Virus record (IMG/VR): IMGVR_UViG_3300019742_000011
Location: 1 to 26,828 of that record
Source of the DNA: a virus
DNA length: 26,828 nt
Reading direction: 5' to 3' (one strand)
Shown: piece after piece, positions 1-26,828 of the stretch
Layout: the number at the start of each line of letters is the position of its first letter
Numbering within the stretch: position 1 is the stretch's first letter
Made by a program: the position numbers and the translations under genes
The notes under the pieces: generated by a model
The model's database searches: none
Seen by the model: the letters and a program-made list of their open reading frames with translations, nothing else
Told to the model about the DNA's origin: nothing

Positions 1-393
1 ATATATTAATTTATAACTTTTAAAATTTTTTATTCTTTTTCTTTATTATAAGAGTTTTTATTTACAAATTTTGATTATTATAAGTTTTTATTATAGTTTT
101 AATCTTAGATGGTTTTATTGGGTATTTAAAGGCTTTATTAATTGATTTTAATATTAGGTATAGAATGAATAAATTAGAGGGTTTTAAGGGTGTTTATGAG
201 GAGTTTAATAAGGCATTAACATATTTAGTTATATTGAATACAGATAGTTTGTTTGAAACTTGTAAAGAGTATCTACGATTGTAATATAATAATTTAAATA
301 TAACAAAAACTTATAATAATCAAAATTTGTAAATAAAAACTCTTATAATAAAGAAAAAGAATAAAAAATTTTAAAAGTTATAAATTAATATAT
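1..393. repeat. 95-bp inverted repeat with 203-bp spacer
   Basis: Positions 1-95 are the reverse complement of 299-393 with one mismatch (position 90). A second nested pair, AGTATCTACGATTG at 269-282 and its complement at 395-408, lies just outside the right arm and inside the spacer. The left arm starts exactly at base 1 of the window, so the repeat may continue further. It could be a real palindromic or invertible element, or a fold-back artefact at a contig end. The spacer carries a short plus-strand ORF. Confidence 0.85.
165..284 (+). CDS. small ORF or gene remnant inside the inverted repeat
   Basis: The frame is open from about 84 to the TAA at 282-284. The only ATG, at 165, would give 39 residues rich in Leu, Glu and Lys and ending in KEYLRL. 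Upstream codons in the same frame also look coding-like (LDGFIGYLKALL), so this could be the 3' end of a longer gene cut by the repeat arm. There is no clear ribosome binding site before the ATG. I do not recognise the product. It is one of only two plus-strand ORFs in the window with any coding character. Confidence 0.25.
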   Translation: MNKLEGFKGVYEEFNKALTYLVILNTDSLFETCKEYLRL

Positions 394-452
394 TCAATCG
401 TAGATACTTTTTATAAAAAAGAGAACTATAGACAAATGAATTAAACTTATAT

Positions 453-540
453 GTGAAATGTAAAAAAGGGGATTAAACGGAGGTATTTTAAATCAAAAGT
501 TAATTTTAAAAAAGTTTTATTTGTTAAATGTAAAAAAGAG
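453..540. repeat. pair of 18-bp direct repeats in a non-coding stretch
   Basis: Positions 453-470 and 523-540 match at 16 of 18 bases (core AAATGTAAAAAAG) and are 70 bases apart. They lie in the stretch 285-676, which has no convincing gene on either strand. That stretch otherwise holds the right arm of the inverted repeat and an orphan minus-strand promoter. A GGAGG at 480-484 is not followed by a usable start codon. Confidence 0.5.
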
Positions 541-632
541 ATGTTATTATCTTAAATTCGCTTACATATTAAAAAAAAGAAATTAATAAGAAAAACTAAT
601 AAAATACCTTAGTTAATCTTTTTAATTGTTAT

Positions 633-655
633 ATTGTAGCCAATGCTTGTTTAAA
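633..655 (-). promoter_or_regulatory. early/middle-type promoter, TTTAAAC-N10-TACAAT (orphan)
   Basis: On the minus strand TTTAAAC (655-649) is followed after 10 bases by TACAAT (638-633). This is the same layout as seven other sites in the window. It points toward position 1, where no protein gene is visible on the minus strand, so it may drive a non-coding transcript across 630-300 or a gene beyond the window. Confidence 0.55.
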
Positions 656-676
656 ATAAGCAAGATTTGGTTTAAA

Positions 677-796
677 TTAGTATCTAATAGTAGCATTTTT
701 AAATATTAATCCACTACAAACAGTACCTGATATATGTTCACCTTTTGTGTTCAAAGCTGTAAAAGTTCCATAATTACTCTCATTTTTTGTACTCAT
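677..796 (-). CDS. small hypothetical protein (39 aa)
   Basis: A 39-residue ORF starts at an ATG with a good ribosome binding site (AAAGGAATAAA, the same spacing as neighbouring genes) and ends with TAA. The product (MSTKNESNYGTFTALN...) has no membrane segment and I do not recognise it. It follows the 18-codon ORF at 823-879 and would be the last gene of the small-gene cluster. The strong binding site is the main evidence that it is real. Confidence 0.6.
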   Translation of the reverse strand: MSTKNESNYGTFTALNTKGEHISGTVCSGLIFKNATIRY

Positions 797-822
797 TTTA
801 TTCCTTTTAATTTAATTTTTAA

Positions 823-879
823 CTATAACTCAAAGCTCAATTCGATACCTTGATATTCTTCTTTAAAGATTTCTTCCAT
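823..879 (-). CDS. very short ORF coupled to the upstream gene (18 aa)
   Basis: The ATG overlaps the TAA of the gene at 879-1070 (TAATG), a typical coupling arrangement here. It encodes 18 mostly acidic residues (MEEIFKEEYQGIELSFEL) and ends in TAG. It may be a tiny real gene or the out-of-frame tail of its neighbour. No function can be assigned. Confidence 0.3.
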   Translation of the reverse strand: MEEIFKEEYQGIELSFEL

Positions 880-1070
880 TATATGTTACTACCTGTAAAT
901 GTTATATCAATAGAAGTATATTCTGAAAAACAATCTCTGAAATGTATGTTTGGATAATACTCGTCATACCCTATATCATCAATATCAAAATCTATTGGAG
1001 TGTCGTCTAAAGCACCTTGTTCTCTAATCTCTTTTAGTTTATCTTCTAGTTCTTTTAGTGTCATTTGCAT
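879..1070 (-). CDS. hypothetical acidic protein (63 aa)
   Basis: A 63-residue protein with a strong binding site (AAAAGGAATAAAAT) before its ATG. The first half is a likely helix (LKELEDKLKEIREQ) and the rest is acidic (DFDIDDIGYDEYYPN). No membrane segment or known motif is seen. Its start lies inside the tail of the frameshifted ORF at 1039-1217. Confidence 0.7.
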   Translation of the reverse strand: MQMTLKELEDKLKEIREQGALDDTPIDFDIDDIGYDEYYPNIHFRDCFSEYTSIDITFTGSNI

Positions 1071-1217
1071 ATTTTATTCCTTTTAATTTAATTTTATCTT
1101 CCATAGCTTCTCTAATTCTATTATAAACACCCCTGATAATTTTAGTGGTTTTGTTATATACCATTTTCCATTGATTTAGGTAGTTGTATCTAATAATTTA
1201 TCTATCAATATTGCCAT
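1039..1217 (-). pseudogene. small gene with an apparent one-base frameshift
   Basis: An ATG at 1217 with a good binding site (AAAGGAAATTAAA) opens a frame (MAILIDKLLDTTT) that stops at 1176-1178. The -1 frame continues with strongly coding-like, basic amphipathic sequence (YLNQWKMVYNKTTKIIRGVY, then NRIREAMEDKIKLKGIK) to a TAA at 1039-1041. Adding one base near 1184-1188 (in ACAACTAC) would fuse the two into one protein of roughly 57 residues. It could be a base-call or assembly error, a true mutation, or a downstream ORF starting at the ATG at 1164. Function unknown. Confidence 0.45.
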
Positions 1218-1228
1218 TTTAATTTCCT

Positions 1229-1852
1229 TTATAAAATATCTTTTAAAATTAATCTTATATGTTGTTTATCGCCATCGTAAGACCAAATCTCTCTATCAAA
1301 TTCTTCATCTTGATTTCCGTGATGAAGAACAACATCTTCCTTAATTATTATATTGTTCTTAGTGTCAATTATATCAACTAATATATCTAGCTCTTTAGAT
1401 AATCTACTCCATACTTTTCTAGCTCCAAAATATTGATGAGTATCCGAAATAATTGAATAACCTTGAACTTTAATAAAATATTTATACATATTGGTTGCTA
1501 TACCGTCACCTCTATATTTTTTATCAACACCAACTTCATCAACATTGTATAGTTTTTTATAGTTAAGTTTATAACCTATATTCTTTTTATTACTGAAGTC
1601 AATACTAAAAACTATATTAAATCTTGGTTTGTCAGGTTCATTTGTTTCTATATATTCACCTAAAATCCAAGAATTTGAGCTTCTATGTTTCCATAATTCA
1701 TATCTACCTATTTTATCTTTTTTAGTCCATTGAATACCTAGAACTAGGATTGATTTAGAACCTAAATCGTCTTTTTTAGTCCAATCACCTAAAACTGCTA
1801 CTGGTGATTCATTGATAAACATCTTCTCCATTTCTTTTCTAAAATCTAACAT
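1229..1852 (-). CDS. GNAT-family N-acetyltransferase, putative capsid-internal protein
   Basis: A 207-residue protein with the acetyl-CoA-binding motif A of GNAT enzymes at about residues 107-123 (VGVDKKYRGDGIATNMY, the R-x-x-G-x-G/A pattern), followed by a helix and a strand-loop ending in ARKVWSRL, as in motif B. It should transfer an acetyl group from acetyl-CoA to an unknown amine. The N-terminus (MLDFRKEMEKMFINES) resembles the short tags of T4 internal proteins (MKTYxEFIAE) that are cut after L/I-x-E by the prohead protease. Here the cut would follow INE at residue 15. A TATAAATA late-type promoter lies 18 bases upstream of the ATG, which fits late expression and packaging. The GNAT call is fairly secure; packaging is inference. 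Confidence 0.7.
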   Translation of the reverse strand: MLDFRKEMEKMFINESPVAVLGDWTKKDDLGSKSILVLGIQWTKKDKIGRYELWKHRSSNSWILGEYIETNEPDKPRFNIVFSIDFSNKKNIGYKLNYKKLYNVDEVGVDKKYRGDGIATNMYKYFIKVQGYSIISDTHQYFGARKVWSRLSKELDILVDIIDTKNNIIIKEDVVLHHGNQDEEFDREIWSYDGDKQHIRLILKDIL

Positions 1853-1870
1853 TTTAAACTCCTTTTATTT

Positions 1871-1878
1871 TATTTATA
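1871..1878 (-). promoter_or_regulatory. T4-late-type promoter TATAAATA for the GNAT gene
   Basis: An exact TATAAATA on the minus strand, 18 bases before the ATG at 1852, with AAAAGGAG between. A TATAAT overlaps just upstream (1884-1879), and a TTTAAGT (1912-1906) lies further back, so sigma70-like use is also possible. The octamer is common by chance in DNA this A+T-rich; position and downstream gene type are the support. Confidence 0.45.
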
Positions 1879-1934
1879 ATTATATCTAAAGTAGACTAAA
1901 TTTAAACTTAAAATATTCTAATATTAGTTCTATA

Positions 1935-2129
1935 TTAATACAACTTCAATACCTCTTGATATAAATCTTCATACTCTTGAACCTTTTTTGTATCATTCAA
2001 GTCCTCATCAAACATAGTTAATATCATATTAATTGTTGAATCATTTATTCCATTATCTTTTAGTCTAGTTTTGATATACTCTCCACTAGACATATTGTTT
2101 ATTTTTGTTATTATATCGTCAATATTCAT
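1935..2129 (-). CDS. hypothetical protein (64 aa)
   Basis: A small acidic, helical protein (MNIDDIITKINNMSSGEYIK...) of 64 residues. Its ATG overlaps the TGA of the upstream 30-residue ORF (ATGA), and AAGGAATTGGT upstream gives a binding site, so the two are probably translated together. It ends 57 bases before the late-type promoter of the GNAT gene. No known family is recognised. Confidence 0.6.
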   Translation of the reverse strand: MNIDDIITKINNMSSGEYIKTRLKDNGINDSTINMILTMFDEDLNDTKKVQEYEDLYQEVLKLY

Positions 2130-2218
2130 ACCAATTCCTTTAATTCTTCTAATGAATTAATCTCTATTTCTATATCATCTTCATTAAAATAATATAGAAT
2201 ACATTCAAATTTTGTCAT
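2126..2218 (-). CDS. small hypothetical protein (30 aa)
   Basis: Thirty residues, very acidic (MTKFECILYYFNEDDIEIEI, then NSLEELKELV), with a strong binding site (AAAAGGAATAAA) before the ATG. The stop overlaps the next start as ATGA. The binding site and tight coupling on both sides argue for a real gene. Function unknown. Confidence 0.55.
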   Translation of the reverse strand: MTKFECILYYFNEDDIEIEINSLEELKELV

Positions 2219-2233
2219 TTTATTCCTTTTTTA

Positions 2234-2440
2234 TTAAAATACCATTGTTATGAGTTGATGAGCTTGTAGATTATTAACTTTAATACATCTCTCAACTTCT
2301 TCGAGAGATGTAAATTCATAAGCATAACGAATGCTAGTGTTATATCTAAAAAAATCATCTCCATCTAAGTTTGGTGAGCTTATATAACCATCGCAATCCT
2401 CATTATCATAATAATCTTTTAATAGGTAAACTGTTTTCAC
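2234..2440 (-). CDS. hypothetical protein (68 aa), GTG start
   Basis: A 68-residue protein starting at GTG, with AAAGGAATAAAAA upstream and no better ATG. It begins MKTVYLLKDYYDNEDCDGYI and contains a likely helix (TSLEEVERCIK). No membrane segment. It is the first gene after the promoter at 2473-2494 and heads the run of small genes down to about 680. I do not recognise the family. Confidence 0.65.
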   Translation of the reverse strand: MKTVYLLKDYYDNEDCDGYISSPNLDGDDFFRYNTSIRYAYEFTSLEEVERCIKVNNLQAHQLITMVF

Positions 2441-2472
2441 TTTTTATTCCTTTTTTTATTTTAATATTCCTG

Positions 2473-2494
2473 ATTATAGCCAATTAAACTTAAA
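2473..2494 (-). promoter_or_regulatory. early/middle-type promoter, TTTAAGT-N9-TATAAT
   Basis: TTTAAGT (2494-2488) and TATAAT (2478-2473) on the minus strand. The spacer is 9 bases, one less than the other copies of this signal. It lies in the 64-base gap after the polymerase gene and would drive the small genes from 2440 downward. Confidence 0.6.
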
Positions 2495-2504
2495 TCTTTC
2501 TTAA

Positions 2505-5500
2505 TTACCATTCCTCATCATCAATTAAATTCTCTTTTGGTGTAATATCCCAACCCAAAGGATTAATTACCAAGTCTATACCACTTTTAAAACCTTTTTG
2601 ATACATTGTTTCATAGTCTATATAGTCCTTTAGATTTTTATACTCAAAAACTCTTTCATCTTTGAACCCAAATACATTAGAATCAAGTATATTAGGCATC
2701 TTCATGTATACAAATGATATTTTATCACCAGCTTCAATTTCTTTTACTGGAATGTCAAAATCCGATATAAATTTATTATGAACCAATGCCGCTCTTGAAT
2801 TAACGGGTGCTGAAAGAAATTTACTTTTTTCGGGTAATTTCTTTTCAACCCATCTTCTAAATTTAAGAGCTTTTTCGTCCCAAGGATAATCTAAAGAATT
2901 TACCCCAACATTTATACAAATTTCTTTAGGTTCTCTATTCCTAGTTTCTTCTTGAACATCTTTAGAGAATTGTCCAATTTGTTGAAAGTCGGCATTAATA
3001 AGAACTGTTAAAGCATCTTTTAGAACTCCTCTATGATATTTTGGTGTAGATTTACCAATCATTGAAAGACCTGTGACTTTTATTTTATTTTCTTCTCTTT
3101 TATATCTAAGTCCGTCTTTAAATGTGTATCTAAATGCGTGTTTCATAGGGGCAATTGATAAAAAACGGTCAGAAATACATTCTAAATCCTCATTTAATTT
3201 CTCAGGTATATAGGCGTTTTGGGCAAATCCATAATAATCATCTAAAACTTTTCTAGCTTCTGGTAGCGAATATTTATCAACAAAAGCTAAAACAAAATCA
3301 GTTATCTCTTCATCAGTTTTAATATCCTCATAATTTTTACCAAATTTCTTTATTAATATATCATCCATAGATAAAATTTTCGAGTCCGTTTGGATTTGTG
3401 CCACTCTATCAAGATGAGTTAATAATCCATATTTACTCTCTTTAGGCTCAACACCAAGTAATCTATCCATCATCATATTTTGACCTTGGGCTACACAAAG
3501 ATTACCTATTCTAGCACAAGATGTAACAGCTGTGCTAAAATATTCTTTTTGACCAGCAAAAGTATTAGAACCTACACTCAATGAGCCATACATAGCATTA
3601 TTAAGAGTTTTTATACCCCATTGATATATAAAGTTTAGCTCTACTATAGCTTTTTGATATGTATAATCCTCTTCTAAAGAATGATTTTTAATTTTATATC
3701 CATCGAGAACCTTTTCAGCTTCTGTTTCAAGTTTCCTATATATCTTTCTTTGGTCAATCAAATAACCTGCTGATTTACTTAAAATACTTCTTACATCATT
3801 TCTAAAAAACATTCCATTTGGTGTCATAGTTACATTATGTTTTTTTAAAATTGAGTTGATATACTCTCTATTTTCTTTATGGAATATTACATTTTGGGTA
3901 TATTCATAATCATATTTTACTAAATCCTCCGGAAGACAATCTTTAGGATAATAAATTGCATATTTAGCTCTTAAATCTAATAACTCTTTTGGTAAATCTT
4001 TTGGTAGAATAATTGTATCTATCCCTATATTAGCCCATTGTATAGCCGAAGGATATAAAGAACTAAAATCTAAATAATAAGTCCATTTCCACGATTTACT
4101 TGTAGCTCTTGCTATACCACCTGCAAACTTTTGACCTTTTAGTGTTTCACCCTTTTCATTAAATCCTGTATAAAGTTTTTTAAACATTTCTTTTCTATCT
4201 TTATCTAAGTCTTCCATATTAATAGCGTGTTTTAATAAAACATCATCTACATCATTAAACATAGATTTCAATGGTAATACAAAACCCTCATCTAAATATT
4301 TATTATACATAAAAGAAATCCATTGAACTACTGTACCTCTAACATCAGAAATATTCACTCCACAAGTATATGAAATCATTTTAGCTAGTTGAATTAGTTT
4401 AATCTTATTTTCTAATTGGATGAGTATTGTCGTGTCCACTATTCCATAAGTAATAAATAAATCAAACGATAATTCCCTAAATCTTTCTTCTATTTCTAAT
4501 GTATATGTTTCTTTATTTATCAACTTCAAATACAATAAATCCAATTCAGTATCCGGTGTTTTTTTATCATAGATATAGTGGTCGTAATCACCTCTATACC
4601 AAGCTCCAAAATCATCAAAAACATCGTGATTAACTTTGCCCTCCCCTAACCAATGAGTAGCTATTGTATTAAGTGTATTATCAGGTAGAGGTTCTTTAGC
4701 ATATTTTTCGATTAGTACAGCATAATCCTCTAAGAATATCCCTAACCATTCAAAACTGTCATCAAATCCTCCAAATTTATTTTCTTTGGCTTTATGAGTA
4801 ATTATTCCAACGGGCGATAGTTGTTTTACAAAAGAACCTTTTAGGCAATCTGTATTAAACTTCCAATTATTTTCTTTATCTTGAACATATAAATCTTCTC
4901 TTTTATCAAGAACTCTAATAATTCTATTTGTAATATAAGGAAAATCATATCCAAATGAATTAAAACCTACTACTAGAGTTGGATTTCTCTTCTTTAATAA
5001 TTTGAGAAAACCTTTTAACATAAGTTCTTCCGTAGGTGCATTAAAATATTTAATTTTACCATATTCTGATTTATAGTTGGAGTGATTTTTCCATTCTTTA
5101 TTTAATCCAAAAATATAATATTCTTTTGATTTTGAATCGTAGATTTGAATAGAACTAATAATAGCTTTGGCACTTCTACTAGAACCCATAGCTTTCCAAT
5201 CTAATCTTTTATCGTGTTCTGGGTCGTTTAAATCTACCATTGTTTCAATATCTAAATACCAGTTATGAAAATCGTGGTTAGATTCAAGAGGGTTTATAAA
5301 GTTTTCTCTAATATAACAATGTTCTAATGACCTATTGCCATATATTGCTACATCACTATCTTTATACATTTTAATAGAATCTGTATATTCCTTTTCGGTA
5401 TTAAAAGTAACCTCTTTAAGATATTCTTTAGTTAAAGCAGATTTATATTTAGTTTTGTTAGTTGGGTCTTTTATAAAAAAACTTAATTTAGGTTTTACTT

Positions 5501-5588
5501 TATTTATTGAACTTTGCTGAGTTTCTGTATCAAAAGTTCTAGCATAAGTTGTTCTAAAAACTTTAAATATATTTTCGTATTGTATCAT
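2505..5588 (-). CDS. 43: family B DNA polymerase, T4 gp43-like
   Basis: The 1027-residue replicative polymerase, longer than T4 gp43 (898). The 3'-5' exonuclease motifs are intact: Exo I DIET (D113, E115), Exo II NSFGYD (N210-D215), Exo III YGIVD (Y381, D385). Polymerase motif A is DFSSLYPS (D507), and motif B is KTLNNAMYG (K660-G668). Motif C reads QIQTDS (731-736) instead of YGDTDS: the catalytic second Asp (D735) is present but the first is Gln. In RB69 gp43 the second Asp binds the metals and the first does not directly, so activity is plausible. The ATG overlaps the stop of the small membrane protein upstream (ATGA), with an AAAGGAAAT binding site. It sits downstream of helicase and methyltransferase in one operon and would act with the gp44 clamp loader encoded in this window. 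Confidence 0.96.
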   Translation of the reverse strand: MIQYENIFKVFRTTYARTFDTETQQSSINKVKPKLSFFIKDPTNKTKYKSALTKEYLKEVTFNTEKEYTDSIKMYKDSDVAIYGNRSLEHCYIRENFINPLESNHDFHNWYLDIETMVDLNDPEHDKRLDWKAMGSSRSAKAIISSIQIYDSKSKEYYIFGLNKEWKNHSNYKSEYGKIKYFNAPTEELMLKGFLKLLKKRNPTLVVGFNSFGYDFPYITNRIIRVLDKREDLYVQDKENNWKFNTDCLKGSFVKQLSPVGIITHKAKENKFGGFDDSFEWLGIFLEDYAVLIEKYAKEPLPDNTLNTIATHWLGEGKVNHDVFDDFGAWYRGDYDHYIYDKKTPDTELDLLYLKLINKETYTLEIEERFRELSFDLFITYGIVDTTILIQLENKIKLIQLAKMISYTCGVNISDVRGTVVQWISFMYNKYLDEGFVLPLKSMFNDVDDVLLKHAINMEDLDKDRKEMFKKLYTGFNEKGETLKGQKFAGGIARATSKSWKWTYYLDFSSLYPSAIQWANIGIDTIILPKDLPKELLDLRAKYAIYYPKDCLPEDLVKYDYEYTQNVIFHKENREYINSILKKHNVTMTPNGMFFRNDVRSILSKSAGYLIDQRKIYRKLETEAEKVLDGYKIKNHSLEEDYTYQKAIVELNFIYQWGIKTLNNAMYGSLSVGSNTFAGQKEYFSTAVTSCARIGNLCVAQGQNMMMDRLLGVEPKESKYGLLTHLDRVAQIQTDSKILSMDDILIKKFGKNYEDIKTDEEITDFVLAFVDKYSLPEARKVLDDYYGFAQNAYIPEKLNEDLECISDRFLSIAPMKHAFRYTFKDGLRYKREENKIKVTGLSMIGKSTPKYHRGVLKDALTVLINADFQQIGQFSKDVQEETRNREPKEICINVGVNSLDYPWDEKALKFRRWVEKKLPEKSKFLSAPVNSRAALVHNKFISDFDIPVKEIEAGDKISFVYMKMPNILDSNVFGFKDERVFEYKNLKDYIDYETMYQKGFKSGIDLVINPLGWDITPKENLIDDEEW

Positions 5589-5845
5589 TTATTTCCTTTT
5601 ATTTCTATAAGTTCTGATTTATTTATGAACTTTCTATCAACATAAAATTTATTATATTGTTTTATTAGCACTAATTCGTCAGATATTTCCTCTATTATAA
5701 TAACATATCTTGCCCCTCTTATTCCTTTATTAATTAAATATGTTTTATGCCCTTTATATACTATATTTTTATCTATAAAAAATCTAACATCTATAGACAT
5801 ATAATATATTAATGTTAAAATAAACATTAATAATAACCATTCCAT
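5585..5845 (-). CDS. small single-pass membrane protein (86 aa)
   Basis: I choose the ATG at 5845, which follows an ideal AAAGGAG and gives 86 residues; an in-frame TTG ten codons upstream has no binding site. The N-terminus is one hydrophobic segment (residues about 2-17, EWLLLMFILTLIYYMS) followed by a basic/hydrophobic domain of about 65 residues that should lie in the cytoplasm. It lies between helicase and polymerase, its stop overlapping the polymerase start. Function unknown; its place suggests co-expression with replication genes, possibly membrane attachment. Confidence 0.75.
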   Translation of the reverse strand: MEWLLLMFILTLIYYMSIDVRFFIDKNIVYKGHKTYLINKGIRGARYVIIIEEISDELVLIKQYNKFYVDRKFINKSELIEIKGNK

Positions 5846-5855
5846 TATTTCTCCT

Positions 5856-7229
5856 TTAAAAATTAAAACTACCAAAATCTAAATCAGTATTTAAACCATT
5901 ATCAGAAGTTATTCCAATATCATCAATAGATTCAATTTCTTGTTGAGGTATATTATCAGCTAAATCTTTATAATTCATTCTACTAAAATCAACACCAATT
6001 AATAATGATTTTAAGTCACCTGTATATCTATTTTTTACAATTTTGAATATTTGTTGTTTATCTTCTCTCATTTGCTCGGTGGCATTAAGAAAAATAGCCA
6101 CATCAGCAGTCATAGCTATTTTAAGTGACTCCGAAATAGCTTCCATACCAGAATCCATTTGTCCTAAAGAACTTCTATTTCCTTGTGCTGAGGTTATCAT
6201 TTTTATACCTCTATTGCCCTTAGAATCGTATGTCATTTTAGATACTGCGTGTAAATCCTCAGCAACTTTACCTAACATATCATAAGAATTAGAAGTAACC
6301 ACTCCTCTATGAGATACCATTAATCCTAGATAGTCAATAACAATAGCGTCAGGAATAAATCCTTTTTTAGATTTAAGCTCATCAAGTAAAGTTTTTAAGT
6401 TAAGTGTACTAAATGTACCAGCTCCATATTCTTTTATAACCAACTCGCCTATATTATCTTTTATAGAATTCCATTTATTTGTAAGCGTTTGGTTATCTAG
6501 TGTACCTAAATCATTTATAACTATACCCATCAAATTAGCATCAATTCTTTTAGATATTTCTTTTTCAGGCATTTCAAGAGTAATAAATAATACATTATTT
6601 TTTTGTAGTAAAAGACTAGCTGTAGTGAATACTTTAAGGGCTGTTTTGCCACTATGAGTACTCCCAAGGTAAATCACTAAAGAAGCAGGTCTTATTCCTC
6701 CACCCAAAGCTTTATCTACACTAGGAAGCCCTATAGGTGTATATACCTCTTTATTCTTATAATACTCCAATCTCTCATCAATAGAATTATTATAATCCAA
6801 TCCAATAGAAGTTTCAAAAGATACCTTTAAAGAGTCCTCAATCATTCCAATAATAGGGTCAAAAGGTTCACCATTTTTAATCATAGTTGATGACTTAACT
6901 ACTGAATCAATTAACCGAACTTTTTTAATCCAATTTTCAGTTTTATCTAACAAAAAATCCAAATCATCTATCTTATGTTCTTTAACGACTTGCTTATAAT
7001 GTTCAATAATACTTAGTTTAGATTTATTGTTTAGTTTATTAGATTCTTTAATAGCTAAACCAATATCTCTAGGGCTTGGTTTATTTTGATATTCATCTAC
7101 AAAATCTTTTAGAGTATCAAATATAGCAGAATTTTCAGGATTTGAAAATAAATTATTATCAATATGACTATAAGCTTTAGTAAAAAAACCATCCGATGTT
7201 AGTAGACCATTTAATACAACTTCTTCCAT
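5856..7229 (-). CDS. 41: replicative DNA helicase, DnaB/T4 gp41-like
   Basis: A 457-residue hexameric-helicase protein. An N-terminal helical domain (about 1-150) is followed by a RecA-like core: Walker A GSTHSGKT (189-196), the catalytic Glu region FITLEMPE (E219), Walker B IVIDYLGLM (D299) and the ITSAQGNRSS motif (about 345-354). It ends in an acidic tail (LNTDLDFGSFNF). It should unwind duplex DNA 5'-3' at the fork with the gp43-like polymerase. Its ATG has AAGGAGTTAA upstream. It is preceded by methyltransferase 1 and followed within 11 bases by the small membrane protein and polymerase. A weak TTTAAAT...TATTAA at about 7240-7257 may add a promoter. Confidence 0.93.
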   Translation of the reverse strand: MEEVVLNGLLTSDGFFTKAYSHIDNNLFSNPENSAIFDTLKDFVDEYQNKPSPRDIGLAIKESNKLNNKSKLSIIEHYKQVVKEHKIDDLDFLLDKTENWIKKVRLIDSVVKSSTMIKNGEPFDPIIGMIEDSLKVSFETSIGLDYNNSIDERLEYYKNKEVYTPIGLPSVDKALGGGIRPASLVIYLGSTHSGKTALKVFTTASLLLQKNNVLFITLEMPEKEISKRIDANLMGIVINDLGTLDNQTLTNKWNSIKDNIGELVIKEYGAGTFSTLNLKTLLDELKSKKGFIPDAIVIDYLGLMVSHRGVVTSNSYDMLGKVAEDLHAVSKMTYDSKGNRGIKMITSAQGNRSSLGQMDSGMEAISESLKIAMTADVAIFLNATEQMREDKQQIFKIVKNRYTGDLKSLLIGVDFSRMNYKDLADNIPQQEIESIDDIGITSDNGLNTDLDFGSFNF

Positions 7230-7260
7230 TTAACTCCTTTTTGTTTTAATATGATTTTAT

Positions 7261-8046
7261 TTAAAATTCATCCAAATTATCTGTTTCTATTAATTCTTCT
7301 ATCTCTAATGAAAAACCTTTTATTGCTTCATTAACTCTATTTTGAGCTATTTCAAAATAATCTTTATCTAATTCTATACCTATACCTTTTCTATTTAATT
7401 GTTTACAAGCTACTAAAGTTGAACCACTTCCCATAGTAAAATCTAGTACGGTTTCATTTTCGTTTGTATAGGTTTTAATTAAATATTCCATTAATTTAAT
7501 CGGTTTTTGAGTAGGGTGTAGTTTATTTCTTTGCAATATTTTTATATCTTTTATTATACATTTTGGTAAATATTTACTGCCGTCATTACCCTTATTTGTT
7601 TTTTCTTTTGCATAATAATTTTGTTGTTCACCTTTTATTTTACCCTTTATCGGTTTATAACCAACCCCGTACTCATATTGAGGATTATATATAGGAGGTT
7701 TGTTATAAAAAACAATAATATCCTCTGTATTTTTAGCAGGTTGTTTATTCATATTAAAAAAATTACTAGATGAATTCTTCTCCCATATCCAATCGTATCT
7801 AAAATTGTTTATATTGGATACCCTTAATTTAGAGCTAAATGGCTCAACTCCAAATAATATAATAGCTCCATTAGGTTTAATTAATTTATTTAATCTCATC
7901 CACATCTCATCAAAAGGAATTATTGAATCCCAAGAGCAATTTGTAGTTCCGTAAGGAATATCTGTAATTATAGAATCAACATTAATATTCTTTTCAATTA
8001 ATTTATCCATAATTTCTAAACAATCACCATTATATAAATCAATCAT
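7261..8046 (-). CDS. DNA adenine methyltransferase 1 (beta-class)
   Basis: A 261-residue AdoMet-dependent DNA methyltransferase in beta order. Motif IV is near the N-terminus but reads DIPYGT instead of DPPY. A variable middle (about 95-175) is the likely target-recognition region. Then come KLHPTQKP and motif I DFTMGSGST with IGIELDKDYFEIAQNR. No restriction enzyme gene is adjacent, so it is probably solitary, protecting phage DNA or altering recognition sites. It is one of three close paralogues (16705-17469, 23633-24424) with near-identical ends and divergent middles. A TTTAAAC-N10-TATAAT promoter lies just upstream. The P-to-I change in motif IV is unusual; activity should be tested rather than assumed. 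Confidence 0.9.
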   Translation of the reverse strand: MIDLYNGDCLEIMDKLIEKNINVDSIITDIPYGTTNCSWDSIIPFDEMWMRLNKLIKPNGAIILFGVEPFSSKLRVSNINNFRYDWIWEKNSSSNFFNMNKQPAKNTEDIIVFYNKPPIYNPQYEYGVGYKPIKGKIKGEQQNYYAKEKTNKGNDGSKYLPKCIIKDIKILQRNKLHPTQKPIKLMEYLIKTYTNENETVLDFTMGSGSTLVACKQLNRKGIGIELDKDYFEIAQNRVNEAIKGFSLEIEELIETDNLDEF

Positions 8047-8067
8047 TCATTTAACTCCTTTTTATTT

Positions 8068-8090
8068 ATTATATAGAAATTTTGTTTAAA
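8068..8090 (-). promoter_or_regulatory. early/middle-type promoter, TTTAAAC-N10-TATAAT
   Basis: TTTAAAC (8090-8084), a 10-base spacer and TATAAT (8073-8068) on the minus strand, followed by AAAAAGGAG and the ATG of methyltransferase 1 at 8046. It would drive methyltransferase 1, helicase, membrane protein and polymerase as one operon. Confidence 0.75.
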
Positions 8091-8096
8091 ATATTT

Positions 8097-8300
8097 CTAA
8101 ACTACTTCCTCAACCGAACAAATATCAATAATAGCAAAATCACCCTCAAATACTCCATAGACAGCTTGTATATAATCTTCCAAAAATCCCTCCATTAAAT
8201 CTATAATACCTCTCTTTTCAACTTGCTTTTCATCAAATATCATACCTATTTCTGCATAATCATTTAAAACTCTTGCTCTAACTACATATTCTTTTTTCAT
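8097..8300 (-). CDS. hypothetical protein (67 aa)
   Basis: A 67-residue acidic protein (MKKEYVVRARVLNDYAEIGM...) with alternating strand-like and helical stretches and no membrane segment. Its ATG overlaps the stop of the gene at 8297-8530 (ATGA) with AAAGGAAAATAA in front. It is the last gene before the promoter of methyltransferase 1. No family recognised. Confidence 0.65.
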   Translation of the reverse strand: MKKEYVVRARVLNDYAEIGMIFDEKQVEKRGIIDLMEGFLEDYIQAVYGVFEGDFAIIDICSVEEVV

Positions 8301-8530
8301 TTATTTTCCTTTTGTAAATTTTTAATTTTTTGTTCTTTTCTTATAAAGTATCTCTCTAGTTGTTTTACTTCAAATGGTCTTAAATAAAATTGTACTTGAT
8401 AAGTATCATCATTATGTGTAGCTGATATTTTTAATACACCATCTTCCTCTTCGGACACTCTCATTCCATACTTACTATCAAAACCTAACTGTAATGGTTT
8501 ATTATATACAGATTTTAAGTTTACTTCCAT
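8297..8530 (-). CDS. hypothetical protein (77 aa)
   Basis: A 77-residue protein with one of the strongest binding sites in the window (AAGGAGGAAATA). The first 55 residues look like a beta-rich domain (MEVNLKSVYNKPLQLGF..., TYQVQFYLRPFEVKQLERYF) and the C-terminus is a charged helix. Stop and next start overlap. No function assigned. Confidence 0.65.
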   Translation of the reverse strand: MEVNLKSVYNKPLQLGFDSKYGMRVSEEEDGVLKISATHNDDTYQVQFYLRPFEVKQLERYFIRKEQKIKNLQKENK

Positions 8531-8552
8531 TATTTCCTCCTTGGAAATTTAA

Positions 8553-8903
8553 TCATATATTTCTTTTTTTTAATTTTTTATATACCTTAGATTCTAAAAA
8601 TTTCTCAACCTTTAAATCATCCTTACCAAATAACTCATCACCGTCATAAAAATATGTAAATTTATCTTTAATATCAAAATCAATTTCTATATAAGCTGTA
8701 CTAAATGACCAAAATATACCAATTTCACCTGTACCACTTACCATAATTTTAGGACAACCTATATTATTATTTTTCAACATTTCTATAAGATTTCTAGTGG
8801 TCTCTATAATATCATCTTTAGGTGATATTCCTCCATATCCATCCCAATTATCTTTAAGATTTTTATAGCTATTTAGTTCCTCTACTATCTCTTTATAAGT
8901 CAT
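8553..8903 (-). CDS. conserved-type small protein with NWDGYGG motif (116 aa)
   Basis: A 116-residue soluble protein. Near the N-terminus it has LKDNWDGYGGISP, then a helix, then PKIMVSGTGEIGIFWSFSTAYIEI-like strands. Small bacterial and phage proteins with the order 'NWDGxGA ... P ... G-x-I-x-x-x-W' are common hypothetical proteins, but I know no established function. The start is directly after the DHH gene's TAG, using an AGGAGAAAG binding site inside that gene. It shares the operon with the DHH phosphoesterase. Confidence 0.7.
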   Translation of the reverse strand: MTYKEIVEELNSYKNLKDNWDGYGGISPKDDIIETTRNLIEMLKNNNIGCPKIMVSGTGEIGIFWSFSTAYIEIDFDIKDKFTYFYDGDELFGKDDLKVEKFLESKVYKKLKKRNI

Positions 8904-9857
8904 CTATCTTTCTCCTATACTAACTAATACCTCATCCACAATATACATCATTTTTTTAGTAAATTGTACCAAGGTACTAGGATTATTATCTTTAAGAGTT
9001 ATACCAAATGCTCTAGTATGTCCTCCAACTGTTTTAGTTGATTCTATATCTTTTATTTTAGATATAAACATTTTATGAGCCTCCTCTTGACTTTTTAGAT
9101 TTTTATTCAATCTTACTGATATTCTACCTGTTGAATTAACTATAACATAGGTTTTATAATCAGGAAAATCTAATGTAACAAAATTCATAAATTTATCAGT
9201 AAAAATCAGTAACATATCATTAGAACCTATACTAAAAAGTTTACCTGATTTCTTAATTTTATCCATAGCTTCATTCTTTTTTTCTAAAATCTTTTTATAT
9301 CTTTCTTTATCATTAGCTCGTATTCCAAAAGATTCTTTAAACTTAGAATAAAAATGCTCTTTACCATAATCCCAAAACAGTTCATTATATACAAAACCTA
9401 CTCTAAAATCTTTATTGTCATCTTGCCATAAGTCATAAGAATTTACAGCTTTTAGAAAACGGTTCAAATCATCTTTAATTGTAATATCCTTAAATTTTCT
9501 TAGATATAGATAAGTAAGAGTTGATGCTGAATAACCCTCATTAACCAAAATAGTAAGATTTTTAGACTTATATTTAGATGGAGTAAAAGAATATTGATGA
9601 TGGTCAATGAAGATAAACTTTGAGTTATGTTTTAGAGAAATCTCTTGAAGTTTAGCTAGTTGATATTCCTCAAATTTGAGGTCGGTTATATAGATAGTAT
9701 CAAAGAAATTTCTAACACAATGCTCATCAATAATATCAAGATATTCATCAATTTTAGAATAACCTATACAATAATTTTGGTTTAATCCTATAGTATTATG
9801 AAGAACTATTGAGCAGGTTACACCATCTAAATCATAATGAGTTAGATTAATAATCAT
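8904..9857 (-). CDS. DHH-family phosphoesterase (NrnA/RecJ-like)
   Basis: A 317-residue protein with the DHH superfamily metal ligands in order: HYDLDG (H7, D9, D11), YITDL (D59), IDHH (D85-H87), and a C-terminal DHHA1-type GGH motif (GGHTRAFG, about 278-285). Members hydrolyse phosphodiesters in short oligonucleotides (nanoRNase), cyclic dinucleotides or single-stranded DNA (RecJ). The size is that of NrnA-like enzymes rather than RecJ. In a phage it could recycle oligonucleotides or degrade signalling dinucleotides; the sequence does not decide. Its ATG overlaps the stop of the possible clamp-loader subunit upstream. Confidence 0.88.
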   Translation of the reverse strand: MIINLTHYDLDGVTCSIVLHNTIGLNQNYCIGYSKIDEYLDIIDEHCVRNFFDTIYITDLKFEEYQLAKLQEISLKHNSKFIFIDHHQYSFTPSKYKSKNLTILVNEGYSASTLTYLYLRKFKDITIKDDLNRFLKAVNSYDLWQDDNKDFRVGFVYNELFWDYGKEHFYSKFKESFGIRANDKERYKKILEKKNEAMDKIKKSGKLFSIGSNDMLLIFTDKFMNFVTLDFPDYKTYVIVNSTGRISVRLNKNLKSQEEAHKMFISKIKDIESTKTVGGHTRAFGITLKDNNPSTLVQFTKKMMYIVDEVLVSIGER

Positions 9858-10342
9858 TCAATTCCTTTTATACTTTTAATTTCATTTTTATACCTAGTTG
9901 TAATCTTTCTTAACTCTAATATATTTGGGTCATCTATAAGCCTTTCATCAAATTGAGACCATTTTTCCATAATCCTATATATTCTTTTACCACCTAAAAT
10001 CTCTAAATATTCCTTAGCTGATACTTCACCTACATTAAATTCTTTTTGAATCCATTTAATAACTATATGAATATATTCATCTTTTTTGTCATTAGGTAGT
10101 GATAAATTTTTTGGATATTTTGATGAGTGTTTTAAAAATCTATATTCAGCAACTACAGGAATAGGTGTTTTATATCTATACATTTGAGCCATAGATATAC
10201 AAGCTTTTGGAAGATTACTAAACTTTCTATAGGTAACAAAGGTTTTGAAGTGTTTTTCTATATCCTCATCTTGAATTGACTTTCCATTAGATATTGAGTT
10301 CATAACATCCCAATATCCTACCTTTTTTTCAATCTTTTTCAT
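9854..10342 (-). CDS. possible clamp loader small subunit (gp62-like)
   Basis: A 162-residue protein. I choose the ATG at 10342, four bases after AAGGAG, over the TTG one codon upstream. The layout (YWDVMNSISNGK, then KHFKTFVTYRKFSNLP, AQMYRYKTPIPV, a basic loop, and EYLEILGGKRIYRIMEKW) matches how I remember phage 'DNA polymerase clamp loader subunit A' proteins: a short helix with GK, an F-x-P/T-F-x-x-x-R-x-LS segment, and a C-terminal helical pair. A gp44-like large subunit is encoded at 13153-16264, so a small partner is expected. I have no alignment to prove it. Confidence 0.5.
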   Translation of the reverse strand: MKKIEKKVGYWDVMNSISNGKSIQDEDIEKHFKTFVTYRKFSNLPKACISMAQMYRYKTPIPVVAEYRFLKHSSKYPKNLSLPNDKKDEYIHIVIKWIQKEFNVGEVSAKEYLEILGGKRIYRIMEKWSQFDERLIDDPNILELRKITTRYKNEIKSIKGIE

Positions 10343-10580
10343 CAATCTCCTTATATTCTTCTATTTTATCAAAATTAACTAAGTTTCTACTTGTTAATTT
10401 TGTGCTAAATTCTAACATTTTTATTTCTTTATTCTTTTTTGTGGCTACTATATAACCATCTTGAACTAAGCCTATGGTATAGATATTCTCTATATAATAT
10501 TGATTTAACTGAAACAATCCAACAAAAGCTAAAATTATAGCAATGTATTTATAACCTCTTTTTGTTTTAATTCTATTCAT
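10329..10580 (-). CDS. small single-pass membrane protein (83 aa)
   Basis: Eighty-three residues with a basic N-terminus (MNRIKTKRGYK), one hydrophobic segment (about 11-25, YIAIILAFVGLFQLN) and a periplasmic or cytoplasmic tail of about 55 residues ending in acidic KEIDEKD. By the positive-inside rule the N-terminus should be cytoplasmic. It starts after AAAAAGGATTAAAG, and its 3' end overlaps the possible gp62 gene. It is the first gene after the promoter at 10601-10623. Function unknown. Confidence 0.65.
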   Translation of the reverse strand: MNRIKTKRGYKYIAIILAFVGLFQLNQYYIENIYTIGLVQDGYIVATKKNKEIKMLEFSTKLTSRNLVNFDKIEEYKEIDEKD

Positions 10581-10600
10581 CTTTAATCCTTTTTTTATTT

Positions 10601-10623
10601 ATTATATAGAAATTTAGCTTAAT
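10601..10623 (-). promoter_or_regulatory. early/middle-type promoter, ATTAAGC-N10-TATAAT
   Basis: TATAAT (10606-10601) preceded after 10 bases by ATTAAGC (10623-10617), a weaker match to TTTAAAC; a TTTAAGT lies a little further upstream (10634-10628). The 14 bases from TATAAT upstream (TATAAT plus TAGAAATT) are identical to the promoter at 8068. It lies at the 3' end of the gene at 10619-11581 and would drive the membrane protein, the possible gp62 subunit and DHH genes. Confidence 0.65.
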
Positions 10624-11581
10624 CTTTACTTAAAATATTTTGATTTTTCCAATCCATAGGAATAATACAATTTTTGGTAGTATTAGATTCAGGATTACTT
10701 ATATTCACTTGTTCGTGCTTGATATGAATATGTTTATCGTTATATATGTATGTATATTTATCTATTAATTCATTATTCATATTATTGTATATCATATTTC
10801 CCTCACCATTATACTTACAAATAAAGAATTTTCCGTCTTCTTTTATAGAATGGATGTTTTTACCATCTTCATTACATATCCATATATCTTTATTTCTTTT
10901 AAATGTTTTTATATTTTTATTATCGTGGTAAGTATATTCTCCAACAAGAAATGGACTAATAAGCATCTCCACCAAACCCTCACTATTATAGTGTTTGTAT
11001 TTATAAGCAATCAATTTTGAATCTTTAAAAGACTCCCATCCTATATCTATTCCATAACTATCAAACAATGTGTGTATGATTCTACCATCAGAATATCTTT
11101 TGGTTGTTGGTATATTATCGTTATTATATTCTATTGTATAGGCATTTTGAAAGTCACCTTTAGGTTTTATACCATATTTATCATTTGTTGGATTGACTGT
11201 ACATCTTTTATTTGAGAATATATTATACCATTTTTTTGGATGTATAATATCAACTTGTCCAAAATCACATCTAATAATATCACCGTTATCATTATATTCC
11301 TTTTTATATCTTTGTATAGGATGATTATTCTCTATACAATTCCATTTAGAATCATATTTGTTTGTATACTCTTCATTATTATACTCAAAAACTAAAATAT
11401 AGTCTTCCAAATTAAAAATGTTATGGTTTAAAACTGACCTAATATCACTCACAATGTTATGATAATCACCCTTAATATCTTTCAATCTATCGATAGGAAA
11501 ATCCTCTCCTACATTTTTTAGCCACCATCCTGTATCCACTAATGCTAGAGCTTTTAGTAACTCTTTAGTTATTTTCATCAT
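10619..11581 (-). CDS. hypothetical protein with YD-like repeats (320 aa)
   Basis: A 320-residue Tyr/Asn/Lys-rich protein. After a helical N-terminus (about 1-50) there are several loose repeats of the kind 'Y-x-Y-N-x-x-G-x-I' (YKKEYNDNGDII, YTIEYNND, YKHYNSEGLV, CKYNGEGNMI, YTYIYNDKHI). This resembles YD/RHS-type or MORN-variant beta repeats, usually surface or toxin-associated. No signal peptide is visible. It starts 15 bases after the o-spanin-like gene with a modest site (AAAGGTAA), so it is probably the last gene of the late cassette. No specific function can be given. Confidence 0.6.
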   Translation of the reverse strand: MMKITKELLKALALVDTGWWLKNVGEDFPIDRLKDIKGDYHNIVSDIRSVLNHNIFNLEDYILVFEYNNEEYTNKYDSKWNCIENNHPIQRYKKEYNDNGDIIRCDFGQVDIIHPKKWYNIFSNKRCTVNPTNDKYGIKPKGDFQNAYTIEYNNDNIPTTKRYSDGRIIHTLFDSYGIDIGWESFKDSKLIAYKYKHYNSEGLVEMLISPFLVGEYTYHDNKNIKTFKRNKDIWICNEDGKNIHSIKEDGKFFICKYNGEGNMIYNNMNNELIDKYTYIYNDKHIHIKHEQVNISNPESNTTKNCIIPMDWKNQNILSKD

Positions 11582-11596
11582 TTACCTTTCTTTTTA

Positions 11597-11881
11597 TTAA
11601 TCTCTACTTAAAATCTTTTGATTAAACTTATTAACACCATTTAATAAAGTTCTATATTTAGCTTTACATTCTTTAGAAGACTTTATCCATTTTAAAATAT
11701 CATTTTTTGATATAATAACATTTGAACCTTTTGTTGTCATATTAATATCTAAATCCTCTAAATCTTTATAATCAGAGGTATCAAAAATATAACTATAACA
11801 CTCCCTATCTTTTACAATTATTTCAGGTGCTTTGGTGCAAGATATAAGAAATAAAGGAATAATAAACATAAAATATTTCAT
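11597..11881 (-). CDS. probable outer-membrane lipoprotein, o-spanin (Rz1-like)
   Basis: A 94-residue protein with a short lipoprotein signal: MKYF, a hydrophobic stretch and the lipobox LISC, giving Cys15 as the lipidated residue. The mature part is about 80 residues, polar and Lys-rich. The ATG overlaps the stop of the coiled-coil membrane protein upstream (ATGA), the usual i-spanin/o-spanin order. Such pairs join inner and outer membranes and fuse them in the last step of lysis, which implies a Gram-negative host. Unlike lambda Rz1 it is not embedded in Rz and has no Pro-rich stretch. A moron lipoprotein is the alternative. Confidence 0.6.
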   Translation of the reverse strand: MKYFMFIIPLFLISCTKAPEIIVKDRECYSYIFDTSDYKDLEDLDINMTTKGSNVIISKNDILKWIKSSKECKAKYRTLLNGVNKFNQKILSRD

Positions 11882-12210
11882 ATCTTTATCACCAATTCTC
11901 TATCACTTTCACCAAACATCTTTTTAAGATTTTCTATATCTTTATCTATATCTTTATCTATATCTCTAAGCTCTTCTATAGTTTCTACTTTAGATTTATG
12001 CTCAATCTCTTTGATTTTTATCTCGTCCTTGTGTGATTTTTCTATATTCTTTGTAGTATCTTTTTCTATAGCTTCTTTATATTCCTCCAAATCTTTTTTA
12101 GATTCTTTAGATTCACTTTTAAGAAATAGTATATATGCTCCTGCTAAGATTGAACCAAAAAATATAAAAATATTCTTGATGTTTCCAAAAATTGATGTTA
12201 AAAATGTCAT
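11878..12210 (-). CDS. probable inner-membrane spanin (i-spanin, Rz-like)
   Basis: A 110-residue protein with one N-terminal membrane segment (about 12-30, NIFIFFGSILAGAYILFLK) followed by a highly charged helical, coiled-coil-prone domain to the end. This is the topology of Rz-type i-spanins. A 12-base tandem repeat encodes repeated DIDK units in the coiled coil. It starts after AAGGAG and overlaps the lipoprotein gene by 4 bases. No sequence family is recognised beyond topology and context. Confidence 0.6.
   Translation of the reverse strand: MTFLTSIFGNIKNIFIFFGSILAGAYILFLKSESKESKKDLEEYKEAIEKDTTKNIEKSHKDEIKIKEIEHKSKVETIEELRDIDKDIDKDIENLKKMFGESDRELVIKI
11934..11965. repeat. 12-bp tandem repeat (about 2.6 copies) inside the i-spanin gene
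   Basis: The unit CTATATCTTTAT is repeated perfectly at 11934-11945 and 11946-11957 and partly after. On the coding strand it yields in-frame DIDK repeats, so copy-number change would alter coiled-coil length without breaking the frame. Confidence 0.75.
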
Positions 12211-12219
12211 TATTTCTCC

Positions 12220-12810
12220 TTAAAGTATTATTGCTAAATTATGAGAACCAATTGTTAATGGTAAATCCTCATCTAATGGACTTCTTTCATTAAATTTTCT
12301 TACATATTTTAAAGGTATATTTAATTCCGAAAGAATCTTTTCTATTTTATCTCTATCAAAATTAGTATCATATAATATATCATTTTGAATAACAATACCT
12401 TTAATATACTTAAGAGCTTTAAATGTTTTATCACCTAATTTATTTCTTTTCATATTAATTACCTCTTCTCTTTCTTGATACTTTTTACCTATTCTTATGC
12501 CATTTGAATCAGTACCATTAAACCCGTTTATAGGTTGAATTTTAAAGTTATCAGAAATAAAACTTCCATCTAAGTCAATTCTTATTCTATATCCTCTTTT
12601 AATATTAATATCCTTTGACATAATATTTTGAGCAAGACAAGAATCCCTAGTACAAGAAAATCTATCATTATGAGAAAAGAATTCAAACATATCTAATCCA
12701 TAGGAGCTTAAAGTATTTTTATCTATTAGTAAATTTAGAGACTTTAAGGTGGTAAAATGATACAAATCACCAACTTGTTTACCCTCTAAAAAATCTCTAA
12801 ATTTAATCAT
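12220..12810 (-). CDS. phage protein of ADP-ribosyltransferase-like type, putative internal protein
   Basis: A 196-residue protein. After MIKFRDFLEGK, which resembles a capsid-targeting tag, comes DLYHFTTLKSLNLLIDKNTL, then RFSCTRDSCL, a strand segment YRIRIDLDG...FKIQP, and EREEVINM. The order 'YHFT..L..LL....L', 'S-x-TRD', 'RI-x-LDG', 'E-x-E-E' recalls ADP-ribosyltransferase-fold proteins of the DarT/RES-like kind (H/R/E ligands). I recall similar phage hypotheticals, but no catalytic assignment is proven. It overlaps the holin-like gene by 8 bases and lies in the late cassette. It is not an endolysin by any motif. If an enzyme, NAD+ would be the substrate. Confidence 0.5.
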   Translation of the reverse strand: MIKFRDFLEGKQVGDLYHFTTLKSLNLLIDKNTLSSYGLDMFEFFSHNDRFSCTRDSCLAQNIMSKDINIKRGYRIRIDLDGSFISDNFKIQPINGFNGTDSNGIRIGKKYQEREEVINMKRNKLGDKTFKALKYIKGIVIQNDILYDTNFDRDKIEKILSELNIPLKYVRKFNERSPLDEDLPLTIGSHNLAIIL

Positions 12811-13099
12811 TATTTTTCTCCATTTCTTTTAATTTATCTAATATAATTTTAGATGCCTTATCAGCTACTTTTGAAGATTTATCAGAAGATGTTCCTGTAT
12901 AAAATCCATAAATGACAAATATTAATCCTGTAAAGATTGTATAAAGATTGATTAAAGATGAATCTATTGAACCTATATATAAAGAATACATAAATAATAC
13001 AGTTGTCACTGCTAAATATGTGAAAACTGTAGTTAGGAGAACAACTTTTCTACCCCTTGCTACATCACCCTCAGTCCACTCAATGAAACTTCTAATCAT
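12803..13099 (-). CDS. small two-TM membrane protein, holin candidate
   Basis: A 98-residue protein with a charged N-terminus (FIEWTEGDVARGRK), two hydrophobic segments (about 19-42 and 48-68) and a charged C-terminal tail (KASKIILDKLKEMEKNND). Short size, two membrane spans and a Lys-rich tail fit a class II holin, and it is followed by spanin-like genes. No endolysin is recognised nearby, so the role rests on topology and context. A TATAAATA and a hairpin that partly covers the AGAGAGG binding site lie directly in front. The design looks meant to keep it off until late transcription. Confidence 0.6.
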   Translation of the reverse strand: MIRSFIEWTEGDVARGRKVVLLTTVFTYLAVTTVLFMYSLYIGSIDSSLINLYTIFTGLIFVIYGFYTGTSSDKSSKVADKASKIILDKLKEMEKNND

Positions 13100-13108
13100 A
13101 GTTATACC

Positions 13109-13143
13109 TCTCTTTATAACTATTTATAAAACCTATAAAGAGA
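13109..13143 (-). promoter_or_regulatory. RBS-masking hairpin with late promoter in its loop
   Basis: TCTCTTTATA (plus strand 13109-13118) and TATAAAGAGA (13134-13143) form a perfect 10-bp stem with a 15-base loop. In minus-strand RNA the 3' arm ends in AAAGAGA, overlapping the AGAGAGG binding site of the holin-like gene. Read-through transcripts from upstream would fold and hide the site. Transcripts from the TATAAATA in the loop (start near 13115) would lack the 5' arm. It also lies only ten bases past the stop of the clamp-loader C-half and could help terminate. Confidence 0.6.
13121..13128 (-). promoter_or_regulatory. T4-late-type promoter TATAAATA for the lysis cassette
   Basis: An exact TATAAATA on the minus strand, 21 bases before the ATG at 13099. 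With T4 spacing, transcription would begin around 13115, inside the 3' arm of the hairpin. The downstream genes (holin-like, spanin-like) are of a late class, which supports the reading. Confidence 0.55.
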
Positions 13144-13152
13144 TTATTATTT

Positions 13153-13884
13153 TTATACTAAATCAACCTTAGGATTAGCTATAATTTCAACGAACATCGC
13201 GGCTACTGGTATCATTTTATCTCTAGCTGTATGATACATATCTTGATATTTTGCTACAATTAATATAACATTTGGTTGGGATTCTGGTTTAATATATGTA
13301 TCTAAATTTTTAAAAAGATATGTAAAAACAGAACCGGGGTCACTCATATCTAATAATAACTCTCTTACTTTTGAGAAGTTTTTATCTTTAGCAAATTGCA
13401 TAAGTTTAATATATTGAGAGGTTTGATTTAGAATATTATCATCAATAATCAATTCACCTGATGTACAAGTTTTTTGAAGAATTGAAATCATTCCTCTAAT
13501 ACTAGGGTAAAATGTTGTTATAATTGTTTGAACATCCTGCTTATTATATTTAATATTTTCATTATCAAGAATGTATGTTAGTCTATTATACATTTGAATA
13601 CCTATCTCTTTTTTGTTAGATTTAAAGATATAATCAAAATCAATCTCTATAAATCTATTCCTAAGAGGTTCTATAAGTTTTTCTTTATAGTTGGCTGTCA
13701 TTATAAAAGATGTATGTTTAATATGGTCTTCTATTGTACCTCTCGCGGCTTTTTGTGCGTCTGGTGTAAGTCCATCACAATTTGATACAACAAATCCATC
13801 TTTGTGAATAAATGTATGATTTTTATGAACTGTTAGATTTATGACTCTTTTTATACCTTTTGATTTTATTGATTTAATTTTCAT
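13153..13884 (-). CDS. 44: split intein C-fragment + clamp loader large subunit C-half (gp44)
   Basis: A 243-residue protein. Residues 1-35 are an intein C-fragment: RVINLTV...HTFIHKDGFVVSN matches Hint block F and G, ending in the catalytic Asn35. The usual penultimate His is Ser. Cys36 is the +1 nucleophile and starts the C-extein CDGLTPDAQKAARGTIEDH, which continues the Walker B motif of the N-half. SFIMTAN (sensor 1) and EPLRNRFIEIDF (the SRC/arginine-finger region of T4 gp44) follow, then the collar domain. After trans-splicing with the protein at 15482-16264 the product is 316 residues (108 + 208), close to T4 gp44 (319), the ATPase that loads the sliding clamp. It starts at an ATG after AAAGGAAC and overlaps the nuclease gene by 11 bases. 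Confidence 0.9.
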   Translation of the reverse strand: MKIKSIKSKGIKRVINLTVHKNHTFIHKDGFVVSNCDGLTPDAQKAARGTIEDHIKHTSFIMTANYKEKLIEPLRNRFIEIDFDYIFKSNKKEIGIQMYNRLTYILDNENIKYNKQDVQTIITTFYPSIRGMISILQKTCTSGELIIDDNILNQTSQYIKLMQFAKDKNFSKVRELLLDMSDPGSVFTYLFKNLDTYIKPESQPNVILIVAKYQDMYHTARDKMIPVAAMFVEIIANPKVDLV

Positions 13885-15355
13885 TTTGTTCCTTTAGTGT
13901 TTTGTTTAATCCCCAAGATTTTAAAACCTTTAAAACCTTTACGAAATTTACATCTCCTATTTCTTCTCTTAGCTCTTTAATTTTATTATATAATAAAATT
14001 AAATTATTCTTAAAATAGGTTTCCGTAATAAATTCGTATTTTAAATTATTTTGTTCACAATATTCTATTGTATATCTTTCTTTGGCTTTCACTACCTTGT
14101 TATCTATTTGATTGGAAGGCTTTACTTCATATATTATGGAATTTATATTATCATAATAGTCGGTTATATAGTTTTTATATGTATTATCTATTTGGTATGG
14201 TATAATTACGGTCTCATACTCAAATGTAGGATTTAATATATGGAACATAAAATCCCATGTCGAACGATATTTATTATTGTTATAATATATTCTACAATTT
14301 ATATATCCATTTTTTGCTACTATAAAATCCCCACTTAATATCCTATTCTTCATAAATGTAGATTGTCTATCCCTAGCCTCTTGTGGATAATCTCTTGTAT
14401 ATAAATCAGGGTGTTTAAATGCCTCGTAATAACAACTATGTGAGCAAAATATTCTCTTCTTACTTGATAATCTATACATTTCACCACATATTATACAATT
14501 ATTGGTATATAACATATTAAATAGGTCTATATTATTATCTTCAATATATCTTCTTGTTGTATTATTAGAATCTACTAATACACTAAAATCCTTATTGATT
14601 TTATATGTGTATTTTATATTAATTATATCAAAAAGTTTCTCCATATATTCAAAAAGACTCTTTATGGAGGTTTTATTTGTTTTTGTATTCTTTATCAAAA
14701 GGAACAAATTATTAAATATTATATCCTTTTGATATTTTAGTAAACCTCCTTTTGGACTAACGAAATTTAAATCTTTTAATTTACTTGAATCTATTTCTTT
14801 AGGAATAGATTTATTATTTGTTCTATAGCTTACACAAGATTTATCACTACAGTAAATCTTGTGTAATAATATATTTGTGGAGAATATATTATTACAATAT
14901 TCACAAACCCTCTCTTCCGTTAGAGAATTAAAATTAACAACATTTAACTTTATAAAAGTTTTAAGTTTAATGTTACCTATATTGATATTAGAAAATGGCT
15001 CTACTATATTTTTAACCTCAGAATTAAGTCTATAGTATTCTTTATTTAGTAAAACATTTTCATATAAACCATCTATAAATTTATCCAATCTTTTATTAGC
15101 TAATGTTCTATTTACAAACTTTTTTAGTTTACCAACACATATATCATCTCCACAAGTTTCTCTATAACCATCTTTGAAACTTTTAAATTTTGCTTTATTG
15201 TCACAATATTTGCATTTAGTAACGAAAGTTATGTTATTTTCCATAACATAAGCCTCCTCTATACTTTCGTATTGCTTAATTAAATGATTTAATAAACCTC
15301 TATTCGATTGAAACACTCTACCTGTTTTGTTGCATACATAGTCTTTTAATTTCAT
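13874..15355 (-). CDS. putative homing endonuclease between the split-intein gene halves
   Basis: A 493-residue protein with three C4-type zinc-binding motifs: CKYC...C(4)C (48-73), CEYC...C(4)C (151-174) and CIIC...C(3)C (287-308). An N-terminal VCNKTGRVF...GLLNHL resembles a zinc-knuckle/finger. The C-terminal 130 residues carry STWDF (365-369), then ITDYYD (D399) and IIYEVKP (E410, K412), a D-x(10)-E-x-K core like PD-(D/E)XK and Vsr-like homing nucleases. No HNH, GIY-YIG or LAGLIDADG motif is seen. It lies exactly between the halves of the fractured clamp loader gene, as EDxHD-type nucleases do in known fractured phage genes. It probably cuts the uninterrupted gene to spread the cassette. 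It overlaps both neighbouring genes. Confidence 0.75.
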   Translation of the reverse strand: MKLKDYVCNKTGRVFQSNRGLLNHLIKQYESIEEAYVMENNITFVTKCKYCDNKAKFKSFKDGYRETCGDDICVGKLKKFVNRTLANKRLDKFIDGLYENVLLNKEYYRLNSEVKNIVEPFSNINIGNIKLKTFIKLNVVNFNSLTEERVCEYCNNIFSTNILLHKIYCSDKSCVSYRTNNKSIPKEIDSSKLKDLNFVSPKGGLLKYQKDIIFNNLFLLIKNTKTNKTSIKSLFEYMEKLFDIINIKYTYKINKDFSVLVDSNNTTRRYIEDNNIDLFNMLYTNNCIICGEMYRLSSKKRIFCSHSCYYEAFKHPDLYTRDYPQEARDRQSTFMKNRILSGDFIVAKNGYINCRIYYNNNKYRSTWDFMFHILNPTFEYETVIIPYQIDNTYKNYITDYYDNINSIIYEVKPSNQIDNKVVKAKERYTIEYCEQNNLKYEFITETYFKNNLILLYNKIKELREEIGDVNFVKVLKVLKSWGLNKTLKEQNEN

Positions 15356-15485
15356 TGTCGTCTTCTCCGAGATTTTCTTTACGAAATTTATTTATAAGTG
15401 TATTAATAAATTTAGTTACACTCATATTGTTTGTATTTATATAATTAATATTCTCTTTGGTTATCTCAATTCTTATCTTTTTCAT
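15318..15485 (-). CDS. small ribbon-helix-helix-like protein (55 aa) in the intein cassette
   Basis: A 55-residue ORF whose ATG overlaps the TGA of the clamp-loader N-half (ATGA) and which overlaps the nuclease start by 38 bases. It has a strand (KKIRIEITKENINYI), a turn and a helix starting MSVTKFINTLINKFRKE, the pattern of Arc/CopG-type ribbon-helix-helix DNA-binding proteins. The C-terminal segment of the N-half shows a similar pattern. It could repress the cassette or help the nuclease bind DNA. A caution is that part of its 3' end may just read through the nuclease start region. An unusually dense A+T sequence with two chance TATAAATA octamers lies inside it. Confidence 0.6.
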   Translation of the reverse strand: MKKIRIEITKENINYINTNNMSVTKFINTLINKFRKENLGEDDNEIKRLCMQQNR

Positions 15486-16264
15486 TTAACTTCCTCCACA
15501 ACATTCTCTAAAAAACTTCTCAAAAGATGTTCAAGATTAACTCCTGATTTTTCTAATATATCAGCTTGACTTTTTGTAAATCTTACTGTTACATCTTTAT
15601 ATTCTTCCTCTATATCAGCCACATCTACATCAAAACTATCAATAATTTCATACCTATCTAATCCATCTTTTAAAGACCTTTTAGAAATATTTCCATCATT
15701 ATCTTTAACCATAAAAGGATGTGTTTCAGTTAAAGTAATTTTTCTACCATCATCTAATTCAACCTCAAATACCTCTTCATCTTTATATGAAACAACTTCA
15801 CAAGTATCATTCTCTAATTTTTTTGATTTTGTATTAAAAGAAATACAATTATATTTAGTTCCTATTTCGAGTTCTTTTAATTTTAAGGGAATATTTTCTT
15901 TAATTGTACCTATAATAATTTCTTGATTTTCTTCAAGGCACTCGTCAATCACCACTATCTTGGTTAATCCTATATCAGCATAAGCAAACCTTGGAATTTC
16001 CGTATTAAAGCTATCAATACCTCTATCACTACCAGAACCATTTAACCACATTGAATCTGCGTCTAACTCATCAATCATAGCGTGAACTATAGAAGATTTA
16101 CCTATACCGGGTTGAGTTCCACAAATTAAAAGATTTGGGGTAGTTTCATCTTTAATATAAGTCTCGAATTGATTTCTTATCTTTTTTGGTAAAATCATAT
16201 CCTCTAATAATTTTGGTGCATATTTCTCCGGCCATATATATTGTTTATTATCTATTTTTTTCAA
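15482..16264 (-). CDS. 44: clamp loader large subunit N-half (gp44) + split intein N-fragment
   Basis: A 260-residue protein. Residues 1-108 are the N-extein of a gp44-like AAA+ clamp loader: WPEKYAPK, Walker A GTQPGIGKSS (49-58) and Walker B KIVVIDE (102-108). The chain then enters an intein at Cys109. CLEENQEIIIGTIKENIPLK matches Hint block A, and GRKITLTETHPFMV (173-186) matches block B with T179-x-x-H182. The tail (about 222-260, DVTVRFTKSQADILE...LLRSFLENVV) looks like an extra ribbon-helix-helix domain. There is no C-terminal intein block, so splicing must be in trans with 13153-13884. The start is TTG at 16264, four bases after AAAGGAAG, overlapping the NADAR frame; no ATG serves. Confidence 0.92.
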   Translation of the reverse strand: MKKIDNKQYIWPEKYAPKLLEDMILPKKIRNQFETYIKDETTPNLLICGTQPGIGKSSIVHAMIDELDADSMWLNGSGSDRGIDSFNTEIPRFAYADIGLTKIVVIDECLEENQEIIIGTIKENIPLKLKELEIGTKYNCISFNTKSKKLENDTCEVVSYKDEEVFEVELDDGRKITLTETHPFMVKDNDGNISKRSLKDGLDRYEIIDSFDVDVADIEEEYKDVTVRFTKSQADILEKSGVNLEHLLRSFLENVVEEVK

Positions 16265-16393
16265 TTTCTTCCTTTATTTTTTCTAACATTTTGCCTAATT
16301 TATTTTGTCCTACTCCTCTACACACTCCCCAATAAATATCACCCCAATAGTTGTCCTCTACAATAGGTTCTTTTATATCTATCAGTAATTTTT
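16248..16393 (-). pseudogene. C-terminal part of the NADAR gene in a shifted frame
   Basis: In the frame offset from the ORF above it, sequence from the A5 run (T-run on the plus strand at 16389-16393) reads KLLIDIKEPIVEDNYWGDIY, then WGVCRGVGQNKLGKMLEKIK, and ends at TAA 16248-16250. This is the conserved C-terminal NADAR segment (LL-x-T/I...E...D-x-x-WG-x-G...G-x-N-x-LG). Deleting one A from the run joins it to the N-terminal part to give about 137 residues, a normal family length. It overlaps the TTG start of the clamp-loader N-half by 17 bases. Confidence 0.75.
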
Positions 16394-16659
16394 GCAAAAT
16401 GAGGTTTAGAAAATTTTAATTTTAGTGCATTTAACATTACCTTATCTTTTACAATATCCCAATCATCTCTAATATCTATAGTTTTACCATATTTTTTAGA
16501 TTCATAAGGATTCATAGAACTTATTTTAATACGCTCATTTATATCGTTACTTTTAAAAGCTTGATACATATTTTCAGTAGATTTGTATATAATTCCTTTA
16601 TATTCTATTGGACATATTGTCATATTAGACAAAAATGCGTACTCATCTTTAAATCTCAA
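16339..16659 (-). CDS. NADAR-domain protein, N-terminal part (frameshifted gene)
   Basis: The first 83 or so residues are a clear NADAR (YbiA/DUF1768) domain: FLSNM...PIEYKGIIYKSTENMYQAFK, then WDIVKDKVMLNALKLKFSKPHFAK. After the A5 run at 16389-16393 the frame reads an unrelated tail (ITDRYKRTYCRGQLLG) and stops, while the true C-terminus continues in another frame to 16248. NADAR proteins act on ADP-ribose compounds; some remove ADP-ribose from guanine in DNA. In phages this could undo host ADP-ribosylation defence or act in NAD+ metabolism. It starts at TTG after AAAGGAATACC and is first after the promoter at 16678-16700. Confidence 0.8.
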   Translation of the reverse strand: MRFKDEYAFLSNMTICPIEYKGIIYKSTENMYQAFKSNDINERIKISSMNPYESKKYGKTIDIRDDWDIVKDKVMLNALKLKFSKPHFAKITDRYKRTYCRGQLLG

Positions 16660-16677
16660 AGGTATTCCTTTTTGTTT

Positions 16678-16700
16678 ATTGTAATTAAATTTTGTTTAAA
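16678..16700 (-). promoter_or_regulatory. early/middle-type promoter, TTTAAAC-N10-TACAAT
   Basis: TTTAAAC (16700-16694), 10 bases, TACAAT (16683-16678) on the minus strand, directly after methyltransferase 2. It would drive the NADAR gene and the whole fractured clamp loader cassette down to the hairpin at 13109-13143. Confidence 0.7.
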
Positions 16701-16704
16701 ATAT

Positions 16705-17469
16705 TTAAAATTCATCCAAATCTATTAATTTTTCTATCTCTAATGAAGAGCCTTGTATAGCTTCACCAACTCTATTTTGAGCTATTTCAAAATAATCTTT
16801 ATCTAATTCAATTCCTATACCTTTTCTATTCAAATTTTTACAACCCACTAAAGTTGTTCCACTACCCATAGTAAAATCTAATATAGTTTCATTTTCGTTA
16901 CTATATGTTTTAATTAAGAATTCCATTAGTTTAATCGGTTTTTGTGTTGGATGTATCTTATTTCTATCCCTATTGAATTTTTGGATAGAACAAGGAAATC
17001 TATTTGTATTAGGTTCTCTTTTTGCACTACCTCCCATTATATTAAAACTAGAAACCTTACCTATAGAGCCACTTTTAGATATTTTAAATCCATCCTCCAT
17101 TTGAGGGTTATATGTTGGTTGTTTTCTATAGAATATTGATATATTTTCGTGCTTTTTACCTATTTGTTTTTTCATAAACATAAAATTTGTAGCCTGTTCT
17201 TTCTCCCAAATTATATCATACCTATATATTTCTAAATTAGAAACTCTTAATTGAGAACTAAAAGGTTCACTTCCAAATAATACAATAGCTCCACTAGGTT
17301 TAATCAATTTATTTAATCTTAACCACATTTCATCAAAAGGAATAACTGAATCCCATTTACAAGCTGTAGTTCCATAGGGAGGGTCTGTAATTATAGAATC
17401 AACCTTAATATTATCTTCTATTAATTTATCCATAATTTCTAAACAATCACCATTATATAAATCAATCAT
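16705..17469 (-). CDS. DNA adenine methyltransferase 2 (beta-class)
   Basis: A 254-residue paralogue of methyltransferase 1. The N-terminus through motif IV (DPPYGT, intact here) and PFDEMWLRLNKLIKP is almost the same, as is the C-terminus from KIHPTQKPIKLMEFLI through motif I DFTMGSGTT and IGIELDKDYFEIAQNR. The middle (about 95-165, with FCKxx-free, Gly/Ser-rich sequence) differs strongly and should set a different target. No restriction partner is seen. It lies 11 bases after the gene at 17480-18100, from which it is probably co-transcribed. AAAAGGAGTTAA precedes the ATG, the same leader as methyltransferase 1. Confidence 0.92.
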   Translation of the reverse strand: MIDLYNGDCLEIMDKLIEDNIKVDSIITDPPYGTTACKWDSVIPFDEMWLRLNKLIKPSGAIVLFGSEPFSSQLRVSNLEIYRYDIIWEKEQATNFMFMKKQIGKKHENISIFYRKQPTYNPQMEDGFKISKSGSIGKVSSFNIMGGSAKREPNTNRFPCSIQKFNRDRNKIHPTQKPIKLMEFLIKTYSNENETILDFTMGSGTTLVGCKNLNRKGIGIELDKDYFEIAQNRVGEAIQGSSLEIEKLIDLDEF

Positions 17470-17479
17470 TTAACTCCTT

Positions 17480-18100
17480 TTATAAGCTCAACTTTATAGA
17501 GATATTGACCTTATCTTTCATAATTTTTATAGATTTTTCAGAAAATATCACATATAATGTCAGTTTCTTTATTTTATGTAGAAGCATAGTATCAACTCTT
17601 GTTTCTATGTCATCTATATTAATATTATTAGCTCTTAGATATAAATATAAAGTAAACCATTTTATTTGATTTCTTCTATATTTATCCAACATATAATCTA
17701 AACTAATATTACTTTCTTCTAATCTAATTTTATCAATTTCTTCAACAAATATATCCTTATGTCTAAATATATCTCTTTTAAAATCATAAACCTCTTTTAT
17801 ATCCTTTAAACCAACTTCTTTTTTTATATTGTCAATCTTAATAGGTTTCATATCTAAATCGTGTAAAGCTTTTATACAATCATTGAAATTCTTTAGAGAT
17901 TTTGAAAAATTAAGATAAAGATTTACCAAAATAAAGTTCTCTCTAGTTATGGATGAAAACTTATTAATAGGAAACATATCTTTATATTTATCTCTTGTGG
18001 CTTCTTTATGATTAACTCTTAGAAGTGGTTTTTTGGATTTGCCCTTAAAGGCAAGATTTATTCCTGCCGTTATATTATACATTTCATTATATGATAACAA
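17480..18100 (-). CDS. hypothetical protein (206 aa), possible gp59-like helicase loader
   Basis: A basic, helical protein of 206 residues starting at TTG 18100; an ATG six codons later is an alternative, and neither has a strong binding site. The sequence MYNITAGINLAFKGKSK, then TRDKYKDMFPINKF and ENFILVNLYLNF loosely recalls T4 gp59 (IKQHMNGKYD, KRRDKYFFQKL, LALIFISNLVAN), and the length is close to gp59 (217). This is a visual resemblance only. A helicase and polymerase are encoded elsewhere in the window, so a loader is plausible. Otherwise unknown. Confidence 0.5.
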   Translation of the reverse strand: MLSYNEMYNITAGINLAFKGKSKKPLLRVNHKEATRDKYKDMFPINKFSSITRENFILVNLYLNFSKSLKNFNDCIKALHDLDMKPIKIDNIKKEVGLKDIKEVYDFKRDIFRHKDIFVEEIDKIRLEESNISLDYMLDKYRRNQIKWFTLYLYLRANNINIDDIETRVDTMLLHKIKKLTLYVIFSEKSIKIMKDKVNISIKLSL

Positions 18101-18103
18101 AAG

Positions 18104-18703
18104 TTAAATCTTCATAAAAATTACAACTCTTGGGTCGTCCTCTTGCACAACTCCGTTATCATCTACAAAAGAACTAATACCTTTTTGAATAGAATAAGGT
18201 TCGCCTTTTTTACCTGAATTCATAGAGGTATCAATTTTAAATCCATTTCTACTGTATAGTGAATATAATTGACCTGATATTTTATTATCTATTCTTTCAG
18301 CAAAACAATCAAGTCTTTTAGCTCCATTTTGGATAGCACTATTAACAATAGCAGAACCTGACGAACCTTGTGAACTAAATACAGAAACTAACTCATCTCC
18401 ATGTAAAGCATATCCTGAACTATTATTACTTCCTAGATAACATTTCATATCTTTATATTCTTTTATGGTATATACAGTTAAAGTGTCTAATCCTTTCGAT
18501 TTATCACCTTTGGCTATATCGTTAATTTTGATTTTACTAATTACATTATAAAATACTCTAGCATCAACTTCTTTAAAATCATCATTAGAAGTTATTCTAT
18601 TACCTTTTTGTAACTCTTCATCTGATAATTTACCTATATCAGAGAACTTTTCATCAATAGACTTCTTATATTCTCTAAATCCCATTTTCAATATATTATT
18701 CAT
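18104..18703 (-). CDS. putative internal protein with GNAT-like C-terminal region (199 aa)
   Basis: I choose the ATG at 18703, placed after AAAGGAGATAATA, over an upstream in-frame start inside the preceding gene. The N-terminus MNNILKMGFREYKKSIDEKF resembles that of the gene before it and the T4 capsid-targeting type. The C-terminal half (SSGSAIVNSAIQNGAKRLDCFA, then GQLYSLYSRNGFKID) has the 'G-a-k-x-L-d-c-F ... LY-x-x-x-GF' pattern seen in many phage GNAT-like proteins. It overlaps the upstream gene by 8 bases and shares its late-type promoter. Function and substrate unknown. Confidence 0.55.
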   Translation of the reverse strand: MNNILKMGFREYKKSIDEKFSDIGKLSDEELQKGNRITSNDDFKEVDARVFYNVISKIKINDIAKGDKSKGLDTLTVYTIKEYKDMKCYLGSNNSSGYALHGDELVSVFSSQGSSGSAIVNSAIQNGAKRLDCFAERIDNKISGQLYSLYSRNGFKIDTSMNSGKKGEPYSIQKGISSFVDDNGVVQEDDPRVVIFMKI

Positions 18704-19379
18704 TATTATCTCCTTTATCGTAATCTTTTGCAAATCTACTAGCCATAACTGAGTTACTTCCTGAACCAAAAAGTTCATCACTATATTCTAAGGTTTCAAA
18801 TATAAAAGGTTTACCATTAACTTTAGAAGTGTATATAGGAGAATCATATCCTAATTTTGATTTATTAAATACCTCTTTACTTCCATAATCTAACCAATTA
18901 TTACAACAGTTATTAGTACCTATTAAATAAGCTTTTGAATTGTTATTGATAGCACCTTTAGGGATATATAGAACTGAATCTTGATTATATTTTTCACCAA
19001 GTCTTTTTAAATTACGCTCTAAATCTCCACTATTTTCTAAATCAGTTACAAAATAAGAAATCTCTTTTACAGTTTTACCACCCTCTGGATATGTTCCTAT
19101 AAGTTTAGTTACACCATAACCTAAACCTTTTAAATCCGAAGCTAATGCAAGATTTCTTTTTTGATTTTCTTTTTTAGTTAATAAAATAGGTTCTTTACCA
19201 CAGGGTTCTCCATTATCTTGATACCCACAATTATTATATTTTCTAAAAGCTGTTAAAGCTCCACAATCCATTGTCTCATTATGTTTCCATAATCTACTTA
19301 AAGAACTTTCATTAATTTTGCTATTTTGTAGCTTAGAATCCATAAACTCTTTAAATCCTACTTCTAATATATTTTTCAT
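18696..19379 (-). CDS. putative internal protein, DUF3293-like (227 aa)
   Basis: A 227-residue protein. The N-terminus MKNILEVGFKEFMDSK...INES looks like a capsid-targeting tag with an I-N-E cut site near residue 24. The rest has TMDCGALTAFRKYNN, LGYGVTKLIGTYPEGG, VKEISYFVTDLEN, and RLGEKYNQDSVLYIPKGA, then a Gly/Asn-rich loop. The order 'AfR ... GY ... G-x-y-E ... E-x-S-y-x-V ... Q-d-s-V/i' resembles DUF3293-type proteins of bacteria and phages; no enzymatic function is established for them that I know. A TATAAATA lies 41 bases upstream with a small 5' hairpin between. Confidence 0.6.
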   Translation of the reverse strand: MKNILEVGFKEFMDSKLQNSKINESSLSRLWKHNETMDCGALTAFRKYNNCGYQDNGEPCGKEPILLTKKENQKRNLALASDLKGLGYGVTKLIGTYPEGGKTVKEISYFVTDLENSGDLERNLKRLGEKYNQDSVLYIPKGAINNNSKAYLIGTNNCCNNWLDYGSKEVFNKSKLGYDSPIYTSKVNGKPFIFETLEYSDELFGSGSNSVMASRFAKDYDKGDNNE

Positions 19380-19395
19380 ATTACTTCCTTATATT

Positions 19396-19417
19396 TTACT
19401 TAGATAATATCTAGTAA
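19396..19417 (-). promoter_or_regulatory. 5' leader hairpin of the internal-protein operon
   Basis: TTACTTAGAT (19396-19405) pairs with ATCTAGTAA (19409-19417), nine pairs with one bulged base and a 3-base loop. It sits between TATAAATA and the AAGGAAG binding site, at the very 5' end of the predicted late transcript, where it could protect the RNA from decay. Confidence 0.4.
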
Positions 19418-19420
19418 TAT

Positions 19421-19428
19421 TATTTATA
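19421..19428 (-). promoter_or_regulatory. T4-late-type promoter TATAAATA for the internal-protein genes
   Basis: Exact TATAAATA on the minus strand at the 3' end of the amidohydrolase-like gene, 41 bases before the ATG at 19379. Expected start near 19415. The same octamer is common by chance in this A+T-rich DNA; its position before a tag-bearing gene is the support. Confidence 0.45.
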
Positions 19429-20098
19429 TGCTATCCAAACTCATCTCATAATCAGAAATAACATTCAAAAGTTCATTAATAAATTTCTTAATCTTATTAA
19501 AATCTTTATTTTTATCAGTTCCATCTAAATATAACCTTTTATTAACCTCAATCATCAAAGGTAAAACATCATCACCTTTATACTTATTTGGGTACATAGC
19601 TCCTGAATAGGGATAGTTTTCCCTAGCAGTGTAATCATTATTGATGAAATTAATTACCAGATTGACTAATTCTCTTGGAGTATCTTTAGTAGTTCCTATA
19701 CAAAAATCAGGATAATTATCTTCATTTGGGAAAGAATGACAATCAACTAATACAACTTTTGGAATATAACTTAAAGTTTTATTTACTAATTTGTTGAGGT
19801 CTTTATGCCATACATCATAAATATTTTTGATAATATCCTTTTTGTTTATAACCTCAATATCGTTATCTCTAATGCCTTTAGTATAACAAATTCCTTGACC
19901 TATTTTAAACATAGGCTCATCTTCGTCTTTAAATCTCTCAACATCACATACAAATCTTGAATATTTTTGAACTAATCTATCGGAATTTTTATGTTGGAAT
20001 AGTTCATTTGTGTACCAATCCGTTAGATAGTCCAAATCAAATTGTTCTATATTTCTATTGAATGTGTTAGTTCCTGAGTGTGGTATGTGTAAAATCAT
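19424..20098 (-). CDS. N-formylglutamate amidohydrolase-family protein
   Basis: A 224-residue protein with the family's landmarks: LHIPHSG at the N-terminus (H4, H7), CDVERF (51-56), VDCHSFP (D119, H121), PDFCIGT, ENYPYSGAMYPN and LMIEVNKRLYLD. These are the zinc and substrate regions of HutG-like N-formylglutamate deformylases, relatives of Zn-carboxypeptidases. The classical substrate is N-formyl-L-glutamate in histidine breakdown, but in a phage an amide or peptide in the cell wall or a host metabolite is equally possible. The ATG directly follows the preceding gene's TAA. It is not adjacent to the lysis cassette. Confidence 0.85.
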   Translation of the reverse strand: MILHIPHSGTNTFNRNIEQFDLDYLTDWYTNELFQHKNSDRLVQKYSRFVCDVERFKDEDEPMFKIGQGICYTKGIRDNDIEVINKKDIIKNIYDVWHKDLNKLVNKTLSYIPKVVLVDCHSFPNEDNYPDFCIGTTKDTPRELVNLVINFINNDYTARENYPYSGAMYPNKYKGDDVLPLMIEVNKRLYLDGTDKNKDFNKIKKFINELLNVISDYEMSLDSI

Positions 20099-20368
20099 TT
20101 AAAACTCACTTTCTACAAAAGGCTTTATCATTTTATAGAAAATATCCCAATCATTACATTGATATTCATAAAATTCTATATCACCATCATAAAGAGAACC
20201 TCCATTTGGCTCTCTATGAGACCATGTTTGAATACAAGTTTCATTTAAAGCTAAATATACCTCTTTTGTATTATTTAACTTTAAAATTTTATTGTTATTT
20301 GTCCTCATAGTAATAGGTTCTTCTTCACCAGATAACCAATTGACCTTTTTTGTATTTATTTTAATCAT
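20099..20368 (-). CDS. hypothetical protein (89 aa)
   Basis: An 89-residue protein beginning MIKINTKKVNWLSGEEEPIT, with a mixed strand pattern and an aromatic, acidic C-terminus (YQCNDWDIFYKMIKPF). No membrane segment or known motif. Its ATG overlaps the TAA of the upstream gene (TAATG), and its own stop abuts the amidohydrolase-like gene, so the three are coupled. Confidence 0.6.
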   Translation of the reverse strand: MIKINTKKVNWLSGEEEPITMRTNNNKILKLNNTKEVYLALNETCIQTWSHREPNGGSLYDGDIEFYEYQCNDWDIFYKMIKPFVESEF

Positions 20369-20622
20369 TAATACTCACTCTCATCAATACTAGGAAGATT
20401 ATCAGTATCTTTCATATATTTTCCTTTAATTAACTCAATTTCTAAAATTTCTTTAAATTGTTCGTGTTCTGCTAATACATATCCTAATTGTTCTAAATCT
20501 ATATTCATTTTATAAGAATATTCAATAAGAACATCCAACATATTTAAATCATTGCAAAACTCTTTTCTGAATTTTGATATATCAGATACTAAATCATCCA
20601 TTTGTATATTTTCTATATTCAT
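20368..20622 (-). CDS. small acidic helical protein (84 aa), possible gp33-like late coactivator
   Basis: An 84-residue acidic protein with DLNMLDVLIEYSYKMNIDLE, then QLGYVLAEHEQFKEILEIEL and a flexible tail. The helical layout (a helix with 'IE-x-x', a middle helix, then a helix ending in an acidic residue-rich segment) recalls the short gp33 late-transcription coactivators of T4-like phages, which would fit the TATAAATA sites. The match is by eye and weak. It has a good binding site (AAGGAAATAA). Confidence 0.5.
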   Translation of the reverse strand: MNIENIQMDDLVSDISKFRKEFCNDLNMLDVLIEYSYKMNIDLEQLGYVLAEHEQFKEILEIELIKGKYMKDTDNLPSIDESEY

Positions 20623-20657
20623 TTATTTCCTTTCTTAAAATTATACCCACCCATTAC

Positions 20658-22391
20658 TTAAAATTCCCTCTTTATAACAGAACCCTCATCAGATTCTATC
20701 GTAAATATCCTATCAAACATTTCAACTCTTTGTTTAATCTCGTCCAAATGACTAATAATAACTACATTTTTTGTTGAATTAAATTCCGATTTTATTATAC
20801 CCAGTAGCTCTTCCTTACCCTCAAAATCAAGAGAACTATCAAGTACCTCATCTAGGACTAAAAGATTTGTTTTGACCCCATTACGCTCTTCTACAAGCCT
20901 AAGAAATGCAAACATAATACTTAAAGATATTCTTGCCTTTTGACCATTACCCAATGAATCAAATTTATATTCTAAAGAATCCTTAATAATCACCTCTTTA
21001 AATCTCTCATCTATTAAAAAATTATAATCCATCAATGAAAACAACTCCAAAAATTGATTAATATTTCTATTTAAAAGAGGTATTTGAGTCTTTAGAACTT
21101 CACCTTTAAGATTTGTTGTGCCTACTATATTATCTAAATCAATATATTTTTGAAGTTGTTCTTGATGTTCTTTCAACTCAATTAAAACATCTTTTAGTTG
21201 TTTCTCAATATCTTCTAAAGTTGAATAATCAATATCCACAAGCTCAATATTATTCAATTCATTTAATTTTTTATTAAAATATTCTAAATTTGATTTATTT
21301 TCTTCTAATGATGAATGAACTCTTTTACCTTGTAATAATTTCTCTTTTATAGAATCAACTATAATTTGAATATCTTGAACTTTAGTCAAATCATCATTAT
21401 AAATCTTTTTTAAATTAACTAAATTATCCTCTAAATTATCTAATTCATTTACATCCACCTCAACAAGATAATTGGTAGTTCTACAATTACTACATTCAAT
21501 AGCGTTCTTTTTTGCTGAATTAATATAGTTAATCTTTGATTCAATTTCTCTTATTTGTTTAGAAGTATCCATTTGTTTTGATTTGATATTTGATAGTTCT
21601 AAAAATCTTTTATCATATTCTATTTTAATATCTTTAAGTTTAGTCAAAGCTTCTTTTAATTTATCAATATTACTTTGAACTCTAGTAATATCCAATTTAA
21701 TTTGAGATATATTTTCATTATGATTGTCCTGAAAATCTTTATTCTTTTTCTCAATTGTCTCAAAATTTATCTTAGTTGATTTAATATTACTACTAAGAAT
21801 ACCTTTTTTATATTCCAACTGTTGAGTAATAGATTTATTATCTTTTATCTTAGTTTTGAGAATATTAGAGACATCACTAAATATAGATGTATCAGTAATT
21901 ATTTGAAAAATCTCCTCTTTTTCTTTTGGGGTGAGTTCCATAAAAGCCTTTGAATTTGGCATATTAGCTGTAATTGTTACAAGTTGTCTAAAGATTGAAT
22001 CATTAATTTTTAGAATATTTTCCTCTAAATATGATTGATAATCTTTGGTGTTGGCTTGTTCTTCTAATAATTCAAAATCATCTTTATCTTTTTTATATAT
22101 TTCAAAAATAGAAGGCTTCATACCTCTAATAATTTTATAATCAACTCCATTAACATCAAAATATACCTCAGTTAAAAGTTTCTTTTTAGTTACTTTATTA
22201 ATGTGTTCTGATAGAGGTAATTTGGAATATTTCTTTCCAAAAAGAGAATAGAATAAGGCACTCCAAATGGAACTTTTACCTGTACCATTTCGAGCAGAAA
22301 GTATATCCATACCATTTTGAAATAAAAACTCCTGCTTTTTTTGATATAAGCCGAAGTTTTGGAAGTATAGTTTTTTAAATGTTATTTGCAA
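20658..22391 (-). CDS. 46: recombination endonuclease ATPase subunit, gp46/SbcC/Rad50-like
   Basis: A 577-residue ABC-type ATPase with Walker A ARNGTGKSS (33-41), a long central coiled coil with a CxxC zinc hook (CSNC, about residue 300), the signature LGNGQKARISLS (480-491), Walker B LLVLDE (D514, E515) and H-loop ISHLDE (H548). The size equals T4 gp46 (560). With a gp47/SbcD-like nuclease, not in this window, it resects DNA ends for recombination-dependent replication and host DNA breakdown. It starts at TTG (22391) after AAAGGAAAC; no ATG occurs before Walker A. Confidence 0.94.
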   Translation of the reverse strand: MQITFKKLYFQNFGLYQKKQEFLFQNGMDILSARNGTGKSSIWSALFYSLFGKKYSKLPLSEHINKVTKKKLLTEVYFDVNGVDYKIIRGMKPSIFEIYKKDKDDFELLEEQANTKDYQSYLEENILKINDSIFRQLVTITANMPNSKAFMELTPKEKEEIFQIITDTSIFSDVSNILKTKIKDNKSITQQLEYKKGILSSNIKSTKINFETIEKKNKDFQDNHNENISQIKLDITRVQSNIDKLKEALTKLKDIKIEYDKRFLELSNIKSKQMDTSKQIREIESKINYINSAKKNAIECSNCRTTNYLVEVDVNELDNLEDNLVNLKKIYNDDLTKVQDIQIIVDSIKEKLLQGKRVHSSLEENKSNLEYFNKKLNELNNIELVDIDYSTLEDIEKQLKDVLIELKEHQEQLQKYIDLDNIVGTTNLKGEVLKTQIPLLNRNINQFLELFSLMDYNFLIDERFKEVIIKDSLEYKFDSLGNGQKARISLSIMFAFLRLVEERNGVKTNLLVLDEVLDSSLDFEGKEELLGIIKSEFNSTKNVVIISHLDEIKQRVEMFDRIFTIESDEGSVIKREF

Positions 22392-22407
22392 TTAGTTTCC
22401 TTTTGAG

Positions 22408-22863
22408 TTAAAATCTCTCTAAATAAGCTTTTTTTAGATTATCCACAACTTCTTTTATAACACCATCCCTAGTATATATATTCTCATCTATAGTATAGTA
22501 GTAATCTTTTGATACTAAAAGATTAGTTAAAAAACAAAATATTTTTATATCATCAATAAAAATAACATCATTATCTTCCATATTATCAATTACAATATCT
22601 ATTTCAGAACTAATAATATATCCATTGTATTTTGTATTAGCTTTCTTCCCTCTGTAAGCAAAAAAGTTCTTCTTAGTTAAAAAATCTTTTAGGTCATAAT
22701 AAGGGTTATTGAATCTATGTTTATCAACAAAAACCTTAGCCTTTTCTATATCGTAACCTCTAACAATACTATTTATCTCATCTTTCAAAATCTTCTCTGT
22801 TTTTGGTTTATTGTATATAAGCATTATGTTTGCTAAAATATGATAATGTTCCCATAATTTCAT
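22408..22863 (-). CDS. hypothetical protein (151 aa)
   Basis: A 151-residue soluble protein of mixed helical and strand character. It has a Lys-rich first half (KPKTEKILKDEINSI) and a hydrophobic strand region (NDVIFIDDIKIFCFLTNLLV). I recognise no family. Its ATG overlaps the stop of the preceding gene (ATGA), and it is directly followed by gp46, so it may be co-translated with recombination functions. Confidence 0.65.
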   Translation of the reverse strand: MKLWEHYHILANIMLIYNKPKTEKILKDEINSIVRGYDIEKAKVFVDKHRFNNPYYDLKDFLTKKNFFAYRGKKANTKYNGYIISSEIDIVIDNMEDNDVIFIDDIKIFCFLTNLLVSKDYYYTIDENIYTRDGVIKEVVDNLKKAYLERF

Positions 22864-23219
22864 AGATAATCACCAAAATCAAAATCTTTAATAAATCCAT
22901 TTTCATCAATATCCATTATTATATAGTCACCATATCCATTTTCTTTAGGACACATAAAACTAGGTACATATTCATCTTGAATGTTTTCAATTACCTTTTT
23001 ACCATCTTTTATAATGTGACTATAATCATCAGCGACTTTATAGTGAATATTAGCTGTTGTTCCTATATTCCAATTTAGGATTTTACCTGTTTTTGTATCT
23101 ATTGTAGGACACCAAAATTCATCTTCTCTACAAGGAATTAAATATCCTTCTATATCCTCTTTACCATCTACCGAACTATCTTCCCAATATCTAACATTGG
23201 CTGAAACGAATATTTTCAT
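22860..23219 (-). CDS. conserved phage/bacterial hypothetical protein (119 aa)
   Basis: A 119-residue protein with VRYWEDSSVDGKEDIEGYLI, PCREDEFWCPTIDTKTGKIL, NWNIGTTANIHYKV and GYGDYIIMDIDENG. The pattern 'RYWED..VNG.eD..G..iPc ... W.P.Id..tG.I.nW..Gt.A.iHYKV.D ... GYGDYIIm' belongs to a widespread hypothetical family of phages and prophages with no function known to me. The start overlaps the YopX-like gene by 4 bases. Confidence 0.75.
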   Translation of the reverse strand: MKIFVSANVRYWEDSSVDGKEDIEGYLIPCREDEFWCPTIDTKTGKILNWNIGTTANIHYKVADDYSHIIKDGKKVIENIQDEYVPSFMCPKENGYGDYIIMDIDENGFIKDFDFGDYL

Positions 23220-23572
23220 TCATTTTCCTTTTTATAGATATTACCAACCACAAAATCATAAGAATCGGAGTATAAATCTTCCCAATGGTTAAACCCGTCT
23301 TCGTCTTTAGTTTCCCATACTTTATAGAATCTACCATCATTAAAGGCACAATAACCTTCATCCTCGAACACATCATTTTCAAAAATATCTTCACCAAGTT
23401 TATCAGTTATTGTACTAAATCTATCACGATATAGATTGTAATTTTTATTTTGATTCTCTTCTATATTTGTGTTTAACCAACTTAAAACTTTACCATCCTC
23501 TATCTCTTGTATGGTAAATACTTTTTGAAGGGTTGTGCTGTTGTTAAATATTTGTGTATATCTTATTTTCAT
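23216..23572 (-). CDS. YopX-like phage protein (118 aa)
   Basis: A 118-residue protein with the YopX order: FSTITDKLGEDIFENDVFED (compare 'ftGL.DknG..IfEGDiv'), a short strand segment CAFNDGRFYKVW, and a C-terminal YDFVVGNIYKKEN (compare 'vIGNIyenpeL'). YopX proteins are small accessory proteins of phages and prophages without an agreed function. It is first after the promoter at 23604-23626 and starts at an ATG after AAAAAAGGAAC. Confidence 0.7.
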   Translation of the reverse strand: MKIRYTQIFNNSTTLQKVFTIQEIEDGKVLSWLNTNIEENQNKNYNLYRDRFSTITDKLGEDIFENDVFEDEGYCAFNDGRFYKVWETKDEDGFNHWEDLYSDSYDFVVGNIYKKENE

Positions 23573-23603
23573 TTTTGTTCCTTTTTTGTTTGTTTTGTTC
23601 CTA

Positions 23604-23626
23604 ATTATACACTATATAAACTTAAA
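23604..23626 (-). promoter_or_regulatory. early/middle-type promoter, TTTAAGT-N10-TATAAT
   Basis: TTTAAGT (23626-23620), 10 bases, TATAAT (23609-23604) on the minus strand. A second TTTAAAC (23637-23631) overlaps the end of methyltransferase 3. It would drive the YopX-like gene, two hypotheticals and gp46. Confidence 0.7.
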
Positions 23627-23632
23627 TCAAGT

Positions 23633-24424
23633 TTAAAATTCATCAAAAGAATCCAAATTATCAACATCTTCTAATTTTTCTAAACTAGAACCCAAAATAC
23701 TTTCATCTATTCTATTCTTTGTTATATCAAAATATTTCTTATCTAATTCAATTCCTATAAAGTTTCTATTAAGTTGTTTTGAAGCTATACCAGTTGTTCC
23801 ACTTCCCATTGTAAAATCTAATATAGTTTCCCCCTCATTACTAAAACTGGATATTAGAAATTCCATCAAAGGTATTGGTTTTTGTGTAGGGTGAACTTGG
23901 TCTTGTCTTCTCCATTTTTGAGGAAAGTCTAATATTGTATCAGGATGTCTTGTACCTGTGTTGTTAGTTTCTACACCTTTTATGCCATATTTCATATTAT
24001 TTACTTTATTTGGTGTAAACTTTCTTTTATATGCTTTACCTACTTTCATTTGAGGATTATAGTTAATTCTTTTACCTTTTTGTTCAAATATCATAATATC
24101 CTCGTGTTTTGTTAGAGGCTTATATTTAGCAGTTAAAGGACTTCCACATTTTGACTTTTTCCAAACCATTGTATATTTAAATCCTTTAATATTAGAACCT
24201 ATAAGAAGAGATGTGAATGGTTGAGTGCCAAATAATACAATAGCTCCATTGGGTTTTATTAGTTTATTAAGTCTTTTCCACATTTCGTCAAAAGGAATTA
24301 TAATATCCCAACTGATATTATGAGAGCCAAATGGAGGGTCACATATAATAGCATCTACTTTTACCCCTTTTTTGATTAGTTTATCCATTATTTCTAAGGT
24401 GTCACCATTATGTAGTTCAATCAA
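23633..24424 (-). CDS. DNA adenine methyltransferase 3 (beta-class)
   Basis: A 263-residue third paralogue. Motif IV is DPPFGS. The frame around it (EIMDKLIKKGVKVDAIICDP, IPFDEMWKRLNKLIKP) and the C-terminal HPTQKP and DFTMGSGTTGIASKQL...FIGIELDKKYFDI follow methyltransferases 1 and 2, but it is more diverged from both. The middle differs again (KSKCGSPLTAKYKPLTKHED...), so a different target is expected. The start is TTG 24424 after AAAGGAACAAAT. A promoter of the common type lies upstream (24443-24465) and another at its 3' end. No restriction partner is visible. Confidence 0.9.
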   Translation of the reverse strand: MIELHNGDTLEIMDKLIKKGVKVDAIICDPPFGSHNISWDIIIPFDEMWKRLNKLIKPNGAIVLFGTQPFTSLLIGSNIKGFKYTMVWKKSKCGSPLTAKYKPLTKHEDIMIFEQKGKRINYNPQMKVGKAYKRKFTPNKVNNMKYGIKGVETNNTGTRHPDTILDFPQKWRRQDQVHPTQKPIPLMEFLISSFSNEGETILDFTMGSGTTGIASKQLNRNFIGIELDKKYFDITKNRIDESILGSSLEKLEDVDNLDSFDEF

Positions 24425-24442
24425 ATTTGTTCCTTTTTGTGT

Positions 24443-24465
24443 ATTATATAGTAAGTTTGTTTAAA
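24443..24465 (-). promoter_or_regulatory. early/middle-type promoter, TTTAAAC-N10-TATAAT
   Basis: TTTAAAC (24465-24459), 10 bases, TATAAT (24448-24443) on the minus strand, followed by AAAAAGGAAC and the TTG start of methyltransferase 3. It is back to back with the plus-strand late-type promoter of the DUF285 gene. Confidence 0.75.
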
Positions 24466-24469
24466 ATTT

Positions 24470-24477
24470 TATAAATA
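24470..24477 (+). promoter_or_regulatory. T4-late-type promoter TATAAATA for the DUF285 gene
   Basis: Exact TATAAATA on the plus strand 21 bases before the ATG at 24499, with ACAAGGAGTG as binding site between. Start expected near 24483. It is divergent from the methyltransferase 3 promoter five bases away. Confidence 0.5.
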
Positions 24478-24498
24478 AAAGAAAACAAGGAGTGTAAA

Positions 24499-25326
24499 AT
24501 GAGTAATAGGTTAGAGAGTTTTAGTGACTTTATGGAGAGAGAGTTAGGTTTAAATGAGGTTAAAATCAGTCAAGGTCAAGCTATGAACTATTTTAATATA
24601 ATAAAAAGATATTTAGGTTCAAAAACAATGGATACAGAATTTAAAGGAACTGATACTCTATTAGTTAAGTTTGATAATATAACTTTAGTGTTTAAAGACA
24701 TGTATTTAGCTGGATTTGAAGAGGACGGGGAGTACTATGAGGTTTCGAGAAGTTTAAAATCAGTAAAAGAGTTAAAAAATGTTAGGAATATCGGTAAGTT
24801 CTTTGGTAGGCAAGTAAATAGTATAAAAGAGATAAAAAAACCAAAAGAAGTTATATATTCTTATTTTCCCGAAAGTAAGAAAGAATTAAAAGATTTGGTT
24901 TTAAAATTAATTAAAGAAAGAGGTATTAAAGCTAATTTAAATGATATTGATGTATCAAATGTTACTAATATGAGTAATTTATTTGAGGGTATTGATTTTA
25001 ATGGCGATATTTCTAAATGGAATGTATCTAATGTAAAAGATATGAGAAATATGTTTTCATTTGCTAAGATATTTGACCAAGATTTATCTAAATGGAATGT
25101 ATCTAATGTTACTAATATGAGAGCTATGTTTAAGGGAGGTATCTTCAATCAAGATATTTCTAAATGGAATATATCTAATGTAAAAGATATAAGTTTTATG
25201 TTTAATTATGCTATATTATTTGACCAAGATTTATCTAAATGGAATGTATCTAATGTAGAAGAGATGACAGGTACATTTGAGAACTCTCCTTTAGACGGAA
25301 ATGAACCCAACTGGTATATAGGATAG
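24499..25326 (+). CDS. DUF285/BspA-like repeat protein with capsid-tag-like N-terminus
   Basis: A 275-residue protein on the opposite strand from nearly everything else. The N-terminus (SNRLESFSDFMERELGLNE) resembles a capsid-targeting tag with an L-N-E cut site at residues 17-19. Residues 20-130 form a mixed domain without known motifs. From about 151 there are about 25-residue repeats (DLSKWNVSNVTNMRAMF, F-x-Q-D), the DUF285/TIGR02167 'bacterial surface protein' repeat common in Mycoplasma and BspA-like LRR proteins. Such repeats bind partners or surfaces. The late-type promoter and the tag suggest packaging or a virion role; phage attachment is the alternative. The repeat is also clear in DNA. 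Confidence 0.8.
   Translation: MSNRLESFSDFMERELGLNEVKISQGQAMNYFNIIKRYLGSKTMDTEFKGTDTLLVKFDNITLVFKDMYLAGFEEDGEYYEVSRSLKSVKELKNVRNIGKFFGRQVNSIKEIKKPKEVIYSYFPESKKELKDLVLKLIKERGIKANLNDIDVSNVTNMSNLFEGIDFNGDISKWNVSNVKDMRNMFSFAKIFDQDLSKWNVSNVTNMRAMFKGGIFNQDISKWNISNVKDISFMFNYAILFDQDLSKWNVSNVEEMTGTFENSPLDGNEPNWYIG
24949..25296 (+). repeat. 72-75-bp tandem repeats inside the DUF285 gene
   Basis: The segment TCTAAATGGAATGTATCTAA recurs at 25012, 25087, 25159 (one base changed) and 25234, spacings 75, 72 and 75. The near-identity at DNA level suggests recent duplication or gene conversion among units. It is not a CRISPR array: spacers are coding and similar. Confidence 0.85.
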
Positions 25327-25346
25327 AATTTTATACCAAATATTTT

Positions 25347-25391
25347 AAATATCCAAGCTATAAACTAAATCATAATATAACTTGGATATTT
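25347..25391. terminator. hairpin between convergent genes, possible terminator
   Basis: AAATATCCAAG (25347-25357) pairs perfectly with CTTGGATATTT (25381-25391), an 11-bp stem with a 23-base loop. It is 20 bases after the DUF285 stop and before the convergent gene at 25497. No clean T-run follows on either strand, so intrinsic termination is uncertain. The rest of the gap 25392-25496 holds nothing I can support. Confidence 0.45.
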
Positions 25392-25496
25392 ATATGATTA
25401 AACAAAATAGAGATGATATAATTGAAATAAAATATTCACTTTCTAATATATTTTTGTTTAACCGTAGTTCTTCATATTTTGGAGTTAGTATGTATT

Positions 25497-25787
25497 TCAT
25501 TTACAAGAATTTGATGTCAATTTTGAATATGAAACCTCCATAAATTCACTAATATCTGTACAACCATTATTACAAGAAAATTGATTACCAACAATAAATA
25601 TCTCCTTTGTTTTTCTACAATACTTCATAAAATTATCCTTTAACACTTTTGGATTTGTCTCATTTATTCCTAGATATGATTTGGGTACAAATTTTATTAA
25701 CTTAACAATTTCATCGTATATCTCTTCATTAAATTCATTATCACTAAACAATATTTTTAGTTTTCTATCTTCGTGTAGCTTTGTCAT
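25497..25787 (-). CDS. hypothetical protein (96 aa)
   Basis: A 96-residue soluble protein, helical and charged in the first half (DNEFNEEIYDEIVKLIKFV). The C-terminal half has four Cys residues (YCRKT, SCNNGC, NSCK) that could bind a metal. It starts after AGGGAGATATA and follows the gene at 25804 by 16 bases, so the two form one operon from the promoter at 26253. No family recognised. Confidence 0.65.
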   Translation of the reverse strand: MTKLHEDRKLKILFSDNEFNEEIYDEIVKLIKFVPKSYLGINETNPKVLKDNFMKYCRKTKEIFIVGNQFSCNNGCTDISEFMEVSYSKLTSNSCK

Positions 25788-25803
25788 TATATCTCCCTAA
25801 ATT

Positions 25804-26181
25804 TTAATACCTATTATAAAAATTCTCAAAATCATTTGGGTACGCATTCATTAACGAGCGTTTAATAGAGTCCGGACTGTAATACCAATCGGAATTATTA
25901 TATTGTGTATGTAAGATATGATTAATTAGATGTACAGCCATATCTCTTTGATGTTGTCCAAAAAGATGTGAGAAACCTTGAAAACTCCAACGATGAACTT
26001 TATTTGACATTGTTCTATTGTATGCTTTTAGAAATACTTCAACATCTTTTTTTAAGAAGTCTCCAATTTTACCTTCTTCTTGACTTCTTTTGCTAATCAT
26101 ATAAGCTATTCTAAGCTCCTCTATCCAAAATTCACTATCTTTACTATTTTTTGTTATTTTGCTATGGTTAAATTCCATCAT
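25804..26181 (-). CDS. hypothetical protein (125 aa)
   Basis: A 125-residue helical protein beginning MMEFNHSKITKNSKDSEFW, with an aromatic, His-rich middle (VHRWSFQGFSHLFGQHQRDM). No membrane segment or enzyme motif is recognised. AAGGAAATTAAAAA precedes the ATG. It is first in the operon from the promoter at 26253-26275. Confidence 0.65.
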   Translation of the reverse strand: MMEFNHSKITKNSKDSEFWIEELRIAYMISKRSQEEGKIGDFLKKDVEVFLKAYNRTMSNKVHRWSFQGFSHLFGQHQRDMAVHLINHILHTQYNNSDWYYSPDSIKRSLMNAYPNDFENFYNRY

Positions 26182-26252
26182 TTTTTAATTTCCTTGTTTT
26201 ATAATTATTTTTAAATTAATTATTAATTAATTATCAGCTGTTTTGTAATTAG

Positions 26253-26275
26253 ATTATAGTCAAATTTTGTTTAAA
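26253..26275 (-). promoter_or_regulatory. early/middle-type promoter, TTTAAAC-N10-TATAAT
   Basis: TTTAAAC (26275-26269), 10 bases (AAAATTTGAC), TATAAT (26258-26253) on the minus strand, about 70 bases before the ATG at 26181. The 5' leader contains an A+T-rich palindromic stretch (AATTAATTATTAATTAATT) at about 26215-26233. Confidence 0.75.
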
Positions 26276-26316
26276 TAAAGCTTAGATGGTGAAGATTTTA
26301 GGGTATTTTAATAACT

Positions 26317-26828
26317 TTATAGAATATTAATACACTTAGTTCTTTTATTATCTATAGTAAACATATAATTCTTAACATCAACTAAAACTCTAACTAATCT
26401 CTTATAATTATTAAACCCTATACCTTTACTATTTGGACATAAATCAATCATATCATACACAGTTTGTTCATCAATTATTCCACTATCAATCAACCTTCTG
26501 ACCTCTATTATTCTTTCATCATTAGAAGTTCTCCACTTCTTTTTATATTCTTTTTGTCTATCTTAATATAGGTGCTATGAACTCTTTTACTTTTCTTATT
26601 TTTATATGTGTATCTTTATAATTCTTATGAAAATCATATTCAGAAATTTTGGGTATTATATCTCCAGTTTCTTTATCTTGTGTTGATATTAATTAGTTTT
26701 AGTTGCATCTAAAAATCCCTATACTTTATCTTCTATCTTTTTATATTTCTTTAATTTAGAAAAACAAATACCTATCTCTTATTATATTAATTAGTTTTAA
26801 GGACATCTAAAAATCCCTATACTTTATC
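26317..26828 (-). pseudogene. decayed or frameshifted gene at the window edge
   Basis: The minus strand reads as one coding region only if frames are joined. The 3' part, ending at TAA 26317-26319, is DRQKEYKKKWRTSNDERIIE, then VRRLIDSGIIDEQTVYDMID and a basic tail, with no in-frame start. The previous frame supplies LISTQDKETGDIIPKISEYD, then FHKNYKDTHIKI and KEFIAPIL up to a TAG at 26558-26560. Further up, two more short frames (SKLKKYKKIEDKV, GFLDATKTN) are broken by stops. At least two indels are needed. It could be a true pseudogene or poor sequence at a contig end. The product is not recognised. Confidence 0.5.
26686..26828. repeat. imperfect 45-bp direct repeat, period 98, at the window end
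   Basis: Positions 26686-26730 and 26784-26828 match at 41 of 45 bases (ATATTAATTAGTTTTA ... CATCTAAAAATCCCTATACT). The second copy ends exactly at the last base of the window. On the minus strand both encode the same broken peptide (GFLD-x-x-KTN between stops). Contigs often end inside such repeats. Confidence 0.85.

What the first reader, a model, noticed from the sequence alone, without database searches (positions are those of the whole stretch)
13153..16264. Clamp loader gene fractured by a split intein at Walker B, with a nuclease gene in between
The protein at 15482-16264 carries gp44 up to VVIDE and then intein blocks A and B. The protein at 13153-13884 starts with intein blocks F and G and then CDGLTPDAQ, the continuation of gp44. 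Ligated, they give 316 residues, about the size of T4 gp44. A 493-residue zinc-motif, PD-(D/E)XK-like protein lies between them, and all the genes overlap. Known fractured phage genes (gp41, NrdA, NrdJ, IMPDH, from metagenomes) have this layout. I do not know of one in a clamp loader. Survival of the phage would depend on trans-splicing of its replication machinery.
Basis: partly seen in the sequence, partly recalled or inferred. Interest (0 to 1): 0.95.

Follow-up and report, generated by a model that had tools for sequence, protein, structure and literature searches.

The report
Phage clamp loader split by intein
A phage's replication clamp-loader gene is broken in two, with half of a self-splicing protein element (a split intein) on each piece and a likely homing-nuclease gene between them, so the phage probably has to stitch this essential motor protein together after translation; related phages show the empty gene, the one-piece version and even a three-piece version.

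Summary
The window gene at 15482-16264(-) encodes gp44 up to Walker B (VVIDE) plus an N-intein. The gene at 13153-13884(-) encodes a C-intein plus the rest of gp44. The deduced 316-aa splice product matches the phage clamp-loader family in one unbroken stretch (E=1.3e-70). The nuclease between them has a TnsA-like PD-(D/E)XK core. It is not unique. I found 25 distinct clamp-loader alleles with an intein at exactly this [D/E]E|C[D/E] site: 16 split with a nuclease (window included), 2 split without, 6 contiguous, 1 truncated. All are metagenomic; one is an unannotated GenBank phage. Syntenic relatives give an allelic series: L129 intact, L128 split at Walker A only, L015 in three pieces with two split inteins. 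Removing the intein parts from L128 and L015 gives 317-aa proteins that align gaplessly to intact L129. Two phages share 97%-identical inteins in clamp loaders only 73-76% identical, one with and one without the nuclease, which points to recent homing. Splicing and cleavage are inferred, not shown. This is a new member of the known "fractured gene" class, in a host gene I could not find reported; the 2009 defining paper was not available.

The parts
15482..16264 (-). CDS, 260 aa, TTG start: gp44 N-extein + IntN + C-terminal tail
   Evidence: phrog_168 2.2e-22, TIGR01445 above cut-off; AF2 model matches T4 gp44 (3u61, 8uk9) and, more weakly, Npu DnaE intein (4qfq)
15941..16264 (-). N-extein (residues 1-108) with Walker A GTQPGIGKSS, ending in Walker B KIVVIDE
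   Evidence: HMM scan and alignment
15626..15940 (-). IntN: Cys1, block B TETH
15482..15625 (-). Tail of IntN, about 47 aa, ribbon-helix-helix-like by sequence pattern only; conserved in L015
   Evidence: RelB/ParD E=0.0095, below cut-off; the AF2 model shows two helices at low confidence; fold not confirmed
15318..15485 (-). 55-aa ORF, possibly a small ribbon-helix-helix protein; start overlaps IntN stop (ATGA), end overlaps nuclease start
   Evidence: sequence; no significant family match; status as a gene uncertain
13874..15355 (-). CDS, 493 aa: Zn-motif (CxxC pairs) protein with C-terminal TnsA-like PD-(D/E)XK nuclease domain; putative homing endonuclease
   Evidence: PF08722 5.1e-6, phrog_15427 endonuclease 6e-20; conserved E381, D399, E410xK412; fold match to TnsA Z=10.2
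13976..14323 (-). Nuclease catalytic domain (about residues 345-460)
   Evidence: high pLDDT and fold matches
13153..13884 (-). CDS, 243 aa: IntC + gp44 C-extein; start overlaps the nuclease stop by 11 nt
   Evidence: TIGR01443 above cut-off, phrog_168 8.4e-41, PF21328 Gp44_lid 0.0016 (below Pfam cut-off)
13780..13884 (-). IntC (35 aa), block F VINLTVHKNHTF, block G GFVVSN
13156..13779 (-). C-extein (208 aa), begins CDGLTPDAQ (+1 Cys)
9854..10345 (-). Context: gp62-like small clamp-loader subunit, likely partner of the spliced gp44
   Evidence: phrog_225 9.6e-13

Best explanation
This is a fractured clamp-loader gene. Sequence-level (shown): the gp44 ATPase gene is cut between the last Glu of Walker B (VVIDE) and the next residue by a class-1-type split intein (Cys1, TxxH, terminal Asn, +1 Cys). 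IntN is on the upstream ORF and IntC on the downstream ORF, with a zinc-motif TnsA-like PD-(D/E)XK nuclease gene between them in one overlapping gene string. Mechanism (inferred): the halves are made separately, IntN and IntC associate, and trans-splicing joins VVIDE to CDGLT. This gives a 316-aa gp44 that assembles with the gp62-like subunit encoded at 9854-10345. Until then neither half has a complete ATPase site, because Walker A is on one piece and the lid and arginine-finger region on the other. The nuclease (inferred) cuts intein-free clamp-loader alleles at or near the Walker B sequence and drives copying of the element into them. Comparison with relatives (shown) indicates that the nuclease gene comes and goes at the IntN/IntC boundary: with it the intein is split; without it the intein is either a contiguous mini-intein or still split.
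For: Both intein ends exceed curated cut-offs and both halves match the clamp-loader family. The deduced product matches continuously, 1.3e-70. The same site [DE]E|C[DE] is interrupted in 25 distinct clamp-loader alleles; all of those scored keep Cys1, terminal Asn and +1 Cys. One allele is nearly identical in contigs from nine metagenomes. Syntenic allelic series: L129 intact 317 aa; L128 and L015 give exactly 317 aa without any gap once intein parts are removed. Homing signature: L050/L055 inteins 96.5-97.6% nt identical against exteins 73-76%. No second clamp loader in the 429- and 462-kb records of a relative. Nuclease core matches TnsA at Z 10.2, Vsr 7.0 and homing endonuclease I-Bth0305I 6.5. 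Cultured T4-like phages carry fractured TerL, UvsW and PhoH-like genes with the same nuclease family at the same Walker B junction, which suggests the arrangement is compatible with viability.
Against: No splicing or cleavage was measured. The penultimate residue of IntC is Ser (VSN|C) rather than the usual His, here and in L015; some alleles also have TSN or TGN. The window is a 26.8-kb fragment, so a second gp44 elsewhere in this genome is not excluded. The nuclease N-terminal and middle parts are modelled with low confidence, and its homing role rests on position and on relatives. No cultured phage with a split clamp loader was found among 50,697 phage records.
Confidence: 0.88

Rival explanations
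1. The two pieces work as a two-chain enzyme by non-covalent assembly, without splicing, as in genes-in-pieces enzymes such as phage Aeh1 NrdA.
For: Split phage enzymes without splicing are documented (PMC2988022, read).
Against: Splicing residues are kept at the clamp-loader alleles scored. The unspliced chains would leave about 105 and 35 intein residues in the middle of the Walker B active site. Contiguous inteins exist at the same site.
Confidence: 0.04
2. Decayed locus: the split gene is dead and an intact clamp loader elsewhere in the genome does the work.
For: The window is a fragment of a virus genome; the penultimate His is missing.
Against: No frame breaks inside any part. Exteins are alignable over their full length with the intact relative, 50% identity and 3 gap positions. 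The 429/462-kb fractured relatives hold no other clamp loader; the next best hit looks like a different AAA protein.
Confidence: 0.04
3. Assembly or sequencing artefact.
For: Single metagenomic contig; a neighbouring NADAR-like ORF has an apparent frame break.
Against: The same layout occurs independently in at least 15 other complete alleles and in contigs from nine metagenomes for one allele, and in GenBank record LR756500.1.
Confidence: 0.01
4. The split intein is kept because it benefits the phage, for example as a post-translational delay or redox switch on clamp-loader activation, rather than being purely selfish. This concerns why it persists and is compatible with the best explanation.
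For: L015 and L019 keep a split intein although no nuclease is present; IntN in the window and L015 has a conserved extra tail.
Against: Patchy presence, transfer signatures and presence of empty alleles in close relatives fit a selfish element; no regulatory data.
Confidence: 0.1

Closest known systems
Fractured genes with split inteins (Dassa et al. 2009, NAR 37:2560; abstract known from memory, full text not held)
   Same: Host enzyme gene broken by a split intein with a free-standing endonuclease gene between the halves; mainly phage; DNA synthesis enzymes
   Different: Host gene here is the gp44 clamp loader at Walker B (I could not check whether it is among their eight types); nuclease is TnsA-like rather than clearly of the Vsr-like family named there; extra tail and small ORF
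MIJ3 and Aes123/CP21 PolB split inteins (PMC6892783, PMC11923092, PMC12707363)
   Same: Replisome gene of phages broken by a split intein, in MIJ3 with a nuclease gene between; Aes123 PolB1 halves trans-splice in vitro
   Different: DNA polymerase B, not clamp loader; HNH nuclease in MIJ3; Aes inteins lack cysteines
gp41-1, gp41-8, NrdJ-1, IMPDH-1 split inteins
   Same: Metagenomic split inteins with IntN about 90-110 aa and IntC about 35-50 aa, Cys1 (PMC11766414)
   Different: +1 residue is Ser there and Cys here; sequence similarity only at profile level
Contiguous inteins of clamp-loader relatives (Spl DnaX mini-intein; archaeal RFC inteins)
   Same: The Spl DnaX mini-intein is the best solved-structure match of the clamp-loader mini-intein profile (7cfv, 7.9e-14)
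   Different: Those are contiguous and cellular; whether DnaX inteins sit at the same codon was not checked here
Fractured TerL, UvsW and PhoH-like genes in cultured T4-like and Campylobacter phages (Thanatos-2, TG1, TB34, SEA1, PM2, WX1)
   Same: Same nuclease family, same Walker B DE|C junction
   Different: Different host ATPases and divergent, sometimes much shorter IntN; in Thanatos-2 and TB34 the IntN and nuclease are fused in one ORF

Membership tests
Split (trans-splicing) intein, class 1 | N-terminal Cys/Ser and block A/B with TxxH on one polypeptide | tested here: met
   Cys109, TETH; TIGR01445 27.4 bits, cut-off 24.5
Split (trans-splicing) intein, class 1 | Blocks F/G ending in Asn, followed by a +1 nucleophile, on a second polypeptide | tested here: met
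   ...HTF...VVSN|C; TIGR01443 20.4 bits, cut-off 15.6. The common but not universal penultimate His is Ser here
Split (trans-splicing) intein, class 1 | Trans-splicing of the exteins | not testable with these tools
   Needs expression of both halves
Fractured gene (Dassa type) | Two host-gene parts that join collinearly | tested here: met
   Spliced product 2-308 of phrog_168, 1.3e-70; aligned to intact syntenic gp44 in L129
Fractured gene (Dassa type) | Free-standing endonuclease gene between IntN and IntC ORFs | tested here: met
   P0003 at 13874-15355
gp44 / RFC-type clamp-loader ATPase | AAA+ with Walker A, Walker B, lid and collar, full-length family match | tested here: met
   phrog_168; matches T4 gp44 3u5z residues 4-308 (2e-24); gp62-like partner in the window
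PD-(D/E)XK nuclease, TnsA-like | Catalytic E/D...D...(E/Q)xK in the TnsA fold | tested here: met
   PF08722 above gathering score; E381, D399, E410xK412 conserved; TnsA Z=10.2
Vsr-like (EDxHD) homing endonucleases such as I-Bth0305I | EDxHD active-site motif | tested here: inconclusive
   Fold match 3r3p Z=6.5, Vsr Z=7.0, below TnsA; the motif itself was not tested and the conserved core here is E...D...ExK
Homing endonuclease | Cleaves intein-free alleles and drives transfer | not testable with these tools
   Indirect only: near-identical inteins in divergent exteins, L050/L055
Ribbon-helix-helix DNA-binding domain (IntN tail, 55-aa ORF) | beta-alpha-alpha RHH fold | tested here: inconclusive
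   Weak RelB/ParD hit 0.0095 below cut-off; profile search of PDB and AF2 model do not confirm

The most novel reading that the evidence does not exclude
In the window's closest intein-bearing relative (L015) the clamp-loader ATPase is naturally encoded as three separate polypeptides that must be joined by two different split inteins: an atypically split one (IntN about 22 aa) at Walker A and a typically split one at Walker B. Syntenic phages hold the intact gene (L129), the Walker A split alone (L128) and the Walker B split with nuclease (window). I know of no natural protein assembled from three pieces by two split inteins.
Probability: 0.7. Interest if true: 0.82.

Novelty: new member of a known kind. 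Interest (0 to 1): 0.7.

Why it matters
A replication motor that the phage probably cannot do without appears to be assembled only by protein trans-splicing, with both ATPase-site motifs used as insertion points in the lineage. The allelic series (intact, Walker A split, Walker B split with nuclease, double split, contiguous) in related phages makes long-standing questions testable: how homing nucleases turn contiguous inteins into split ones, whether split inteins persist after the nuclease is lost, and whether they delay replication. It also yields many new candidate split-intein pairs, some possibly orthogonal within one protein.

Tried and rejected
The 2009 fractured-gene paper could not be read, and no held paper joins split inteins with gp44; whether clamp loaders are among its eight enzyme types is therefore unknown. 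Two scans of bacterial and archaeal genomes found no relative (pattern-based, close relatives only). A scan with the window IntN alone found nothing. A ribbon-helix-helix identity for the IntN tail and the 55-aa ORF was not confirmed. A second AAA hit in LR756500.1 (L125) was checked by eye and looks like a Bcs1/FtsH-type AAA protein, not a clamp loader. Selection tests within the L035 allele failed for lack of variation. The intein tree does not fix the direction of transfer between clamp-loader and CobS-like genes, because the CobS pair is one clade.
Full report
Observation. The window is a whole 26,828-bp virus contig. On the minus strand, P0001 (15482-16264) is gp44 residues 1-108 ending in KIVVIDE, followed by an N-intein starting with Cys; P0002 (13153-13884) is a 35-aa C-intein ending GFVVSN followed by CDGLTPDAQ and the rest of gp44. 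Curated intein-end models pass their cut-offs on both, and the clamp-loader family phrog_168 covers positions 3-113 and 104-308 respectively. The deduced 316-aa, 36.4-kDa product matches phrog_168 over 2-308 in one stretch, E=1.3e-70, against 2.2e-22 and 8.4e-41 for the halves, and aligns with T4 gp44 over residues 4-308. An AlphaFold2 model of P0001 (mean pLDDT 68) matches T4 gp44 and, more weakly, the Npu DnaE split intein.

The middle. P0003 (13874-15355, 493 aa) has CxxC pairs and a C-terminal nuclease domain: PF08722 TnsA-like above Pfam's cut-off, phrog_15427 endonuclease 6e-20. Its modelled domain (pLDDT about 85-97) matches TnsA at Z 10.2 over 130 residues, ahead of Vsr (7.0) and homing endonuclease I-Bth0305I (6.5). 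E381, D399 and E410xK412 are conserved in relatives. Between P0001 and P0003 a 55-aa ORF (15318-15485) starts inside the P0001 stop (ATGA) and ends inside the nuclease start; P0003 overlaps P0002 by 11 nt. P0001 also has a tail of about 47 aa beyond IntN that is conserved in L015 and looks ribbon-helix-helix-like, but this was not confirmed.

How common. Scans of IMG/VR with profiles of the halves, then an HMM scan of all fetched loci, gave 25 distinct clamp-loader alleles with an intein at exactly [D/E]E|C[D/E]: 16 split with nuclease (window, L002, L003, L005, L011, L016, L029, L030, L035, L037, L038, L040, L042, L043, L050, L096), one truncated (L027), two split without nuclease (L015, L019; L019 verified) and six contiguous (L017, L020, L021/L024, L034, L045, L055). 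Every allele scored keeps Cys1, a terminal Asn and +1 Cys. The L035 allele recurs nearly identically in contigs from nine metagenomes. Among 50,697 GenBank phage records only the unannotated 462-kb LR756500.1 was found to have it. In that record and its near-identical 429-kb IMG/VR counterpart the two halves are the only strong clamp-loader matches; the next hit looks like a different AAA protein.

Allelic series. Relatives with shared neighbouring genes show: L129, an intact 317-aa gp44 (GLGKTS; VVIDEADG); L128, split only at Walker A (GLGK|C... and ...GVIHHN|TS) with empty Walker B; L015, split at Walker A and at Walker B, three polypeptides, no nuclease; the window, Walker B split with nuclease. 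Removing intein parts from L128 and L015 gives exactly 317 residues that align to L129 with no gap at 71-73% identity; the window product aligns at 50% with 3 gap positions. Alleles of this group with an empty Walker B site have Ala after DE and Walker-B-invaded ones have Cys; elsewhere empty alleles with DECD exist too, though the search pattern favoured them.

Mobility. L050 (split with nuclease) and L055 (contiguous, no nuclease) have inteins 96.5-97.6% identical in DNA while the flanking exteins are 73-76% identical, and the nuclease gene is the main difference, lying exactly between IntN and IntC. L034/L035 show the same at lower identity. On the intein tree at least five changes between split and contiguous and seven gains or losses of the nuclease are needed. 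Two contigs (L023, L026) carry the same split intein and nuclease in a CobS-like AAA ATPase, again at Walker B, next to an intact clamp loader. The nuclease family also sits in fractured UvsW, TerL and PhoH-like genes of cultured phages at DE|C. So the recurring target is the Walker B codons of P-loop ATPases. That inteins favour ATPase motifs is established knowledge; the link with this nuclease family is my observation.

Mechanism. Shown: anatomy, collinearity, recurrence, transfer signature, nuclease fold. Inferred: translational coupling by overlapping genes; IntN/IntC association and class-1 trans-splicing; reconstitution of the ATPase; nuclease cleavage of empty alleles. The missing penultimate His (Ser in the window and L015) is a caveat for splicing rate, not a disqualifier, since inteins lacking it are known (own knowledge). 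The gp62-like subunit at 9854-10345 suggests the spliced protein joins a phage-encoded loader.

Novelty. Works like and belongs with 'fractured genes'. Literature held here has PolB examples in phages (PMC6892783, PMC11923092, PMC12707363) but none in a clamp loader. The defining 2009 paper was not available, so prior mention of a clamp loader among its eight enzyme types cannot be excluded. Contiguous inteins in cellular clamp-loader relatives (RFC, DnaX) are known. The three-piece relative is the most novel part and was not part of the original finding.

Noticed in passing
L015:5390-7382: Clamp loader in three ORFs with two split inteins (Walker A with a 22-aa IntN, Walker B with a normal split) and no nuclease; RBS-like sequence before the second ORF.
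   Followed up: yes
L128:4697-6143; L129:4911-5864: Syntenic relatives: clamp loader split at Walker A only, and intact clamp loader. L128 has a zinc-motif, possibly GIY-YIG-like ORF just upstream (3720-4667).
   Followed up: partly
L023:1781-4929; L026:5384-8530: Same split intein and nuclease in a CobS-like AAA ATPase (phrog_249) at Walker B LLLDE|CDLAS, near an intact clamp loader.
   Followed up: partly
L118, L119, L120, L121, L122, L123, L124, L100, L102: TnsA-like nuclease family between fractured TerL, UvsW, PhoH-like and helicase genes, at DE|C where the junction was read, in cultured T4-like, Campylobacter and Lak phages and in metagenomic contigs; in Thanatos-2 and TB34 fused to a short IntN.
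   Followed up: partly
L050:6286-7745 and L055:277-702: Near-identical inteins with and without the nuclease gene in divergent clamp loaders: recent transfer plus nuclease gain or loss.
   Followed up: yes
window 15318-15485 and 15482-15625: 55-aa ORF and IntN tail, both ribbon-helix-helix-like by pattern; possible regulator of the nuclease or remnant of a regulator gene.
   Followed up: partly
window 16265-16659: NADAR-like ORF with an apparent frame break at a GGGG run; the continuation DIYWGVCRGVGQNKLGKMLEKIKEEIEKNR lies in another frame. Sequencing error or real frameshift.
   Followed up: partly
window 7261-8046, 16705-17469, 23633-24424: Three paralogous DNA methyltransferase-like genes (MIDLYNGDCLEIMDKL...), one close to the fractured gene.
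   Followed up: no
window 24499-25326: Plus-strand ORF with BspA-like repeats (MSNLFEGIDFNGDISKWNVSNV); it appears to be the only long plus-strand gene in the window.
   Followed up: no

What the first reader, a model, noticed from the sequence alone, without database searches (positions are those of the whole stretch)
15482..15601. Intein N-fragment carries an extra ribbon-helix-helix-like tail
After the expected intein N-fragment the protein runs on for about 40 residues (DVTVRFTKSQADILEKSGVN, then LEHLLRSFLENVVEE): a strand, a turn and a helix typical of Arc/CopG DNA-binding folds. It would be cut out with the intein, so splicing could release a DNA-binding protein. That would tie clamp loader maturation to cassette regulation or nuclease targeting. 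Known split intein N-fragments end near 90-100 residues.
Basis: inference. Interest (0 to 1): 0.72.

Follow-up and report, generated by a model that had tools for sequence, protein, structure and literature searches.

The report
Conserved extra domain on phage intein
In a T4-like phage, the front half of a split, self-splicing protein insert (an intein) in a DNA-replication gene carries a small extra domain, which a second phage has kept although it lacks the usual neighbouring DNA-cutting gene; this suggests the domain serves the intein itself, but its shape and function are not yet proven.

Summary
The minus-strand ORF 15482-16264 is the N half of a T4-type clamp-loader subunit (gp44) plus a normal ~103-residue IntN, then a 13-residue linker and a 36-residue tail. 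IntC plus the rest of gp44 is at 13153-13884, with an endonuclease gene between: the known 'fractured gene' layout. The tail is not noise. A second phage (L004) has a tail 58% identical in its core (the intein is 52-63% identical, the exteins 50-55%), under purifying selection; the linker is not conserved. The other 17 intein-bearing relatives compared lack it. L004 has no endonuclease gene between the halves, so the tail tracks the split intein rather than the nuclease; this weakens the nuclease-targeting idea. AlphaFold puts the tail outside the Hint fold: flexible linker, extended segment, two helices. Ribbon-helix-helix is plausible but unproven: the best family hits are RHH antitoxins (E=0.007, far below cut-offs), my CopG/NikR profile and Foldseek gave nothing, and the first helix is about one turn short. 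After splicing the tail stays joined to IntN, so it is not released as a free DNA binder. I favour a dimerising accessory domain of the split intein; DNA binding remains possible. New variant of a known kind.

The parts
15941..16264 (-). gp44 (clamp loader) N-extein, aa 1-108, with intact P-loop GIGKS
   Evidence: PHROG 168 E=1.4e-22; Foldseek to T4 clamp loader 3u61
15632..15940 (-). IntN of a typically split intein, C1 = C109, block B TETH, about 103 aa
   Evidence: NCBIfam intein_Nterm above cut-off; Pfam Intein_splicing E=1.9e-6; Foldseek to Npu DnaE split intein
15593..15631 (-). flexible linker, aa 212-224, not conserved with L004
   Evidence: pLDDT below 50 for residues 206-225; 0 identities in the ungapped comparison
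15485..15592 (-). accessory tail domain, aa 225-260, beta-alpha-alpha, RHH-like
   Evidence: 58% identity to the L004 tail; helices 231-240 and 244-259; RelB/ParD E=0.0069
15318..15485 (-). small ORF of 55 aa ('RHH2'), ATGA overlap with the IntN-tail stop, strong Shine-Dalgarno GGAGGA, same strand/helix spacing as the tail
   Evidence: best hit MazE antitoxin E=0.08; chance of 55 open codons 0.003; similarity to the tail not significant (p=0.09); no relatives found
13874..15355 (-). free-standing homing-type endonuclease (TnsA/VSR-like nuclease core), 493 aa
   Evidence: Pfam Tn7_TnsA-like_N E=5.1e-6; PHROG endonuclease E=6e-20; homologue at the same place in L002
13780..13884 (-). IntC, 35 aa, ending SN before +1 Cys
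   Evidence: NCBIfam intein_Cterm above cut-off; 63% identical to L004 IntC
13153..13779 (-). gp44 C-extein
   Evidence: PHROG 168 E=8.4e-41

Best explanation
This is a fractured gp44 gene whose two halves are joined by a typically split intein. In this phage lineage the IntN half has gained a small tethered domain exactly at the position where the endonuclease sits in contiguous inteins. The domain most likely folds as a compact dimerising strand-helix-helix unit of RHH type, and its conserved job is tied to the split intein: holding or shielding IntN precursors, or bringing precursors together, until IntC from the second ORF arrives. Trans-splicing then joins gp44 and removes IntN-tail bound to IntC. 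Shown: the tail exists, is conserved, is predicted to lie outside the Hint fold, and is kept when no endonuclease lies between the halves. Inferred: dimerisation, RHH fold, splicing itself, and a role in precursor handling rather than in DNA targeting.
For: Tail core conserved as strongly as intein and exteins between window and L004, linker not. L004 IntN-tail runs straight into IntC by an ATGA overlap with no endonuclease. Tail absent from the other 17 intein-bearing relatives compared, whether split with an endonuclease or contiguous. AlphaFold: linker disordered, two helices, tail-alone pLDDT 78. Strand faces alternate V-V-F / V-V-M as in a ribbon, but outward positions differ (T,R,T against T,N,R), while the start of helix 2 (NLEHLLRxFL) is nearly invariant, which fits a conserved protein contact better than a conserved DNA-reading face. 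IntN precursors of split inteins are often aggregation-prone (PMC11923092).
Against: Only two examples are known. Split IntN fragments in other phages do without a tail. RHH homology is not significant by profile or fold search. No dimer could be modelled. A role in precursor handling is inference without direct evidence.
Confidence: 0.45

Rival explanations
1. The tail is a true RHH DNA-binding domain that represses the gp44/intein cassette or marks DNA for the homing process, with the neighbouring small ORF 15318-15485 as a second RHH partner.
For: Top family hits of tail and small ORF are antitoxins of RHH type; same strand-to-turn spacing in both; translational overlap and strong ribosome site.
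Against: Scores far below cut-offs; profile test within the range of shuffles; tail net charge near zero; outward strand residues not conserved; L004 lacks both the small ORF and the endonuclease.
Confidence: 0.25
2. The tail is a relic of a domain of a lost or replaced homing endonuclease that once was fused inside the contiguous intein, now drifting or kept only as a linker.
For: It sits at the endonuclease insertion point; the endonuclease is a separate gene in the window and absent in L004.
Against: The core is under purifying selection while the linker next to it is not conserved.
Confidence: 0.2
3. The tail is kept only because its 3' end carries the ribosome binding site of the next gene (GAGGAA before ATGA).
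For: GGAGGAAGTTAAATGA in the window and GAGGAACAAAAATGA in L004.
Against: This explains only the last few codons, not the conserved strand and helices up to 30 codons upstream.
Confidence: 0.05

Closest known systems
Fractured genes with split inteins and free-standing endonucleases (Dassa et al. 2009, NAR 37:2560; known here through its citation in PMC11766414 and from general knowledge, the paper itself was not available)
   Same: Host gene broken in two, IntN and IntC on separate ORFs, free-standing nuclease gene between them, T4-like replication gene as host.
   Different: IntN has a 49-residue C-terminal extension; one relative (L004) has the split and the tail but no nuclease.
Typically split inteins such as Npu DnaE and gp41-1 (IntN about 100 aa, IntC about 40 aa; PMC11923092)
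   Same: Split at the endonuclease position, catalytic C1, TxxH, His in block F, SN before +1 Cys.
   Different: Extra tethered domain after IntN.
Ribbon-helix-helix proteins (CopG, NikR N-domain, RelB/ParD antitoxins)
   Same: Alternating strand, N-capped second helix after G-x-N/S, weak hits to RelB/ParD and RelB/DinJ models.
   Different: First helix about one turn shorter (12 instead of 16 residues from strand end to turn), scores below all cut-offs, fused to an intein fragment.

Membership tests
Typically split intein | IntN with catalytic Cys1 and block B TxxH | tested here: met
   C109 and TETH; intein_Nterm 27.4 bits over cut-off 24.5
Typically split intein | IntC on a separate ORF with block F His and SN before a nucleophile | tested here: met
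   NLTVHKNHTF...VVSN/C; intein_Cterm 20.4 bits over cut-off 15.6
Typically split intein | Trans-splicing activity | not testable with these tools
   needs expression of both halves
Fractured-gene arrangement (Dassa 2009) | Free-standing endonuclease gene between the two halves | tested here: met
   ORF 13874-15355, homologous to the gene in the same place in L002
Ribbon-helix-helix (RHH) superfamily | Sequence match to a curated RHH model above its cut-off | tested here: not met
   no Pfam RHH hit; RelB/ParD 16.6 bits against cut-off 60; CopG/NikR profile not clearly above shuffles
Ribbon-helix-helix (RHH) superfamily | beta-alpha-alpha topology in a monomer of about 40-45 residues | tested here: inconclusive
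   extended segment and helices 18-27 and 31-46 of the 47-residue model, pLDDT 78; helix A short by about a turn; no Foldseek match
Ribbon-helix-helix (RHH) superfamily | Dimer with an intermolecular antiparallel ribbon | not testable with these tools
   no dimer prediction offered
Ribbon-helix-helix (RHH) superfamily | Sequence-specific DNA binding through the ribbon | not testable with these tools
   needs a binding assay; outward strand residues differ between the two homologues

The most novel reading that the evidence does not exclude
A split intein that carries its own dimeric DNA-binding domain on IntN, so that the clamp-loader precursor or the excised intein binds phage DNA and couples gp44 maturation to regulation or homing.
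Probability: 0.15. Interest if true: 0.75.

Novelty: new variant of a known kind. Interest (0 to 1): 0.42.

Why it matters
Split inteins are treated as bare fragments that end where the Hint fold ends. A conserved domain appended to IntN, retained in a phage with no nuclease gene at the site, would be a natural example of a split intein carrying an accessory assembly or binding module. That bears on why split inteins persist once the nuclease is gone, and it offers a natural design for improving split-intein tools, where IntN aggregation is a known problem (PMC11923092). No paper combining split inteins and ribbon-helix-helix was found in the library, and the four that mention inteins and ribbon-helix-helix are, by title and abstract, about other topics.

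Tried and rejected
Close-relative scan with the whole protein found nothing; the alignment-based scan was needed. Tail alone against phage records gave no match and against about 85,000 prokaryote genomes none, so no donor for the tail was found. The pattern NLEHLLRxFL gave only L004's contig and a chance antisense hit inside a collagen-like tail gene (L034). Relatives of the small ORF 15318-15485: none. Homology of that ORF to the tail: suggestive by eye, not significant. Programmed -1 frameshifting from tail to small ORF: no slippery heptamer at GTT AAA TGA. Helix-turn-helix reading of SQADILEKSGVN: considered and set aside, because position 5 is Leu and the second helix is too long and too hydrophobic; no HTH family hit. 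Structural library searches with the 47-residue model gave nothing significant. My own RHH profile was built from six sequences and has little power.

Full report
What the window is. The 26.8 kb window is an AT-rich, T4-like phage fragment held as a virus record. On the minus strand it carries phage DNA polymerase, DnaB-like helicase and SbcC-like genes and, at 13153-16264, a clamp-loader gene (gp44; PHROG 168 E=1.4e-22 and 8.4e-41 for the two halves) broken in two.

The intein. The first ORF (15482-16264) reads gp44 aa 1-108, then an IntN beginning at C109 (CLEEN...) with block B TETH. The second ORF (13153-13884) begins with a 35-residue IntC (block F His, SN before Cys) and continues as gp44. 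Curated models for both ends are passed above cut-off. Relatives empty at this site read ...VIDEADG... (L031, L032, L039, L040), which fixes the insertion point. Between the halves lies a 493-aa endonuclease with a TnsA/VSR-like nuclease core, 35% identical to the gene at the same place in LR756500 (L002). This is the known fractured-gene arrangement.

The tail. After the last Hint strand the IntN ORF continues for 49 residues: a 13-residue linker and a 36-residue core, VTVRFTKSQADILEKSGVNLEHLLRSFLENVVEEVK. A scan of IMG/VR with an alignment of the window and L002 proteins returned 26 loci. Of the rows aligned, one other carries a tail: L004 (IMGVR_UViG_3300003873_000051), with VTVNMRKDQVDILKNSNINLEHLLRGFLDTIIEEQK. 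The core is 21/36 identical (58%), against 52% for IntN, 63% for IntC, 55% for the middle extein and 50% for the C extein. Amino-acid-changing differences are depleted against silent ones (Fisher p=0.023). In the ungapped comparison the linker shows no identities. The other 17 intein-bearing relatives aligned, from split loci with an endonuclease and from contiguous inteins, end or continue to IntC within a short stretch and have no such domain.

What the L004 locus says about function. In L004 there is no endonuclease between the halves: the tail stop overlaps the IntC start (AAATGAAAATTAAG). The tail therefore persists with the split intein and without a nuclease at the site, over a divergence in which gp44 itself has changed by half. 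This argues that the domain serves the intein or its precursor rather than aiming the nuclease. Close gp44 relatives of L004 (75-77% identical in the C extein) lack this intein (L031, L032), and so do L039 and L040, so the allele is patchy. A nuclease encoded elsewhere in L004's genome cannot be excluded, because only a fragment is held.

Fold. AlphaFold on the full protein with a 20-row alignment gives low confidence in the linker (pLDDT below 50 at 206-225) and helices at 231-240 and 244-259. The tail alone, with L004 and the neighbouring small ORF as alignment, gives mean pLDDT 78, an extended segment and two helices. The RHH assignment is not proven. For it: RelB/ParD E=0.0069 and RelB/DinJ E=0.11 for the tail, MazE-type antitoxin E=0.08 for the small ORF, and only one hit at E<=1 among 20 control peptides. 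Against it: no Pfam RHH match, scores far below cut-offs, a profile of CopG, NikR and relatives (sequences checked) scoring the tail within the range of its shuffles, no Foldseek hit, and a strand-to-turn distance of 12 residues against 16 in CopG and NikR. Foldseek and profiles have little power on 40-residue domains, so these negatives are weak.

Mechanism. By established intein chemistry, trans-splicing joins the two gp44 parts and leaves IntN-tail in complex with IntC; the tail is not set free. The nearly invariant start of helix 2 (NLEHLLRxFL) and the variable outward strand residues fit a conserved protein contact, most simply a dimer, better than a conserved DNA-reading surface. I therefore favour an assembly or shielding role for the IntN precursor (confidence 0.45), with DNA binding second (0.25) and a relic third (0.2). 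These roles are inferences.

The small ORF. 15318-15485 begins inside the tail's stop (ATGA) behind GGAGGA and has the same strand-helix-helix spacing, but its similarity to the tail is not significant (p=0.09) and no relative was found. It may be a second copy or an unrelated small gene.

Noticed in passing
L004:5390-7382: gp44 is encoded in three pieces: besides the tail-bearing intein, a second, atypically split intein (IntN about 22 aa, large IntC) interrupts the P-loop at GK/T, so two trans-splicing events are needed for one clamp-loader subunit.
   Followed up: partly
L031:3697-5143: A close relative of L004 has only the atypically split P-loop intein and an empty second site; L042 has a P-loop intein split with a large extra ORF on the N side.
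   Followed up: partly
L014, L015, L017: The same intein family with endonuclease sits in a different AAA+ ATPase host gene (not gp44) at an equivalent LLLDE/C site, which suggests movement between Walker B motifs of different genes.
   Followed up: no
window 7261-8046, 16705-17469, 23633-24424: Three related DNA methyltransferase-like ORFs (DIPYGT / DPPYGT / DPPFGS motifs), about 260 aa each, in one 27 kb fragment.
   Followed up: no
window 16339-16659: A NADAR-domain protein (E=1.8e-9) lies directly upstream of gp44; its reading frame may continue in another frame (16248-16397), possibly a frameshift or sequencing error.
   Followed up: no
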